A stretch of 64,000 nt of DNA. Origin: Marinobacter qingdaonensis (GTDB taxonomy: Bacteria; Pseudomonadota; Gammaproteobacteria; Pseudomonadales; Oleiphilaceae). Below are positions 1 to 64,000 of the stretch, in pieces (the stretch's first letter is position 1; each line of letters opens with the position of its first letter). The translations under genes were made by a program, and so were the position numbers. Under the pieces are notes generated by a model. It did not search any database. It was not told the DNA's origin and saw nothing but the letters and a program-made list of their open reading frames with translations. The stretch lies in contig NZ_JAYDCJ010000003.1 in NCBI RefSeq assembly GCF_034555935.1, forward strand, positions 1,116,001 through 1,180,000, in the 5' to 3' direction.

Positions 1-1
1 C

Positions 2-2761
2 CTGCACGAATTGACCCAGGATTTGCCGGCACCGGAGCGCTCGGGCTGGCGTCAGCTGTATCTGGCCGAACACTACAACGTAGCGCCGGAGCCCCAGGAC
101 GAGTCGGTGGCGCCTCCGGTCCTGGCGTTTTGGGCCAGTCTGCCGGAGCGCGAGCACCTCACCGCCTCGGCCTGGCTGCGACAGTTTCATGAGCGCTATC
201 CCGGCCGCTGGCGCTGGCAGGACTGGCCTGGGGGTTTTGCCGGGGAGCTGGACCGGGTCAACCTGTACAACCCGGACCTGGATCGTTTCTACCAGCGTTA
301 CCGGGTGGCGCCGGACCGGCCGCTGGCCCTGACCGTCACCGGGCCTGTGCGCCTGCGCCTGAACGCCCGGCTGCTGCATCAGCAGCGCGACAGCCGGCTC
401 AACGATTGGCTCAGGGTCCGACACAACGGCCGGGCCTACCGGTTTCCCGTGCTCAACAGCGGTGTCTTCAACCGGCATCGGATCATCGGTTCCGACACCG
501 AGTTCCCTGGCCGCCTGGCACAGGTCGAACTGGAACTGGGGCCGGGCCAACACCAGCTCAGCGTGGCCCCGGAGCAGCACCGCGCCCTGGTGCAGGCCGA
601 GATCGAGACCTCCGCGATGTTTGCCGCCAGCTACCTGTCGGCGCAGAACCGGGACTGCTTTGGCGCCGGCGCCCGGCCGGAACCGATCAGCGACCGTCAG
701 CAGCCGATCCCGGTGCCCCTGATCGCACCGCCCTGGGCCGAGGGCACAGAATCCCGGGGTTGGGTCGGGGGCTGTGCCGAGTTTGCCCGGGAGCGCGAGC
801 ATGACGCTGCCAGGGTCCAGGGTGCGCCGGACTGGGGTGAGGTGGTGTTCACGCCCGCGCCAACGCCGGCGGCCGCATCCAGCGCACCGGCGCCGGACCG
901 TGCCCAGGACGCGGTGGTGGTGGCCCGTTACCTGGACCAGGTGCTCAAGACCGACGGCTTTGCCCGGAATCCCGGGCTGGTGGCCCGCAGCAACGCCTTG
1001 GCGGCGCAGCATCCGGATGACACCGGCATTCAGCAGCGCCTGGCGCTGATCAATGCCGACCACTACTGGGAGCGCGAGGAGCTGGTCATCGACAGCGCCG
1101 GTATTCGCCAGTTCGATGCCAGTGGCTGGCCGCCGGCCTTGCCCTATCTGCGCCAGCGCCAGCAACTGCTCAGCCAGCAGCCTGCGCCCTCGGAACTGGC
1201 GATGAGCGGGCCTGAGCCGGTCGTGGTCGAGATCAACCAGGGCGAGCGGCGCCGCTATCGTCTGGATCTGCGGCTAGACAAGGTAGGCTTCCAGCGGGTG
1301 ACGCCGGTGGCGGTGGATGTCCGGGTTGATGGCCAGTGGTACGCACGCCAGACCCTGAGCGAAGCCGCGCCCAGTGGCCGGGTGCAGATGCAACTTCCGG
1401 CCGGCGCGAGCCAGCTTGAACTGCAGTTGGTGGCGCCAACCAGCCGGCACTGGGTTTATGCCCAACTGTCGGCGCGCGCGGCGGCCAACGGCCCCTGGCA
1501 ACCGGTAGAGCGGCCCGAGCGCCGGGCCTACCAAACCAGTCTGCCGGGCCAGCCCCTGGTCATTTACCTCGACCAACCGTCCTGGCTGCGTCTGGAAGTC
1601 TACGATGGCCAGCAGCGGGTCCAGCGCTACCGGTACGTGGCGTCCGCCGGCAATCTGGTGTTGCGCCAACGCGATCTGGGTGGGCCCTATGTCCGGGTCT
1701 ATGCCCTGCGGCACCAGCCCGGCAAGCTGACGGCTCCACCGCCGGTATCGACCCCGGTGCTGTCGCCCTGGCCGGAGCCGGTTCAGAAGGCGGACGTGGC
1801 GCGCCCGGAGGCGTTGATGTCGGACGCCCTGGCCATGCCCACTCGTGACGACGGCACCCAGGGCGCATACGCCGAGCTGGCGCAGCGCCGGAATTTCGAT
1901 GGTGGCGCCGACGCCCAGACCGAGCGCTATCTGGAACTGGGCTGGCGGTACCAGCAGCAACCGCTGTTTTCACGCTGGACCTGGCAGTCTGATCTGTTCC
2001 TGCGTGAACACAGTGGCGACGAGAGTCTGGTGCTGGGGAGTCAGCAATGGCTTACCCTGCGACCGGACAACCGGCACTGGCGCCTGAATCTGTTTGCCGG
2101 CGGTTACTGGCAGCCACGAGAGGGCGCAGGCAGCCTGTACGGACAGGCCCAGTTGCACGCCAACACCCCGCTGGCCTACCACTGGAGTCTGGACAGTGAG
2201 CTGACCGGGTTCGGCCGCTGGCTGTCGGTAAGTTCGAACCCACAGCGCCAGGCCTACGATGACGACGTGTTTACCGAGTACAAAACCGACCATCGCCATG
2301 GCCTGGAGTGGCAGGAGGCCCTGAACTACCAGCCCTGGCAGGACAGCCGCTGGCGCGCGGTCGTGGGCGTCAGGACCAACGAGGATTTCAGCCCGGACCG
2401 GTTCGGCGTGTCACTGCGCTGGGACGAATTTTGGCACCGGGACACCCGCACCTATGTGGGGCTGGAGCAGCGCTGGTTGATGGCCGATGACGACCGCGCG
2501 GGCGCCGGTACTCAGCAGCTGCTGAGTGCCGGCGTCGACTGGCGACTCTGGGAACGCCACGGCCGGCGCTGGTCCCTGGGGTTCGACCTGAGCATGGATC
2601 TGGATCAGTCCCAGCCGGCCCTGGCGCTGTCCCTCGGGTTCGACAATCCGGGAGCCAAGCGCCTTGAGGACTTCCGGGCCGAGCGCTTCCCGTTTTTCCC
2701 ACTGCAGGAAATCAACGCGGCCCGGGCCGTGGACACGAATGAGCTGAACTATGTCGAATAA
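2..2761 (+). CDS. Large secreted/outer-membrane beta-barrel protein of a polymer locus (5' partial)
   Basis: The frame is open to the window edge, so the true start lies upstream; about 919 residues are visible. I do not recognise a named family. The last 300 or so residues alternate aromatic and polar residues in strand-like blocks (for example WRLNLFAGGYW, YVGLEQRWLM, RRWSLGFDLSMDL), typical of an outer-membrane beta-barrel, although the C-terminus is not the usual terminal Phe. The central part looks like beta-sandwich repeats (YRLDLRLDKV, LRLEVYDGQQ). It overlaps the next gene, a PgsB-like synthase, by 11 bp, so the two are translationally coupled. I infer an export or anchoring role for the polymer made by that locus. 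Confidence 0.6.
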   Translation: MHELTQDLPAPERSGWRQLYLAEHYNVAPEPQDESVAPPVLAFWASLPEREHLTASAWLRQFHERYPGRWRWQDWPGGFAGELDRVNLYNPDLDRFYQRYRVAPDRPLALTVTGPVRLRLNARLLHQQRDSRLNDWLRVRHNGRAYRFPVLNSGVFNRHRIIGSDTEFPGRLAQVELELGPGQHQLSVAPEQHRALVQAEIETSAMFAASYLSAQNRDCFGAGARPEPISDRQQPIPVPLIAPPWAEGTESRGWVGGCAEFAREREHDAARVQGAPDWGEVVFTPAPTPAAASSAPAPDRAQDAVVVARYLDQVLKTDGFARNPGLVARSNALAAQHPDDTGIQQRLALINADHYWEREELVIDSAGIRQFDASGWPPALPYLRQRQQLLSQQPAPSELAMSGPEPVVVEINQGERRRYRLDLRLDKVGFQRVTPVAVDVRVDGQWYARQTLSEAAPSGRVQMQLPAGASQLELQLVAPTSRHWVYAQLSARAAANGPWQPVERPERRAYQTSLPGQPLVIYLDQPSWLRLEVYDGQQRVQRYRYVASAGNLVLRQRDLGGPYVRVYALRHQPGKLTAPPPVSTPVLSPWPEPVQKADVARPEALMSDALAMPTRDDGTQGAYAELAQRRNFDGGADAQTERYLELGWRYQQQPLFSRWTWQSDLFLREHSGDESLVLGSQQWLTLRPDNRHWRLNLFAGGYWQPREGAGSLYGQAQLHANTPLAYHWSLDSELTGFGRWLSVSSNPQRQAYDDDVFTEYKTDHRHGLEWQEALNYQPWQDSRWRAVVGVRTNEDFSPDRFGVSLRWDEFWHRDTRTYVGLEQRWLMADDDRAGAGTQQLLSAGVDWRLWERHGRRWSLGFDLSMDLDQSQPALALSLGFDNPGAKRLEDFRAERFPFFPLQEINAARAVDTNELNYVE

Positions 2762-5700
2762 CTCCGATCTGGCGGACATGACGCTCCGGGAACACATGCT
2801 GCTGGGGCTCGCGGGCGAATGGCGCCGGGTCTACGACCACCTGGCGCGCCAGCTCGAGCGGGAATTCCAGGGCTGGCAGCAGGCCGGTAACCGGCCAGAG
2901 ACGCTGGCGGCATCCCAGTGGCGGGTGCAGCAGGTGGCCAGTTTTCTGGAATATCGGGTCAGCCAGACCCTGGACAGTCTCGGTGAGTTGCACGCTGGTT
3001 ACCGGGCCTTTGTCGCCCGGTACCAGGGCGCCAGCAGCGAACTGGAACGGCGCCAGCACAGCCTGGCCTATGCCGCGGAACTGGGCCAGAGCCGGCGAGG
3101 CCTGCGCGCCGATCGTCGGGCCCTGGACCGGTGGCTGGACGCCTCGGCCCTGCGGGACCGGTATCGGCGCAAGGTCAGTGAGCAGGAGCGACTACTGACC
3201 TTCTGCGTCCACCGGCTGAACGCCAACATCTGCTTTTTCATCGGGCAGTTCACCCAGGGCCGGGAACGGTCGGCAAGTCTCGAGGCCATCAGCAACAACG
3301 CGCTGATGGAACGTTTGCTCACCAGCAAGCTGGATCATCGGGCCACCCTGGCGGGGCTGTCGCTGATGTCCGGTTTGCTGGCAGTCAGTGACGGCGAGTT
3401 CGGCGAGCATATCGAGCCGCAGCTGCTGCAATATTGCTATCGGCTGTGTAACGACCCGGCCCAGCCGGTCTGGCTGCAGGTGCAGGCGTTGGATGTCATT
3501 ACTTGGCTCGATGGCAGTGCGGCCCTGGACATCGTTCAGGAACGTTTCAACCGGGGTGAGACCGGCGATCAGATCTTCTTCCGGGCGCGCGCCCTGAAGG
3601 TACTGACGACCGTTCAGGCCCAGGCTGACGCCCAGGAGCTGTTCCGTCAGGCCTGCACCGACACCAGCGAGCACGTGCGCCAGAGTCTGGTGCGGTTGCT
3701 GCCGGTTCTGGAGCGGGCACTGGGCCGGCAGCTCATCGATCTGCTGCTCGAACAGGAGCAATGCGACCGGGTCCGGGCCCGGGTGCTGCAGGTGCTGCCG
3801 GTGTTGATCGAATCGGATCTGTGTCCGCCGGCGCAGGCGCTGGCCCGGGTGACCGCTGAATTGACTCCGGACGGCCCCGGGCTGGTCGCGCGCGCGGCCT
3901 TTGAGGTCCTGGTGGCACTGGGGCAGGCGGGCGCCTTGTCCGGCGAGCAGCTGACCGAAGTCGCCGGTGTGCTGACCCGGCTGAACCTGCAGCATCAAGA
4001 CACCGCCATACGCCGGGCCGCGGCCCAGACCCGGGAACGGCTGTGGGCCGGCCAGCAAGCCCTGGCCCAATGGCCCAAGTTCCAGTTGCTTGAGAGTCTG
4101 GACTGGCAACAGCGGTCTCGGCTTCGGCTCCAGCACAACGTCAGCGATGAGGAACTGGGGCGCTTTTTCGCCAGCCTGGCGGGCGACAGCTTCGGCTATG
4201 ACGTCCGGCGCCGGGGCGCTCGGCTGCGTCTGACCAGCGGGTCCCGATACCAGTTCCGGACCTGGCGCCTCCTCCATGAGTTTCGAACCAGCGCCAGCGA
4301 CAAGCGGCAGAACTACAACCACACCAAGGGGCGGGTGTTCCACGGCCACCTGCAGGCACCGGCCTGGCACCTGGCTGAACTCAGCCAGACCACCGTGCCC
4401 GGCGAGCCGGTGCACATGGCCGAGGACGGCGACTGGCGCCCCTACCTGCCGCTGGTGGACCAGGTGCTCTCGGCCCTGGACCAGGGCTGGCCGACCCGGC
4501 CTGTGGACATCTACACCCCGGAGGGCATTACCCGCATCCACCCGCCGCGGGGACTGTTCGCCCGGCTGCGGGCTCGCAGCCTGATCACCCTGCGGTTTGC
4601 CCGTCTCAGCCGAATGCGCAACTGGCGCTCGTCCAGCGCCCAGGCGCCGGAGCGCTATCTGGCGGAACTGGAGAAGCTGGGGTTCCGGTTCGAGCTGCTG
4701 GGCCATCGGGATCCGGCCGGCGAGCGCTACCAGACCGACCCCCGGGTGCGGCGGTTTTTCCCGGGCCTGGCCAGCATTGCGCCCTTGCCGGTGCTGTGGT
4801 CGGATTTCAAAACCTATTTTTACTCGGTCTACGAAAACAACCTGCAGCATCTGGTGATCTTTCTCGGCGCCGCCGCGGCGGTGTTCTTCGGCCGGCACGT
4901 CTACATTGGCCGCCAGATGAAACAGGCCCGGGCCACGCTGCCGCTGGTCGTCGGCGGCTGGGGCACCCGGGGCAAGTCCGGGACCGAGCGCCTGAAAGCG
5001 GCGGTATTCAACGCCGAAGGTCTGGGTGTGGTCTCGAAAACCACCGGGTGCGAGGCGATGTTCCTCTACAGCCCGGCGCACGGCAATCTGCGGGAGATGT
5101 TCCTGTTTCGGCCCTACGACAAGGCCTCGATCTGGGAGCAGGTGGATCTGGTCCGACTGGCCTCGCGGTTCCGGGCCGATGTCTTCCTGTGGGAATGCAT
5201 GGGGCTGACGCCTCGCTACGTCCAGATCCTTCAGGAACAGTGGATGCGGGATGATCTGGCCACCATCACCAACTGCTACCCGGATCACGAGGACATTCAG
5301 GGGCCGTCGGGTATCGAGATTCCCCGGGTCATGCGCAAGTTCGTGCCAAAACGCAGCAAGCTGATCACCACCGAGCACAACATGTTCCCGTTCCTCCGCG
5401 CCGCGGCGCAGGACAAGGGCAGTGCCATCATCAAGGTGAGTGACCTGGACGCCGAGCTGCTGCCGGCCGATGTGCTGGCGCGTTTTCCCTACGAGGAACA
5501 CCCCTCCAACATCGCCCTGGTGCTGAGGATGGCCGAAGAACTGGGTCTGGAGCCGGATTACGCCCTGAAGGAAATGGCAGACCGGGTGGTACCGGATCTG
5601 GGCGTGCTCAAGATCTATCCGCGCGTCACCGTGGACGGCCGCCACCTGACCTTCATCAACGGCATGTCGGCGAACGAGCGCCACGCCGCCCTGGCGAACT

Positions 5701-6893
5701 GGCGCCGCCTGCGGTTTGACCAGTACCACCCGGCCGACAAGCCGGACGCCTGGGTGGTCACGGTGATCAACAACCGCGCCGACCGGGTCCCCCGATCCCA
5801 GGTGTTCGCCCGCATGCTGGTGGACGACCTGAGCGCCGACCGCCACTTCCTGATCGGGACCAACCTGGACGGGCTGAAGGCCTACATCGATCAGGCCTGG
5901 GTCGACCGGCTCGGGAACGAGAATTTTGCCCAACAGAGTGGCCCTGCGCTGGCCGAGCGACTGGCCGAGTACGCCCACCAATTGCGGGTGAGCACCAGCG
6001 AGTCGATGCTGGCCGGACGTATCCGCGCCATGCTGTCTGGGCTGGGGCTTGAACCCGGCTCCGACGCCCCCGATGGCACCGACATCGACGCCCTGGAGAT
6101 ATACTGCAACGAGGCCGGCCTGGCGCCAGAGCAGGCCCGGTCGGTGCTGGCCCAGGGCCGGGCCGATGCCCAGGAATGGTTGGACTACCGCGACCTGCAG
6201 CAGCGCTTGGCTGCCGGGTCCGCCGGCGCGAGCGAGCTCGAGCAGGCGCTCACCGGCTGGTTCGAGCGTCGGATCGTGGTGCTGCCCAACAGTCACGCCA
6301 CCGGCGACCAGTCGATCCGGGACATGGTCAATGCCACGCCCCCGGGGCTCGACACCCACATGATGGGGATGCAGAACATCAAGGGCACCGGGCTCGACTT
6401 TATCTATCGATGGCAGGCCTGGGACCGGCATTACCAGGATGGCCAGCAACTGCTGGCGGACGATCCCGAACGCGCCCTGGCGGCCGCCCGCAGCCTGGCC
6501 GCGGTCGAGGATTTTGGCTGGCTGGATTTCGACTACCTGACGCCGCTGCTGACCCGGGCGGCGGAGCTGCCGGGCAATCAGACCCAGGCTATCCAGTCGG
6601 AACTGGCGTTGATCCGCAGTCAGTTGGACCAGTGTCGCGATCGTCTGCAACGGGCCGATGCAAGCAAGCGTGAGAGCAGCCGGGGCGAGCGGCTGATCGA
6701 TGCCTTGGAAGCGGTGCTCGATGCCGGCGCGGCGGTCCGGCGGCGCAAACGGGTCGGGCAAATCTACCGGGACCTGGCCGGCCAGCGCATCAGCCATGAA
6801 CGGGCGGCGCTGGAGTTGAAGCAGATCAACCGGTCGCAAAAAGGCGGCTGGCTCAAGGAGCGTTTGTTGCGTGGCAGGTCCGGTTTTGCCTGA
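2751..6893 (+). CDS. PgsB/CapB-like poly-gamma-glutamate synthase (Mur-ligase fold) with long helical-repeat N-terminus
   Basis: 1380 aa. Residues 1-160 are helical and charged, about 170-450 resemble HEAT-type helical repeats, a membrane segment lies near 700-720 (LVIFLGAAAAVFF), and a Mur-ligase-type ATP-binding domain begins with the P-loop GGWGTRGKSG (735-744). Downstream motifs TNCYPDHEDIQGP and MQNIKGTGLDFIYRW resemble PgsB/CapB, the ligase that polymerises glutamate in capsules. Bacillus PgsB is about 390 aa, so this protein is over three times longer and carries an unfamiliar N-terminal extension and a helical C-terminal tail. The start ATG lies inside the end of the preceding barrel gene. 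Any PgsC/PgsA-like partners would be upstream of the window. The ligase fold is well supported; the exact polymer is inferred. Confidence 0.75.
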   Translation: MSNNSDLADMTLREHMLLGLAGEWRRVYDHLARQLEREFQGWQQAGNRPETLAASQWRVQQVASFLEYRVSQTLDSLGELHAGYRAFVARYQGASSELERRQHSLAYAAELGQSRRGLRADRRALDRWLDASALRDRYRRKVSEQERLLTFCVHRLNANICFFIGQFTQGRERSASLEAISNNALMERLLTSKLDHRATLAGLSLMSGLLAVSDGEFGEHIEPQLLQYCYRLCNDPAQPVWLQVQALDVITWLDGSAALDIVQERFNRGETGDQIFFRARALKVLTTVQAQADAQELFRQACTDTSEHVRQSLVRLLPVLERALGRQLIDLLLEQEQCDRVRARVLQVLPVLIESDLCPPAQALARVTAELTPDGPGLVARAAFEVLVALGQAGALSGEQLTEVAGVLTRLNLQHQDTAIRRAAAQTRERLWAGQQALAQWPKFQLLESLDWQQRSRLRLQHNVSDEELGRFFASLAGDSFGYDVRRRGARLRLTSGSRYQFRTWRLLHEFRTSASDKRQNYNHTKGRVFHGHLQAPAWHLAELSQTTVPGEPVHMAEDGDWRPYLPLVDQVLSALDQGWPTRPVDIYTPEGITRIHPPRGLFARLRARSLITLRFARLSRMRNWRSSSAQAPERYLAELEKLGFRFELLGHRDPAGERYQTDPRVRRFFPGLASIAPLPVLWSDFKTYFYSVYENNLQHLVIFLGAAAAVFFGRHVYIGRQMKQARATLPLVVGGWGTRGKSGTERLKAAVFNAEGLGVVSKTTGCEAMFLYSPAHGNLREMFLFRPYDKASIWEQVDLVRLASRFRADVFLWECMGLTPRYVQILQEQWMRDDLATITNCYPDHEDIQGPSGIEIPRVMRKFVPKRSKLITTEHNMFPFLRAAAQDKGSAIIKVSDLDAELLPADVLARFPYEEHPSNIALVLRMAEELGLEPDYALKEMADRVVPDLGVLKIYPRVTVDGRHLTFINGMSANERHAALANWRRLRFDQYHPADKPDAWVVTVINNRADRVPRSQVFARMLVDDLSADRHFLIGTNLDGLKAYIDQAWVDRLGNENFAQQSGPALAERLAEYAHQLRVSTSESMLAGRIRAMLSGLGLEPGSDAPDGTDIDALEIYCNEAGLAPEQARSVLAQGRADAQEWLDYRDLQQRLAAGSAGASELEQALTGWFERRIVVLPNSHATGDQSIRDMVNATPPGLDTHMMGMQNIKGTGLDFIYRWQAWDRHYQDGQQLLADDPERALAAARSLAAVEDFGWLDFDYLTPLLTRAAELPGNQTQAIQSELALIRSQLDQCRDRLQRADASKRESSRGERLIDALEAVLDAGAAVRRRKRVGQIYRDLAGQRISHERAALELKQINRSQKGGWLKERLLRGRSGFA

Positions 6894-7114
6894 GCGTCGG
6901 TGGCGCAATATTCGCCCGGACCGGGTTGGTTTTGGCATTCACCGAAAAAATGCCGAATATAGATCATATAAATTTCAATTATAAAATCGTAGGGACTAAA
7001 GTGGTCGTCAACGTCAGCACCAGACTGTGACACGGATCGCGGATGCTGGCTTCGGAGTTTGCTTCGCGCACCGCTCCATCGAATTAGAAAACCAACGTAG
7101 AAAGGATAGAGACC
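6894..7114 (+). promoter_or_regulatory. aceA upstream region, AT-rich promoter zone
   Basis: This 221-bp space separates the PgsB-like gene from aceA. Bases 6945-6990 are strikingly AT-rich for this genome (for example ATATAGATCATATAAATTTC), the natural place for the aceA promoter. I cannot assign exact -35 and -10 boxes. Confidence 0.45.
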
Positions 7115-8707
7115 ATGCCCTACGCACAAGACGTTGACCAGATTGCTTCCATCCTGAAGCAGCACCCGACCTGGAACGCTATCAACCCGAAGCACGCAGC
7201 TCGCATGCGCGCCCAGAACAAATTCAAGACCGGCCTGGACATCGCCAAGTACACCGCCAAGATCATGCGCGAGGACATGGCCAACTACGACAAGGACACG
7301 TCCCAGTACACCCAGTCCCTGGGTTGCTGGCACGGCTTCATCGGCCAGCAGAAGCTGCTGTCCATCAAGAAGCACTTCGGTTCCACCAAGCGTCGCTACC
7401 TGTACCTGTCCGGCTGGATGGTTGCCGCCCTGCGTTCCGAGTTCGGTCCGCTGCCTGACCAGTCCATGCACGAGAAGACTGCCGTTTCTGGCCTGATCGA
7501 AGAGCTGTACACCTTCCTGCGTCAGGCCGATGCCTGGGAACTGAACCACCTGTTCCGCGCCCTGGAAGAAGCCGAAAACGCCGGTGACAACGCCAAGGCC
7601 GACGAGCTGATCAAGCAGATCGACAACCACGAAACCCACGTTGTCCCGATCATCGCCGACATCGACGCTGGTTTCGGTAACGCCGAAGCAACTTACCTGC
7701 TGGCCAAGCAGATGATCGAAGCCGGTGCCTGCTGCATCCAGATCGAAAACCAGGTGTCTGACGAGAAGCAGTGTGGCCACCAGGACGGCAAGGTAACCGT
7801 TCCGCACGCTGACTTCCTGTCCAAGATCAACGCTGTTCGTCTGGCGTTCCTGGAGCTGGGTGTGGACGACGGTGTCATCGTTGCCCGTACCGACTCCCTG
7901 GGCGCTGGCCTGACCCAGAAGATCGCCGTAACTGAAGAGCCGGGCGACCTGGGTGACCAGTACAACAGCTTCATCGATGGCGAAGTGATCGAGAAGGCTG
8001 AAGACATCAACAACGGCGACGTTGTTATCAAGCAGAACGGCCAGCTGGTACGGCCGAAGCGTCTGGCATCTGGCCTGTTCCAGTTCAAGCCGGGCACTGG
8101 CGAAGACCGCGTTGTCCTCGACTGCATCACCAGCCTGCAGAACGGCGCTGACCTGCTGTGGATCGAAACCGAGAAGCCGCACGTTGGCCAGATCGCTGGC
8201 ATGGTTAACCGCATCCGTGAAGTGGTGCCCGATGCCAAGCTGGTTTACAACAACAGCCCGTCCTTCAACTGGACCCTGAACTTCCGTCAGCAGGTGTTCG
8301 ACGCCTGGCAGGAAGAAGGCAAGGACGTATCTGCCTACGACCGCGCCAAGCTGATGAGCGAAGAGTACGACAGCACCGAGCTGGGCCAGCTGGCCGACGA
8401 GTGGTGTCAGAACTTCCAGCGTGACGCGTCTCGCGAAGCGGGTATCTTCCACCACCTGATCACGCTGCCGACGTACCACACTGCGGCCCTGTCTACCGAC
8501 AACCTGGCCAAGGGCTACTTCGGTGACGAAGGCATGCTGGCCTACGTTGCGGGTGTACAGCGTAAAGAAATCCGTCAGGGTATCGCCACCGTTAAGCACC
8601 AGGACATGGCTGGTTCCAACATCGGCGACGACCACAAGGAGTTCTTCGCTGGTGACGCGGCCCTGAAGGCCGGTGGTAAAGACAACACCATGAACCAGTT
8701 CGGTTAA
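7115..8707 (+). CDS. aceA: Isocitrate lyase
   Basis: 530 aa, the long isocitrate lyase form of Pseudomonas and Marinobacter. It cleaves isocitrate to glyoxylate and succinate, the first step of the glyoxylate shunt, needed for growth on acetate, fatty acids and alkanes. The active-site cysteine is Cys220 in KQCGHQDGK, and DIDAGFGN carries metal-binding acids. A strong ribosome-binding site, AGAAAGGA (7099-7106), precedes the ATG. Codon use is noticeably restricted, as in highly expressed genes. The gene stands alone: an AT-rich leader lies upstream and a strong terminator downstream, and malate synthase is not in the window. Confidence 0.97.
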   Translation: MPYAQDVDQIASILKQHPTWNAINPKHAARMRAQNKFKTGLDIAKYTAKIMREDMANYDKDTSQYTQSLGCWHGFIGQQKLLSIKKHFGSTKRRYLYLSGWMVAALRSEFGPLPDQSMHEKTAVSGLIEELYTFLRQADAWELNHLFRALEEAENAGDNAKADELIKQIDNHETHVVPIIADIDAGFGNAEATYLLAKQMIEAGACCIQIENQVSDEKQCGHQDGKVTVPHADFLSKINAVRLAFLELGVDDGVIVARTDSLGAGLTQKIAVTEEPGDLGDQYNSFIDGEVIEKAEDINNGDVVIKQNGQLVRPKRLASGLFQFKPGTGEDRVVLDCITSLQNGADLLWIETEKPHVGQIAGMVNRIREVVPDAKLVYNNSPSFNWTLNFRQQVFDAWQEEGKDVSAYDRAKLMSEEYDSTELGQLADEWCQNFQRDASREAGIFHHLITLPTYHTAALSTDNLAKGYFGDEGMLAYVAGVQRKEIRQGIATVKHQDMAGSNIGDDHKEFFAGDAALKAGGKDNTMNQFG

Positions 8708-8726
8708 TCGACCGGTTCGGTTGTCG

Positions 8727-8786
8727 CTCCCGGGTTTGCCCGGGAGTCACGTCAAAGAAAAGCCCCGCCATTGGCGGGGCTTTTTT
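8727..8786 (+). terminator. Tandem hairpins and rho-independent terminator after aceA
   Basis: A first hairpin CTCCCGGG/CCCGGGAG lies at 8727-8746. A second stem, AGCCCCGCC/GGCGGGGCT (8761-8781), is followed by a T run and preceded by an A run, so it can terminate aceA and also the convergent metalloprotease gene. Confidence 0.9.
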
Positions 8787-8805
8787 GTGCCTGCGATTCA
8801 GGGAA

Positions 8806-9879
8806 TCAGTGCGCGGCCTCCCGGAACCGGCGGATGCGTTCCGAAGTCCCCGGGTGGCTGGAGAGCAGGTCCTCAAGTGCCGCCCAGCGGTCGTCGGAGT
8901 CGTCGCCCGTGTCGGCGGCGGAGCTTTCGGCCTGGGCGCTCAGGCGGGCCATGATGTTGGCGAAGTGGGCGGGGTCTATACCCCGCAGCTGCAGGGTTTC
9001 CAGTGCATAGTCATCGGCCTGACGCTCCATGTCCCGGGAGTAGGACAGGCTCATCAGCACCGCCGGCAGGACCACGGTGGTGTCCGAGAAGGCCGACAGA
9101 TCGCCGGTCATCATCACGATCAACCAGAAGGTCAGCGACGATTGCACCATGCCCTGCATGCCATGGCGGTGGGCCACGTGGCCCACCTCATGGGCCAGGA
9201 TGCTGAGCAGCTCATCATCGTGTTGGGCCAGCGCCACCAGATCGTCGGTGAAGATCAGGGTGCCGTCGGGCAAGGCCAGGGCATTGGCGCCGATGGCCGG
9301 TGAGTCCCGGAACTGAACGTTCAGGCGCTGGCCCGAGACCGGCTCCAGCAGCGGTGCAAAGTGGGCTCGCAGTGCCTGCTGGCGCTGCTCAGGCAGGGTC
9401 GTGGGTTCCAGCCAGGTGCTGTCCAGGGACGCCAGGGTGGTTGCCCCGACCTGCTCGGCGATGCTGTCCGGCAGCGCGTGAGCCACGGCCTTGGCGGTCC
9501 AGGGCACGCCGTAGACAAAGGCTCCGGCGGTCACGGCGAGGGTGACCACCGCGGCCACCAGGATCAGGCCCAGGTTATGCTCCAGTCGATGCAGCAGACG
9601 GCCCCAGCGGCCGCTGGCCGAGCGCCGCCCCAGGGCGTCGACTAGGTCGTTGTCGGTGGTCTCAAAGACACCGTCTTCCGGCAGGTGCAGGTATCGGGGG
9701 GTGTTGCCCACCCGAGGCGAGATCGTCAGCTCCTGCCAGGTCAGGGTCCGTCGCTGCGAGGCGGTGATCAACTCCAGCAGCGCTCCGGACGAACGCAGCA
9801 GGGCGTCCTCCCGGAGTGAGCTGCCGCCGGAGTAATACTGCCCTTCAATGACCAGCTCAGATGGCGGCGAATTCGACAT
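8806..9879 (-). CDS. M48-family membrane zinc metallopeptidase
   Basis: 357 aa with the ATG at 9879. The zinc motif HEVGH is at residues 230-234, and the third ligand is probably Glu285 in MERQADDYA, as in M48/HtpX/BepA-like peptidases. A membrane segment near residues 75-100 (LILVAAVVTLAVTAGAFVYG) anchors it, with the catalytic domain probably periplasmic. I chose MSNSPPSEL as the start because the longer frame runs back into the preceding DUF898 gene, with which this gene still overlaps by 23 bp. A DUF898 gene followed by an M48 gene is a recurrent pair in proteobacteria, suggesting a shared envelope role. The substrate is unknown. Confidence 0.88.
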   Translation of the reverse strand: MSNSPPSELVIEGQYYSGGSSLREDALLRSSGALLELITASQRRTLTWQELTISPRVGNTPRYLHLPEDGVFETTDNDLVDALGRRSASGRWGRLLHRLEHNLGLILVAAVVTLAVTAGAFVYGVPWTAKAVAHALPDSIAEQVGATTLASLDSTWLEPTTLPEQRQQALRAHFAPLLEPVSGQRLNVQFRDSPAIGANALALPDGTLIFTDDLVALAQHDDELLSILAHEVGHVAHRHGMQGMVQSSLTFWLIVMMTGDLSAFSDTTVVLPAVLMSLSYSRDMERQADDYALETLQLRGIDPAHFANIMARLSAQAESSAADTGDDSDDRWAALEDLLSSHPGTSERIRRFREAAH

Positions 9880-11176
9880 CGAAGGCGTCTCCAAGCTCCT
9901 GACCCAGGGCGCTGGTCCGGTTCTGCTCGGCCGCCACGAAGTGGTCCAGGTCGCCGGCAATCAGCATGGTGGTGCAGGCGGCCCGATAGCGCGCCATGCG
10001 CACCTTGGCCCAGGGCGTGAACAGACCCAGGGTCAATGCCACCAGCAGGCTGTTGCTCAGATAGATCCACACCATCTGCCCGGGTTTCAGGGTGGATTCG
10101 AAGTGGTGCTCAGCCAGTTGGGTGGAATTCAGGAACAGGTTGGCGACACCGGCCATGAAGAAGCCGAACAGAGTCAGGTAGCCGACCGCGCCGATCACCG
10201 CACCGAGTACCGGCGAGGCAAAGCGCGCGCCGGCCCAGGCCGCGACACCGAAGCCCAGGGCCAGCAGCAGGGCCTTCCCGAACAGCAGGTAATAGGCCTT
10301 GTTGGGCGCTGCCAGCTCAAATTCCGTGGTGCCGTAGCGACTGCCATCGGCCACGAACTGATGGGTTTTGCGCAGTACCAGCGGGGTCAGCAACAGCAGG
10401 CACAGCAGATTCAGCAGCGGCCAGACGAAGGCCACCATGAAGGCCTGGCCATAGCGGCCCTGAAAATCGAACCGGATGTTGCGGTAGGCGCTGTTGATGG
10501 CGCGGAAGCGAAGCGAGCGGATCATGATCCAGGGCACCAGGAACACAAAACCGACGGCAAAGGCGATCGCCGCCTCAAGAAACAGCTCGGACAGCACCAC
10601 GTAGGCCACCAACACGGCCAGGGCAATCAGGCGGCCTTTCAGGATGGTGATCGGGCTGGCCAGGTACTGGAAGCTGGCGTCGTTCAACCGGGTATGGCCG
10701 TAGAAGTACTGGTTGTTGCGAACCGTGGCCCAGGCCGAGTAGATGCCCAGGGTCAGGATGGTGAGCAGGATGTTCACGATCCAGATGCCAAAGTACTCAC
10801 CGCCCCGGCCGGTGAACGTCAGTGGCGCTCGCTTCCGGTCGTCGGTGCCGGCACTGGCCACGGGGGCGTCGGGTGTGGCGGGCCCAGCCGGGGTGTCGGC
10901 CGTCGGCTCCGATGCCGGGGCCGGCGGAACCGCGGAGCGGGGCTGTTCGGTGATGCGGACCTCGACGCCGGCGGCCGTCAGCCGCTGGTGGTAGATCAAC
11001 GCTTCGTCGTGGCTCAGGTTGGATTTGATGGTGGACGAGGCGGAGGGTGAGAACAGGCGCTCGATCCGTTCCCGGGAGGCATTGAACAGATCCTGCAGGC
11101 TGGTTTTGACCTGTTCTTCCTCGAATCCGTCCAAGACCTGACCGGTGAAGACGACTTGATACGACTCGGTCGACAT
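9857..11176 (-). CDS. DUF898 (YjgN-family) multi-pass membrane protein
   Basis: 439 aa. Residues 1-80 form a soluble domain (MSTESYQVVFTGQVLDGFEE) that may sense or bind something. After a Pro/Ala-rich linker the DUF898 region begins at PLTFTGRGGEYFGIW, with about eight membrane helices and the family hallmark of repeated FxGxGxxYFxI and SRxRxxxxNxx-like stretches. AAGGAG precedes the ATG. It is the first gene of a two-gene operon with the M48 peptidase. The function of YjgN proteins is not established. Confidence 0.85.
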   Translation of the reverse strand: MSTESYQVVFTGQVLDGFEEEQVKTSLQDLFNASRERIERLFSPSASSTIKSNLSHDEALIYHQRLTAAGVEVRITEQPRSAVPPAPASEPTADTPAGPATPDAPVASAGTDDRKRAPLTFTGRGGEYFGIWIVNILLTILTLGIYSAWATVRNNQYFYGHTRLNDASFQYLASPITILKGRLIALAVLVAYVVLSELFLEAAIAFAVGFVFLVPWIMIRSLRFRAINSAYRNIRFDFQGRYGQAFMVAFVWPLLNLLCLLLLTPLVLRKTHQFVADGSRYGTTEFELAAPNKAYYLLFGKALLLALGFGVAAWAGARFASPVLGAVIGAVGYLTLFGFFMAGVANLFLNSTQLAEHHFESTLKPGQMVWIYLSNSLLVALTLGLFTPWAKVRMARYRAACTTMLIAGDLDHFVAAEQNRTSALGQELGDAFDVEFAAI

Positions 11177-11430
11177 GGGTGCTCCTTTTTACGTTTCCTG
11201 GGTCATCGGGGCCGCAGCCCCGCCGATGCTTCCGTGCTGATACAGGACGGTAACTCCGCGACATTACCAGAGTTTCATGTCGGCGGTGTGAGCAATCTGG
11301 CATTTCATGTATCGGTTTGTGACGGGCGTGCCAGCGGTTTGCCTCTTGGTTTTTTTAACACCACTGGTGCCATCTAACTTTCTGAAATTGAAACTGAAAC
11401 CCTTTGGAGCTCCGTGCCGTCGGCATTTCC

Positions 11431-11450
11431 CTGTTTCAGCCCTGAAACAG
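11431..11450. promoter_or_regulatory. Perfect 20-bp dyad, probable activator site
   Basis: CTGTTTCAGCCCTGAAACAG is two 9-bp arms in perfect inverted repeat with a 2-bp spacer. Half-site-like CTGAAA copies occur about 50 bp upstream. Its position, about 90-105 bp upstream of the sigma-54-type promoter, is where enhancer-binding proteins commonly bind. No other copy was seen in the window, including in front of the linked regulator gene. Confidence 0.5.
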
Positions 11451-11536
11451 AACCCTCCGCTTGATGGGTCCTCTAAGTCGACCGGTTTTCAGAAAAATCA
11501 TTTAATAACATAAGTTTGCGATGGGTTGGTAAAAGC

Positions 11537-11552
11537 TGGCACGGGAATCGCT
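11537..11552 (+). promoter_or_regulatory. Sigma-54-type (-24/-12) promoter
   Basis: TGGCACGGGAATCGCT matches the RpoN consensus TGGCACG-N4-TTGC(A/T). The -24 element is perfect, and the -12 element has TCGC for TTGC, keeping the essential GC at correct spacing. Transcription would start near 11563, leaving a leader of about 80 nt before the ATG at 11645. Confidence 0.6.
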
Positions 11553-11644
11553 AAAGCCCGATTGGGTCAAAACCCTGGGGTGTCCGGCACAGCGCAGGTT
11601 GGGTGAGATCCAGTGTGACCAACAACATCAAAGGAATTGACGCT

Positions 11645-12334
11645 ATGAATACCAAGAAGAGCTTGCTAGCAATCGCCGTCGCCATGGGCCTGGGTTTCTC
11701 TGGTGCAACACTGGCTGATCCAACCCTGGGGGGAGATGGAGATCCGAACACCAACGCCAATGACGGTTCCGCCGCGCTGAACGATGTGGCCAACACCGAC
11801 ATCGCCGATTCCGGCAACACCGACGCCAGCACCAACAACACCGCCACCGACTCGTTCAAGATCAAGGACAGTGGCAATGACAACTCCGACAACAGCGTGG
11901 ATGTCACCGACTCGTTCAAGATCAAGGACAGCGGCAATGACAACTCGGACAACAGTGCCCACGTGACCGACTCGTTCAAGATCAAGGACAGCGGCAACGA
12001 CAACTCGGACAACAGCACCCACGTGACTGACGCGTTCAAGATCGCCAATAGCGGCAACACCGATGACAACTCCGACAATAGCACTGACCTGGATCTGTCA
12101 CTCAACGTGTTCCTGAACAATGCGGATCTGGATGGCACTGTCTCTGGCACTACCGTAACTTACGGCAGCGGCATTGGCGCCGACAACGACACCTACGCCA
12201 AGCACTACAACAAGATCTCGGATAATTCCGCGAACTTCACCGGTGTTGGTGCAATTGCCCAGAACAACGGTCATGGCTCGGTCAACCAGGCCAACGTGAG
12301 TGTGCAGTCCAATCTCTCAGCAGGCGGTAATTGA
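11645..12334 (+). CDS. Secreted repeat protein, candidate fibre subunit of a Fap-like system
   Basis: 229 aa, not a named family I recognise. The start is the ATG at 11645, preceded by AAAGGA, with a typical signal peptide (MNTKKSLLAIAVAMGLGFSG) cleaved after ATLA. Residues 68 to about 150 are four tandem 20-residue repeats (TDSFKIKDSGNDNSDNS plus a variable linker) encoded by an exact 60-bp period. The rest is rich in Asn, Asp, Gly and Ser and poor in charged basic residues. Near the C-terminus is AIAQNNGHGSVNQANVSVQ, a QN-x7-Q motif shared with the next secreted proteins. A FapD-like C39 peptidase and an outer-membrane barrel nearby suggest an amyloid-like surface fibre. That role is inferred. 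Confidence 0.7.
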   Translation: MNTKKSLLAIAVAMGLGFSGATLADPTLGGDGDPNTNANDGSAALNDVANTDIADSGNTDASTNNTATDSFKIKDSGNDNSDNSVDVTDSFKIKDSGNDNSDNSAHVTDSFKIKDSGNDNSDNSTHVTDAFKIANSGNTDDNSDNSTDLDLSLNVFLNNADLDGTVSGTTVTYGSGIGADNDTYAKHYNKISDNSANFTGVGAIAQNNGHGSVNQANVSVQSNLSAGGN

Positions 12335-12341
12335 GGAACAT

Positions 12342-12368
12342 GGGGTAGCGCCCTCTCGGGCGCACCCC
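12342..12368 (+). terminator. Intercistronic hairpin after the repeat-protein gene
   Basis: GCGCCC/GGGCGC with TCTC loop, extended by GGGG/CCCC across a small internal bulge. It has no T run, so it probably stabilises or partly attenuates the mRNA between the abundant subunit and the downstream genes. Confidence 0.5.
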
Positions 12369-12390
12369 GGTTACTGCCGGGAGGCATGTC

Positions 12391-12741
12391 ATGGCTGACA
12401 TAGTCAAAGGGATGCTGAACACGGGGAGTGCCCTGGTCCTGCTTGGACTGGCAACGGTGGTCTCGGCGGACGACTTTCTGGATCTGGCGCCCCTGAGCGC
12501 CGACCAGTTAGACAGCGCCAGCGGCCGGCAGGGGGTGCCCCTGCAGCTGCAGTTGAACGACACCGAGCAGAACGCCGCCGTCATCGGCAACGTGATTTCC
12601 GGGCCGTCCATGACCGGAGACAACATCATCTCCGACCAGGCGTTTGGAAACATGAGCGGGATTGCCACGGTGATCCAGAACACCGGCAATCAGGTCGTGA
12701 TTCAGGACAGCACTCAGGTCAACATTCACATCAATCATTAA
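12391..12741 (+). CDS. Small secreted protein with leader-like LSxxxL...GR motif (Fap-like cluster)
   Basis: 116 aa with a signal peptide ending near VVSA-26; GGGAGG stands 6 nt before the ATG. After the signal sequence, LSADQLDSASGR (35-46) resembles the leader recognised by C39 peptidases, with GR in place of GG. The C-terminus IQNTGNQVVIQDSTQVNIHI resembles curlin- or Fap-like amyloid repeats and aligns with the C-terminus of the 166-aa protein two genes on. A minor subunit, nucleator or adaptor of the fibre is the likely role. No named family is recognised. Confidence 0.65.
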   Translation: MADIVKGMLNTGSALVLLGLATVVSADDFLDLAPLSADQLDSASGRQGVPLQLQLNDTEQNAAVIGNVISGPSMTGDNIISDQAFGNMSGIATVIQNTGNQVVIQDSTQVNIHINH

Positions 12742-12754
12742 CCGGAGGTGGACC

Positions 12755-13447
12755 ATGGTGACACGGAGGCTTGGGGTACTTGCTGCCGGCGCCGCCATGC
12801 TGTGGTCCACTGCCTTCGCCGGTTCGGTTGCCATCCCCGGGCTGGGTGGCGGGATTCAGGTGGAAGTGGAGAGTTACCAGGCCAAACGGTTCAGCTCGGT
12901 GCTGCGCCAGCAATACGATTTCAGTTGTGGATCCGCAGCCCTGGCCTCGCTGTTGTCCTATCACTACGACCACCAGGTCACCGAGATGGAGGTGTTCAAC
13001 GGCATGTTTGCCCTGGCGGACCCGGACAAGGTGCGCAACGAGGGCTTCTCCATGCTGGACATGAAACGCTACCTGGAGTCCCAGGGCTATCGGGCGGATG
13101 GCTTTCGGTTGCCGCTGGAGGGCATTCGGGAACAGGTCCGGCTACCGGTGATCGCGCTGGTGAATCTTGAGGGGTTTCGGCACTTCGTCGTGATCAAGGG
13201 CATCAGTGAGCGTGAGGTGTACGTGGGCGATCCGGCGCGAGGCCTGAAGGTCTATTCGCACCGGCAATTCCAGGATTACTGGGACGGTACGGCCTTTGTC
13301 ATACGCAGCCACGTTGAGCAGGGGCGCAAGGCCTTCGAGATGGATGGCGACTGGGCGCAGTACGTGCGAGCGCCCCTGAACCGAAGCCCGGCTGGGCCTT
13401 CTCTGGGTCATACCCTGCCGACCTGGCCCACACCAAGGGAGTGGTAA
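12755..13447 (+). CDS. FapD-like C39-family cysteine peptidase, exported
   Basis: 230 aa. A signal peptide (to about AFA-22) places it in the periplasm, unlike C39 domains fused to ABC exporters. Catalytic residues are visible: Cys58 in DFSCGSAAL, His143 in FRHFVVIKG and Asp159 in VGDP. The block GFSMLDMKRYLES resembles FapD of the Pseudomonas functional-amyloid operon. GGAGG precedes the ATG. It sits between two secreted proteins whose N-termini carry double-glycine-like leaders, its likely substrates. The stop is 1 nt from the start of the next gene, so translation is coupled. Confidence 0.85.
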   Translation: MVTRRLGVLAAGAAMLWSTAFAGSVAIPGLGGGIQVEVESYQAKRFSSVLRQQYDFSCGSAALASLLSYHYDHQVTEMEVFNGMFALADPDKVRNEGFSMLDMKRYLESQGYRADGFRLPLEGIREQVRLPVIALVNLEGFRHFVVIKGISEREVYVGDPARGLKVYSHRQFQDYWDGTAFVIRSHVEQGRKAFEMDGDWAQYVRAPLNRSPAGPSLGHTLPTWPTPREW

Positions 13448-13448
13448 C

Positions 13449-13949
13449 ATGATGATCAAACCCGATGGCAGCGCCGCCCTGGCGCTGACCTTCATGGTCG
13501 GGCTGGCGGTGGCGCCGGCGTTGTCGGCGGCGGTGTTTCCGGAACCGGCCCTGAGCGACGAGGAACTGGCGTCACTGCGGGGTGGGTTCGTGCTCGATAA
13601 CTTCGAAATTCGCATCGGTCTGGAACAGGTGGTGTCCATTGACGGAGAGACGCTCGCGGTCAACCGCCTGACGATCCCGAACCTGAACCGGGCCACCAAC
13701 GGTGCCAATGTGCCGCACACGGTGGAAACGGTGGTCACCGGTGGGGCTGGCGGACGCGGTGGTCAGACCCTGGTGTCGTCGAAGTCCGACAATGGCGGCT
13801 GGCTGACCCTGATCCAGAACAGTATGAACGGGACGGCAATCCAGAACAGTCGGAAGCTGAACATCGAACTGAACAACTTCGGTGCCAGCTTCAACCGGTT
13901 GCCTGACAGCATGCGCGACCCAGTGCTGCAACTACTCAATCATCACTAG
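13449..13949 (+). CDS. Secreted protein with double-glycine-type leader, probable C39 substrate
   Basis: 166 aa. A hydrophobic N-terminus (signal peptide to about ALSA) is followed by LSDEELASLRGG (35-46), very close to the leader of C39-processed peptides and aligned position for position with LSADQLDSASGR of the 116-aa protein. A Gly-rich stretch (GGAGGRGG) follows, and near the C-terminus LIQNSMNGTAIQNSRKLNI matches the QN-x7-Q motif of the other secreted proteins. The start follows the peptidase stop by 1 nt, with GGGAG inside the peptidase gene end. No named family is recognised. Confidence 0.65.
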   Translation: MMIKPDGSAALALTFMVGLAVAPALSAAVFPEPALSDEELASLRGGFVLDNFEIRIGLEQVVSIDGETLAVNRLTIPNLNRATNGANVPHTVETVVTGGAGGRGGQTLVSSKSDNGGWLTLIQNSMNGTAIQNSRKLNIELNNFGASFNRLPDSMRDPVLQLLNHH

Positions 13950-13952
13950 CGG

Positions 13953-13976
13953 GGGGCGGCGCAGCAGCGCCGCCCC
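13953..13976. terminator. Hairpin between convergent Fap-like transcripts
   Basis: A perfect 10-bp GC stem GGGGCGGCGC/GCGCCGCCCC with AGCA loop lies 4 nt after the stop of the 166-aa gene and 8 nt before the stop of the barrel gene. It has no T run on either side. Confidence 0.55.
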
Positions 13977-13984
13977 ATTGGCAA

Positions 13985-15049
13985 CTAGAGCGTGATGGGC
14001 AGCTTCAGAGTCAATTCACTGCTGGGGGCGTTTTCGGTCACCCCAACGTTGACGGTCAGGTTCAGGGAGGTGTTGGCCGTCAAGCGTTGGGACAGGCCGA
14101 AAGCCAGGGAGCCGACCTGAATTCGGTCGAAGTTGGCGTCGGTAATGCCGCTGTCGGCCTGGAAAAAGGTTCTGCCGATGATCGAATGGTCGTAACTCAG
14201 ACTGAACGAGGTGCGCTCATTGAAAGCGAAGCCCATGCCGAAGCCGAATCGGAAAACGTCCCCTGGGTTGTATTTACCTCCGCTTCGGGTGCCTTCATCC
14301 TCCTCGGGAGTCCAGACGTAACTCACGTTACCAAACAGCACCGCTGGGTCAGAGGGGTAGATGAAGGAAAGGCCCGGCTCCAGTGACCAGAAACCGGAGC
14401 CGGTGGGCCGTTCCTCGAGTTCGACACCAATGGGGTTGCCCTCGCCGTCTTCTACTATTCGTTGATCGACATCGTAGGGGCCCTTCCCGGTGGGGGCCCT
14501 TACCCGAAATACGCCGATCACGTAGGGCCAGCCATCCAGACCGTCGTTCAGCTGATAACGGGCGGACAGCTCTATGTCGCCGAGGCCCTGACCCGAGGAC
14601 TCGTTCAGAGTATCGACTGGCGTTCCTTCAAAGGCTTCCCGTTCGCGGAGGTCTTCGTGAACACTTAACCAGGGAATCCTGATGTCCGCTTCCAGCCGGC
14701 TGGTAAAACCGTATTTGAAGGTCAATGCTCCGACAAAAATATCCCGCTGAATTTCCGAGATGTTGATCAGGCCCACCAGCAGCGCCGGAATGATGGTGTA
14801 GCCCTCAATGGCGACCCGGGTGGCGTTGCTGTGGGCATGGGAAATCGAGGGTTCGATGGTGAGCCGCCCCGGCCGGGTGACGATGCCCCGGTCGGTGGTA
14901 ATGGAGGCAATGTCGGTTACCTGCTCTTTCTTCGCTTCGGCGTCTGCGGCCGTGGTCTCGCTACTGCCGGAGGAGGGGGCTTGCGCCCAACCCAGAGCGG
15001 GTGCCAGGCAAACGCTGGCGAACAACGGAAAGAGTCCTGGTTTGGTCAT
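13985..15049 (-). CDS. Outer-membrane beta-barrel transporter, FapF-like
   Basis: 354 aa. The signal peptide ends at GWAQA. A short polar segment (SSGSSETTAADAEAKKEQV) precedes a barrel of alternating strands ending in TLKLPITL. The layout, short helical N-terminus plus 12-16-strand barrel, fits the MetA-pathway-type OMP group in which I believe FapF falls. I infer that it is the secretion pore for the small proteins of this cluster. Its ATG overlaps the regulator stop (ATGA), so the two are one operon on the minus strand, convergent with the subunit and peptidase genes. The longer frame upstream was rejected because it lies within the regulator. Confidence 0.72.
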   Translation of the reverse strand: MTKPGLFPLFASVCLAPALGWAQAPSSGSSETTAADAEAKKEQVTDIASITTDRGIVTRPGRLTIEPSISHAHSNATRVAIEGYTIIPALLVGLINISEIQRDIFVGALTFKYGFTSRLEADIRIPWLSVHEDLREREAFEGTPVDTLNESSGQGLGDIELSARYQLNDGLDGWPYVIGVFRVRAPTGKGPYDVDQRIVEDGEGNPIGVELEERPTGSGFWSLEPGLSFIYPSDPAVLFGNVSYVWTPEEDEGTRSGGKYNPGDVFRFGFGMGFAFNERTSFSLSYDHSIIGRTFFQADSGITDANFDRIQVGSLAFGLSQRLTANTSLNLTVNVGVTENAPSSELTLKLPITL

Positions 15050-16440
15050 GGCAGATCTCCCTTCTGATGCTGGCCCTGCCGGTCCTGTCCGGACTGTGGG
15101 CCGGTGTTGTACTTGTCCATAAGCCGATAGAACGACACGCGAGAAATCTTGAGGATTCGGGCCGCGGCCGAGATGTTGTGGTGGGCCAGAGCCAGGCTGC
15201 AGGACAGCGCCTGCCGGTCGGCCCGGGCCCGGAATTCCTCCAGGCTGAGGTTGGAGGTGGTGGCGTCGGTGGTCAGCCCGGCGGGGCTCAACCCCAGATC
15301 GTCCGGTTCGATGGCGTCCTGGTCGCACAGCAGCAGCCCCTGGCGCAGCCGGTTTTGCAGCTCCCGGAAATTGCCGGGCCAGGAATGATTGACCAGGCTC
15401 TTGATCGCCGCTTCGCTCAGGGGTTTCTGCTCGCCCCCGAGGGCCGAGGCCGCCAACAGGGTTTCGGCCAGGGCGGGAATGTCTTCCCGGCGTTCCTTCA
15501 GCGGCGGCAGTTTGACCTCCAGGCCGCCGAGCCGGTAGTAGACGTCGCTGCGGAACTGGCCTTCACTGATCAGGTCGGTCAGCGGCTGACTGGTGGTGGT
15601 GATGATGCGGCTGTCGATCCGAATGGGTTCGCTGCCGCCCAGTCGCTCGATTTGCCCTTCCTGCAGGAATCGGAGGATGGCCGACTGCTGCTCGAGATTG
15701 AGCTCATCGATGGAGGCCAATATGAGCGAGCCGCCGTTGGCCTGCTCCAGACGTCCCGGGTGGGCGCTGAGGGCATGGGTGAAGGCGCCCTTTTCGTAGC
15801 CGAACAGCTCGCTCTGGGTCAGCGAGTCGGGCAGGGCGGCGCAGTTGACCGTCACCAGGGGCCCGGCGGCCCGGGTCGAATGTTCGTGAATGAACCGGGC
15901 CGCGGCGTCCTTGCCGGTGCCACTCTCGCCGGTGATCAGCACCGGTTCGCCGGTCACCGAGAACCGCCGAAGCAGGCTGCGCACCTGGCGGATGGCGAGG
16001 GAATTGCCCTCCAGTACCAGGCTCTGGTAATCGTCCCGGGGCAGGCCGCCGCTGGATTCGCGAATGCTGGCCATGCCCCACAGGTGGCCCAGCACCGTAT
16101 CGATGCGTTCGTGGTTCACCGGCAGGGTGTGGAAGTCGGAGCAGTAGCGGGTGATCAACTGGGCCGTTCGGGTTCCGGTCACAGGCCGGTGCGGAACGAT
16201 GCCGACCCAGTAACTCAGGCTCAGCGCCTCCAGCCATTGTTCGAGCCAGGGCAGGTCGTCCGCCGCCGGCCGGGTGAGATCCAGAACGCCGACCTTGGCG
16301 GCCCTCGGGGGTGACAGAAGAATGGGCACCGGCTTTTCCGGGTTGTAGTCCAGCAGGTCCCAGCGGGAACCCAGCGCCGTGCGAACGTTGCTATAGCGGT
16401 GTGCCGCTGACAACCAGACGAGCGGTCTCTTTTCCATCAT
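15046..16440 (-). CDS. VpsR-like enhancer-binding-protein homologue with altered AAA+ motifs
   Basis: 464 aa, with the start at MMEKRPLVW after ACGGAGG. Residues 1-135 look like a receiver-like fold without an obvious phospho-acceptor. The AAA+ domain follows with an intact Walker A GESGTGKD (171-178). The sigma-54 contact loop reads GAFTHA (218-223) instead of GAFTGA, and Walker B reads LILASIDEL (239-247) where active members have LFLDEIGEL, so both catalytic acids are replaced. A Fis-type helix-turn-helix ends the protein (ISAAARILKISRVSFYRLM). VpsR of Vibrio is an atypical member that works with sigma-70 and c-di-GMP. It probably controls the adjacent Fap-like cluster. Confidence 0.85.
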   Translation of the reverse strand: MMEKRPLVWLSAAHRYSNVRTALGSRWDLLDYNPEKPVPILLSPPRAAKVGVLDLTRPAADDLPWLEQWLEALSLSYWVGIVPHRPVTGTRTAQLITRYCSDFHTLPVNHERIDTVLGHLWGMASIRESSGGLPRDDYQSLVLEGNSLAIRQVRSLLRRFSVTGEPVLITGESGTGKDAAARFIHEHSTRAAGPLVTVNCAALPDSLTQSELFGYEKGAFTHALSAHPGRLEQANGGSLILASIDELNLEQQSAILRFLQEGQIERLGGSEPIRIDSRIITTTSQPLTDLISEGQFRSDVYYRLGGLEVKLPPLKERREDIPALAETLLAASALGGEQKPLSEAAIKSLVNHSWPGNFRELQNRLRQGLLLCDQDAIEPDDLGLSPAGLTTDATTSNLSLEEFRARADRQALSCSLALAHHNISAAARILKISRVSFYRLMDKYNTGPQSGQDRQGQHQKGDLP

Positions 16441-16749
16441 GGCAAACCTCCGTGAGAGTGATGCCTGGGAAACGGGACTGCTAGTTGTGCAGGGAAGTCC
16501 GGTAAGCCGGTAAGGCAAGTGGTCCGGTCACGGTCCTGTGACCCGTCACAACGGCCAGATGTCGGTCTGGCGTTTCCAACCCCGTATTCAGGATGTATGC
16601 CATATTTGGTTTCGATTGCGCTTTCAGGTGCTTGCAAGATCCGGCTGGAGATGGATTCGTACTACTGTAAAAATCACCGACAGTGGCTCCCGCAGCCGCC
16701 GGTGAGCGCATCTGATATGCTGAACGAAAAACCGGAAGGCTAAGGGCTT
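16441..16749. other. Divergent promoter region, regulator / EgtB-like gene
   Basis: 309 bp between two divergent genes. GGTCAC and GTGACC half-sites form overlapping palindromes at 16526-16550 (including TGTGACCCGTCACA), a possible regulator site. The part from 16570 to 16740 is AT-richer and probably holds the promoter of the rightward gene. No gene or RNA is seen. Confidence 0.4.
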
Positions 16750-18117
16750 ATGGGCGACATGCAACCTCTTCATCTGGCACGAATAACACCGGACGACCTG
16801 TTACGGGAGCTGGAACGAACCCGTGAGCGCACCCGGGCGCTGATCACCGCCCTGCCGGAAGACAAGCTGGATGTGCCCTACCACCCGGGTGTAAACCCGC
16901 CGCTGTGGGAAATGGGGCACGCCGCCTTTTTCTACGAGGTGTTCGTGTTCAATTTACTTGATGGAACACCCAGCTTTGACCCCGCCATGGACGATCTCTG
17001 GGACTCTTTTCACGTCGATCATCGCGATCGCTGGAACCGGGATCTGTTTCCCGCCCGGGCCGAGACCCTGGCGTATTTCGACACCATTTACGATCGGGTG
17101 GCCGACCGTATCCGTTCCCAGCCAGTGGACGACCGGACCCTGTATCTGAATCGATACGGCATTTTCCACCAGAACATGCATATTGAATCCTTGATTTGGT
17201 GCCGGCAGACCGTGGGCTATCCGGCCCCGCCCGACGCCGATGGCGCTCGCCCGGCGCCCGGTGCCCCTGTCGGTGGTGATGCCGAGATTCCCGCCGGGCG
17301 CTGGGTCATCGGCATGCCTGGGGCATCGGAGGCCTACGCAGATGCCGACTTTGCGTTTGATAACGAAAAGCCCCGGTTCGAGGTTGAGCTCGATGGCTTC
17401 GCCATTTCCCGCGAGCCGGTGTCCAACGATCAATTCCGCGCCTTCGTGGAGGACGGCGGTTATGACAAACCGGAGTTCTGGTCGTTTGGCGGTCGCAAGT
17501 GGCTGCGCACCGAAACCGACGTGTCACTGGTGCACGGCGGCCAGCACCGGGACCTGAAGGCCCCCAAGCATCCCCTGTACTGGCGCTGGCATGAGAACCA
17601 GTGGCAGCAGCGCTGGTTCGACCGGTGGCTGCCCCTGAATGGCGAGGCGCCGGTGGTCCACCTCAGCTATTGGGAGGCCGAGGCCTACTGCAATTGGGCC
17701 GGCCGCCGGCTGCCGACGGAATACGAGTGGGAGGTGGCGGCCCTGGGGAACCGGCCGGGTGAGGCGTTTCGCCGTTTCCCCTGGGGTAACCAGTCGCCCG
17801 ATCGGCAGTTGGCGGACCTGGATGGTCAGGGCCTGGGACGCTACCCGGTGTACGACTTCCCGCAGGCGGATTCGCCGTTCGGCTGCCGGCAGATGATCGG
17901 CGGTGTCTGGGAATGGACCAGCAGTCAGTTCTTCCCCTACGACGGCTTCAAGGTGGATATGTACCCGTTCATGTCGACCCTGCAGTTCGGGGATCACAAG
18001 GTGACCCGGGGCGGCAGCTGCGCCACGTCGTCCTGCCTGATTCGAGGCACCTACCGCCAGGCCTACCTGCCCGAGCGCAACGACGCCTTCACCGGTTTCA
18101 GGACCTGCGCACGCTGA
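16750..18117 (+). CDS. EgtB/SenA-like DinB-FGE sulfoxide (selenoxide) synthase homologue
   Basis: 455 aa. The N-terminal DinB-like domain carries NPPLWEMGH (His57) and HQNMHIE (His140, His144), matching the three iron-binding histidines of EgtB. From about residue 185 a formylglycine-generating-enzyme fold follows (PVSNDQF, RLPTEYEWEVAALG, GGVWEWTSSQFFPY, ending GFRTCAR). EgtB joins cysteine or gamma-glutamylcysteine to trimethylhistidine for ergothioneine; relatives make ovothiol (OvoA) or selenoneine (SenA). No methyltransferase EgtD or SenB/SenC gene is adjacent, so the substrate cannot be settled here. GGAAGG stands before the start; MQPLH nine bases on is an alternative start. Confidence 0.8.
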   Translation: MGDMQPLHLARITPDDLLRELERTRERTRALITALPEDKLDVPYHPGVNPPLWEMGHAAFFYEVFVFNLLDGTPSFDPAMDDLWDSFHVDHRDRWNRDLFPARAETLAYFDTIYDRVADRIRSQPVDDRTLYLNRYGIFHQNMHIESLIWCRQTVGYPAPPDADGARPAPGAPVGGDAEIPAGRWVIGMPGASEAYADADFAFDNEKPRFEVELDGFAISREPVSNDQFRAFVEDGGYDKPEFWSFGGRKWLRTETDVSLVHGGQHRDLKAPKHPLYWRWHENQWQQRWFDRWLPLNGEAPVVHLSYWEAEAYCNWAGRRLPTEYEWEVAALGNRPGEAFRRFPWGNQSPDRQLADLDGQGLGRYPVYDFPQADSPFGCRQMIGGVWEWTSSQFFPYDGFKVDMYPFMSTLQFGDHKVTRGGSCATSSCLIRGTYRQAYLPERNDAFTGFRTCAR

Positions 18118-18132
18118 CGCTGGCGGCCCGGT

Positions 18133-19686
18133 TCAGTCTGGCTGCTCGTCCGCCCGGTTCATGATGTGGCTGGCCAGGGCCACCCCGGTCTCGTTCATGG
18201 TCAGGTAGGCATCGTTAGCGCCGGCCTCGCGGATCTGGTGGGCCTCGTCCGCGTACATGGTGTGGGCCACGATGTAACCGCGAAAGCCCAGCTTTCTCAG
18301 CATGCGGGCGGCGATCAGCTTGGCCTCGATATCGCCCAGGGCCAGGATTACCGAATGCACCTCCGGCATGTGCAGGCCGTTCCAGAAGGACGCGTCCTCG
18401 GCGTCGGCAAACACCACGTTGCGTCCCTCCCGTTGATGCTTGGCGGCCTTTGCCGGGTCGGAATCCAGGCCCATGAGTTCCGCTTCCTGGGGCTGGATCC
18501 AGTCGTAGGCCGCGGTGCCGGTCCGGCCCATGCCCATGATCAGGACCCGGGTATTGCCGAGGGAGAGCGGCTGTTCGTCCGGGTGGTGCCTCTGGCCCTC
18601 ATAGCGGCTCAAGCCAGAGCCATAACGCTCGTAAATCACGTGGGCGAAGCGGTTCAAGGGGGCGGAAATCAGGAACGACAGGGCGACGGAGATGGCCAGG
18701 GGCACCAGCCAGTCGGGCAGGGCCACGCTGGCCACGATCAGGCCGAACTCGCTGTAGTTGGTCAGCGCCAGGGCACTGAGAAAACCGCTGCGGGCCCGGA
18801 GCCGGAACAGCAGCAGCAGGAAGAAGAACAGGATGCCCTTGAGCGGCAGCACCAGGGTCGCGATCAGGGCGAAGACCATGGCTTCGTTGTCGGGCAGGCC
18901 ACCAATGCCGATCTGCAGGAAGAAGCCGACCAGGAAGACTTCCTTGACGCTCCACAGCGACTTCGACAGCTCCTGGGAGCGCGGGTGCTTGGCCAGCATG
19001 GCGCCAAACACCAGCGCCCCCAGCTCCGAACTCAGGCCCACCGACTCGAAGCCAAAACCGCCCAGCACCAGGGCCGCCAGCAGGCCCAGTAGCACCAGCA
19101 GTTCGTCATGGCCGCTGGCATCCAGCAGCCGGAACAGCAGGGGCCGCAGCAGGGGCAGGCCGAACACCACCAGTGCCCAGTGGGACGGGGTCTGGCCGGC
19201 GGCGAGACTCATCACCACCAGCGCGATCAGATCCTGCATGATCAGGATGCCGATGGCGACCCGGCCGTGGAAGGCCCGCAGTTCGCGTTTGCTTTCCAGC
19301 ACCTTGGCCGCCAGCACCGTGGAGGAAAATGACAGGGCGACCGCCAGCATCAGCGCGGTCGGCCAGGCCAGGTCCATGAGCAGGTAGAGTCCGGGGGTGA
19401 AAATGGCGCAGGTAATGCCGAAGTGCAGCAGGCTGCCGCCAATGACTTCTGGGCTGACAATGGATTTCAGCTTCAGTTTGAGACCGACGGTGAACAGCAG
19501 CAGCAGGACGCCCAGGTGGGCGATGTGGTTCAGGGCGTCGGTGGCCTCAATGGCCAGCCCGGTGACCGCGGACACGCTGCTGAGCAGGAAGCCGGCCGCC
19601 AGGTAGCCCACCAGGGGCGGCAAGCCGAGGCTCCTGACCAGCAGGCCAAGAGCGAAGGCAAAAGAAATCCAGAGAGCTTCAGGCAT
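18133..19686 (-). CDS. KefB/YbaL-type monovalent cation:proton antiporter with RCK domain
   Basis: 517 aa, CPA2 family. About 12 membrane helices fill residues 1-375, including LLLFTVGLKLKLKSI and SFSSTVLAAKVLESKRELR, typical of KefB/KefC. A Rossmann-type TrkA-N domain follows (VLIMGMGRTGTAAYDWI), with a NAD or nucleotide pocket, ending near residue 510. It probably exchanges K+ or Na+ for protons and is gated by a cytoplasmic ligand. The gene is convergent with the EgtB-like gene, 15 bp apart. No ancillary KefF-type gene is adjacent. Confidence 0.9.
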   Translation of the reverse strand: MPEALWISFAFALGLLVRSLGLPPLVGYLAAGFLLSSVSAVTGLAIEATDALNHIAHLGVLLLLFTVGLKLKLKSIVSPEVIGGSLLHFGITCAIFTPGLYLLMDLAWPTALMLAVALSFSSTVLAAKVLESKRELRAFHGRVAIGILIMQDLIALVVMSLAAGQTPSHWALVVFGLPLLRPLLFRLLDASGHDELLVLLGLLAALVLGGFGFESVGLSSELGALVFGAMLAKHPRSQELSKSLWSVKEVFLVGFFLQIGIGGLPDNEAMVFALIATLVLPLKGILFFFLLLLFRLRARSGFLSALALTNYSEFGLIVASVALPDWLVPLAISVALSFLISAPLNRFAHVIYERYGSGLSRYEGQRHHPDEQPLSLGNTRVLIMGMGRTGTAAYDWIQPQEAELMGLDSDPAKAAKHQREGRNVVFADAEDASFWNGLHMPEVHSVILALGDIEAKLIAARMLRKLGFRGYIVAHTMYADEAHQIREAGANDAYLTMNETGVALASHIMNRADEQPD

Positions 19687-19795
19687 GGGGCGGTTTGTCT
19701 TGAAACACCATCGTTGTCTGAAAGGCTAGCGCGTTTTGCCCGCCCGGTGTAGTCGATAAACGTGGAAACTCACTGACTTTTCTGGGAAATCGGGG

Positions 19796-20731
19796 TTAGT
19801 CCGAGGTCGCCAGAAAGATCCGGAACAGCTGCGCCGAGCGTTCCGGCGCCTCCAGCATGGGCGCGTGGCCGATGCCGTCCAGCAGTTCCAGGCGGGCGTC
19901 GGGGATGGCCTCGACGAACAGCGCACCGTTGCGATAATCGATGATCCGGTCCTGCTTGCCCCAGACCACCAGCACCGGATCCTGGATCCGGGTGATCTGC
20001 TGCCGGAACGCCGGTTCAAAGCCGCTGTCGCGAATGGCGGCGAAGATCACCCGGTTGATGTCCTGATTGGCGATGGCCTTGTCTTCGAGCACCCCGAGAA
20101 TGGGCCAGGGGACAAACGGCTCCTCCTCCAGGGCGAAGTCCATCAGACGCTTCAAATCGCCCGGCTTCGAGGGGATCAGGGGGTTGTCGCCCTCGCGGAC
20201 CAGGTCGACCAGCTCGCTCTCGTGCTCGAAGATGCCGGCCGGATCGAACAGCACGGCCGTCTTGATGCGTTCGGGGTAACGGGCGGCGAAGAGCGCGGTG
20301 ATGGCCCCACCCATGGAGTTGCCCATCATGTGGAACCGGTCGATGCCGAGCGCGGTCAGGATACCGGCCAGATGCTCGGTCTGCTCGTCCAGGGTGTAGC
20401 CCAGATCCAGCGGTTTGCTGCTGTCGCCGTGCCCCGGCAGGTCGATGGCATAAACGTTGAAGTCGTCGGTCAGTTGATCGGCAAGGCGGGTCCAGTTGTC
20501 CTTGTTGGCGCCGAAACCGTGCACCATCACGATGGTGTCGCCCGGATTCGCCTCGGCATTGCGCAGGTAGGCGATGTCCAGGTCACCGACCCGGGTGGTG
20601 GTGGCTTCCAGACCGGAGCTGGAGCGCTCCAGCTGGATCGCGGCCTCATACAGGCCCTGGCGGGAGCAGGCGCTGACCAGCGCCGCGACAAGGACGACAA
20701 CGAGCAGTTGGAACCGGGGACGGCGTGGCAT
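19796..20731 (-). CDS. Lipoprotein alpha/beta hydrolase (lipase/esterase)
   Basis: 311 aa. A lipoprotein signal (VAALVSAC, lipobox Cys22) anchors it to a membrane. The alpha/beta-hydrolase motifs are complete: HGFGANKDNW for the oxyanion hole, nucleophile GNSMGG, acid WGKQDR and histidine GIGHAPMLEAPE. This resembles cold-active lipases of the Moraxella/Psychrobacter Lip1 type. It is monocistronic, with AGGA before the ATG. The substrate is probably short- or medium-chain acyl esters. Confidence 0.87.
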   Translation of the reverse strand: MPRRPRFQLLVVVLVAALVSACSRQGLYEAAIQLERSSSGLEATTTRVGDLDIAYLRNAEANPGDTIVMVHGFGANKDNWTRLADQLTDDFNVYAIDLPGHGDSSKPLDLGYTLDEQTEHLAGILTALGIDRFHMMGNSMGGAITALFAARYPERIKTAVLFDPAGIFEHESELVDLVREGDNPLIPSKPGDLKRLMDFALEEEPFVPWPILGVLEDKAIANQDINRVIFAAIRDSGFEPAFRQQITRIQDPVLVVWGKQDRIIDYRNGALFVEAIPDARLELLDGIGHAPMLEAPERSAQLFRIFLATSD

Positions 20732-20790
20732 GGCGGCATTCCTGAGCAGTGAACGGGGTGGGTCTCGAGATCAGGCTGCTACCCTAGCCC

Positions 20791-20819
20791 AAAAAAAAGC
20801 CCGGTCAATGACCGGGCTT
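20791..20819 (-). terminator. Rho-independent terminator of purHD
   Basis: Stem AAGCCCGGTCA/TGACCGGGCTT (20797-20819), followed on the minus strand by eight T residues, lies 18 bp beyond the purD stop. Confidence 0.92.
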
Positions 20820-20836
20820 GGATTCCGTGGACTGGC

Positions 20837-22123
20837 TCAGCCTTGTTCGCGGCTAATGGCCCGAAATGCAATGTCCTTGCGGCAGAACACGCCGTCCCAC
20901 TGGATTTGGCTGGCCAGCCGATAGGCCCGTTGCTGGGCCTCGGTGACCGTATTGCCCAGGGCAGTGGCGCAGAGTACCCGGCCGCCGTTGGTGACCACCT
21001 GGTCGCCATTCAGGCGAGTGCCGGCGTGGAACACCTTCTCGCCCTCGGTTTCGGCCTCGGGCAGGCCGGTAATGGCGTCACCCTTGTTGTAGGCGCCGGG
21101 GTAGCCGCCGGCGGCCAGTACGATGCCCACCGAGGCGCGGTCGTCCCACTGCGACTGGCACTGGTCCAGCTTGCCATCGATGGCGGCGCCGCACAGTTCG
21201 ACCAGATCGGACTGCATGCGCAGCATGATGGGCTGGGTTTCCGGGTCGCCGAACCGGCAGTTGAACTCGATCACTTTCGGGGCGCCGCTGCCATCGATCA
21301 TCAGGCCAGCGTACAGGAAGCCTTTGTAGGGATGGCCCTCGGCGGCCATGCCGCGCACGGTCGGGTAGATCACCTCGTCCATGATCCGCTGGTGCACGTC
21401 CGCGGTCACCACCGGCGCCGGGGAATAGGCGCCCATGCCACCGGTGTTCGGGCCGGTGTCGCCATCGCCCACGCGCTTGTGGTCCTGGGACGTGGCCATG
21501 GGCAGCACATGCTCGCCGTCCACCATGACGATGAAGCTGGCTTCCTCGCCGTCGAGGAACTCCTCGATGACCACGCGGCTGCCCGCGTCGCCGAAGGCAT
21601 TGCCGGCCAGCATGTCGCGGATGGCGTCCTCCGCCTCGGCCAGGGTCATGGCCACGATTACGCCCTTGCCAGCAGCCAGGCCGTCGGCCTTGACCACGAT
21701 GGGGGCGCCCTGTTCACGGACATAGGCCAGGGCCTGATCAACGTCGGTGAAGTTGGCGTAGGCCGCGGTCGGGATCTTCTGGCGCGCCAGGAAGTCCTTG
21801 GTGAAAGCCTTGGAGCCTTCCAGTTGGGCCGCGCCGGCGCTGGGGCCGAACACCCGCAGGCCACGCTCCTCGAAGCGGTCGACGATGCCGGCCACCAGTG
21901 GCGCTTCCGGGCCGACGATGGTCAGACCCACGTCGTGGGTGGCGGCAAAGTCGGCCAGGCCGTCCAGGTCCATGACGTCGATGTCGACGTTTTCCAGACC
22001 CGGTTCCCGGGCGGTGCCGGCGTTACCGGGGGCGACGAAGACACGGTCGGCGTCCGGAGACTGTGCCGCTTTCCAGGCCAGGGCGTGCTCACGGCCGCCG
22101 TTGCCGATTACAAGAATGTTCAT
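20837..22123 (-). CDS. purD: Phosphoribosylamine-glycine ligase
   Basis: 428 aa, normal length for PurD. It joins glycine to phosphoribosylamine with ATP (purine synthesis step 2). The N-terminus [18 protein letters not shown] and the ATP-grasp motifs [20 protein letters not shown] and [10 protein letters not shown] are typical. It follows purH by 27 bp and shares its terminator, an arrangement common in gammaproteobacteria. Confidence 0.97.
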
Positions 22124-22150
22124 GTCAGTAATCCTCAGACGGGTCCCGAA

Positions 22151-23731
22151 TCAGTGGCGGAAATGGCGCATGCCGGTGAATACCATGGCGATGCCGTGTT
22201 CGTTGGCGGCGTCGATCACTTCCTGGTCACGCATCGAGCCACCGGGCTGGATCACCGCGGTGATGCCGGCCTGGGCGGCGGCGTCGATGCCGTCCCGGAA
22301 CGGGAAGAAGGCGTCCGACGCCATCACCGAACCTTTCACCTCCAGGTTTTCGTCGGCGGCCTTGATGCCGGCAATCTTGGCGCTGTAGACCCGGCTCATC
22401 TGGCCGGCACCGACGCCGATGGTGCGACCGGCCTTGGCGTAGACGATGGCGTTGGACTTGACGTACTTGGCCACTTCCCAGGCGAACAGCAGGTCGTTCA
22501 GCTCTTCCTCAGAGGGCTGGCGTTCGGTGACCACCTTGACGTCTGCCATGGCCACCATGCCCAGGTCCCGGTCCTGGACCAGCAGGCCACCGGTGACCCG
22601 CTTGTAATCCATCGACGGGGCGCGTTCGCCGTTGAAGTCACCGCAGGCCAGCAGGCGCACGTTCTTCTTGGCGGCCACCAGTTCCACGGCGTCGGCCGCC
22701 ACGCTCGGCGCGATGATGACTTCGACAAACTGGCGATCGATGATGGCCTTGGCGGTCTCGGCGTCCAGTTCCCGGTTGAAGGCGATGATGCCGCCGAACG
22801 CCGAGGTCGGGTCGGTGGCGAAGGCCAGGTCATAGGCCTGGCGGATGTCCGCGCCAATGGCGACACCGCAGGGGTTGGCGTGCTTGACGATGACGCAGGC
22901 CGGATCGGCGAAGGGCTTCACGCATTCCAGGGCGGCGTCGGTGTCGGCCACGTTGTTGTAGGACAGTTCCTTGCCCTGCAGCTGCTTGGCGGTGGCGACG
23001 CAGGCTTCCTTCGGGTTGCGCTCGGCATAGAAGGCGGCGCGCTGGTGCGGGTTTTCGCCGTAACGCATGTCCTGCACCTTGACGAACTGGGCGTTGAAGG
23101 TGCGGGGGAAGTCGGCGTTGTCGTTGTCCGGGGTACGGCCACCCAGGTAGTTGGCGATGGCACCGTCGTAGCCGGCGGTGTGCTCGAAGGCTTTCACGGC
23201 CAGGTCAAAACGGGTGCTGTAGGTCAGTTGGCCGTCGTTGTCGGCGAGCTCGTTCAGTACCCGGCTGTAGTCGGAGGCGTTAACCACAATGGCCACGTCA
23301 TTGTGGTTCTTGGCCGCGGCCCGGACCATGGTCGGGCCGCCAATGTCGATGTTCTCGATGGCCGTGGCCAGGTCACAATCCGGGTTGGCCACGGTTTCCT
23401 CGAACGGGTAGAGGTTGACCACCACCATATCGATCGGGTTGATGCCGTGCTCACCCATCACCGTGTCGTCGGTGCCGCGACGGCCGAGGATGCCGCCGTG
23501 GATCTTCGGATGCAGGGTCTTAACCCGGCCATCCATCATTTCCGGAAAGCCGGTGTAATCGGACACTTCGGTTACCGGTACCTGGTTTTCCTTCAGGAGC
23601 CGGAAGGTGCCTCCGGTGGACAGCAGTTCAATGCCACGCTCGCTGAGGGCGCGACCAAATTCGACGATGCCGGTCTTGTCACTGACGCTGATCAGTGCCC
23701 GACGGACGGGGGAATTAGCCTGGTTTGCCAT
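22151..23731 (-). CDS. purH: Bifunctional AICAR transformylase / IMP cyclohydrolase
   Basis: 526 aa. The N-terminal MGS-like cyclohydrolase domain ([16 protein letters not shown] to about 200) and the C-terminal transformylase domain ([22 protein letters not shown]) are both complete. It performs the last two steps of IMP synthesis with 10-formyl-THF. It is the first gene of the purHD operon. A 5-formyl-THF cyclo-ligase elsewhere in the window belongs to the same folate supply. Confidence 0.97.
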
Positions 23732-23761
23732 GAGTCACTTTCTTTGCTGGGGATGAACGAA

Positions 23762-23795
23762 TAAGGGCCTCGCGAATGGTTCCGGGAGGCCCTTA
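23762..23795 (-). terminator. Inverted repeat between fis and purH, probable terminator
   Basis: Perfect 10-bp arms TAAGGGCCTC and GAGGCCCTTA around a 14-nt loop, 20 bp beyond the fis stop. The T tract is weak (TTATTCGTT on the minus strand). Confidence 0.65.
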
Positions 23796-23814
23796 TCAAG
23801 TCAGGGTGTCTGGA

Positions 23815-24132
23815 TTATAGCAGACCGTATTGCTTCAGCTTCTTACGCAGGGTGCCGCGGTTCAGGCCAAGCATGGTCGAGGCTTTGGTCTGGTTGTTGC
23901 GGGTGTACTTCATCACCTGCTCCAGCAGCGGCGCTTCGACCTCGGACAGCACCAGCTGGTACACCTCGGTGACCGGCGCGCCGTCCAGTTGCGCGAAGTA
24001 GTTCTTGAGGGCGACCTCGACGCTGTCACGCAGGGTGACGCTGTTGCCACTCCCGTTCACCGTCTGCAACTGGTGAATGTCCTCGTTGGTCGGGGTGCTC
24101 AGGTTATCGTTTGCCAAAGTCTCAGCGGTCAT
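23815..24132 (-). CDS. fis: DNA-binding protein Fis
   Basis: 105 aa, close to the usual 98-107. The C-terminal helix-turn-helix ([20 protein letters not shown]) is classical Fis; the N-terminus is variable. Fis is a nucleoid protein that bends DNA and activates rRNA and other growth-linked promoters. Its ATG overlaps the dusB stop (ATGA), reproducing the conserved dusB-fis operon. I took MTAETLAND as the start because the longer frame lies wholly inside dusB. Confidence 0.96.
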
Positions 24133-25127
24133 GCTGCGAATACCTCTCCATTTCGTAAGCCTGCAAAGTACTGTTGAATGCTGTCTGTCTGCTCCAGTGC
24201 CTCGTCGATGGCATTGAAGCGTTTGCGGAACTGTTTGCTCTGGTCGTGGGACTGCAGGTACCAGCCCACGTGTTTTCTGGCGATGCGCACACCCATGGTC
24301 TCGCCGTAGAAGCTGTGCAGTTCGGCCAGGTGGCCGAGCAGGATCTGCTCCACTTCGGTCATCGGCGGGGCCGGCAGATGCTGTCCGGTCTCCAGGTAAT
24401 GGAGAATTTCCCGGAAAATCCACGGCCGCCCCTGGGCGCCCCGGCCGATCAGCAGGCCGTCGGCACCGGTGTGTCGAAGTACCTGTTGGGCCTTTTCCGG
24501 GGTGGTGATGTCGCCATTGGCGAACACCGGAATCCGGACCTGGGATTTGACCTCGGCGATGGTGTCGTACTCGGCGTCGCCATTGTATTTGTCTGCTCGG
24601 GTCCGACCGTGGACCGCCAACGCCTGTATGCCGGCATCTTCCGCCATCCGGGCAATGATGGGGGCGTTCTTGTTGTCCCGGTCCCAGCCGGTGCGCATCT
24701 TCAGGGTCACCGGAATGTCCACCGCGCTGACCACCGCGTTCAGGATCTCGCCGACCAGCTTCTCATCCTTCATCAGCGCCGAGCCGGCGGCCTTGTTACA
24801 GACCTTCTTGGCCGGGCAGCCCATGTTGATGTCGATGATCTGGGCGCCGAACTCGGCGTTCTGCCGGGCGGCATCGGCCAGCATGTCCGGATCGCCGCCG
24901 GCGATCTGCACCGAGCGCGGCTCCGGTTCACCGTCGTGGTTGAGTCGACTCCGGGATTTGCGCGTGTGCCAGAGCTTGCTGTCCGCTATGACCATTTCTG
25001 ACACCGCCAGGCCCGCCCCCAGTCGCCGGCACAACAGCCGGAAGGGGCGATCGGTCACGCCCGCCATGGGCGCCACAATAAGCGGGTTGGGCAAGGTGTA
25101 CGGCCCGATTTTTGCCGTTGGCAGCAT
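24129..25127 (-). CDS. dusB: tRNA-dihydrouridine synthase B
   Basis: 332 aa. An FMN-dependent enzyme that reduces uridine in the tRNA D-loop (DusB modifies U17 in E. coli). Motifs [12 protein letters not shown], the catalytic-cysteine region [11 protein letters not shown], and the FMN-binding end ANGDI...[13 protein letters not shown] are present. I moved the start to [12 protein letters not shown], which fits the family; the longer frame adds 19 residues not typical of DusB. It is followed by fis with a 4-bp overlap. Confidence 0.95.
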
Positions 25128-25352
25128 GATCTGAGTCCGTGTCACAGCGAATTGAGCAAGGGTCGGATTCGTCGGTCTGATCAATAAGTGACCGATCGAG
25201 GTTCCGAAGGGCGCTAATGATACCGTCGGGTGCGGCCTGATTGAAGGGGCTGGATCGCGAAAAAACTGATTATTTTTCGTGCTTTCTGGTTGACTTTTGT
25301 TCTCTTTGATGACGGTCGACGCCCTGTGTCGAGTGAAGACTCGCTTACGGGG

Positions 25353-26570
25353 TCAGGGCGTGTACGGGCGAAAGTTCAGGTTGTAATTGACCGCATCCTT
25401 GCCGGGGTCGCGGATGTCGATGGCAATGCGGACCGGGGTACCCTTGGGCATGGCGGTCAGCTCGCGGCCGTCACCGGCCAGGTACTCGTCCGGGGTGAAA
25501 ACGCTCTGGGCGACCACGTCGCCGTTCAGGTTGGAGAAGGTCAGGGCAATGGCCGGGAAGGGCTGCTCGAAATCGGCGCGGTTGATGATGACCGCATCGA
25601 CCACCAGCTGGCTCCGGTTTTCCGGGTCGGTGCGCACCACCAGCTTGCGGCTCTGGATGGCATCGACATTGACCAGGGGCTTGAGTTCACAGCCAGCCAG
25701 TTCGCAGCCTTGCTCGTAGAACGGGCGCAGTTCCGGGATGGCGGAGAGCCGATCGAACTGGAACCAGGTTACCTGGGCGACCAGGACGCCGACCAGGGTC
25801 AGGACCACCAGGGTCCAGGCCAGGGTACGCCACCGGCCCGAGCCGCCGTCGTCCACCGACACCGGTTCCCGGCGCAGATCCTCGAACGGCAGGGTCGCGG
25901 CCATGGGCTCGCCCGGCTGATCGCCCTGGTGGTCAAAGTCGTACCGGGTGTCACTGCTGAACGACTCGTACAGCTGGTCGTCGGTCGCCTCGGTGGCCGT
26001 GCTCCGGTCGGTGGCGGAGGTGGGGGTCAGCTCCAGATCCGGCGCCGGTTCGGGGGCCGGCTCGGGTTCTGGTTCAGGCTCGGCGGTAACGGAGCTGGGG
26101 TCCGGCTCGGGCGATGCCGGTTCGGACGGCAGCGCCGAGGCATCCGAGCGTTTGGTGTCCTGCAGGATGGCTTCGGCCCAGCTTTCGTCAATGTCCCGGT
26201 CCGGGCGCTCCACCTCGGTGTCCCGGAATTCCGGCTGGCTGTCGCCGCCCATGCTGCGGAAGCTGTCGCTCAGTTCGTCGTCGGAGAAGGTCAGCTTGCT
26301 GCCGGCGTAGGGGCCCTCGGCGGCATCTTCTTCCGGATTGTCGGCGAACACAAAATCGTCGTCCGCGCCATGCCCACCCGGGGTCGGATCGGCCGCCGGG
26401 ACGGACCGGGCCCTCGGGCTAGAGGGGATCACCTGGTGTTCAATGGCATTGAACACCGCCATGCAATTGCCGCAGCGCACCTTGCCCTTGGCGATACCAA
26501 GTTGTTCCTCGGTGACCCGGAACCGGGTCTGGCATTTTGGGCATTCTGTCTGCAGGCTGCTCTGACTCAT
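25353..26570 (-). CDS. Zinc-ribbon and DUF3426 domain membrane protein
   Basis: 405 aa. The N-terminal zinc ribbon is CPKCQTRF...CGNCMAVF (MJ0042 type). A long acidic linker rich in Glu and Pro (EPEPEPEPAPEPAPD) fills about residues 45-240. One membrane helix lies near 255-275 (LAWTLVVLTLVGVLVAQV), then the DUF3426 domain in the periplasm to the C-terminus. AGGA precedes the ATG. It lies between prmA and dusB, as in many Pseudomonas-like genomes. The function is unknown; the ribbon suggests a protein or nucleic acid contact at the membrane. Confidence 0.88.
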   Translation of the reverse strand: MSQSSLQTECPKCQTRFRVTEEQLGIAKGKVRCGNCMAVFNAIEHQVIPSSPRARSVPAADPTPGGHGADDDFVFADNPEEDAAEGPYAGSKLTFSDDELSDSFRSMGGDSQPEFRDTEVERPDRDIDESWAEAILQDTKRSDASALPSEPASPEPDPSSVTAEPEPEPEPAPEPAPDLELTPTSATDRSTATEATDDQLYESFSSDTRYDFDHQGDQPGEPMAATLPFEDLRREPVSVDDGGSGRWRTLAWTLVVLTLVGVLVAQVTWFQFDRLSAIPELRPFYEQGCELAGCELKPLVNVDAIQSRKLVVRTDPENRSQLVVDAVIINRADFEQPFPAIALTFSNLNGDVVAQSVFTPDEYLAGDGRELTAMPKGTPVRIAIDIRDPGKDAVNYNLNFRPYTP

Positions 26571-26631
26571 GCATGGTTCCTGAAAGCGACGGGACTACGA
26601 GAGCGGAGTTTAGACCTTAAGGACCGGTTCG

Positions 26632-27528
26632 TCATCTGCCGTGGCGTCGTCCCGTGAGGCGTATCCAGTCTTCCCGTTGTTCCGGTTCGTCCATGACAAA
26701 CCAGGGTTCGTAGGCGGCCATGACCTCGCGGGCCTGGTGCGCCAGGATGCCGGACAGGACCAGGTCGCCACCGGGTTTGGTCAGTGCCGCCAGGTGCGGT
26801 GCCAGGCCAACCAGCGGCTGGGCCAGGATGTTGGCGAGCATGACGTCGGCCTGGGTGTCCGGTTCGTCGGCCGGGAGATAGAGGTCGAGCCGGCGGTCCT
26901 CGACGCCATTGCGCCGGGCATTCTCGCGGCTGGCTTCCAGGGCCTGGGGATCGGTGTCGACACCGACCACGTGGTCGGCACCCAGCAGCAGGGCTGCCAG
27001 GCCCAGAATGCCGGAGCCGCACCCGTAGTCGGTCACCTGCTTGCCCTGGACGTCCTGGCCGTCGAGCCATTCCAGGCACAGCGCGGTGGTTGGGTGGGTG
27101 CCGGTGCCGAAGGCCAGGCCAGGGTCGAGCATCAGATTGGCAGCGTCGGGGTCGGGGGCGTCGTGCCAGCTGGGCACGATCCACAGGCGTTCACCGAACT
27201 TCAGGGGGTGGAAATCGTCCATCCAGGCCCGCTCCCAGTCCTTGTCCTCGACCAGGGTGACGTCAATCTCGGGCAGGGTCTGCTGGGTGGCCTGGTGCCA
27301 GGCGTCGCGGACATCGGCGCACAGCTGTTCGATGTCACGATCAGACTGGAACAGGCCGGTCACGGTGGTCTGGCTCCACAGGGGGGTGGTGCCAGGGTCG
27401 GGTTCGTACAGGGGCTGGTCGGCCGCGTCTTCCATGGACACGGCGTCCGCGCCCAGCTCCATGAGCAGATCCTCAAGCTGATCCGCGTTGTCCGGATCAG
27501 CTGGGATCTGAAGTTGTATCCAGGGCAT
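26632..27528 (-). CDS. prmA: Ribosomal protein L11 methyltransferase
   Basis: 298 aa. It trimethylates ribosomal protein L11 using SAM. The N-terminal L11-recognition domain ([20 protein letters not shown]) and the SAM-binding domain ([29 protein letters not shown]) are complete and of usual length. AGGAATCTCT before ATG is a good ribosome-binding site. accC follows upstream in the same direction with 29 bp between, so it may be the distal part of the accBC transcript. Confidence 0.96.
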
Positions 27529-27557
27529 AGAGATTCCTGCAGTGATGATGCAGGGCG

Positions 27558-28898
27558 TTACTCCCGCATCAGTTTTTCAAGGTAATGGATGGTGAAGTCT
27601 ACCTGTTTAAAGCCACCATCGCGTACCAATCTGCTGTGCAGGGGTTGGTTGGTCTTGATGCCCTCGACCACCAGCTCGTCCAGCGCGTTCTTCATGCGCC
27701 GGCGGGCAATCTCCCGGTCATCGCCCCAGGTAATCAGCTTGGCCACCAGGGAGTCGTAGTAGGGGGGGACCGTGTAGCCGCTGTACAGGTGCGAGTCCAC
27801 ACGCACGCCGTTGCCGCCCGGAGCATGAAAATGCTTGACCTTGCCCGGGCTCGGCACGAAGGTCTTGGGATCTTCGGCGTTGATCCGGCACTCGATGGCA
27901 TGGCCGGAAATGCGAATGTCGTCCTGGCTGTACTGCAGTGGCAGGCCGCTGGCAATGCGCAGCTGCTCGCGCACGATGTCCACCCCGGTCACCATTTCCG
28001 ACACCGGGTGCTCGACCTGGACCCGGGTGTTCATTTCAATGAAATAGAACTCGCCGTCCTGGTACAGGAACTCGAAGGTGCCGGCGCCCACGTAGCCGAT
28101 TTCCTTGCAGGCATCGACGCAGGCCTGGAGCGTGCGCGCCCGGGATTCCGGGTTGACGTTCGGGGCCGGGGCCTCCTCGATCACCTTCTGGTTCCGGCGC
28201 TGCATGGAGCAGTCCCGGTCGCCCAGGTGGATGCAGTTGCCGTGCATGTCCGCCAGCACCTGCACTTCCACGTGCCGCGGCCGTTCCAGGAACTTCTCCA
28301 GGTACACGGTCGGGTCACCGAAGGCGTTGCGGGCTTCGCTCTGGGTGATCTGCACCGCCTTCAGCAGCGCGGCCTCCGAGTGCACCACCTGCATGCCCCG
28401 ACCACCGCCGCCGGACGCGGCCTTGATCATGACCGGATAACCGATCTCCCGGGCGATGCGCAGGGTGCGATCCTCGTCATCGGTCAGCGGGCCATCGGAG
28501 CCGGGTACCGTCGGAACCCCGGCCTTGATCATGGCGTTGATGGCAGACACCTTGTTGCCCATCAGGCGGATGGTTTCCGCGCGCGGCCCGATGAAATGGA
28601 ACCCGCTCTTCTCCACCTGCTCGGCGAAGTCGGCGTTTTCCGCCAGGAAGCCGTAGCCCGGGTGTATGCCCACCGAATCGGTAACCTCGGCGGCGCTGAT
28701 GATCGTGGGGATGTTCAGGTAGCTTTCCAGTGCACTGTTGGGCCCGATGCAGACGGATTCGTCCGCCAGGCGCACGTGCATGAGGTCGCGGTCGACCTTG
28801 GAATGGACCGCCACGGTCTTGATGCCCAGCTCTTTGCAGGCGCGCAAGATCCGGAGGGCAATTTCACCCCGGTTTGCGATCAGAACTTTCTCTAACAT
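27558..28898 (-). CDS. accC: Acetyl-CoA carboxylase, biotin carboxylase subunit
   Basis: 446 aa. It carboxylates the biotin of AccB with ATP and bicarbonate, the first half of malonyl-CoA formation. The start [18 protein letters not shown] is the family N-terminus; two more in-frame ATGs lie 6 and 15 bases upstream. Motifs GGGGRGMQ (ATP-grasp loop), [15 protein letters not shown] and [14 protein letters not shown] are all present. It follows accB by 24 bp. Confidence 0.97.
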
Positions 28899-28922
28899 GG
28901 CCATGGGTAGCAATCACCGTGT

Positions 28923-29393
28923 TCAGGAAATGACGATCAGGGGCTGATCAAACTCCACCGGCTGGCCGTTCTCGACCAGGATTTCTGTGACGGTGCCGCT
29001 CTTGTCGGCCTCAATCTGGTTCATCATCTTCATCGCTTCCACGATGCAGATCACGTCACCGGCTTTCACGGACTGGCCAACTTCCACGAATGACTTCGCG
29101 GTGGGCGACGGGGCACGGTAGAAGGTGCCGACCATGGGGGATTTCACGGAGTGACCGCTGGGCGCTGCCGGTGCGGCCGGGGCTGCGCTGTCGGCGGCGG
29201 GGGCCGGCGCGGATTCCTGGGCCGGTGCCGCCTGGGGTGCGGGCGCCGGATAGTGACTCACGTACTGGGTGCCGGCGGCCTGCTCGCGGCGGCGGGAGAT
29301 GCGAACGGAATCGTCGCCCTCATGAATCTCCAGCTCCTCGACATCGGATTCCTCGAGCAGCTCGATCAGTTTTTTGACTTTGCGAATATCCAT
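28923..29393 (-). CDS. accB: Acetyl-CoA carboxylase biotin carboxyl carrier protein
   Basis: 156 aa. The C-terminal biotinyl domain carries the site EAMKMMNQI, where Lys is biotinylated. The N-terminal helical part ([20 protein letters not shown]) and an Ala/Pro-rich flexible linker (residues 48-82) are typical of BCCP. It is the middle gene of aroQ-accB-accC, the order seen across gammaproteobacteria. Confidence 0.97.
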
Positions 29394-29420
29394 AATTAAT
29401 CCAGTCCCGTTGTGTCTGAT

Positions 29421-29861
29421 CTATCGTTGAATGCGTTGCAGGGCGGCCTGAAGCGCAAGATCGTACCCCTGGCTGCCCAGCCCACAGATAACGCCCTCGG
29501 CGATATCGGAAAAATACGAGTGATGGCGGAAGGGTTCCCGCGCATGCACGTTGGAGAGATGCACTTCGATAAAGGGAATGCCCGAGGCCAGCACGGCATC
29601 CCGCAGGGCGATGCTGGTGTGGGTGAAGGCCGCCGGATTGATGATGAGGTAGTCGACGCCTTCCGCCCTGGCTTCGTGAACCCGTTCGATCAGCTCGTAC
29701 TCGGCATTGGACTGCAGGTGCATCAGGTGATGACCCTGGGCGGCCGCCGCCTGTTTCAGCCGGTCGTCGATGTCGTTCAATGTCTCGTAGCCGTAGACGT
29801 CCGGCTCGCGGGTGCCCAGCATGTTCAGGTTCGGGCCATGGAGCACCAGAATTGTCGACAT
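29421..29861 (-). CDS. aroQ: 3-dehydroquinate dehydratase, type II
   Basis: 146 aa. It dehydrates 3-dehydroquinate in the shikimate pathway. The type II signature is seen: [20 protein letters not shown] (catalytic Arg and Tyr in the lid), [29 protein letters not shown] and [17 protein letters not shown]. It is first in the aroQ-accBC operon, with an AT-rich 270-bp space upstream for the promoter. Confidence 0.97.
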
Positions 29862-30099
29862 GGTTCAATCTGCCTTACGGTGTTTTTAAACAGGATCGCC
29901 GAAAATAACGGCACGTTACCCCAATGGTGCGTGCTTGTTTTGCTCAGATCAACACTTTTTGACAATCCTGCCTGTTGGCAATTGGTCGTAAAAAGTCGGC
30001 TTCTGCATCGAAGTGGAATCTTTCTTCCAACCTGAATCATTGTGGTAAAGGCAGCGGAATTCCGCCATACGACGTTGGTTTCATAACGCCGGGCGGCGG

Positions 30100-30122
30100 C
30101 GGGCGGACCTCAGGTCCGCCCG
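30100..30122 (-). terminator. Hairpin after the diguanylate cyclase gene
   Basis: Perfect 11-bp arms CGGGCGGACCT/AGGTCCGCCCG meet at one base, 14 nt beyond the cyclase stop. It is GC-rich with no clear T run. Confidence 0.6.
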
Positions 30123-30135
30123 GAGCGGGCAGGGA

Positions 30136-31749
30136 TCAGTCGTTGGCCAGGGTGACGCAGTTGCGGCCTTCGGCCTTGGAGGTGTAGAGCGCGCGGTCGG
30201 CGCGTTCGCACAGGGACTGGGAGCTTTCATCGCTCCAGCTGGCCACGCCGCAGCTGAAGGTGACCTTGAACTCCTGGTCACCGGCCGGCTGCTGCAACTC
30301 CGAGAAGCGCTCGCGGATCTCGTTCAGCACGTTGCGGGCGTCGCTGGGCCGGGTGTCCGGCAGGATGATCGCGAACTCCTCACCGCCGTACCGGCCGATG
30401 TGGTCGGTCTTGCGCAACCGCTGCTTGAGGAACATCGACAGGCTGCGCAGCACACGGTCGCCGATGGGGTGGCCGAAGGTGTCGTTGACCTTCTTGAAGT
30501 AGTCGATGTCGATCATCGCGAAACACAGGGACTGCCCCTTCTGCCGCGCCCGCACGATCTCCTGGTCCAGCAGGTGCAGGGTGTGGGTATGGTTGAACAG
30601 GCCGGTCAGGCTGTCGCGGATCATCAGCGCCAGCAGCGACCGGGCCCGTCGTCCCCGGTTGTGGATGGTGGCAATCAGGTGCTTGGGGTCGATGGGTTTG
30701 GTCAGGAAGTCGTCGCCGCCCAGGCTCATGGCGTGCAGTTGTTTGGTGACGTCTTCCTCCGCCGACAAGTAGATGATGGGCACGCTGTGGAAGCGGTCCT
30801 GCTGGCGGATGACCCGGGCAATCTCCATGCCGGTGCAACCGGGCATGTACATGTCGAGGATGATGATCTCCGGCGAGAACTCTTCCAGGGCGTGAATGAT
30901 CTGCATCGGGTCGGTGATGATGTGGGCGGTCATGCCGGCCTTGCGCAGCACCGTTTCCATGTACTTGGCCTGGGCCCGGGAGTCGTCCAGCACCAGCACC
31001 TTGTAGGGCTCGACCGTGTTGCCGTGGGTGTAGGTCTCGATCTTCTCGATCAACTGGCCCGGGTCCACCGCCGGGTAGAAGAACTCCTCGCCGCCGCAGC
31101 GGGAGGCCCGCAGCCGGGTTTCGATCGAGCCGTCCTCGTCGCTCATGAAGATGATCGGGATCGGGGTGTCGTGCCGCTCCTGCAATTGCTCGATAGTGGC
31201 CAGGCCGCCGTTGGTGCTGCCGCCGAAGTTGACATCCATCAGGATGGTCTCGGGTTTGTGCAGGGCGCAGGCTTCAATCAGCTCGTCCCCGGTGGCGAAG
31301 GCCGACGCCCGAAACCCAAAGAATTCCAGTTGCCGGATCAGGCGGCTGGCCATTTCCTCATTGCCCAGGGCGATGTACACCGGGGTGCGCCGGAACTGGT
31401 GCGGGGCCTCGGCGTTCTGGTGGTCGGTGCGGCGCAGGGTGCTGCGGGACAGGGTATCGATGGCGTCCTGAAGCTGCCGTTCGAGTTCGTCACCCAAGTT
31501 GGTGTTGGCCGGCCAGTGCTCCAGCAGCGCCAGTATCCGTTTGCCGGCGTCGGCGTGAGCCGCCATCTCGAAGCGCAGGGCGTAGCGCACCAGTTTGTCC
31601 GCGGCCGCGGCAAATTCGTTGCGGAGGGCGCCGGACAGGGCCTTGTCTTCGTGAATGTTCTGCCAGGTGTCCAGAACCACCCGGGCCTGGGTGGTCACGC
31701 GTCGTGCGAAATGCTGCCTGAGTTTTTCTTTCTGGCTTTCGTCGTTCAT
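30136..31749 (-). CDS. Response regulator with two receiver domains and a GGDEF diguanylate cyclase
   Basis: 537 aa from the ATG at 31749. After a helical N-terminal region (1-110), a first receiver (VYIALGNEEM...ILMDVNF) is partly degenerate. The second (VLVLDDSRAQ, ILDMYMP, LSAEE, TKPI) has all phosphorylation residues. The cyclase domain is active-looking: GGEEF at 455-459, preceded by a product-inhibition site RKTD five residues upstream. It should make c-di-GMP when phosphorylated, in the manner of PleD. No histidine kinase is adjacent. It is divergent from a LapD-like c-di-GMP receptor, which could sense its product. Confidence 0.9.
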   Translation of the reverse strand: MNDESQKEKLRQHFARRVTTQARVVLDTWQNIHEDKALSGALRNEFAAAADKLVRYALRFEMAAHADAGKRILALLEHWPANTNLGDELERQLQDAIDTLSRSTLRRTDHQNAEAPHQFRRTPVYIALGNEEMASRLIRQLEFFGFRASAFATGDELIEACALHKPETILMDVNFGGSTNGGLATIEQLQERHDTPIPIIFMSDEDGSIETRLRASRCGGEEFFYPAVDPGQLIEKIETYTHGNTVEPYKVLVLDDSRAQAKYMETVLRKAGMTAHIITDPMQIIHALEEFSPEIIILDMYMPGCTGMEIARVIRQQDRFHSVPIIYLSAEEDVTKQLHAMSLGGDDFLTKPIDPKHLIATIHNRGRRARSLLALMIRDSLTGLFNHTHTLHLLDQEIVRARQKGQSLCFAMIDIDYFKKVNDTFGHPIGDRVLRSLSMFLKQRLRKTDHIGRYGGEEFAIILPDTRPSDARNVLNEIRERFSELQQPAGDQEFKVTFSCGVASWSDESSQSLCERADRALYTSKAEGRNCVTLAND

Positions 31750-31961
31750 AACTCTGGCCTGTCTCTTCTCGTTATTTGGGCGGCGGTTCAGGTCTGGGCT
31801 GTTTTTCCAACTTAGTTCCTTTGCAGAGTCTATAGTGTTTAATGTTGTCGGCGTAGGTTGCTTCATGTAAATGTTTGTCAACTCTGCGGTCCAGGTCACA
31901 ATCCACCGGTCGGCTGGAGAGCCGCCTCCTGGCGCGCGCTCTTCGGGCAGGGAGATCCAAG

Positions 31962-33944
31962 GTGATTGATCGCACGCAGGCCGGCGTTGCCACTCTGCGC
32001 ACCCTTCTGCTGTTGTTCACCGGCACCCTGCTGGTGGCGGTCCTGGTGGTCAGCTTCGTCACCAGCTATGGCTATTTCCGTACCTATGTCTCCGAGCAAC
32101 TGGCCGGCCACGCCCACGATGGCGCCACCGCCGTTGGCCTGTCCCTGTCCAACGCCATTGATGCCCGCGACCCGGTGGCCGCCGCGTCCCTGATCGACGC
32201 GGTGTTCGACAGCGGCCGCTACCTGTCGGTCCGCTACCTCAACCACGACGGCGAGGAAGTGGCGGGCCGGACCATGACCCTGGCCGACAGCCGGGTGCCG
32301 TCCTGGTTCCGGTCCGTCGCGGACCTCAAGCTGCCCGTGGCCGAGGCGGAAGTGGTGCGCGGCTGGAGCCGCCTGGGCAAGGTTCAGGTCGTCAGCAATC
32401 CCGGTCGGGCCTACACCGACCTGTGGCGCATCACCGTCGGCCTGATCGCGAGCACCGCGATCATCGGTGGTCTGGGTTTGTTTGCGCTGTTTCTGCTGCT
32501 CAAGCGAACCCTGCGCCCACTGCGCGCCCTGGAGCGGCAGGCCAAGGCGCTGGGCCAGAGAAACTTCCGCCAGCGGGTGACGGTGCAGTCGACCCGGGAG
32601 GTCAATCAGGTGACCGCCGCCATCAACCAGATGGCGGATGACCTGGGCCAGCTGTTCGAGGGCCAGGCCAAACTGATCCAGCATCTGAGGCGAATGAATA
32701 ATGAGGACCCGGTAACCGGGCTGGCCAGTCGCAGCGCCTTCGATCAGCGCCTTAAGGTGGAGGTGGAATCCGAAGAGAAGGCCGCGCCCGGTGTGCTCAT
32801 CTTCGTCAAGCTGGCCGGCTTCGCCGGATACAATCAGGCTTACGGCCGGGTCGAGGCCGACCGGGTGCTGCTGCGCGCGGCCGAGGTGATCAACAACTTT
32901 GTCGCCTCCCACGTGGGCTCTTTCGCCGGGCGTCGGACCGGCGCCGAGTTTTCCGTGTTCGTGCCTGGTGCCATGCCGGCCGATGCCGACATCTGGTGTC
33001 GGGACCTGGTGGCGGAGCTGGACGGCATCTACGCCGATCTGGCCGCGCCGCTGGACACCGCGGTGCATGCTGGCCTGGCCCGAACCGCCGAGGGCCTGTC
33101 GGTGCGGGAGGTGCTGGCGGCCGCGGACGAGGCCCTGCGCCTGGCCCAGGAGCAGGAGGAGTCCGGCTGCCACCTGGCCGAGCCGGATCGGGAAGGCCAC
33201 CACAACCTGGAGACCTGGCGGGTGATCATCGCCCAGGCCATTCGCGAGCAGAAACTGTCGTTGTGGTTGCAGCCGATGGTCTGCGAGGCCCAGAGCCAGC
33301 CGGTGTACCACCAGGTGTTTTCCCGCATCGAGGGACCGGAAGGGCCGCTCAAGGCCGGGGCCTTCATTCACATGGCCGAACGCTTCGGGCTGATATCGGA
33401 CATCGACCAGCTGCAGTTGCAGCGGGTGTTGGCGCGCCTGAGCGAACGCCCGGACGAGCCGCTGGCGGTGTCGGTGGGCAGTGCCTCGGTGGCCAGTGAA
33501 CGCTTTCGTCAGGAGTTGCTGAGCCGGCTTGAGGCCGCCGGTCCGGTCGTCGGCCAGCTCTGGATCGGGATCTCCGAACACACCATTCACCACCACCGCA
33601 CCGCCGTCGGCCTGCTGGTACGCGCCCTGGTGCGGCTCGGAGTGCCGGTGCTGGTGGACCGCTTCGGTGTGGGCGGGGTGCCGTTCAGCTACCTCAGGAA
33701 TCTGAGCGTCCAGGCATTGCGTATTGATAACTCCTTCATTCACGATATAGACACCCACGAGGACAACCGCTTCTACCTCGAATCCGTGGTGTCCATCGCC
33801 CACAGCCGCGGCGTGAAGGTATTCGCTACCGGTGTGGAAACCGCGGCCGAATACTCGGTACTGTGCAAACTGGGTATTGATGGGGCCATGGGTTACCATC
33901 TTGGCCGACCATTTGCTGCGGACCATCAACAGACAGGGGAATGA
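31962..33944 (+). CDS. LapD-like c-di-GMP receptor, degenerate GGDEF-EAL membrane protein
   Basis: About 660 aa from GTG 31962, which has GGGAG seven bases upstream; an ATG 87 bases earlier is less likely. Order: TM1 (TLLLLFTGTLLVAVLVVSF), a periplasmic LapD/MoxY-like sensor, TM2 (near 150-180), HAMP, GGDEF and EAL. Both enzyme domains are dead: GGDEF is TGAEF, the EAL glutamate is lost (QPVYHQVF), and DDFG is DRFG. Binding-type residues at the end (GYHLGRP) remain. LapD relays c-di-GMP to the periplasmic protease LapG to control adhesin release; no lapG or adhesin is next to it here. Confidence 0.87.
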   Translation: MIDRTQAGVATLRTLLLLFTGTLLVAVLVVSFVTSYGYFRTYVSEQLAGHAHDGATAVGLSLSNAIDARDPVAAASLIDAVFDSGRYLSVRYLNHDGEEVAGRTMTLADSRVPSWFRSVADLKLPVAEAEVVRGWSRLGKVQVVSNPGRAYTDLWRITVGLIASTAIIGGLGLFALFLLLKRTLRPLRALERQAKALGQRNFRQRVTVQSTREVNQVTAAINQMADDLGQLFEGQAKLIQHLRRMNNEDPVTGLASRSAFDQRLKVEVESEEKAAPGVLIFVKLAGFAGYNQAYGRVEADRVLLRAAEVINNFVASHVGSFAGRRTGAEFSVFVPGAMPADADIWCRDLVAELDGIYADLAAPLDTAVHAGLARTAEGLSVREVLAAADEALRLAQEQEESGCHLAEPDREGHHNLETWRVIIAQAIREQKLSLWLQPMVCEAQSQPVYHQVFSRIEGPEGPLKAGAFIHMAERFGLISDIDQLQLQRVLARLSERPDEPLAVSVGSASVASERFRQELLSRLEAAGPVVGQLWIGISEHTIHHHRTAVGLLVRALVRLGVPVLVDRFGVGGVPFSYLRNLSVQALRIDNSFIHDIDTHEDNRFYLESVVSIAHSRGVKVFATGVETAAEYSVLCKLGIDGAMGYHLGRPFAADHQQTGE

Positions 33945-33950
33945 CAGTCT

Positions 33951-35003
33951 ATGCCAGGCAAACTCAGACAGTATTTCAGGGACAAGAAAGACGACGTGCA
34001 GGATTACGCCGGCGGCAGTGGCGCCGTGGGCAAGTTCATCCTGCTGGTGCTGGTTGTCTACCTGCTGGTCACGGTGGTGCTCGGCATGTACTGGAGCAGC
34101 GAGCCCGAGTCCTTCTCGGTACGGGAGCACACCCGCTCGGTGGCCAACAGCATGGAACGGGAACCGATCACCGGGTTCGCCACCACCGCCACCATGATCC
34201 GCATTGCTGAGACACTGCTGGACAAGCCCGGCGGCTACATCTCCAACGACATCTTCCCGCCGGGCCTGTGGATGGACAACATGCCAAACTGGGAGTACGG
34301 CGTGCTGGTGCAGTTGCGGGACCTCAGCCGGGCGTTGCGCAAGGACATCAGCCGGTCCCAGTCCCAGTCCGCGGAGGACAAGGACCTCACCATCGCCGAG
34401 CCGCAGCTGCACTTCGACAGCGGCAGCTGGGCAATCCCATCCACCGAGGCGGAGTACCGCCGCGGTATCCGGGCGCTGAAGCGCTACCTCAACCGTCTGA
34501 CCGATCCGCAGCAGGCCGACGCCCAGTTCTTCGCCCGGGCCGACAACCTCAGCAACTGGCTGGCGGACCTGGAAACCCGGCTCGGCAGCCTGTCCCGAAC
34601 CCTGGGTGAAAGCGTGGGCAAGGCCTCGGTCTCGGATGCGGTCGCCAACGTCAACCAGGACAACCCGCTGGAAGAGGAAACCGGCGCGATCGACGTGAAA
34701 ACCCCATGGACCCAGATTGACGACGTCTTCTACGAAGCCCGCGGCAGCTCCTGGGCCCTGCTGCACATCTTCCGGGCCATCGAGGTGGATTTCCGCAAGG
34801 TGCTGCAGGACAAGAACGCCATGGCGAGCGTGAAGCAGGTCATCATCGAGCTGGAAGGGGCTCAGGGCGCCATGTGGAGCCCAGTGGTGCTGAACGGCAG
34901 CGGCTTCGGCGTGCTGGCCAACCACTCGTTGACCATGGCGGCCTACCTGTCCCGGGCCAACGCCGCCATCAGCGACATGCGGGACCTGCTGTCCCGGGGC
35001 TGA
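33951..35003 (+). CDS. DUF2333 family membrane protein
   Basis: 350 aa. One membrane segment near residues 28-47 (FILLVLVVYLLVTVVLGMYW); the rest is a helical, probably periplasmic domain. Conserved-looking blocks include DIFPPGLWMDNMPNWEYGVL and VFYEARGSSWALLHIFRA, matching DUF2333. It starts 6 bp after the LapD-like gene and is probably co-transcribed. DUF2333 proteins have no known function; the pairing suggests an envelope role. Confidence 0.85.
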   Translation: MPGKLRQYFRDKKDDVQDYAGGSGAVGKFILLVLVVYLLVTVVLGMYWSSEPESFSVREHTRSVANSMEREPITGFATTATMIRIAETLLDKPGGYISNDIFPPGLWMDNMPNWEYGVLVQLRDLSRALRKDISRSQSQSAEDKDLTIAEPQLHFDSGSWAIPSTEAEYRRGIRALKRYLNRLTDPQQADAQFFARADNLSNWLADLETRLGSLSRTLGESVGKASVSDAVANVNQDNPLEEETGAIDVKTPWTQIDDVFYEARGSSWALLHIFRAIEVDFRKVLQDKNAMASVKQVIIELEGAQGAMWSPVVLNGSGFGVLANHSLTMAAYLSRANAAISDMRDLLSRG

Positions 35004-35021
35004 TGAGGTTATCCGAAGACG

Positions 35022-35054
35022 AAAAAAAAACCGGGCCAGTGCCCGGTTTTTTTA
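35022..35054. terminator. Bidirectional rho-independent terminator
   Basis: Stem CCGGGC/GCCCGG (35031-35046) flanked by an A run on the left and a T run on the right, so it serves the rightward DUF2333 gene and the leftward ppa gene. Confidence 0.93.
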
Positions 35055-35073
35055 TGCCTCGGAGACGGTCCGA

Positions 35074-35601
35074 TCAGCCCTTGTAGGCCTTGATGGAGTC
35101 TTCGATGGCTTTCTTGGCAGCGGCGGCGTTGTCCCAGCCCTGCACCTTGACCCACTTGCCCGGCTCAAGGGTCTTATAGTTTTCGAAGAAGTGCTTGATC
35201 TGGTCGCGCAGCAGCTCAGGCAGGTCTTCGATGTCTTTCACGTTCTGGTAGGCGGTGGTCAGCTTGTCGTGCGGAACTGCAACCAGCTTGGCGTCGCCAC
35301 CGGCTTCGTCTTCCATGTTCAGCACGCCAACCGGGCGGCAGCGGATCACGGAACCGGCCTGCACCGGGTACGGAGTGACCACCAACACGTCCAGCGGGTC
35401 GCCGTCGTCGGCCAGGGTGTGCGGAATGAAGCCGTAGTTGGCCGGGTAGAACATCGGGGTGGCCATGAAGCGGTCAACCAGCAGGGCGCCCATGTCCTTG
35501 TCCAGCTCGTACTTCACCGGGGAGCTGTTGGCCGGGATTTCGATGGCGACGTAGATGTCTTCCGGCGGGTTCTTGCCGGCAGGGATGTTGTCAAAAAGCA
35601 T
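35074..35601 (-). CDS. ppa: Inorganic pyrophosphatase, family I
   Basis: 175 aa, standard length. It hydrolyses pyrophosphate and pulls biosynthetic reactions forward; Mg-dependent and cytoplasmic. The signature [10 protein letters not shown] carries the metal-binding aspartates; [15 protein letters not shown] and [12 protein letters not shown] are also typical. A strong site AGGAAGGA precedes the ATG. Upstream lies an intergenic space with two large palindromic elements. Confidence 0.98.
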
Positions 35602-35721
35602 AATCGGTCCTTCCTGTACGTAAGGTACGTTTAACTGCGTTTAAAAAGTGCGCGCAATTATACGGAAGTCCCGACGAGTTCGAAACTAAACCTTAGTGCT
35701 TGCCCTTTGGCTTTGGTGGAA

Positions 35722-35832
35722 GCGCTGGTGGGGAAGACCTTCCCAAAACACGCCCACAAGTACGTCCCTGTAGGCTCGGGTCGGGCCGTCCATGGCCCGA
35801 CACGGTTTTGGAAAGGTCTTCCCCACCAGCGC
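35722..35832 (-). repeat. Palindromic element, copy A (inverted orientation)
   Basis: Outer arms 35722-35749 and 35805-35832 are complementary at 27 of 28 positions and end inward in CCAAAAC/GTTTTGG. The inside, read on the minus strand, contains GCCATGGACGGC and GGGACGTAC, the core shared with copies B and C. An inner stem GTCGGGCC/GGCCCGAC lies at 35780-35801. The arm sequence itself (GCGCTGGTGGGGAAGACCTT) is unrelated to the arms of B and C. Confidence 0.8.
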
Positions 35833-35920
35833 CCAGAGCTACAGGGGGAGGCCGGTAAACTGGCAACGCTGAGTGCCTGAATGCTCGAATGCGAGAAGGT
35901 CCGAGCTAGGTTTGGTGGGT

Positions 35921-36026
35921 CATTTCAGGGGCCGTGGCCAAAACTGTGCGCAGCCATGGATGGCGGAGCCCAAGCGTCACATGGACGTGCCGCCAGGAGC
36001 GTGTTTTGGCCACGGCCCCTGAAATG
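35921..36026 (+). repeat. Palindromic element, copy B
   Basis: Perfect 24-bp arms 35921-35944 and 36003-36026 (CATTTCAGGGGCCGTGGCCA then AAAC). Core: AACTGTGCGCAGCCATGGAT, GGCGGAGCCCAAGCGTCACA, TGGACGTGC. It lies 88 bp from copy A in opposite orientation and 30 bp beyond the acyl-CoA dehydrogenase stop. Confidence 0.82.
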
Positions 36027-36056
36027 GCCCCTCCCGCATAGTAGACCTGTTCCGGG

Positions 36057-37196
36057 CTACAGGTTCAGCTGCTTGGCAATCAGTTCCTTCATGATTTCGG
36101 TAGAGCCGCCGCCTATGGACAGAATCTTGGCATCCCGATACAGGCGCTCCACCACCGATTCCCGCATGTAGCCCATGCCGCCGAACAGCTGCACCGCTTC
36201 ACGGGTCACCTTCTCGCACACGTCCACCGAGAAGTTCTTGGCCATGGCCACTTCCTTGATCGGATTCTTGCCTGCCTGCATCAGGGCCGCGCAGCGGTAG
36301 GTGTACTCGCGGGCGACGTCGATCTGGGTCGCCATGTCCACCAGCTTGTGGCGGGTTACCTGGAAACCGGCCAGGTTGCGACCAAAGGCCGTGCGCTGTC
36401 GGGTGTACTCCAGGGCCGCCTCGTAGGCCAGTTGTGCGGTCATGTAGGCCATGATCGACAGCATCAGGCGCTCGGCCAGGAAGTTGCTCATGATCACCAC
36501 GAAGCCTGCGTTCTCGGCGCCGATCAGCCGGTCGGCGGGCACCCGGCAGTCCTCGAAGAACAGCTCGGCGGTGTCGCTGGCCCACCAGCCCATCTTCCGG
36601 AGCTTCTTGCCGGTGGAAAAGCCGGGCATGTCCCGATCGATCAGCAGCAGGCTGATGCCGCCGTGGCCCTCACCGCCGGTGCGCACCGCCACCGTGTAGT
36701 GGTCGGCGCGCAGGCCGCTGGTGATGAAGGTCTTGCTGCCATTGACGATGTAGTGATCGCCGTCCCGTACCGCTCGGGTTTTCAGATTGGCGACGTCCGA
36801 GCCGCCGCCGGGTTCGGTAATGGCCAGGGCGGCGATTTTCTCGCCGCGCAGCACCGGTGGCACGATCCGTTCGCGCAGTTCCGGTGTGGCCCACTTGGCG
36901 ACCGGTGGCAAGCCGATGTCGAGGGAGCCGAGGCTAGCGACCAGGCCGCCGGAGGTGGAGCGCATCAGTTCTTCGGAAATGGCCACCCGCAGGAAGATGT
37001 CACCTTCGCCCGTGCCCCCGAGTTCCTCGGGAAAGCCGATGCCCAGCAGGCCCGCCTCGCCGGCTTTGCGGTAGAGGTCGCGAGGGAATTCGCCCGCCTC
37101 TTCCCAGTCGTCGATATGGGGCAGTACATGAGTCTGGATGAACTTCTGCGCGCTCAGTCGCGCCTGTTCGTGAATGTCGTTGAAGTAATCGAACAC
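36057..37196 (-). CDS. Acyl-CoA dehydrogenase
   Basis: 379 aa, the usual length. The flavoenzyme oxidises acyl-CoA to enoyl-CoA. FAD and substrate motifs are clear: LAITEPGGGSDVANLKTRA, GSKTFITSG, RQRTAFGR and LFGGMGYMRE. The C-terminal block IGGGSTEIMKE has no glutamate where medium-chain enzymes have theirs (YEGT), so it belongs to the branch where the base lies elsewhere; close relatives act on long-chain, branched or isoprenoid acyl-CoAs. The start is GTG with AGGGAG 8 bp upstream. No other beta-oxidation gene is adjacent. Confidence 0.9.
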   Translation of the reverse strand: MFDYFNDIHEQARLSAQKFIQTHVLPHIDDWEEAGEFPRDLYRKAGEAGLLGIGFPEELGGTGEGDIFLRVAISEELMRSTSGGLVASLGSLDIGLPPVAKWATPELRERIVPPVLRGEKIAALAITEPGGGSDVANLKTRAVRDGDHYIVNGSKTFITSGLRADHYTVAVRTGGEGHGGISLLLIDRDMPGFSTGKKLRKMGWWASDTAELFFEDCRVPADRLIGAENAGFVVIMSNFLAERLMLSIMAYMTAQLAYEAALEYTRQRTAFGRNLAGFQVTRHKLVDMATQIDVAREYTYRCAALMQAGKNPIKEVAMAKNFSVDVCEKVTREAVQLFGGMGYMRESVVERLYRDAKILSIGGGSTEIMKELIAKQLNL

Positions 37197-37286
37197 GCCG
37201 GATCTCCCTGTGAGCGAAAATCATGGGGGCAGTGTTGCGCAATTGACGACCCCAAGCAAGCGCTTGGTTGATGTTTTTTCGGGCAA

Positions 37287-37314
37287 GAAAAAAGCCGGCA
37301 CTGGGCCAGCTTTT
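37287..37314 (-). terminator. Terminator of rpiA
   Basis: On the minus strand AAAAGCTGGC/GCCGGCTTTT forms a stem with one G-T pair, followed by TTTTTT. It lies 24 bp beyond the rpiA stop. Confidence 0.85.
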
Positions 37315-37337
37315 CAGGGTGCTTGTCAGCGCGCGGT

Positions 37338-38018
37338 TCAGGCGCCGGGGCGGGGAATGCTCTGCACGCCATTGGCGGTGCCCAGCAGCAGAAGATCGGC
37401 CGGCCGGCGGGCGAACAGGCCATTGGTCACCACGCCGACGATGTTATTGAGCTTCTCTTCGATAGCAATGGGGCGGGAGATGTCGAGGTTGTGGACGTCG
37501 ATGATGATGTTGCCGTTGTCGGTGACCACACCCTCCCGGTATACCGGGTCGCCGCCCAGCTTGACGATTTCCCGGCCGACATGGCTGCGGGCCATGGGGA
37601 TGACTTCCACCGGCAGCGGGAAGGCGCCCAGGATGTCGACCTTCTTGGAGTCGTCGGCAATGCAGATAAAGGTGTTGGCCACGGCCGCCACGATCTTTTC
37701 CCGGGTCAGGGCAGCGCCGCCGCCCTTGATCAGTTCAAGGCGCTCGTTGGTCTCGTCGGCGCCGTCGATGTAGAACTCGAGGGAGCCGGCGCTGTTCAGG
37801 TCGTACACCGGAATGCCGTGACTTTTCAGGCGCTCGGCGGTGGCTTCGGAGCTGGCGACGGCGCCGTCGAACTCGGTCTTGAGCTCCGCCAGCATGTCGA
37901 TGAAAAAGTTGGCGGTGCTGCCGGTGCCAACGCCGACAATGCTGTCGCTGTCGAGGCGGGGGGCGATGTAGTCAATCGCGGCCTTGGCCACGGCTTTCTT
38001 GAGTTCGTCCTGGGTCAT
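37338..38018 (-). CDS. rpiA: Ribose-5-phosphate isomerase A
   Basis: 226 aa. It interconverts ribose-5-phosphate and ribulose-5-phosphate in the pentose phosphate pathway. [13 protein letters not shown], the substrate loop YIDGADE and [14 protein letters not shown] are typical of RpiA. GGAG precedes the ATG. It is divergent from ilvA, the neighbour pair seen in Pseudomonas and many other gammaproteobacteria. Confidence 0.97.
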
Positions 38019-38150
38019 GTTCAGCTCCGGGGGAAATCTTCATGAGTTTCGCGCCATTATAGCCTCTCAGGGTGGCGTGCTTATAGACGGCTGCCGTGCA
38101 AACTTTCTACACTGTCGGTTTTCCCCGATGACAACCCGAACGGAAGCATC

Positions 38151-39686
38151 ATGCCGCAACGCTATATCAAGAAGATCCTCGATGCCCGCGTCTACGACGT
38201 GGCGATCGAAACACCCCTCACTGAAGCCCGCAGCCTGTCCAAGCGCTTTAGCAACAACATTCTGCTCAAGCGGGAAGATCTTCAGCCGGTGTTTTCCTTC
38301 AAGATTCGCGGCGCCTACAACCGGATTGCCCATTTGTCTGAGGAGCAGAAGGCCAAAGGGGTAATCTGCGCCTCTGCTGGCAACCACGCCCAGGGTGTGG
38401 CCCTGGCCGCCAAAAAGCTGGGAATCAAGGCGGTGATCGTGATGCCCCAGACCACGCCGGAGATCAAGGTACGCTCGGTGCGCGACCACGGTGCCCGGGT
38501 GGTGCTCAAGGGCGACGCCTTCGATGAGGCCGCAACCCACGCCCACGAGCTGATCGACAAGCACGGTTACACCTACATCCCGCCGTTCGATGACCCGGAC
38601 GTGATCGCCGGCCAGGGCACCGTGGCCATGGAGATCATGTGGCAGTTCAGCCAGCCGATCCACGCCATCTTCATCTGCGTGGGGGGCGGTGGCCTGATCG
38701 CCGGCATGGCCGCCTACATCAAGTACCTGCGCCCGGAGGTCAAAGTCATCGGGGTGGAGCCGGAAGACTCCAACTGCCTGCAGGCGGCCATGAAAGCCGG
38801 CGAGCGGGTGGTGCTGGACGAGGTGGGCATCTTCGCCGACGGGGTGGCGGTCAAGCAGATCGGCGAGCACCCGTGGGAGATCTGCAAGGATTACGTGGAC
38901 GAGGTCATCACCGTGTCCACGGACGAAATCTGCGCCGCCATCAAGGACGTGTTCGAGGACACCCGGTCGATCGCCGAACCAGCTGGGGCCTTGGGCGTGG
39001 CCGGCATCAAGAAGTACATCCAGCGCGAGCAGATCGAGAACGAGAACCTGATCGCGACCCTGAGTGGCGCCAACATGAACTTTGATCGTCTGCGCTACGT
39101 GTCCGAGCGCACCGAGATCGGTGAGCAGCGCGAGGCGATCCTGGCGGTCACCATCCCGGAGAAGCCGGGTGCCTTCAAAACCTTCATCAATGCCCTGCAC
39201 AAGCGCAGCATCACCGAGTTCAACTACCGCTACGCCGATTCCGACGAGGCCACCATTTTCGTCGGCATCCAGGTGCAGTCCGGTGGCCACGGCCGGGAAG
39301 ACCTGGTGCAGGATCTGCGCGAGGCCGGCTATGGCGTCATCGACCTGACCGAGAGCGACCTGGCCAAGCAGCACATCCGCCACATGGTCGGTGGTCACGC
39401 GCCGGCCATCACCAACGAGCGGGTGTACCAGTTCGAGTTCCCGGAACGCCCGGGCGCGCTGCTCAAGTTCCTGATGTCCCTGGGTACCCGCTGGAACATC
39501 TCCATGTTCCACTACCGCAACCATGGCGCCGCCTACAGCCGGGTACTGCTGGGTGCCGAGGTAAACGACGACGAAGTGAAAGACTTCGAGAAGATGCTCG
39601 ACAAGGTCGGTTTCCGCTACGAGGACATGACCAACAACGAGGCCTACCAATTGTTCCTTGGGGCCGGCAACAACCGGTCAGAGTGA
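38151..39686 (+). CDS. ilvA: Threonine ammonia-lyase, biosynthetic
   Basis: 511 aa, the long regulated form. PLP-dependent deamination of threonine to 2-oxobutanoate starts isoleucine synthesis. The PLP lysine is in FSFKIRGAYNRI; SAGNHAQGVALAAKKLG and the phosphate loop VGGGGLIAG are intact. Two ACT-like regulatory domains fill about residues 325-505 (ILAVTIPEKPGAFKTF, FEFPERPGALLKFL), giving isoleucine inhibition and valine activation in this family. Palindromic element copy C follows. Confidence 0.97.
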   Translation: MPQRYIKKILDARVYDVAIETPLTEARSLSKRFSNNILLKREDLQPVFSFKIRGAYNRIAHLSEEQKAKGVICASAGNHAQGVALAAKKLGIKAVIVMPQTTPEIKVRSVRDHGARVVLKGDAFDEAATHAHELIDKHGYTYIPPFDDPDVIAGQGTVAMEIMWQFSQPIHAIFICVGGGGLIAGMAAYIKYLRPEVKVIGVEPEDSNCLQAAMKAGERVVLDEVGIFADGVAVKQIGEHPWEICKDYVDEVITVSTDEICAAIKDVFEDTRSIAEPAGALGVAGIKKYIQREQIENENLIATLSGANMNFDRLRYVSERTEIGEQREAILAVTIPEKPGAFKTFINALHKRSITEFNYRYADSDEATIFVGIQVQSGGHGREDLVQDLREAGYGVIDLTESDLAKQHIRHMVGGHAPAITNERVYQFEFPERPGALLKFLMSLGTRWNISMFHYRNHGAAYSRVLLGAEVNDDEVKDFEKMLDKVGFRYEDMTNNEAYQLFLGAGNNRSE

Positions 39687-39704
39687 CCAAGGCTGCGAGC
39701 CGGG

Positions 39705-39798
39705 CGGGAAGGGCGATCCAAAACTGTGCGGAGCCATGGATGGCGGAGCTCAAGCGTCACATGGACGTGCTTGAGCGGGTTTTGGATCGCCCTTCCCG
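39705..39798 (+). repeat. Palindromic element, copy C
   Basis: Perfect 20-bp arms 39705-39724 and 39779-39798 (CGGGAAGGGCGATCCAAAAC and its complement). The core is nearly identical to copy B for about 48 bp. It also holds an inner stem GCTCAAGC/GCTTGAGC (39748-39776) and GCCAT/ATGGC (39733-39744), so a branched fold is possible. It starts 18 bp after the ilvA stop. Confidence 0.82.
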
Positions 39799-39966
39799 TT
39801 CGGCGTCTGCTCCCAGCTCGGGAGTTGTCATAAGTTACCGAATAGTAACCTGTCAAAAATTGTAAAAATCGGAATGCGTGTTAGTCTTTCGTCTAATTCT
39901 CGAAAACAAGAATAGTTGACTGATTTCTCGCCAATTTAACCGCAGAACGTGAAGGAAGTAGAAGCG

Positions 39967-40131
39967 ATGGGTGGCAAGCCTGACATTATCAGAGCCGTTG
40001 TGCTGGTCTTTGCCGTCGGCCTGGTGGTTACCGGGTTCACCTCCATTCAGGCGTCTGAGGACAAGCCGCGGGGCCAAGCCGCCGCGTCCGTCGGGGCCAT
40101 TCAGGCCATTGAAGAACGTCTGAACCGGTAA
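39967..40131 (+). CDS. Small single-pass membrane or exported protein, unknown
   Basis: 54 aa from ATG 39967, with GAAGGAAG about ten bases upstream. The N-terminal half is one hydrophobic helix (AVVLVFAVGLVVTGF) followed by a polar tail (SEDKPRGQAAASVGAIQA) and a basic end. It could be a signal-anchored peptide. Its 3' end overlaps the convergent cyclo-ligase gene by 31 bp. An AT-rich promoter-like stretch lies upstream (39840-39930). No family is recognised. Confidence 0.5.
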   Translation: MGGKPDIIRAVVLVFAVGLVVTGFTSIQASEDKPRGQAAASVGAIQAIEERLNR

Positions 40132-40748
40132 CACCGGCGATCGGTGACCACGCCGTGCAGGGGCACGTCCCAGGGTTCGGTGGGTAGCCGTGTCACTTTC
40201 TGAAAATCATGGGCCAGACCGATCAGCTTGGGCGCCAGCCCCGGCCGCAGCCGGCTGAATGCAAAGGTCCGGTCGTAAAATCCCCCGCCCATGCCCAGGC
40301 GTCCGCCGCTCTCGTCGAATCCCACCAGGGGAAACAGCACCGCATCCAGCGCCCAGGCCGGTCGTTTCAGGCCTTTGCTGAAGTCCGGCTCCGGTATGCC
40401 GAACCGATTGGCGGTGAGCTCGACGTCATCGGTGTAGGGGCTGAACACCAGTTTGCCCTCCAGTATCGGATGTAGCACCGGCAGGTAGAACTGGATGCCC
40501 TTGCGCCGGGCAATGTCCCGGTACAGCAGGGGGTCGATTTCGCCGTCGTTGGGCAGGTAGATGGCAATGTGCCGGGCCCGATGCAGATCCGGGTGGGTCA
40601 GCAGGTTCAGCGCCAGTTGCTCGGTGGCTTGCTGCTGCTGTTCGTAACTCAGGGAGCGCCGTTGCTGACGTAAACGCTTGCGCAGTTCGCTGCGGGAAAG
40701 GGTGTCGGTGTGAGTGTCGAACGGGCGGGGCGTTTGGAACTGGGTCAA
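40101..40748 (-). CDS. 5-formyltetrahydrofolate cyclo-ligase
   Basis: About 215 aa. It converts 5-formyl-THF to 5,10-methenyl-THF with ATP (MTHFS, YgfA/Fau). The N-terminal helix SELRKRLRQQRRSLS, the substrate segment YLPNDGEIDPL and the ATP loop GRLGMGGGFYDRTF are typical. The only ATG lies at 40796, inside the 6S RNA; I prefer TTG 40748, which has GGGAAG eight bases upstream and falls just after the RNA end. It is directly downstream of ssrS, as in E. coli. The start is uncertain. Confidence 0.9.
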   Translation of the reverse strand: MTQFQTPRPFDTHTDTLSRSELRKRLRQQRRSLSYEQQQQATEQLALNLLTHPDLHRARHIAIYLPNDGEIDPLLYRDIARRKGIQFYLPVLHPILEGKLVFSPYTDDVELTANRFGIPEPDFSKGLKRPAWALDAVLFPLVGFDESGGRLGMGGGFYDRTFAFSRLRPGLAPKLIGLAHDFQKVTRLPTEPWDVPLHGVVTDRRCYRFRRSSMA

Positions 40749-40752
40749 GATA

Positions 40753-40935
40753 AAGCTTCCCGGGCTGCCGTTATCGGATGTGGCCCTTGAACCCAAAGTT
40801 CAAGGTCGGTGGCCGCTGTGACATATTAGGCTTTCCCCTAGCGGGGACGTGCTCACAATGCCCTGAAGTAGCCACCTGGGTAATGCGCATCGGCTCGAGG
40901 ACGTATCCGAATATCCCGCACAGCCCAGGAAGTTG
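40753..40935 (-). ncRNA. ssrS: 6S RNA
   Basis: About 183 nt between zapA and the cyclo-ligase, the conserved 6S location. On the minus strand the ends pair (CTTCCTGGGCTG with CAGCCCGGGAAG). The 3' half carries ACCTTGAACTTTGGGTTCAAG, a strong hairpin also present in E. coli 6S RNA. A promoter with TATAAT (40941-40946) and TTGCAA upstream sits at the right place. 6S RNA binds the sigma-70 holoenzyme as a promoter mimic and tunes transcription in stationary phase. The exact ends are estimates. Confidence 0.9.
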
Positions 40936-41009
40936 GACTCATTATACGGGTACCCGAGGGGCCAATTGCAACACCTGTTTCGGATACCCCCAACCTCCAG
41001 GGCCGGGAA

Positions 41010-41306
41010 TCACTGGCCGGAATTCTCGCCCAGTGCGGTGTCCAGTTTGCTGCCCATGGCCTTCAGGATGGAGCTGGTGGCGTCTGACATGGTGTCGCGC
41101 TCCAGCAGCTCGTGCGTGATGTTCAGCGCCGCCATGACCGCGATCCGCTCGGCCCCGAAGACCTTGCCGCTGGCGCGGATCTCGCGCATCTTGCTGTCCA
41201 GGTGCCGGGCTGCGCGAATCAGGGCCTCGCGCTCCTCTTCCGGGCAGGCAACCAGAAAGTCCTTGTCGAGAATCTTCACCTCAACGGTGGTGGATTGCTG
41301 TGACAT
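41010..41306 (-). CDS. zapA: Cell division protein ZapA
   Basis: 98 aa. ZapA bundles FtsZ protofilaments at the division ring. The N-terminal domain VEVKILDKDFLVACPEEERE and a C-terminal coiled coil (AVMAALNITHELLER) are typical. GGAG stands before the ATG. Its start shares one base with the stop of the small coiled-coil gene upstream (TGATG), so translation is coupled. Confidence 0.96.
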   Translation of the reverse strand: MSQQSTTVEVKILDKDFLVACPEEEREALIRAARHLDSKMREIRASGKVFGAERIAVMAALNITHELLERDTMSDATSSILKAMGSKLDTALGENSGQ

Positions 41307-41512
41307 CAGTGGTGCTCCAGGGCCCGCAGTCGGCCAATCATGGCTTCGATCTTGTTTTTGGCAAGATCGTTCTTGTGCATCAGCTGGGCCCGCTCCCGGT
41401 TCCAGTCGTCCTGCAGGTCTCGCAGCGTCGCGTTGTCCCGCTCCAATTTCTGGCAGTGCTCGAGCAGCTTGTCCAGCTTGTCTGCCAAGGCCTGTACTTC
41501 GGACTGTTCCAT
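41306..41512 (-). CDS. Small coiled-coil protein (TIGR02449 family, ZapB-like)
   Basis: 68 aa, almost entirely heptad-patterned coiled coil (LADKLDKLLEHCQKLERDNA, LRDLQDDWNRERAQL). Short proteins of this type sit directly upstream of zapA in Pseudomonas and relatives. The coupling to zapA suggests a role near the Z ring, but this is inferred from position and shape only. Confidence 0.85.
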   Translation of the reverse strand: MEQSEVQALADKLDKLLEHCQKLERDNATLRDLQDDWNRERAQLMHKNDLAKNKIEAMIGRLRALEHH

Positions 41513-41614
41513 GAGGTGCCCAACATCGGTTGTTGTGGTTGCAAGTAACTATAAGTGTGGACGCTAAGTCGGTCAATTTACAGGGTTGTCATTGCAATGC
41601 CAGCGTGATGCAGG

Positions 41615-42889
41615 TCACTGGTTGGCGGCCTCGCCGAAGCCCAGTCGACGGCTTTTGCGCCAGGTGTTGAAGGCCGGAATCAGGGCCACCACCATGGCCG
41701 CCAGCGGCACCGACGCCAGCAGCGCCCATTCCTGCGGGTTCAGCGGTCGCAGATTGACCTGCAGGCCGTAGTTGGCCAGCAGCCAGGGGCTGGCCAGTGT
41801 AATCCCGGCGGCCCCCAGTGCCAGCGCCAGGGCGCAGGCCACCAACGCCAGGAACAGGCATTCCAGCAGGTACAGCGAGCCGATCAGCACCGGCGAGGCG
41901 CCGGTGGCCCGGAGGATGGCCACTTCCTGGGCCCGTTGGGCCTGCAGTGTCAGCAGTACCGCCATCAGGCCGATCAGGCTGGTCACCACCACGAAGCCGG
42001 TGATGCCCAGCAGCGCCCGCTCGAACTGGCCCATCAGGCGCCAGAGTTCGCTCAGGGCCACGCCCGGCAGAATCGCCGACAGGGGCTCGTCGGCGAACTG
42101 GTTGATCTCCCGCTGCAGGCGGAAGGTCAGTACCTTGCGCTCGATGCCCACGAACGCCGCGGTAATGGCGTCCGGGGTGAAGTCCCGGCCCGCCGCGGTT
42201 TCCGGGGTCAGGGTACGGCCCGGAATGGCAACGCCCGATTGCCAGCCCACGTGCATGGCCTCCATGCCATCCAGGCCAATGTAGATGGCCTGGTCCACCG
42301 GCGTTCCGGTCGGCTCGAGAATGCCGGTGACGGTGAACGGGGTGTCGTCGTGGTTGGAGAAACTGGTGCGGCCGCCGCCGTGGGACAGCACGATCCGGTC
42401 GTCGAGCCGATGCCCAAGGGCATCGGCGACGCCGGCGCCCAGCACCACCTCGAACACGTCCTCGAACCAGCGGCCGTCGCGGAGCGCCAGGGCGCGGTCC
42501 TGGCCGTGGCGGAAGTGGGCCAGGAAGTTGTCATCGGTCGCCACCACCCGGTAGCCACGATAGCTGTCGCCCAGGGAAATGGGGATCAGCCAGTCCAGGC
42601 GCGAGTCCTGCTTCAGGCTCTGGTAGGTGGACCAGCGGATGTTGTTGGTGGCGTCGCCAATGTGGAACACGGTATACAGCAGCAGGTTCAACTGGCCGCT
42701 GCGGGCGCCGACGATCAGGTCGGTGCCGCTGATGGTGCTGGTGAACGAGTGCTTGATCTCGGTGCGCAGGTACTGGATGCCCAGCAGCAGGGACACACTC
42801 AGGGTCAGGGTCAGGCACACCAGGGTCAGCACCCTGCGGCGGTGCCAGAGGCCAGCGAGGGCAAGGGACAGGGCAAGGCGCAGTTTCAT
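41615..42889 (-). CDS. ABC transporter permease, FtsX/MacB-type
   Basis: 424 aa. One N-terminal membrane helix (RVLTLVCLTLTLSVSLLLGI), a large periplasmic domain (about 45-280), then three helices (ALLGITGFVVVTSLIGLMAV and onward), the MacB/FtsX topology. It overlaps the ATPase gene by 4 bp (ATGA). With the nearby DUF3299 and DUF2796 genes it resembles the zinc-regulated zrg cluster of Vibrio, so a zinc-linked envelope function is likely. MacB-type systems usually act mechanically rather than importing substrate. Confidence 0.87.
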   Translation of the reverse strand: MKLRLALSLALAGLWHRRRVLTLVCLTLTLSVSLLLGIQYLRTEIKHSFTSTISGTDLIVGARSGQLNLLLYTVFHIGDATNNIRWSTYQSLKQDSRLDWLIPISLGDSYRGYRVVATDDNFLAHFRHGQDRALALRDGRWFEDVFEVVLGAGVADALGHRLDDRIVLSHGGGRTSFSNHDDTPFTVTGILEPTGTPVDQAIYIGLDGMEAMHVGWQSGVAIPGRTLTPETAAGRDFTPDAITAAFVGIERKVLTFRLQREINQFADEPLSAILPGVALSELWRLMGQFERALLGITGFVVVTSLIGLMAVLLTLQAQRAQEVAILRATGASPVLIGSLYLLECLFLALVACALALALGAAGITLASPWLLANYGLQVNLRPLNPQEWALLASVPLAAMVVALIPAFNTWRKSRRLGFGEAANQ

Positions 42890-43602
42890 CCGTGGGACCC
42901 TCCCAGTTCCAGGTGGTGGTGAAAGTGGCTGGCCAGGGTGTGGTCGTGGCTGACGAACAGCACCGAGGTGGCGTGCCGGTCGGCCAGTTCCAGCAGCAGG
43001 TCGAGAAACCGGTCGCGGTTGTCGGTGTCCAGCGCCGAGGTGGGTTCGTCCGCTAGGATAATCCCGGGGGCGCCAATCAGGGCCCGGGCAGCGGCGACCC
43101 GCTGTTGCTGGCCGATGCTCAGTCGATTGACCTTGCGGTGCCAGTGATCTTCCGGGATGGCCAGGCTCGCCAGCAGGCGCTCGGCCTCGGGCCCGGCACC
43201 GGGCTCGGTCAGATCGCGGCGCCGGGCCGACAGGCGGCAGGGCAGGGTCGCGTTACCCCGGGCGGTCAGGTAGGGCACCAGATTGAAGTGCTGGAAAATC
43301 ACGCCCAGGTGGTCGGCCCGGAACCGGTCCCGGGCGCGGGTCTTGAGTCGGTACAGGTCGGTGCCCTGCAGGTGGACGTGGCCCTCGGCGGGCTGCAGCA
43401 TGCCGGCCAGCAGGCTCAGCAGGGTGCTCTTGCCGGTGCCGCTGGGACCATGGACAAACAGGTGCTCGCCCTGGGGCAGGGTGAAATCCGGAAAGTGCAG
43501 CGTCGGCTGGGCTTTTTGCCAGGCAAAGCCGAGCCCCCGAACCTCGATGGCCGGGGGTGGGGTGCCTGGCTGGTGGCTGGCTGGATCTGTCGTGTTGGTC
43601 AT
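42886..43602 (-). CDS. ABC transporter ATPase, LolD/MacB type
   Basis: 238 aa from MTNTTDPAS. Walker A GPSGTGKST, Q-loop IFQHFNLVPYL, signature LSIGQQQRVAAARAL, Walker B IILADEPTSALD and the switch His in SHDH are all intact. It energises the permease encoded next. The longer upstream frame runs under the divergent DUF3299 gene and was rejected. Only 61 bp separate it from that gene, so the two promoters must be compact or overlapping. Confidence 0.93.
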   Translation of the reverse strand: MTNTTDPASHQPGTPPPAIEVRGLGFAWQKAQPTLHFPDFTLPQGEHLFVHGPSGTGKSTLLSLLAGMLQPAEGHVHLQGTDLYRLKTRARDRFRADHLGVIFQHFNLVPYLTARGNATLPCRLSARRRDLTEPGAGPEAERLLASLAIPEDHWHRKVNRLSIGQQQRVAAARALIGAPGIILADEPTSALDTDNRDRFLDLLLELADRHATSVLFVSHDHTLASHFHHHLELGGSHG

Positions 43603-43663
43603 GTTGGTTGCTGTCTGCCCGGTGTATGATGGCGGCTGAGTGAATTCGACCCTGGGAGTTGTT

Positions 43664-44179
43664 GTGTTGTTGACTGTGAATCCGGCCCGGCCGTCTGTTT
43701 GGGTAACCCTGGTCCTGTTGCTGGTGACGGCGTTGCCCAGCCTGGCCGACACCCGGGAACTCGACTGGCTTGAGCTGATGCCGGCCGAGGACCTGGCGCT
43801 GCTGGAAAATATGCCAGAGATTGAGCATCAGGGCGATGGCCCGGCGTTGTTGCCCGACGAGATCATGACCGGGCGGGTGGTGCCGGAAATGGACGGTGTG
43901 AATGCCCGCATCCCCGGTTTTGTGGTGCCCCTGAAAACCACTCAGGACATGCGCATCCTGGAATTCTTCCTGGTGCCCTACTACGGCGCCTGCATCCACG
44001 TGCCACCCCCGCCGCCGAACCAGATCATCCACGTGAAATACAAGGAAGGCTTCACGCTGGAAGCGCTCTACGATCCAGTCTGGATCGAAGGGACCCTGGA
44101 AATCGAGCGCACCGAGAACGACCTTGGCACCTCCTCCTATTCCATCGTCGCCGAGCAGGTCTCACCCTACGACGGATGA
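43664..44179 (+). CDS. DUF3299 secreted protein (zinc-associated cluster)
   Basis: 171 aa from GTG 43664, which has GGGAG seven bases upstream; other in-frame GTGs occur. A signal peptide (VTLVLLLVTALPSLA) precedes the DUF3299 domain, with the characteristic block VPYYGACIHVPPPPPNQIIH, where Cys and His could bind metal. The gene is divergent from the ABC ATPase and convergent with the DUF2796 gene. This gene set is known to be zinc-controlled in Vibrio; a periplasmic zinc role is inferred. Confidence 0.85.
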   Translation: MLLTVNPARPSVWVTLVLLLVTALPSLADTRELDWLELMPAEDLALLENMPEIEHQGDGPALLPDEIMTGRVVPEMDGVNARIPGFVVPLKTTQDMRILEFFLVPYYGACIHVPPPPPNQIIHVKYKEGFTLEALYDPVWIEGTLEIERTENDLGTSSYSIVAEQVSPYDG

Positions 44180-44184
44180 GCAGG

Positions 44185-44208
44185 CAGCCCACCCGTTCGG
44201 GTGGGCTG
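44185..44208. terminator. Hairpin between convergent DUF3299 and DUF2796 genes
   Basis: Perfect 10-bp stem CAGCCCACCC/GGGTGGGCTG with GTTC loop, 5 nt after the DUF3299 stop. There is no strong T run on either side. Confidence 0.65.
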
Positions 44209-44218
44209 AGCGTATTCC

Positions 44219-44821
44219 TCAGCGCCCGCCCAGTTCGAACTCGTTCTCGCCCTGTCCAAGTCGGGCCGCTCCTTGCTGGCCATTGAAGATCCAGGCGACC
44301 GCCAGGGAGTCCAGCTCCGGGAACTGATCGTTCAATGAGGTGGCCAGGCTCGATGCCTCGGCCAGGCTCGGGCAGGTCAGGGTTTGCGCGGCCTCCAGTT
44401 CGCTGTGACCACCGGCGTGACCGTGATCGCCATCGTGGTGGTCGTGGTGGTCATGATCTTGATCATGATGGTGACCCTCGTCGTGGCCATCAGTCGCATT
44501 GCCGGCCTGATGGGCGATGGTAACGTCCTGAATGGTGCAGTCACCCGACGGCGTGTTGACCAGCGGGTTGGTTTCCAGCCAGTTGGTCGCTGCCTGAATA
44601 CGCGCCCGCTCGGATTCGGTACGGGCCCGGTGCTCGAAGCCAAACACGTTGTGGGCCGGCGAGAGGAACAGCAGGTCAACCTGGTTGCCGCTGATCGCCA
44701 CCTGCAGCTCGGCATGGCCGTGGCGGTGTGCGCCGGGGTTGTCGCCTGGGCCCGCGGCCCAGGCGGGCAGGGCCAGGGCCGTGGTGCCGACCAATAGCGC
44801 AGTACAAAGGTTTTTCGTCAT
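44219..44821 (-). CDS. DUF2796 His-rich periplasmic protein, ZrgA-like zinc binder
   Basis: 200 aa. The signal peptide ends at ALPAWA. HRHGHAELQVAI is the DUF2796 start motif. A central run of His and Asp (residues about 113-140, for example HHHDQDHDHHDHHDGDHG) is an evident metal-binding stretch, as in ZrgA, a periplasmic zinc-binding protein of Vibrio. A Zur-box candidate lies about 28 bp before the ATG. Expression under zinc starvation is the expected behaviour. Confidence 0.88.
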   Translation of the reverse strand: MTKNLCTALLVGTTALALPAWAAGPGDNPGAHRHGHAELQVAISGNQVDLLFLSPAHNVFGFEHRARTESERARIQAATNWLETNPLVNTPSGDCTIQDVTIAHQAGNATDGHDEGHHHDQDHDHHDHHDGDHGHAGGHSELEAAQTLTCPSLAEASSLATSLNDQFPELDSLAVAWIFNGQQGAARLGQGENEFELGGR

Positions 44822-44848
44822 CGTGGGAACTCCTGCCCGGGGGTGATC

Positions 44849-44872
44849 AAAAAGTTATGTTATAACATTTTG
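44849..44872. promoter_or_regulatory. Candidate Zur box upstream of the DUF2796 gene
   Basis: AAGTTATGTTATAACATTTT closely matches the gammaproteobacterial Zur operator (GAAATGTTATA-N-TATAACATTTC). The right half TATAACATTTT is perfect; the left half differs at two or three positions. It would overlap the promoter of the leftward His-rich gene. Confidence 0.7.
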
Positions 44873-44967
44873 TGGCCTGCCCGCCTGGAAAGCAACTATG
44901 TGTGTCTTGCCAGCGCCTGAATGCTAGGATAGAGGCCTCATTCAACAACACAGGATTCGCCTGTTTC

Positions 44968-45567
44968 ATGTCAGAAACCGACACTTCCGGCGCCGCCCGC
45001 GCTGCCGAATTCGAGCGCTGGGCCAATGTCTTTACCGCGCACAAAGCCTTCAGTCACCCGTCGGAACTGCATGGGGTGCTCTGTGGTCGGTTGGCCGCCG
45101 GCGCTCGTATCCAGGAGCCGGAATGGCTGACCATGGTGTGTGAACACATGGGGCTGCCGGGCAGCGCCGCCGAAGAGTCTGACGATCTGGCGCCGTTCAT
45201 GAACCGGGCCTACGATCAGACTCTGGCGCTCTTGAAATCCGCCGACATGAGTTTCCATCCTTTATTGCCGGACGACGATTACGCCATCGAGCAGCGGCTT
45301 GAAGCCCTGGTGGCCTGGGTCCGTGGTTTTCTCGAGGGCATGGCCCTGTCGGCGGGCGAGGCCCTAGGCCAGGCGCCCGACGAGATTCGCGAACTGATCG
45401 AAGACATGGTGGCGATCAGCCAGTTGTCGGAAGATGAAGAAGCCGACGAGGAAAGCGAGCAGCAGTTGTTGGAGATCACCGAATACATCCGGCTTGGGGC
45501 GCTGGCGGTCTTCACCGAATTCAACGCCCCCGAGCAGCCGGCGTCTGACGCGCCGACGCTGCACTGA
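44968..45567 (+). CDS. UPF0149 (YgfB/YecA-like) protein
   Basis: 199 aa from MSETDTSGA; the longer frame starts inside the Zur-box region. The block SHPSELHGVLCGRLAAG, then WVRGFLEGMAL and LLEITEYIRLGALAVF, are hallmarks of UPF0149. YgfB of Pseudomonas is reported to affect beta-lactam resistance through ampDh3 regulation. The gene sits directly before pepP, the usual gammaproteobacterial order (ygfB-pepP-ubiH-ubiI). Confidence 0.92.
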   Translation: MSETDTSGAARAAEFERWANVFTAHKAFSHPSELHGVLCGRLAAGARIQEPEWLTMVCEHMGLPGSAAEESDDLAPFMNRAYDQTLALLKSADMSFHPLLPDDDYAIEQRLEALVAWVRGFLEGMALSAGEALGQAPDEIRELIEDMVAISQLSEDEEADEESEQQLLEITEYIRLGALAVFTEFNAPEQPASDAPTLH

Positions 45568-45593
45568 GCCGGTCGAACACTGCGGGAGAACCT

Positions 45594-46913
45594 ATGGTGT
45601 CCATGATACCCGTCAAGGAATTTGCCGAACGCCGTCGCAAACTGATGGAGCGGATGGCCCCGGACAGCATTGCCATCATTCCGGCCGCGCCGGAACGGGT
45701 GCGCAATCGCGATGTCCTGCACCCGTTCCGTCAGGACAGCGATTTCCAGTACCTGACCGGCTTCGGTGAACCCGAGGCGGTGCTGGCGCTGATCCCCGGC
45801 CGCGAGCACGGCGAGTCGGTGCTGTTCTGCAAGGAGCGCAACCCCGAGAAGGAATTGTGGGACGGTTTCCTGGTGGGGCCGGAGGGTGCCATCGAACGCT
45901 ACGGCCTGGACGACGCCTTTCCGATCTCCGACATCGACGACATCCTGCCCGGCATGATCGAAGGCCGCAGCCGGGTCTATTACCCGCTGGGCAAGGATCA
46001 GCAGTTCGACAGCAGGGTGATGGCCTGGGTCAAGACCATACGCAGCAAGGTCCGCACCGGCGCGCACCCGCCCGGCGAGTTTGTCTCTCTGGAGCACTTC
46101 CTGCACGACCTGCGCCTGTTCAAAAGCGCGAGTGAAATCAAGGCGATGGCCAAGGCGGCCGAGATCAGTGCCGAGGCCCATTGCCGCGCCATGAAGCGGG
46201 CCCGGCAGGGTGGCAGTGAGTACCACCTGGAGGCCGAGCTGATCCACACCTTCATGAGTCACGGTGCCCGTTCCACCGCCTACCCGTCCATTGTCGGCAG
46301 CGGTGCCAACGGCTGCATCCTGCACTACATCGAAAACAGCGCGCCGCTGAAAGACGGCGACCTGGTGCTGATCGACGCCGGTTGCGAGTACCAGTGCTAC
46401 GCCTCGGACATCACCCGGACCTTCCCGGTCAGCGGCAGCTTCAGCCCCGAGCAGCGGGCCCTGTACGAAGTGGTGCTGTCGGCACAGTACGCCGCCATCG
46501 ATGCGGTGCGACCGGGTAACCACTGGAACCATCCCCACGAGGCCGCGCTGCGGGTGCTGACTCAGGGCCTGATCGATCTCGGGCTGCTGTCGGGCAGCCT
46601 GGACGACGCCATCGCCAGCGAGGCCTACAAGCCATTCTTCATGCATCGGACCGGTCACTGGCTTGGGCTGGACGTGCACGATGTCGGCGACTACAAGATC
46701 GGCGACGCCTGGCGCCTGCTGGAGCCGGGCATGGCGCTGACGGTGGAACCCGGACTGTACATCGCCCCGGACAACACCCAGGTCGACGCCAAGTGGCGTG
46801 GCATCGGTATCCGCATCGAAGACGATGTGGTGGTCACCAAGGACGGCTGTCGGGTGTTGACCGACGGCGTGCCTAAGACCATCCCCGAGATCGAAGCGCT
46901 GATGGCAGACTGA
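45594..46913 (+). CDS. pepP: Xaa-Pro aminopeptidase
   Basis: 439 aa, M24B family. It removes the N-terminal residue when proline follows. Dinuclear metal ligands are visible in VLIDAGCEYQCYASDITRTF, HRTGHWLGLDVHDVG, TVEPGLYI and GIRIEDDVVVT. GGGAG stands five bases before the ATG; MIPVKEF nine bases on is an alternative. It lies 26 bp after the UPF0149 gene and 4 bp before ubiH in one operon. Confidence 0.97.
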   Translation: MVSMIPVKEFAERRRKLMERMAPDSIAIIPAAPERVRNRDVLHPFRQDSDFQYLTGFGEPEAVLALIPGREHGESVLFCKERNPEKELWDGFLVGPEGAIERYGLDDAFPISDIDDILPGMIEGRSRVYYPLGKDQQFDSRVMAWVKTIRSKVRTGAHPPGEFVSLEHFLHDLRLFKSASEIKAMAKAAEISAEAHCRAMKRARQGGSEYHLEAELIHTFMSHGARSTAYPSIVGSGANGCILHYIENSAPLKDGDLVLIDAGCEYQCYASDITRTFPVSGSFSPEQRALYEVVLSAQYAAIDAVRPGNHWNHPHEAALRVLTQGLIDLGLLSGSLDDAIASEAYKPFFMHRTGHWLGLDVHDVGDYKIGDAWRLLEPGMALTVEPGLYIAPDNTQVDAKWRGIGIRIEDDVVVTKDGCRVLTDGVPKTIPEIEALMAD

Positions 46914-46917
46914 CCCC

Positions 46918-48198
46918 GTGAGCCAATTCGATACCGACCTGATCATCGCCGGTGGCGGCCTGGCCGGCGCCACCCTGGCACTGGCCATGGCCAGGGTGCT
47001 GCCGGAGGTTCGGGTCACCGTGGTCGAAGCCTTCCCGCTGGCCGCCGCCGCCCTGCCGGCGGCCTACCAGCCCAGTTACGACGCCCGATCCACCGCCCTG
47101 GCCTTCGGCTCCCGGCTGATCTACGAGGAGTTGGGGCTCTGGTCGCGGCTGTCCGAGCACGTCACGCCCATCCGCCGCATACACGTGTCCGATCGCGGCC
47201 GCTTCGGCGCCACCCGCCTGGACGCCACGGAGCACGGTCAGGACGCCCTGGGCTACGTCGCCGACAACCGCTGGATGGGGTTGTGCCTGATGCGCGAACT
47301 GCTGGACAGCCAGGTGCAATGGCGGGCCCCGGCCGAGGTGGTGGATATGACCGCCGAGGCCGATGGGGTCAGGGTGGTCCTGAACGACAGCCAGGGCCGT
47401 CAGAGTCTGACCGCCCAGTGCCTGGTGGTGGCGGATGGTGGTCGGTCCGGGCTGCGGGAAACCCTGGGTTTTCAGCCCCGGCATCACGATTACGGTCAGA
47501 ATGCCCTGATCGCCAATGTCTCCACGAGTGACAGCCACCAGTTCTGTGCCTTTGAGCGCTTTACCGACGCCGGTCCCATGGCGCTGCTGCCCCAGGGCGG
47601 CGGCGTCCGGCCCGGGCACCAGTCGGCACTGGTCTGGACCCTGTCGGACCAGGCGCTGGCGGATCTGCTCGAGCGCTCCGACGCCGACAAGTGCCGGCTG
47701 CTGCAGGAACGCTTTGGCTGGCGCCTGGGCCGTTTCACCCGCATCGGCGAATGCAGTCATTACCCGTTGAAGCTGACCACGGTCGACGAACCGGTACGCC
47801 CGGGCGTGGCCCTGGTCGGCAACGCTGCCCACGCCCTGCACCCGGTCGCGGGCCAGGGATTCAACCTGGCCTTGCGGGGGCTGATGACCCTGGTCGAACA
47901 GTTCCGCCTGGCGACCGAGCAGGGCCTGTCCCTGGGGGACGCCCGGGTGCTGCGGCGCTACCAGCAGCACCATCGCCAGGACTGGCAGCAAACCGTGCAG
48001 TTCTCCGATTCCCTGATCCGCCTGTTCGGGCCGGACCTGGCCCCGGTCGCGGCGGTCCGGGACGCCGGCCTGGTGGGGCTGGATCTGCTGCCCGGCGCCA
48101 AACGCTGGTTCGCGCGCAAGGCCATGGGCCTGGGTGGCCGGCGGGCGGTCATCCATCGCCCGGGTGGCCCGAACCGGGAGTCCAGCGACCATGCCTGA
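46918..48198 (+). CDS. ubiH: 2-octaprenyl-6-methoxyphenol hydroxylase
   Basis: 426 aa FAD monooxygenase of ubiquinone synthesis (C1 hydroxylation in E. coli). The dinucleotide motif IIAGGGLAGATLALAM and the second FAD motif LVGNAAHALHPVAGQGFNLA are present; RSTALAF and VADGGRSGLRETLG also fit. The start is GTG, 4 bp after pepP. It overlaps the next hydroxylase gene by 8 bp. Confidence 0.93.
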   Translation: MSQFDTDLIIAGGGLAGATLALAMARVLPEVRVTVVEAFPLAAAALPAAYQPSYDARSTALAFGSRLIYEELGLWSRLSEHVTPIRRIHVSDRGRFGATRLDATEHGQDALGYVADNRWMGLCLMRELLDSQVQWRAPAEVVDMTAEADGVRVVLNDSQGRQSLTAQCLVVADGGRSGLRETLGFQPRHHDYGQNALIANVSTSDSHQFCAFERFTDAGPMALLPQGGGVRPGHQSALVWTLSDQALADLLERSDADKCRLLQERFGWRLGRFTRIGECSHYPLKLTTVDEPVRPGVALVGNAAHALHPVAGQGFNLALRGLMTLVEQFRLATEQGLSLGDARVLRRYQQHHRQDWQQTVQFSDSLIRLFGPDLAPVAAVRDAGLVGLDLLPGAKRWFARKAMGLGGRRAVIHRPGGPNRESSDHA

Positions 48199-49414
48199 AC
48201 CGCGTGTTTTCCAGATCCTGGTGGTCGGCGGCGGCATGGTCGGGGCCGCGCTGGCGCTCGGGCTGTCGCGACAGGGTTGGCAGGTTGGCCTGGTGGAGGC
48301 CGGCAATCGCGCCGCGCTGCAACAGGCGCCGGCGCCCGCCCACGGGGTGGACGATTTCGAGGCCCGGGTCAGCGCCCTGTCGGTCGCCAGTCAGCAGTTG
48401 CTGGAGGCGTTGGAGGTCTGGTCGCAGGTGTTGGCCGGGCGCCACTGCCCCTATCAGCAGATGGTGGTCTGGGATGGCGATGGCACCGGGCGCATCCAGT
48501 TTGACGCCGCCGAACTTCAGGCCCCGGCACTCGGCACCATAGTCGAGAACCGGAGTCTGGTCCGGGCCCTGTTCCTGGCCCTGGACGCCAGTTCGGTCGA
48601 GGTGTTGGACGGCGTGCAGGTGACTGGCTGGTGGCAGGACGGGGAGCGCCGGGGGATCGAGTTGGCGGACGGTGGCCGCATCGGCGCCGAACTGGTGGTC
48701 GCGGCCGACGGTGCCAACTCCCGCCTGCGCCAGTGGGTCGGATTGCCGACCCGGGAATGGGATTACGACCAGCAGGCCATCGTGTGCACCGTACAGACCA
48801 GCCAAAGCCACGATTTCACCGCCTGGCAGCGTTTCTCACCGACCGGACCGCTGGCGTTCCTGCCGCTGCTGCCGGAATCCGGCGCCGAGCATTTCTGCTC
48901 CATCGTCTGGTCCCAGGACACCGCCGAAGCCCGCCGGTTGATGGCCCTGGACGATGCCGCCTTCAGCGCCGAGCTAGGCGCGGCCATTGAACAGCAGTTG
49001 GGGCCGGTGCGCTCGGTCTCCGGTCGAACGGTGTTTCCGTTGCGCCAGCGCCACGCCAAAGACTATGTCGCGCCCGGCTTCGCCCTGATTGGCGACGCCG
49101 CCCACGCCATTCACCCCCTGGCCGGCCAGGGCGCCAACCTCGGGTTCAACGACGTGCGGGCCTTGCTCGACGAGTTGCAGCGGGCCAGGGCGTCGGCACT
49201 GTCCCCGGCCGAACCGTTGGTGCTGGAGCGCTATCAGCGCCGGCGCAAGGCCGAGAACCTGGCGATGATGGCGGCGATGGATGGCTTCAAGCACTTGTTC
49301 GGGCGCGACGAGTTGCCCGTACGCTGGCTCAGAAACACCGGCCTGCGCTGGCTCAACGGGCTCGGGCCCATCAAGCACCGGATCGCCGCCGAGGCTATGG
49401 GCCTGCCGCGGTAA
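48191..49414 (+). CDS. ubiI: Ubiquinone hydroxylase UbiI (VisC family)
   Basis: 407 aa from MPEPRVFQ. Same flavin hydroxylase family as UbiH: ILVVGGGMVGAALALGLS, VVAADGANSRLRQWVG and ALIGDAAHAIHPLAGQGANLG. By gene order (pepP-ubiH-ubiI) it is the C5 hydroxylase, though UbiF or a multi-site UbiL/UbiM-type role cannot be excluded by eye. The longer upstream frame lies within ubiH and was rejected. Confidence 0.9.
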   Translation: MPEPRVFQILVVGGGMVGAALALGLSRQGWQVGLVEAGNRAALQQAPAPAHGVDDFEARVSALSVASQQLLEALEVWSQVLAGRHCPYQQMVVWDGDGTGRIQFDAAELQAPALGTIVENRSLVRALFLALDASSVEVLDGVQVTGWWQDGERRGIELADGGRIGAELVVAADGANSRLRQWVGLPTREWDYDQQAIVCTVQTSQSHDFTAWQRFSPTGPLAFLPLLPESGAEHFCSIVWSQDTAEARRLMALDDAAFSAELGAAIEQQLGPVRSVSGRTVFPLRQRHAKDYVAPGFALIGDAAHAIHPLAGQGANLGFNDVRALLDELQRARASALSPAEPLVLERYQRRRKAENLAMMAAMDGFKHLFGRDELPVRWLRNTGLRWLNGLGPIKHRIAAEAMGLPR

Positions 49415-49452
49415 CCCTCACTTGCTCCCATTCAGCACAAGGACAGCCGACC

Positions 49453-50367
49453 ATGGCAGGAAGCAGTCTACTGGTACTCCTCGACGACATCGCCACGGTG
49501 CTGGACGACGTCGCCCTGATGACCAAAACCGCCACCAAGAAAACCGCGGGGGTACTCGGTGACGACCTGGCCCTGAACGCCCAGCAGGTCACCGGGGTGA
49601 AGCCCGCGCGGGAATTGCCGGTGGTCTGGGCCGTGGCCAAGGGCTCCATGGTCAACAAGGCGATCCTGGTGCCGGCGGCGCTGGCGATCAGTTTTTTCGT
49701 ACCCTGGCTGGTCACGCCCCTGCTGATGCTCGGCGGCGCCTTCCTGTGTTTCGAGGGCTTCGAGAAACTGGTCCACAAGTTCCTGCACCGCCAGGAGCAC
49801 GAGGCCCATCAGCACGAGCTGCACGAGGCCCTGAAAAACCCGGACACCGACATGAAGGCGCTGGAACAGGAGAAAATCAAAGGTGCCATTCGCACCGATT
49901 TCATCCTGTCGGCCGAAATCATCGCCATCACCCTGGGCACCATCACCGGCCAGAGCATCGGCATGCAGTTTCTGGTGCTGTCGGTAGTGGCGGTCATGAT
50001 TACGGTCGGGGTTTACGGCCTGGTGGCCGGTATCGTCAAGCTGGACGACGGTGGCCTGTACCTGAGCCAGAAGGACAGTGCGCTGGCCCAGAAGGTCGGG
50101 CGGGGCGTGCTCTGGCTCGCGCCCTACCTGATGAAGACCCTGTCCATCCTCGGCACCCTCGCGATGTTTCTGGTGGGTGGGGGCATCCTCACGCATGGGG
50201 TGCCGCCCCTGTACGAGGTCATTGCGCACCTGGCCGAGGGCATGGGTGGGGTGTCAGCGGCCGTGCTGCCGACCCTGGCTGACGGGCTCATCGGGGTCTT
50301 GGCGGGTGCCGTGTTGGTGGCGGTCATCACCCCGTTGCAGAAGCTCTGGGCGGCCCGGGCGGCGTGA
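49453..50367 (+). CDS. DUF808 (YedI-family) inner membrane protein
   Basis: 304 aa, about six or seven membrane helices. The N-terminus SSLLVLLDDIATVLDDVALM and the blocks DDLALNAQQVTG, AIRTDFILSAEIIAI and LPTLADGLIGVLAGAVL match DUF808. It is next to rsmE, tail to tail, with stops adjoining. The function is unknown. Confidence 0.9.
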   Translation: MAGSSLLVLLDDIATVLDDVALMTKTATKKTAGVLGDDLALNAQQVTGVKPARELPVVWAVAKGSMVNKAILVPAALAISFFVPWLVTPLLMLGGAFLCFEGFEKLVHKFLHRQEHEAHQHELHEALKNPDTDMKALEQEKIKGAIRTDFILSAEIIAITLGTITGQSIGMQFLVLSVVAVMITVGVYGLVAGIVKLDDGGLYLSQKDSALAQKVGRGVLWLAPYLMKTLSILGTLAMFLVGGGILTHGVPPLYEVIAHLAEGMGGVSAAVLPTLADGLIGVLAGAVLVAVITPLQKLWAARAA

Positions 50368-51087
50368 TCAGAGGCAGGCGTCGAACAGGCGGCTGACCAG
50401 CACCGGCACCGCGGTTTCCACCCGCAGGATGCGCGGCCCCAGGTGCACGGCCTCGCAGCCGGCCTCTGCCAGTTTGCCCACCTCGTAGGGGGTGAAGCCG
50501 CCTTCGGGACCGATGCACAGGGCCGTGGCCTGGTTCAGTTGGCTGGGGCAGGGCGTGTCGGTACCTGGGTGTGCCACCAGGGCGCGCTTGCCGGCCAGCA
50601 GGCCCGGCAATTCGTCCTCGACGAAGGGTTTGAACAGCTTGCGGATCTGAACCCTCGGCATGACCGTGTCCCGGGCCTGTTCCAGTCCCAGGGTGAGATT
50701 GTCCCGCAGCGGTTCGTCGCCCAGCCAGGGCGTCTGCCAGAAGCTTTTCTCCACCTTGTAACTGTTGATCAGCCACAAATCTTTGACCCCGAGGGTGGCG
50801 CAGGTCTGCAGGATGCGCCGGAACATCTTGGGCCGGGGCATGGCCAGTACCAGCGTCAGCGGCAGCGCCGGGGGTGGTTGCCGATCCAGGCGAACCCGCA
50901 GCTCGGCGACGGCATCGGTCAGGTGCAGAATCTCGCCGGTGCCGATGTCTCCGTTCACCCGGCCCACCGGGATCTCGTCGCCGGTGTCCACTTTCAGCAC
51001 CGAATGCAGGTGCGCCAGCCTTCGTCCGGTCAGCCGGACCCGGTCGTCGGCAATGAAATCCTCGTCGAACAGCAGCGCCAGATTCAT
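50368..51087 (-). CDS. rsmE: 16S rRNA m3U1498 methyltransferase
   Basis: 239 aa SPOUT methyltransferase that methylates U1498 of 16S rRNA. The PUA-like N-terminus (RVRLTGRRLAHLHSVLK) and the knot motifs (LALAMPRPKMFR-like VLAMPRPKMF, ALCIGPEGGFTPYEV, LGPRILRVETA) are present. It overlaps tatC by 4 bp (ATGA), continuing the Pseudomonas order tatABC-rsmE. Confidence 0.95.
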   Translation of the reverse strand: MNLALLFDEDFIADDRVRLTGRRLAHLHSVLKVDTGDEIPVGRVNGDIGTGEILHLTDAVAELRVRLDRQPPPALPLTLVLAMPRPKMFRRILQTCATLGVKDLWLINSYKVEKSFWQTPWLGDEPLRDNLTLGLEQARDTVMPRVQIRKLFKPFVEDELPGLLAGKRALVAHPGTDTPCPSQLNQATALCIGPEGGFTPYEVGKLAEAGCEAVHLGPRILRVETAVPVLVSRLFDACL

Positions 51088-51872
51088 TCGCCGGCCGGTT
51101 CGCTGGCGTCGGCGTCGTCGGTGCGTCCCCGGGTGGCCAGGCGGCCGAACAGGATGCCGAACTCAAACAGGATCCACATGGGCACCGCCAGCAGGGTCTG
51201 GGAAATGATGTCCGGCGGGGTCAGCAGCATGCCGATGATGAAGCAGGCCACCACCACGTAGGGGCGCTTGGCGGACAGGCTGGCTGGGGTGGTGGCGCCG
51301 GTCAGGATCAGCAGCACGGTGGCTATGGGAATCTCGAAGGCCACACCGAAGGCGAAGAACATCTTGAGCACGAAATTCAGGTAGCTGCTGATGTCCGGCA
51401 GCTCGACAATGCCTTCCGGGCCGATGGCGGTAAAGAAACCGAACACCAGCGGGAACACCACGAAATAGGCGAACGCGGCGCCGGCGTAAAACAGGATCAC
51501 CGAGGTGAAGAGCAGGGGAAAGGCCAGTCGCTTCTCATGGGCGTACAGGCCGGGCGCAATGAAGCTCCAGAGTTGGTACAGGATCACCGGGATGGCGGCA
51601 AACACCGCCAGCACCAGGGCCAGCTTCAGCGGCGCGAAGAACGGCGAGGTCACGTCGGTGGCGATCATGGTCTGGCCGACGGGCAGCAGCGAACGGATGG
51701 GCTCGGACAGCCACAGGTACAGCTCGTTGGCGAACGGGTAGATGGCGGCAAAGCAGATCACCACCGCCAACACCATTTTCAGCAGGCGATTGCGCAGCTC
51801 CAGCAGGTGCTCGATCAGGGGCATTTCCTGCTGGTCCGGGGTCGTTGGGTTGCCGTCTGGCTTGGAGGTCAT
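51084..51872 (-). CDS. tatC: Sec-independent protein translocase TatC
   Basis: 262 aa, six membrane helices. TatC recognises twin-arginine signal peptides. MPLIEHLLELRNRLLKMV is the conserved cytoplasmic N-terminus and FAFGVAFEIPIATVLLIL the fifth-helix region. A short charged tail is found at the C-terminus. It overlaps both tatB (4 bp) and rsmE (4 bp). Confidence 0.97.
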   Translation of the reverse strand: MTSKPDGNPTTPDQQEMPLIEHLLELRNRLLKMVLAVVICFAAIYPFANELYLWLSEPIRSLLPVGQTMIATDVTSPFFAPLKLALVLAVFAAIPVILYQLWSFIAPGLYAHEKRLAFPLLFTSVILFYAGAAFAYFVVFPLVFGFFTAIGPEGIVELPDISSYLNFVLKMFFAFGVAFEIPIATVLLILTGATTPASLSAKRPYVVVACFIIGMLLTPPDIISQTLLAVPMWILFEFGILFGRLATRGRTDDADASEPAGE

Positions 51873-52336
51873 GAACGATTTTCCGAGGATCCGGCGGTGG
51901 AGCCTGGCGGCTCGCTGCCTTCGGGCTCACTGGTTGGTTTCGGGGGAGTGGCTGGCGAGCTTGGCTCTGACGCCGCGGAGCTGGCGCTGTCCTGGGTTGG
52001 CGAGGCGACGCGACGGGTTGCCGGCGCCGGCCGGCTGCCGCCGCCATCCTTGGGGGGCTGAATCATGTGCTCGTAGCGCTTGGCCTCTTCCAAGGCATCG
52101 CGCACCGTGCCCTGAACGTCCTCGAGGCCGACGTCGCCGGCCTTGCGGAGTTCCTCGCGCAGTTCTTCAGCCTTGAGCTGGCGGTCCAGTTCCGAGGTGA
52201 ACTGGCTGACCATGCGCCGGGCACCACCGATCCAGCGACCGGCGGCGCGCGCCGCGGTGGGCAGCCGCTCGGGACCCAACACCAACAAGGCAATGACGCC
52301 GCAGATCAGCAGCTCCAGAAAGCCGATATCGAACAT
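51869..52336 (-). CDS. tatB: Sec-independent protein translocase TatB
   Basis: 155 aa. One N-terminal membrane helix with the TatB hallmark Glu (MFDIGFLELLICGVIALLVL), the hinge GPERLPTAARAAGRW, an amphipathic helix and a long Ser/Pro-rich tail. TatB forms the receptor complex with TatC. The tail composition (PSSPATPPKPTSEPEGSEPP) is variable in this family. Confidence 0.95.
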   Translation of the reverse strand: MFDIGFLELLICGVIALLVLGPERLPTAARAAGRWIGGARRMVSQFTSELDRQLKAEELREELRKAGDVGLEDVQGTVRDALEEAKRYEHMIQPPKDGGGSRPAPATRRVASPTQDSASSAASEPSSPATPPKPTSEPEGSEPPGSTAGSSENRS

Positions 52337-52347
52337 TCAGCCTGCTC

Positions 52348-52584
52348 TCAGCTGGGGGACTTGTCCCGGGGCTTTTCTTCGGCCTTGGCCTGCTGGTTCT
52401 GGGGCGCGCCGGTGTCTTCCAGGGTCTCCGGGTCGGCGGGCTTGTTGTCTTCGTCATTCATGGATTTCTTGAAGCCACGAATGGCACCGCCCAGATCGCT
52501 GCCGATGTTGCGCAGTTTCTTGGTTCCGAACAACAGAATAACGATGCCGAGTACGATAAGAAGTTGCCAGATACTGATGCCCAT
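52348..52584 (-). CDS. tatA: Sec-independent protein translocase TatA
   Basis: 78 aa. It forms the translocation pore for folded proteins. [20 protein letters not shown] then [20 protein letters not shown] is the TatA membrane helix and amphipathic helix. I chose ATG 52584, with GAGGA seven bases upstream, over a GTG one codon earlier. The C-terminal tail is acidic and unstructured. Confidence 0.96.
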
Positions 52585-52670
52585 CACGGGGTCCTCACGT
52601 TGCTTTTGCTGTTTTGTGTCATTGTACGGTAACTGAGCGACATAGGGTTAACCCCAGTCGTCCACCGGCC

Positions 52671-53000
52671 TCACTTGTTGCGGGCCGCTTTCTCCTCCAG
52701 CCCGGACAGATCGAAGCGCCGGGCCAGTTCGTCCAGCACCTCGTCGGGGCCCAGGCCCAGCCGGGACAGCATCACCAGGGTATGGAACCACAGGTCGGCG
52801 GTTTCATACACCAGCTCCGAGGTGTTGCCGGAGCGTTCCGCGTCTTTCGCCGCCAGCAGGGTCTCGGTGCACTCCTCGCCGACCTTTTCCAGGATCTTGT
52901 TCAGTCCCTTGGCGTGCAGGCTGGCCACGTAGGAGCTGTCCGGTGCAGCCTGTTTGCGCTCTTCCAGTACCTGTGCCAGGCGTGTCAGTACGTCACTCAC
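52671..53000 (-). CDS. hisE: Phosphoribosyl-ATP pyrophosphohydrolase
   Basis: 109 aa. All-helical MazG-like enzyme removing pyrophosphate from PR-ATP in histidine synthesis. [19 protein letters not shown] and [17 protein letters not shown] hold the metal-binding acids. The start is GTG 53000 with GGAG eight bases upstream; the TTG at 53006 is too close to that site. It follows hisI by 12 bp, and the separate hisI/hisE genes before tatA follow the Pseudomonas order. Confidence 0.94.
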
Positions 53001-53012
53001 CTTCAATGCTCC

Positions 53013-53429
53013 TCACTGGTTGCCGTAAATGGCGTCGGGGTCCTTGATCACCGGCTCCACGCCGACCCACTGGCCGTCCTGCAGGGAGCGGTAAAAACAA
53101 CTGCGCCGGCCGGTGTGACAGGCAATGCCGCCCTTCTGTTCCACCTTCAGCAGCACCACGTCCTCGTCGCAGTCCAGGCGGATGTCCTTGACCACCTGCT
53201 GGTGGCCCGAGGTTTCGCCCTTGCGCCAGAGCTTGCCGCGGGAACGGGACCAGTACACGGCGTGGCCCTCCTCGGCGGTCAGTCGCAGCGACTCCCGGTT
53301 CATCCAGGCCATCATCAGGATGTCGCCGGTGGCGGCGTCCTGGGCGATGGCGGGCACCAGCCCGTCGGCGGTCCAGCGAATGCTTTCCAGCCAGTCAGGG
53401 TTGTCGACGTTATCGGGCGTATCTTTCAT
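53013..53429 (-). CDS. hisI: Phosphoribosyl-AMP cyclohydrolase
   Basis: 138 aa. It opens the adenine ring of PR-AMP in histidine synthesis. Metal and zinc motifs are intact: [42 protein letters not shown] and [13 protein letters not shown] chose MKDTPDNV, which has AGGA nine bases upstream, rather than an ATG nine codons earlier that abuts the ubiB stop. Confidence 0.96.
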
Positions 53430-53456
53430 TTCTGTGAATCCTGAGTGCAAATTCAT

Positions 53457-55100
53457 TTAGCGGCTGCCGCGCAGCACCAGCCCGCCGGCCCCGGCCAGCA
53501 GGGCCCAGCTCCACAGCGGTACCGTTTCCACCCAGGCCCGGGCCTCGGGTTGGGTGCCGATCACCGCCGCCGCGGCCAGCAGGACCGCGGTCAGACCGCG
53601 CCGCCAGCGCCGGTCGGAGCGCACCTGCTGCTCCCGCAGGAGCTCCAGTGTAGCCTGATTCTGCTGCTCGGTGGGGCCGGACTGGCGCAATTGCAGCAGG
53701 GCATCGTGCACCAGTTGCGGCATTTCCGGGGATTGTTCGAGCCAGGACGGCAGGTGCGTCTGCAGAGACTTGATCAGTCCCGACGGGCCGATGCGTCGGC
53801 GCATCCAGCTCTCCAGGAAGGGTTGCGCGGTGCTCCACAAGTCCAGGTCCGGGTAGAGCTGGCGGCCCAGACCCTCGACGTTGAGCAGGGTTTTCTGCAG
53901 CAGCACCAGCTGGGGCTGCACCTCCATGTTGAAGCGCCGGGCGGTCTGGAACAGGCGCAGCAGGAAGTGGCCGAAGGAAATGTCTTTCAGCGGTTTTTCG
54001 AAGATCGGCTCGCACACGGTGCGGATCGCCGCCTCGAACTCGTTCACCCGGGTGTCCGGCGGCACCCAGCCGGACTGGATGTGCAGTTGCGCCACCTGAC
54101 GGTAATCCCGGCGGAAGAAGGCGAGCAGGTTGCGGGCCAGGTAACTCTGGTCGTCCGGGGCCAGGGTGCCGACTATGCCGAAGTCGATGGCGATGTATTT
54201 CGGGTCGGCGGGGTTGCTGATGTCGACGAAGATGTTGCCCGGGTGCATGTCGGCGTGGAAGAAACTGTCCCGGAACACCTGGGTAAAGAAGATCTCGACG
54301 CCTTTCTCCGCCAGCACCTTCATGTCCACGCCTGCCGCCTTCAGCGCCGGCACGTCGGCGATGGGCACGCCGTGAATGCGTTCCATCACCAGCACCGACT
54401 GGCGGGTATAGTCCCAGTCGATGGAAGGGATGTAGATCAGTGAGGAGTTCTCGAAGTTACGGCGCAGCTGGCTGGCGTTGGCGGCTTCCCGCTGCAGGTC
54501 GAGTTCGTCGTGGATGGTGGCGTCGTAATCGGCCACCACCTCGACCGGATGCAGGCGCTTGCCCTCGGACCAGTATTTTTCCAGCAGCCCGGCCATCAGG
54601 TACATCAGTGCCAGGTCCTGACGGATGACCCGCTCGATGCCCGGGCGCAGCACCTTGACCACCACTTTCTGGCCGTTGCGCAGCGTTGCCCCGTGCACCT
54701 GGGCCACCGAGGCCGAGGCGATCGGGTCGGGGGTGAACTCCAGGAACAGCTCCGCCACCGGCGCGCCCAGGGACGACTCGATGATGTCCCGGGCCACGTC
54801 ACTGGAGAAGGGCGGCACCCGGTCCTGCAAGTTCTTCAGGGACTCCGCCATGTCGTCCGGCAGCAGGTCGCGCCGGGTCGACAGGATCTGGCCGAATTTC
54901 ACGAACACCGGCCCCAGCTCCTCCAGGGCCAGGCGCAGGCGGTCGCCCCGGCTCAGCTTGGGCTGGGGGAACAGGTGCCAGGGCGCCAGCAGGAAAAACA
55001 GTTTCAGCGGGGCGGGCAGTTCCGCCAGCGGCAGGAAGGTGTCCAGTCGGTACCGACAGAAAACCCAGGCGATTCGGAACAGGCGTTGCAGGCGGGTCAC
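53457..55100 (-). CDS. ubiB: Ubiquinone biosynthesis regulatory protein kinase UbiB
   Basis: 547 aa, of the atypical ABC1/ADCK kinase family. Signature motifs: [16 protein letters not shown] (KxGQ), ASASVAQVH (Ala-rich loop), [12 protein letters not shown] and AIDFGIVG. Two membrane helices end the protein ([27 protein letters not shown]). It supports the ubiquinone hydroxylases, probably by extracting lipid intermediates with ATP hydrolysis. The start is GTG overlapping the ubiJ stop (GTGA). Confidence 0.96.
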
Positions 55101-55738
55101 GGGGTCTCCGGTTGGTCGGTGCGGGCGAGCTGCTCTATCTGGTCGATGCGTGCCTGCAGACGTTCGGTGCGCAGGCTGAGCTCGTCGATGTCGGCAAAGG
55201 TCGCCTCCAGTTCCCGACGGCCGGGCAGGGCGCGGCTCTCCTCGTGCACGTATTCTTCCACGTTGGCGTTCAGGGCGGCGAAGGCGTGGCGGCTCCATTT
55301 CACCGCGGCGCGCACCCGCTGGCCCAGGAAATGGGCCGGCACATCGCCCAGGTGCCGGGCCAGGGCCGCTTCCCAGTCCGGGCTGAGTCGGTTCAGGGCG
55401 CGCTGGAGCTGGTGCGCCAGGGCGGTATCGCCCTGCACCGTCAGCCGGCCGTCGCCGATGACCCGGTCGTCACCGGTTGCCAGGGCGGCAAAGGCGATCG
55501 GTCGGCCCCGAATGATCAGCGCCGGCGACTCGACCGGCTGGCTGCTGACCCGCACCCGCTCGGCGCCGCCCTCGAGCGTGACGCTCAGGGCCAGGGGCGC
55601 GGTGAGCTCGATCTGCACCGCCCCGTCCAGGGCCGCCAGCAGATCGCGCCGGCTCGCCGGGTCCAGCTCGAGGGCATGATTGAGCGCGCTCTCGATCACG
55701 CCGGTCAGGGCGGCCAGCAGGGTGGGGCCGGGAAACAT
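55097..55738 (-). CDS. ubiJ: Ubiquinone biosynthesis accessory factor UbiJ
   Basis: 213 aa. An SCP2 lipid-binding domain fills about residues 20-110 ([20 protein letters not shown]), followed by a helical, charged C-terminus with a coiled coil. UbiJ with UbiK organises the soluble Ubi complex around its lipid intermediates. It lies between ubiE and ubiB with overlapping start and stop codons on both sides. Confidence 0.93.
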
Positions 55739-56529
55739 CAGGGTTTGATTCCCACGTGCAGGGCAACAATGCCGCCGGTCATGTTGTAGTACTTGCAGTT
55801 CACCAGACCGGCGTTCTCCATCATGCCCTTCAGGGTGTCCTGGTCCGGGTGCATGCGAATGGACTCGGCCAGGTACTTGTAGCTTTCGCTGTCACCGGCG
55901 ATCAACTGGCCCATCAGCGGCAGGGCGGTGAACGAGTAGGTGTCGTAGGCCTTGCTCAGCAGCGGGTTGGTGGGCTTGGAGAACTCCAGCACCATCAGCT
56001 TGCCGCCGGGTTTGAGTACCCGGGCCATGTCCCGCAGGGCCTGGTCCTTGTCGGTGACGTTGCGCAGACCAAAGGCAATGGACACGGCGTTGAAGTTGTT
56101 GTCCGGGAACGGCAGGTGCTCGGCGTCGGCCTGCACATACTCGATGTTGCCGGCGTAGCCGCGGTCCACCAGGCGGCTGCGACCCACCTGCAGCATGGAG
56201 GCGTTGATGTCGGCCAGCACCACCCGGCCCGAGGGCCCGACCAGGTCGGAGAACTTCATCGTCAGGTCACCGGTGCCGCCGGCGATATCCAGCACCTGGT
56301 GGCCGGGGCGCACCCCCGACAGTTCGATGGTGAAGCGTTTCCAGAGCCGGTGGATGCCCATGGACATCAGGTCGTTCATGAGGTCGTACTTGCCGGCCAC
56401 ACTGTGGAAGACCTCGGCCACCTGGCCAGCCTTCTGGTTCTTGGGCACGTTGCGGAAGCCGAAATGGGTGACTTCGTCCGCGCCCGGGCTGGTCTGGGCC
56501 TGATCGGCCGGCGTCTGCTGCTCGCTCAT
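55738..56529 (-). CDS. ubiE: Ubiquinone/menaquinone C-methyltransferase
   Basis: 263 aa from MSEQQTPAD with AGGA upstream; the longer frame lacks support. SAM-dependent C-methylation of the quinone ring. [20 protein letters not shown] and SAM motif [19 protein letters not shown] are characteristic, as is [14 protein letters not shown]. It is the first gene of the ubiE-ubiJ-ubiB cluster. Confidence 0.97.
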
Positions 56530-56700
56530 GAAAGAGATCCTGTGAAGAGAAATCCTGTTGAGCGAGGTCCGGTGCGGGGACACGCTCAATCCGTCTGAAC
56601 TACGTATTCTAACGGCTGGCGGGGTTGCTACAAGGGTGGCGGCCGGTTTAATCCGCCCCTAAACTGTAAATCCGATCATTTTCCGAGAGAAAGCCGTTTT

Positions 56701-56979
56701 ATGTCCGTAATCGATGTACACCGTTCCCACAGCCTGGACAAGGAGCACGCCCGCGCCGCCGCCGAAACCCTGGCCAAGGACCTGTCCCAGCAGTTCGACG
56801 TGCACTACCAGTGGGACGGCGATGAGCTCAAGTTCAAACGCAGCGGCGTCAAGGGCTACCTGCACATCCAGCAGGCCGACCTGCACGTGCATCTGGAGCT
56901 GGGCATGATGCTGCGCCCGTTCAAGTCCAAGATCGAGAAGGAGATCCACTCCCAGCTCGACCAGATCCTCAGCGCCTGA
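56701..56979 (+). CDS. Polyhydroxyalkanoic acid system family protein
   Basis: 92 aa. HSLDKEHARAAAETLAKDL and YQWDGDELKFKRSGVKGYL match the small family that recurs near phasin genes and ubiE in Pseudomonas. It is divergent from ubiE with a 171-bp space. Despite the name, involvement in polyhydroxyalkanoate storage has not been shown for most members, and no PHA synthase is in the window. Confidence 0.85.
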   Translation: MSVIDVHRSHSLDKEHARAAAETLAKDLSQQFDVHYQWDGDELKFKRSGVKGYLHIQQADLHVHLELGMMLRPFKSKIEKEIHSQLDQILSA

Positions 56980-56991
56980 CCCCGCGCTCGC

Positions 56992-57732
56992 CTACAGGTC
57001 GCCCGGCAGCTCGAAGGGCTGCGGGTGGCCGGCCAGAATATTGGCCATCACCTGTCGCTCCCGTGTAACCAGCCGATCAATCAGCACCTCGACCCGTTCC
57101 ATCTGGCGAAAGGCCGAGTGGCCCCGGTGCATGAAGCTGTGCAGATCGGCCAGGCCGGCCATTTCCGCCGGCGCCCGGGCCACCGACAGCAGCCAGCCCA
57201 GCGACCGGTTGCGGACGTAGCGGTCCAGCTCCAGACCCACCTCGGCCACCAATGCCAACTGACGGTCCCGCAGTTCCGGCTCGCCGGCGCGGAACGCCTC
57301 GCAGTAGGTCGACACCGGCATGGCGTCGGGCAGGGGCGGGGCAATCCGTTCCGCCAGCTCCAGGTCCAAACGCTGGGTGATCAGATTCAGCTCCACCAGA
57401 CCGGCCAGGGTGCCGAGCAGGTGCTCCGGCAGCCACTTCACCATCTTCGGAAACACCCGGTCGATGTTGTCGTCGCGGCGGGTCATGGCCTGCGGCGCGT
57501 ACAGGTCGGTCAGCAGGAAATCCAGGCCGGCGTGGTAGGCCGGGTCGTCGTACAGGTCCCGGTGGGTGGCTTTCAGCCGCTGCGCCTGCCAGTCGGCAAT
57601 GACGAAGGTGTCGGCCAGGCGCGGATGGGCGGCCTTGTACTGGCGAAAATCGTGGTAATCGAGCAGCCAGCGCCGGAGCCGGCGGGCGTTGTCGGACGAG
57701 ACGTCGGTAGCGACCAGGCGCTCACGGTACAT
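56992..57732 (-). CDS. Conserved helical protein of unknown function
   Basis: 246 aa from MYRERLVATD, with GGAG nine bases upstream; an ATG five codons earlier is possible. No signal peptide or membrane segment. It is mostly alpha-helical, rich in Arg and Leu, with blocks such as HRDLYDDPAYHAGLDFLLTD and MHRGHSAFRQMERVE containing repeated His and Asp that could bind metal. It stands on its own between the PHA-system gene (convergent, 12 bp apart) and a lipase-like gene. Not recognised. Confidence 0.7.
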   Translation of the reverse strand: MYRERLVATDVSSDNARRLRRWLLDYHDFRQYKAAHPRLADTFVIADWQAQRLKATHRDLYDDPAYHAGLDFLLTDLYAPQAMTRRDDNIDRVFPKMVKWLPEHLLGTLAGLVELNLITQRLDLELAERIAPPLPDAMPVSTYCEAFRAGEPELRDRQLALVAEVGLELDRYVRNRSLGWLLSVARAPAEMAGLADLHSFMHRGHSAFRQMERVEVLIDRLVTRERQVMANILAGHPQPFELPGDL

Positions 57733-57839
57733 GAATGCGGGCTCCATCAAACCGGGGCGGGCCCGTTCGGGCCCGATCAGAGGCCCGTCAGTTTAACGGA
57801 GCTTGGCCGCCAAGGCACCCGCAGGCCGTTCTGAGGTGG

Positions 57840-58763
57840 CTAGGCCTGGGCTGCAGCGGGCAGGGGCTCGAACGCCGGCACCCATTCCTTGCTGTCGAGG
57901 ATGATGAAGTGGCTGGGCGCTTCGGTTTCAACAATGCGCATGGTGGTCGGGCTCTGGCGCGCGCTCGCCAGCATGGCGTTGCGGTCCAGGATGCGGTCGA
58001 CCGCCGGAACCAGGAAGGTGCCGTGGCGAATGTGGTTGTAGACGCTGGTGTCGGTGCGCACCATCCACTCCATCAGGTTCTCGATGTTGCGGACGATGGT
58101 CAGGTGGTCCTGGGTCGCCGAGAACAGCTTGCTCAGCAGCTGCTTCTTGCGCGGGTTCATCCGGCCGAAAAAGGTTTGGCCATAGGCCGACGACGGTGCG
58201 GAGTTGATCAGTCGGATCAGCCAGGGCCACATGCCGTGGCTGACCGGCTCCAGCAGCATGGTAACCAGGGCATGCAACCGGCCCTGGGGCAGGACCGGGG
58301 CCTCCAGGACTACGTCCACGTCCTCGTACAGTTCCGGCCACTGTTTCAGGGCCTCGAGGATGACCGCGCCACCGCGGGAGTGGCCGTGCACACGAATGTT
58401 GGTGGTGGTCGGCAGGTTGGCCACGGCCTGGTTCAGGATGCAGGCGTCGTATTCGATGGTGCCTTCGGTGTGCTTGATTGGCACTTCCCAGTCCGGGGTT
58501 TCCGGGGTCACCCCGTTGACCGGGATGTGGTAGTTGCTGCAGGTCAGCAGGATCAGTTCGGTGTTGGGCGCCTCGTAGGCCTGGGTGAAGTAGCAGTGGT
58601 TCTCCAGAAAGCCGTGCACACCGATCACGGTCTGCTCCGCCGAACCGCTGTGATTACGCACCGACACCGCGCCTCGACCGACGCGATAAACCCGGCCGGA
58701 GAACATTTCCGAATAGGCGTTCTCGATGGGTTTGATCAGTTTGCGAACGTGGCTCGCTTTCAT
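57840..58763 (-). CDS. Alpha/beta hydrolase, lipase-like
   Basis: 307 aa. The nucleophile elbow is GHSRGGA, and VHGFLENHCYF is a plausible oxyanion-loop region. The catalytic acid and His are less obvious; ETEAPSHFIILDSKEW near the C-terminus holds a candidate His. There is no clear signal peptide, so it is cytoplasmic. It lies divergent from the WS/DGAT gene across an AT-rich 243-bp space, suggesting a part in storage-lipid turnover, which is inferred. Confidence 0.78.
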   Translation of the reverse strand: MKASHVRKLIKPIENAYSEMFSGRVYRVGRGAVSVRNHSGSAEQTVIGVHGFLENHCYFTQAYEAPNTELILLTCSNYHIPVNGVTPETPDWEVPIKHTEGTIEYDACILNQAVANLPTTTNIRVHGHSRGGAVILEALKQWPELYEDVDVVLEAPVLPQGRLHALVTMLLEPVSHGMWPWLIRLINSAPSSAYGQTFFGRMNPRKKQLLSKLFSATQDHLTIVRNIENLMEWMVRTDTSVYNHIRHGTFLVPAVDRILDRNAMLASARQSPTTMRIVETEAPSHFIILDSKEWVPAFEPLPAAAQA

Positions 58764-59006
58764 GTTGGCTCTCCCGCCCAGCGCTGCAATGGCATCTTGT
58801 TGATCTTGGTTTTTGCCTGTCGCTCTGTTTTACCCAGATCAGTCCGGGTATCAATTGGCGCCCTGAACATTATTTACGCTCAATCAGGGCCAATAGATGT
58901 ATGCAGGTTGAACATTTATAACCAATGCATCAAGGCTTATAACGATTATAGGTCTGAACCCCTTCTCACAAGTAACTTTTTGTAATCCTGTGCGCCATCG
59001 CCTGAT
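58764..59006. promoter_or_regulatory. Divergent AT-rich promoter region, hydrolase / WS-DGAT
   Basis: 243 bp. The segment 58870-58985 is much AT-richer than average (for example TTTATAACCAATGCATCAAG, CTTATAACGATTATAGG), consistent with promoters for both flanking genes. Confidence 0.45.
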
Positions 59007-60530
59007 ATGGAGACGGTATGGCTTGTCTGGCACAATGCGGAGTTCGGTTTTTACCTATCACCACCATTCACCCGGGGACCGCCAGGTTTGAGTCACGAGC
59101 CATCGCATCTTCTGTTGCCTGCGGATTCGGCCTGGTTGGCGCTGGAACGCCCGGAAAACCCGATGACCATCACCGTGATGCTGCGGGTGGATGGCCTGAC
59201 CGCACCCAGGTTCCGGGAGTTTCTCAAGGTGTACTGGCTGGCCTGGGAGCGGTTCCGGTTCATGCCGGTGCAGCGTTCCCCGGGCTGGTGGTGGCAGCCC
59301 GATCCGGTGTTCGACCTCAAGCATCACCTGGATGTGGTGCTCGACCGCTTCAGCCCGGAGGACCTGCAGGACTGGGTCTCGGCCCGGCTCAACCAGCCCC
59401 TGGCCCACTACCGCCCGCGCTGGAAGTTCTGGCTCGCGCCCAACGCCGAGGGCGGCGCGGCGTTGCTGCTGCGCATGCACCACTGCTACGCCGATGGCCT
59501 GTCGCTGCTCGGCATCTTCGACCGCCTGTGCCCACCGTCTCCCCAGCAGCATCCCGCCATCTATGGCGCCGCCGAAGCCCCGGAGTTGTCCCGATGGACC
59601 AACGCCGCCAAGACCTGGCTTGAGCAACTGATGGCCAGCGATCTGCAGTCCGCCGGTACCGTGGCGGCGGCCGAATCCGAGGCGCCGGAAACCAGCGGCT
59701 CCCAGCAGGCCGGGCGCTGGCTCGATCGCGCCGCCCACAAGGGCCTGAAACTGGTGCACGAACTCAGTGAATTCCTGATCGAGCCGGAAGATACCCCCTC
59801 CGATCTCAAGCGCCCGTTGCTGGGCCGGCGCCAGTGCCGCTGGTCGGAGCCGGTGGCGCTGTCCCGGTTCCGTGCCGTGGCCCGCGCCACCAACGTCACC
59901 ATCAACGACGTCCTGCTCAGCTGCGTCGCCGCCGCGGTGCGCACCCGGCTGGGCATCGAGGACGAGGCCCTGGCCGACACCGTGCTGCACGCGGCCGTGC
60001 CGGTCGATATCCGCGCCCGCCTGCCGGAAGACCTGCAGCCGGAGCCGGGCGCCCTGGGCAATTACTTCGGCACCGTGTTTGTGCCCCTGCCGGTGGATGG
60101 CGAGAGCCCGCTGGAGCGCCTGTACCGGATCAAGCACGAGACCCGGCGCCTGAAAAAGAGCTGGCAGCCCGGGCTCGCCTGGGGTCTGGCCGCCAGCGCC
60201 TCGGCCATTCCCGAGCCCTGGCGGGCGCCGGTGGCAGACGTGTTCTACCGCAAGGCCAGTACCGTGGTCTCCAACGTCCCCGGTACCCCGGAGGCCCGCT
60301 ACCTGGCCGGCTGCCGCATCTCGGAGCAGATGTTCTGGGTGCCCCAGGCCGGTGACATCGGCCTGGGCGTGAGCATTGTCAGTTACGCCGGCCAGGTCCA
60401 GTTTGGCGTGGTCGCGGATGAGGCCATTCTGCTGGACCCGAGTGGCTTTCTCACCGACTGCCTGCGGGAGCTGGAGCAGTTTCCGGGCGGGGAGGTGAGC
60501 CCCAGACCGGAGCAGAAGTCGCCGGCCTAG
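59007..60530 (+). CDS. Wax ester synthase / diacylglycerol acyltransferase (WS/DGAT) family protein
   Basis: 507 aa. The catalytic motif HHxxxDG is present as HHCYADG, followed by the condensation-domain-like fold of WS/DGAT. The C-terminal block STVVSNVPGTPEARYLAG matches the family NVPG motif. It esterifies acyl-CoA with fatty alcohol or diacylglycerol to make wax esters or triacylglycerol, a storage trait of Marinobacter. The first 27 residues do not look like the family, so TTG 59088 (LSHEPSHLLL) may be the true start. Confidence 0.88.
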   Translation: METVWLVWHNAEFGFYLSPPFTRGPPGLSHEPSHLLLPADSAWLALERPENPMTITVMLRVDGLTAPRFREFLKVYWLAWERFRFMPVQRSPGWWWQPDPVFDLKHHLDVVLDRFSPEDLQDWVSARLNQPLAHYRPRWKFWLAPNAEGGAALLLRMHHCYADGLSLLGIFDRLCPPSPQQHPAIYGAAEAPELSRWTNAAKTWLEQLMASDLQSAGTVAAAESEAPETSGSQQAGRWLDRAAHKGLKLVHELSEFLIEPEDTPSDLKRPLLGRRQCRWSEPVALSRFRAVARATNVTINDVLLSCVAAAVRTRLGIEDEALADTVLHAAVPVDIRARLPEDLQPEPGALGNYFGTVFVPLPVDGESPLERLYRIKHETRRLKKSWQPGLAWGLAASASAIPEPWRAPVADVFYRKASTVVSNVPGTPEARYLAGCRISEQMFWVPQAGDIGLGVSIVSYAGQVQFGVVADEAILLDPSGFLTDCLRELEQFPGGEVSPRPEQKSPA

Positions 60531-60622
60531 ACTGTCAAATGGATTACATTCTGGCGCGGCGGATTCGACTAGACTGATTCGTCGCGTTTATTACCCCAAC
60601 AACAATAACCAGGAGTTGCCAC

Positions 60623-61507
60623 GTGGAGTCCAGCCCGCTGATTTCGATCGGCTTACCCGTCTCTCTGTTCATCATCATGGTTGGCATTGGCCTGACCCTG
60701 ACCCTGCGGGATTTTGGTCAGGTCACCCGCAACCCCCGCAGCATCGTGGTGGGCACCGTGGCCCAGATCCTGTTGATGCCCCTGGTGGCCTTTGGCATTG
60801 CCGCCACCCTGGGGCTGGCGCCGGCGCTGGCGGTCGGGCTGGTCATCATTGCCGCCTGCCCCGGTGGCACCACCTCGAACCTGTTCGTGCTGCTGGCCCG
60901 TGGCCACATTGCGCTGTCGATCCTGCTGACGGTGTCCGCCAGCCTGATCACCATCGTCACCCTGCCGTTCTTCACCAACTACGCCCTGCAGATGTATTTC
61001 GGCGAGGCCGCCAACATCAGCCTGCCGGTGGGCAAGACCATTGCCATGCTGGTGGTGATCGTGCTGCTGCCGGTGTCCCTGGGCATGTTCATCCGCACCC
61101 GGGCGCCGGCCGCGGCGCAGAAGGCCGAGGGAATTGTCAGCATCTTCGGCGGCATCGTGCTGTTGCTGCTGATCATCGCCCTGCTGTGGGGCTCCCGGGA
61201 CCGGCTGCCGGAGCTGCTGTCCCAGGCCGGGCCGGCCGCATTCCTGCTGAACCTGTTTGGTATCGCCATTGGCCTGGGCGTCAGCCGGCTGGTGGGTCTG
61301 TCCCAGAAGGAGTCCCTGGCTATTGCCGTGGAGTTGGGCATCAAGAACGGCACCATCGCCCTGATGGTGGCGCTGACGCTGCTGGAATCCAGCGAAATGT
61401 CGATCCCGGCGGTGGTTTACAGCGTGCTCATGTACGGCTTTGGCTGCATCCTGATTGCCATGGGCCGACGCCTGGTGCCGTCGCCCCAGAAGGCGGTGGC
61501 CGACTGA
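60623..61507 (+). CDS. Bile acid:sodium symporter (BASS) family transporter
   Basis: 294 aa, nine or ten membrane helices. Family motifs: ACPGGTTSNLFVLLARG, with the sodium-site glycines, and ELGIKNGTIALMVALTLL. It is likely to import an organic anion with Na+, though the real substrate in marine bacteria is unknown. The start is GTG with AGGAG seven bases upstream. It stands alone between the WS/DGAT gene and the frameshifted transporter. Confidence 0.9.
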   Translation: MESSPLISIGLPVSLFIIMVGIGLTLTLRDFGQVTRNPRSIVVGTVAQILLMPLVAFGIAATLGLAPALAVGLVIIAACPGGTTSNLFVLLARGHIALSILLTVSASLITIVTLPFFTNYALQMYFGEAANISLPVGKTIAMLVVIVLLPVSLGMFIRTRAPAAAQKAEGIVSIFGGIVLLLLIIALLWGSRDRLPELLSQAGPAAFLLNLFGIAIGLGVSRLVGLSQKESLAIAVELGIKNGTIALMVALTLLESSEMSIPAVVYSVLMYGFGCILIAMGRRLVPSPQKAVAD

Positions 61508-62430
61508 TCAGGACCGGAGCGCGAGCCGGCGTGGCCAGAGCCGGCCGTCGATGGCGGACAGCCCCAGGGCAATCAGGCCCAGGCCGGCAAACTGGGTCAC
61601 CGACAGGGCCTCGTTCAGAAACAGCACGCCAAGCAGGATGGCCGACGCCGGCACCAGCAGGGTGACCAGCAGCAGGTTGGTGGCGCCCGCCGTCGCCAGC
61701 AGCCGGAAGTAGATGATGTAGGCGAGGGACGTGGAGAACAGGGCCAGCCCGAGGATGGCGCTCCAGGTCCCGGGCCCGGCCGTCGCCAGCGCGCCGGCCC
61801 CCTCCAGCCAGAACGCCAGCGGCAGCATGATCAGCCCGGACGCGGTCACCTGGCCGGCCGCGGTCAGGATCGGATGCACCCCCAGGGTCTTGAAGCGCCG
61901 ACCGTAGACCCCGCCGAAGGCGTAGGACAGCGCGCTGCCAGGATGGCCAGTTGCGGCAGCCAGGGTGCGGGCTGGGCCGACGCCGGCAGCCCGATCATCA
62001 CCACCACCCCGCAAAACCCGGTGATCACCCCCACCAGCTTCAAGGGCGTCGCCCGTTCGTCCGACAGCAGGCAGGTGGCCACCACTACGGTAAACAGCGG
62101 CGTGGTCGCGTTCAGGATGGAGGCCAGGCCGGAGGCGATCTGGGTCTGGCCCCAGACAATCAGTGAAAACGGAATCACGTTGTTGATGGTGCCCATGCAC
62201 AGGAACGCCAGCCAGACCCGGGGCGACCGGGGCGGCGTCAGGCCCAGCACCAGGGCAATCACCCAGAGCCCGACTGCCGCCAGCCCCACCCGCAGTGCCA
62301 CGATGGTCAGGGGCGGCAGCTCCTGCACCGCCACCCCGACAAAGAAGAACGACCCGCCCCAGAGTATCGAGAGCCCCAGCAGCAGAGTCCATTCCCGCAC
62401 GCCCATGGTCGGGCTGATTGCTGTTGTCAC
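61508..62430 (-). pseudogene. EamA/DMT-family transporter with a frameshift
   Basis: Two overlapping frames each encode half of one EamA transporter. The N-terminal half begins at 62430 (MTTAISPTMGVREWTLL, with LSILWGGSFFFVGVAV) and reads correctly to PWLPQLAILAA near 61940. The C-terminal half continues in another frame from ALSYAFGGVYGRRF to the stop at 61508. The total length is one base short of an in-frame 307-codon gene. A single-base deletion around 61933-61940, at AGCGCGCTG, explains it. Either the gene is broken or the assembly has an error. Confidence 0.85.
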
Positions 62431-62686
62431 TGTATTGGCTGCCTTTTATGTCGTCCGAGGCGTTTCAGGCTAGCCTTGGCGTGCCGGTTTTGCCATCCGA
62501 ATCTTGCCGGGTCGTACTGCCAAAGTGGCGGTTTGGCCCCCTCCCAAATGAGCAGAAAACCAGCCCCCTTGGGTCATTTCTCCCCGGTTGTGCTTCCCCG
62601 ACCATGGACTGCAGGCGGCAGATTGCGCCTTGGGCCCAGATCGCTGAGGCCCCGATCCCAGATTTTTAACAACAACCGGGGGAAGT

Positions 62687-63793
62687 ATGAAAAACAACAA
62701 CATCAGAAAGTCTGCGCTGTATCTGGCATTGTCCGTGGCCATGGGCGCAAGCGCCGGCGCCCATGCGGCGGTCGAGATCTACAACCAGGACGGCACCAGC
62801 TTTTCGGTGGACGGCTACTTCAACGCCTTCTACGTCAACCGTGAGGACAAGCTGGCCGATACCCGCAATTCCGACGTCAAGATGGGCTTCCTGCCCAACA
62901 CCATTGGCTTCAACTTCAGCAAGGAAATGGGCGAGCTGACCCTGGGCGGCCGCTCCTCGTTCTGGAGCACCATCAACGACAGCCTGCAGTCGCCCACCGA
63001 CACCGCTATCGATGTCCGACAGCTGTACGCCACCGTCGACGGTTCCTTCGGTCAGGTGCTGATCGGTAAGGACTTCGGTCTTTATGCGCGCTCCAACATC
63101 TTCCTGGATGAAATCCTGATGGGCTTCGGCTCGCCCGGTGCGCCCACTGGCGTGTCCTTCGGCAACATCCGCACCGGCTACCCCTATCCCAACCCGTCGG
63201 CCCAGATCACCTATCGGACCCCGGACCTGGGTGGCCTGAACATCGCCGCGGGTATTTTCGAGCCGGCCAACACCACGCCGGGGGCCGGGTCCGAGCAATC
63301 CGCACCGCGCATTGAGGCCGAGGTGACCTACAGCGCCGACCTCAACGGCGTGAGCCTGACCGGCTGGGTCAACGGTCGCACCCAGAGCTCGGAAAACGAC
63401 ACCGATTCGGTGGACTCCACCGGCCTGGGCTACGGTCTGCGCGCCTCGGTGGCCGGTTTCTCCCTGACCGGTTCCGGCTTCACTTCCGAGGGCGACGTGC
63501 CGGTGCTGATCAGCGACACCGCCGCCACCATCGGTGAAGAAGACGCCGACGGCTACCTGATCCAGGGCTCCTACACCCTGGGCGCCAACCGTTTCGTGCT
63601 GTCCTACGGCGAGACGGATTCGGACCAGGCCGACTACGAGACCGAGAACACCTCGATCGCGGTGTTCCACGACGTCAACAGCAACTTCAAGCTGGTGGCG
63701 GAGTACAACATGTTCGAACAGACCACCAAGTCGACCGGCGCCGACGCCGCCGACATCGACACGCTCGCCCTGGGCGCGGTGGTGACCTTCTGA
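62687..63793 (+). CDS. Outer-membrane general porin
   Basis: 368 aa. The signal peptide ends at GAHA-27 or so. The mature part is a 16-strand-type barrel: VEIYNQDGTSFSVDGYFNAF, alternating strands, and a C-terminal Phe (LALGAVVTF) that is the assembly signal. Acidic turns (SSENDTDSVDSTG) suit a marine porin. GGGGGAAG precedes the ATG. A hairpin follows the stop. Diffusion of small solutes is the expected role. Confidence 0.9.
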   Translation: MKNNNIRKSALYLALSVAMGASAGAHAAVEIYNQDGTSFSVDGYFNAFYVNREDKLADTRNSDVKMGFLPNTIGFNFSKEMGELTLGGRSSFWSTINDSLQSPTDTAIDVRQLYATVDGSFGQVLIGKDFGLYARSNIFLDEILMGFGSPGAPTGVSFGNIRTGYPYPNPSAQITYRTPDLGGLNIAAGIFEPANTTPGAGSEQSAPRIEAEVTYSADLNGVSLTGWVNGRTQSSENDTDSVDSTGLGYGLRASVAGFSLTGSGFTSEGDVPVLISDTAATIGEEDADGYLIQGSYTLGANRFVLSYGETDSDQADYETENTSIAVFHDVNSNFKLVAEYNMFEQTTKSTGADAADIDTLALGAVVTF

Positions 63794-63813
63794 GTAGGGT
63801 CTGACTGGCCCAG

Positions 63814-63850
63814 GCCCCCGGACCCGGCTGGACGCCGGGGGTCGGGGGCA
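63814..63850 (+). terminator. GC-rich hairpin after the porin gene
   Basis: GCCCCCGG...CCGGGGGTCGGGGGC can fold into a long imperfect stem about 20 nt after the porin stop. A T-rich patch comes only later (63869-63878). Confidence 0.5.
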
Positions 63851-64000
63851 ACCGGCTTACGACTTTAGTGTCGTTTTGCCGGAGGCGGGCCTGGCAGCGC
63901 CGGAAGGGATTGATTAGGAGGGTTATTTAATCAATGACTTACGATCATTTCGGCGCGCCGATAAAAAGCACGGAAGTCGCATTGGCAGCTTACCCGGATG
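63851..64000. other. Window end, intergenic, no gene seen
   Basis: 150 bp with an AT-rich stretch (TTAGGAGGGTTATTTAATCA at 63915-63934). It may be the leader of a gene beyond the window. GGAGG near 63918 could be a ribosome-binding site, but no convincing frame follows it here. Confidence 0.3.

Follow-up and report, generated by a model that had tools for sequence, protein, structure and literature searches.

A sister to the Fap secretion system in Marinobacter qingdaonensis and a candidate FapD target in its FapE-like protein

Introduction

Does a six-gene cluster of Marinobacter qingdaonensis, which combines an exported C39 peptidase with an outer-membrane barrel, encode the Fap amyloid system of Pseudomonas (fapABCDEF), the putative pilus system Fil (FilB-FilC-FilD), or a system of its own? 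The cluster was analyzed within a 64,000-nucleotide stretch of the genome, referred to here as the window, whose numbering is used throughout. On sequence comparison, it is a distinct variant, sister to Fap and neither Fap itself nor Fil, and it probably secretes its products in two steps guided by two signals. What the sequences show directly is kinship with the Fap families, conservation of the gene set, a clade apart from Fap and the leader described below; cleavage at that leader and the amyloid nature of the product are inferred.

Gene organization and regulation

Six open frames occupy positions 11645-16440, four on the forward strand followed by the barrel and regulator genes on the reverse strand. 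An earlier sequence-only reading had placed all six genes here and open frames were indeed found at those positions; its separate, opposing operon for barrel and regulator is borne out by the strands and by the ATGA overlap that joins the two genes. The window genes thus lie in two opposing operons rather than in a single A-to-F order, and a fapF gene split off from the main operon is known in some Fap systems (PMC3792158). The order of the 116-aa, C39, 166-aa, barrel and regulator genes is kept in 10/10 related Marinobacter loci of other genomes and the repeat gene is found in nine of the ten, the exception (L005) beginning near a contig end; the small proteins that the reading had counted in the cluster therefore hold their place in relatives.

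The regulator (464 aa; 15049-16440, reverse strand) is a VpsR-type activator that matches Pfam Sigma54_activat (1.5e-55) and VpsR (2.2e-07), the latter above the Pfam cut-off (31.1 vs 23.7 bits). Two marks of sigma-54 activators, GAFTGA and the Walker B Asp-Glu, are both altered in 18/18 Marinobacter-family rows, GAFTHA replacing GAFTGA in the window protein, whereas the other rows keep Walker B in 39/39 and GAFTGA or GSFTGA in 35/39. The cluster does contain a regulator, as had been proposed, but its type is not special to it, since the Fap clusters L041 and L045 likewise have VpsR-domain activators nearby. A predicted -24/-12 (sigma-54 type) promoter, TGGCAC-N5-TCGC, is located at 11537-11551 on the forward strand, 93 bp before the repeat gene, with a score of 13.5 of 14.5; it is a sequence match, not proof of use. 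Of the 13 Marinobacter-genus loci tested, all but L028 have a site scoring at least 12.5 at a distance of 93-101 bp from the start of the repeat gene, on its upstream side, and in the first ten such loci the -12 part is TCGC or TGGC, never TTGC. No -24/-12 site was found before the window's barrel-regulator operon.

Peptidase and barrel

The C39 cysteine peptidase (230 aa; 12755-13444, forward strand) is exported and FapD-like, matching NCBIfam FapD at 1e-46 and Pfam Peptidase_C39 at 5.3e-20, although its 159 bits fall below the NCBI FapD equivalog cut-off of 330. The catalytic Cys58, His143 and Asp159 are present in 66/66 rows compared and Gln52 in 65/66; the catalytic residues align with those of the C39 domains of PCAT exporters. 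FapD is reported to work in the periplasm, and FapC secretion to require its active-site Cys (PMC5557850).

The barrel (354 aa; 13988-15049, reverse strand) matches the crystallized FapF at 1.4e-36, NCBIfam FapF at 9e-44 and Pfam Phenol_MetA_deg at 1.8e-06, and it is likewise under its equivalog cut-off (150 bits vs 700). The NCBIfam match covers profile positions 109-417 of 420 with just 48 residues before it, so the long N-terminal coiled-coil region of FapF is missing; barrels of the Fap clade itself can be similarly short (L039, L048 and L083, 356-359 aa). In profile searches and trees, peptidase and barrel both group with FapD and FapF, as the sequence-only reading had anticipated.

Exported small proteins

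None of the three small proteins (229, 116 and 166 aa) gave a Pfam match over the cut-off. Their signal peptides were assigned by visual inspection and a simple in-house rule, and structure prediction, which had been suggested as a check, returned poor models for the 166- and 116-aa proteins (pLDDT 48 and 50).

The repeat protein (229 aa; 11645-12331, forward strand) carries a likely Sec signal and DSFKI-x-DSGNDNSDNS repeats (at the DNA level, a 60-bp repeat in 3.3 copies) and is probably the main fibre or matrix protein. It ends in a FapB-like unit (about 12197-12331) that matches the FapB tail with an E of 7.4e-05, a score reached by 0/100 column shuffles. The 116-aa exported protein (12391-12738, forward strand) ends in a similar unit (about 12625-12738; E 5.4e-04, equalled by 0/100 column shuffles). 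The subunits had been described as unlike FapB/FapC repeats; this is partly wrong, since one FapB-like unit closes each of the two proteins. No FapC match is claimed for either tail: that of the repeat protein compares with FapC's at an E of 0.24, with 10/100 shuffles as high, and that of the 116-aa protein at 0.0029 but over 12 columns only. A whole-length match of this protein to FapB (7.2e-06) was set aside because the alignment takes in the signal peptide. Upstream of its tail, the 116-aa protein contains a leader-like motif, LSADQLDSASGR (12493-12528, forward strand), a possible processing or recognition site: its SGRQG is kept in 11/11 Marinobacter sequences, and many relatives have an RG- or SG-containing motif at the matching place.

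The 166-aa protein (13449-13946, forward strand) had been taken for an unfamiliar subunit; it appears instead to be a short relative of FapE. The direct match is weak (NCBIfam FapE 0.0059 over residues 12-57; 15.8 bits vs a cut-off of 250), the leader region is common to both, and a profile of that region links the protein with FapE in other genomes.

A double-glycine leader in the FapE-like protein

Double-glycine leaders follow the spacing LSxxELxxIxGG, and the C39 peptidases of PCAT exporters act with such leaders. The 166-aa protein shows this spacing in LSDEELASLRGG (residues 35-46; 13551-13586, forward strand), which sits just after the likely Sec signal, is followed by Phe47 and is the predicted FapD site. 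A leader of this form occupies the corresponding place in 66/75 loci. It shares the strand of the C39 gene, and the distance from the C39 stop codon is no more than 600 bp except in L066 (834 bp), so 65/66 lie within that range. Positions -12 and -7 are hydrophobic (-7 is L or M in 66/66), as is -4 in most cases; position -8 is usually Glu, -2 is Gly, -1 is also Gly in the window's clade, and +1 is F or Y in 63/66. The final triplet of the leader is RGG in the window's clade and, among Fap-clade loci, RGR or RGK.

A strict leader pattern was found near C39 genes in 45/76 loci without duplicates (53/85 with them), against 0/208 control places in the same stretches, duplicates kept in. Since the strict patterns were drawn up after most loci had been seen, and RG plus G, R or K served as the seed of the leader profile, these pattern and profile tests are not independent. 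The only independent test is a hold-out of 17 new loci, for which the prediction was written first: the last residue was right in 16/17, the remaining locus having no C39 gene, and the whole triplet was as predicted in 14/17. By these comparisons, the leader of the FapE-like protein is the best candidate for the site that FapD cleaves or recognizes, and the tag is probably cut by the system's protease. Among the literature matches listed, from a collection with few subscription papers, no published statement of this leader was found.

An alternative, which we consider unlikely, is that the motif with RG stays uncut and is conserved because it helps docking or folding (with FapF or FapD as partner), while FapD cuts elsewhere, for instance in FapF. 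Published work suggests FapF as a further FapD target (PMC12822426, PMC5557850, PMC5135000), conservation extends beyond the RG motif, and R or K is unusual at the last place of C39 sites. RGR and RGK depart from the canonical C39 site, so that in the Fap clade the peptidase may cut at another place or the motif may serve for binding alone. Against a mere docking role, the motif keeps the register of a double-glycine leader, the protein bearing it comes after the C39 gene in 66/75 loci, and similar motifs occur in further small exported proteins encoded close to C39 genes. The Gly versus Arg/Lys split is a single change on the tree and thus does not count as independent evidence for protease-substrate matching. 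FapD position 115 is Asp in 36/38 RGG rows vs Arg or Lys in 25/28 RGR/RGK rows; such clade-specific positions were rejected as the cause of the different leader ends, the charge change at 115 not being complementary.

Published peptide maps lack the FapE N-terminus while FapB and FapC seem intact (PMC5557850), and a 2025 review describes FapD as merely thought to process FapE and FapF (PMC12822426). A point against the leader as cut site is that in the FapE relatives L041 and L042 it is predicted at residue 40 by our own count, whereas FapE peptides are reported to be absent up to about residue 70 (PMC5557850).

Relationship to Fap, Fil and other C39 systems

The FapF tree, built on 75 loci, separates the leader types: all 38 RGG rows, of which 17 belong to the Marinobacter family, fall together with an SH-aLRT support of 99, and so do the 28 RGR/RGK rows (99). 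Supports for the same clades in the FapD tree are 98 and 93. Both are quick trees, rooted on Fil, that leave out L050 (broken) and L005 (contig end). Repeat fetches (L011, L012, L014-L022) were removed before the 75- and 76-locus counts; L053, L056 and L076, which have no C39 gene in their stretch, lie outside both, and L075, a weak C39 match, is counted in the 75 and not in the 76. Of the typed loci in the class sample, 14 have an RGG leader end and 16 an RGR/RGK end. The RGR/RGK clade includes the four loci over the NCBI FapE cut-off, and the window set branches beside it, not inside, so that the description "distinct but Fap-like" holds.

Besides the related proteins, the cluster has in common with Fap the leader at the matching place of the FapE-like protein and a VpsR-domain activator, which in Fap is seen near L041 and L045. 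If the cluster were simply a divergent Marinobacter version of the usual Fap operon, the FapD, FapE and FapF relatives and the FapB-like tails would be accounted for. We regard this as improbable: both trees split the two groups, genome G102 carries both types at separate places (L035, L038), and the scores are far under the NCBI cut-offs (159 of 330, 150 of 700 and 15.8 of 250 for FapD, FapF and FapE). An NCBIfam search of the six window proteins gave no FapA match, in a set from which the FapA model is possibly absent. The window cluster further differs from Fap in its short FapE, its DNS-rich repeat protein with a tail that does not match FapC's, its pore gene in an opposing operon and its RGG leader end.

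Fil shares with the window cluster a C39 peptidase adjoining a FapF-like barrel, and in each of the six Fil-type loci retrieved from other genomes a neighbouring gene product shows a leader-like motif that ends in TGQ. However, Fil includes a FadL-type protein, and the window proteins are much better matches to FapD and FapF: against the Fil models they score 113 (FilB) and 58 bits (FilC), against 276 and 335 at the Fil set elsewhere in the same genome (L013), and none of the six matches FilD. Our literature search found no paper on fil genes.

Export of microcin- or bacteriocin-like peptides released for other purposes would fit the leader LSDEELASLRGG, which matches the bacteriocin type, but is very improbable given a FapF-type pore, no ABC transporter by Pfam in the six genes or the two scanned neighbours, and substrates of at least 116 aa that carry likely Sec signals, two of them ending in FapB-like units. 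With the C39 domains of PCAT exporters the cluster shares the catalytic Cys, His and Asp and the double-glycine leader; it differs in that its peptidase is exported, with no adjoining ABC transporter, and that a Sec signal comes first in the substrates.

Proposed mechanism and implications

For a two-signal system sister to Fap, the following sequence of events can be proposed. Sec would carry all products except the regulator across the inner membrane. In the periplasm, the FapD-like peptidase would recognize the leader of the FapE-like protein, perhaps also that of the 116-aa protein, and cut after RGG, leaving a mature 166-aa protein that starts with Phe. The matured protein may then start or anchor the passage of the repeat protein across the outer membrane by way of the FapF-like pore, with the FapB-like C-terminal units helping to build an extracellular fibre, and the VpsR-type regulator may couple expression to biofilm signals, perhaps c-di-GMP.

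We lean slightly towards a wider scheme in which the window's clade, Fap, Fil and a further group of two loci (L049, L084) are branches of one pathway. In it, a Sec signal would be followed by a leader of the double-glycine type, which a C39 peptidase of the FapD family removes in the periplasm ahead of export through a FapF-family pore; the FapE leader would then be the missing FapD target, its last residue being Gly in one sister clade and Arg or Lys in the other. Because the sister clade retains the textbook form of the site, its counterpart in FapE can be recognized, which permits a prediction at the level of residues. The cluster also adds a sister family to the Fap amyloid secretion system, and comparison of the sister systems offers a residue-level candidate for the target of FapD.

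A Fap-like gene set conserved in Marinobacter

The locus comprises six open frames, all found where the sequence-only reading had placed them. Four lie on the forward strand and encode a 229-residue repeat protein (11645–12331), a 116-residue protein (12391–12738), a 230-residue C39 peptidase (12755–13444) and a 166-residue protein (13449–13946), each with a likely Sec signal as judged by eye or a simple rule; the genes for the barrel (13988–15049, 354 residues) and the regulator (15049–16440, 464 residues) are on the reverse strand and overlap by 4 bases. The proposed kinship of the peptidase and barrel with FapD and FapF, from the Pseudomonas amyloid secretion system, was borne out by NCBIfam matches of 1e-46 and 9e-44, respectively, both far below the equivalog cut-offs, and by a match of barrel residues 48–352 to the FapF crystal sequence at 1.4e-36. 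NCBIfam FapE matches the 166-residue protein weakly, over residues 12–57.

A scan with six short segments of the C39 peptidase, covering 84,980 species at one genome each and limited in reach to close relatives, returned ten loci, every one in Marinobacter. The small proteins recur in this neighbourhood, as the same reading had required of them: the order 116-residue protein, C39 peptidase, 166-residue protein, barrel and regulator is common to all ten loci, and the repeat gene is present in nine. Of 124 Marinobacter genomes, 74 have a barrel match of E ≤ 1e-60, with an internal stop in two of these (G019 and G1101) and a much weaker match in a third (G1160). The G019 locus (L050) is a decayed copy of the cluster, in which the barrel carries the stop. 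In another fetched locus, L023, the repeat, 116-residue, C39 and 166-residue genes are doubled in tandem (2988–8370), with equal profile scores between copies for the last three. Elsewhere in the window, a 6S RNA gene occupies 40753–40934 on the minus strand.

A double-glycine leader in the FapE-like protein

Directly after its signal peptide, the 166-residue protein reads LSDEELASLRGG (residues 35–46), followed by Phe, with the spacing of a classical double-glycine leader. FapF-like barrels were surveyed in order, class and phylum samples that overlap in genomes, and were found in 61/390 (at 1e-10), 33/369 (1e-18) and 36/398 (1e-12) genomes. Stretches were fetched around strong barrel matches and six weak ones from the order sample, and their neighbours listed; with repeat fetches removed, 75 loci with C39 and barrel genes formed the working set.

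A profile of the FapE/166-residue leader region matches in 66 of the 75 loci. The leader lies on the C39-gene strand and starts at most 600 bp past the C39 stop in 65 of the 66 (834 bp in L066). Counted from the predicted cut, all 66 leaders have Leu, Val, Ile or Met at -12 and Leu or Met at -7; Glu stands at -8 in 48, and an aromatic residue, Phe or Tyr, follows at +1 in 63; positions -3 to -1, partly fixed by the profile seeding, read RGG in 38 loci (17 of the Marinobacter family) and RGR or RGK in 28. Among exported frames, strict double-glycine spacing occurs near C39 genes at 53/85 loci (45/76 without duplicates) versus 0/208 control places in the same fetched stretches, a comparison that is not independent because the patterns were written after most loci had been seen. 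A looser pattern, which includes chance matches inside signal peptides, gives 72/85 (64/76) versus 16/208; candidates number 3.5 per place near C39 genes and 1.5 at controls, or about 300 per set. The leader is strongly supported as a sequence feature, and its cleavage is likely.

Two clades of clusters

Quick trees, without bootstraps and rooted on the putative pilus system Fil, separate the two endings. In the FapF tree, the 38 RGG loci form one clade and the 28 RGR/RGK loci another (SH-aLRT 99 each); in the FapD tree, which carries a warning of long branches meeting at the nine other loci, support is 98 and 93. Those nine, without a leader-profile match, are seven Fil-type loci plus L049 and L084, which group with the RGG loci in the FapF tree (support 89). 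All four loci with FapE above the NCBI cut-off fall among the RGR/RGK loci. The two kinds are not a single system diverged between hosts, since one genome (G102) carries a cluster of each (L035 and L038).

Before 17 further loci were fetched, three of them from another class, the rule was set that barrels above 200 bits would accompany RGG and those below 165 RG plus Arg or Lys. In the 16 loci with a C39 gene, the last residue was correct throughout (Gly 8/8; Arg or Lys 8/8), the profile detecting 15 leaders and reading by eye the one in L103. The prediction held to the letter in 14 of 17, the exceptions being L105 (HGK), L103 (TGK) and L098. In L098, a FapF-like barrel is present (7897–9093), and neither a C39 gene nor a leader was found within the 16-kb stretch.

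PMC5557850 describes the FapD target as unclear and canonical C39 sites as absent from Fap proteins; it reports that the active-site Cys of FapD is required, that complete N-terminal processing was seen for FapE alone, and favours FapE as substrate, naming FapF too. FapD and FapF are presented as members of larger families in PMC3792158, and FapD–FapF pairing outside Fap is already known, because PMC6173800 reports such gene pairs in five further phyla. In the literature compared, which also included portions of PMC12822426, PMC10638192 and PMC5135000, no description of the sister clade's substrates and leader was found.

The small exported proteins

The claim that the subunits are unlike FapB/FapC repeats does not hold for the tails of two of them. 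The last FapB unit resembles the tails of the 116-residue protein (E 5.4e-04) and the repeat protein (7.4e-05), which also resemble each other (8.4e-05), in each case with 0/100 column shuffles as high; these are single comparisons, tail patterns had guided the choice of the FapB sequences and of some repeat-protein sequences, and the reference pair FapB–FapC gives 7.8e-07. The 116-residue protein keeps SGRQG in 11/11 Marinobacter sequences, and its relatives often bear a similar motif, such as the RGG-ending ones in L092, L096, L097 and L099. Near Fap genes in L038, L040, L073, L078 and L103, a small exported protein combines a WDE-containing stretch with a leader-like motif.

Regulation

A -24/-12-like site lies 93–101 bp upstream of the repeat gene in all ten loci of the first set, and one scoring 12.5 or more in 10 of 13 further loci (not in L028, L058 or L059). 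Upstream of the regulator, support is weaker: five of eight loci tested score 12.5 or 13.5, and in the window no such site was found, the best score being reached by 117/200 shuffles. All 18 Marinobacter-family regulators (that of the window and 17 others) have lost the Asp-Glu of Walker B as well as the second Gly of the GAFTGA motif; in the other regulators, some perhaps not the cluster's own, Walker B is intact in 39/39 and the Gly in 35/39. Therefore, the Marinobacter-family regulator may not drive sigma-54 as usual. The -24/-12-like site of these loci is retained despite the altered motifs, with its -12 part changed. The window regulator carries a VpsR domain, which among seven regulators outside Marinobacter is over the cut-off in four (L030, L041, L045, L073), below it in L038 and absent in L035 and L083. 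By analogy with BerB, as described in PMC5552954, a link to c-di-GMP is conceivable.

Fil, a fourth group and a possible wider pathway

All six weak order-sample loci have FilB as their best C39 match, and both barrels tested match FilC. The window genome also carries a FilB, FilC and FilD set (L013, 8829–12354). Motifs spotted post hoc extend beyond Fap: a neighbour with a TGQ-ending leader-like motif accompanies 6/6 Fil-type loci fetched from other genomes (none was found in the 19-kb stretch of L013), and in L049 and L084, a fourth C39–barrel group, the motifs of exported neighbours end in TAG, WAG or YAG, and two of these lie in proteins 601 and 605 residues long. All these motifs serve as leads towards a possible wider pathway. 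Amyloid formation by the product is a candidate property; a role in secretion is well supported by family membership, and the cluster is a real, conserved sister of Fap.
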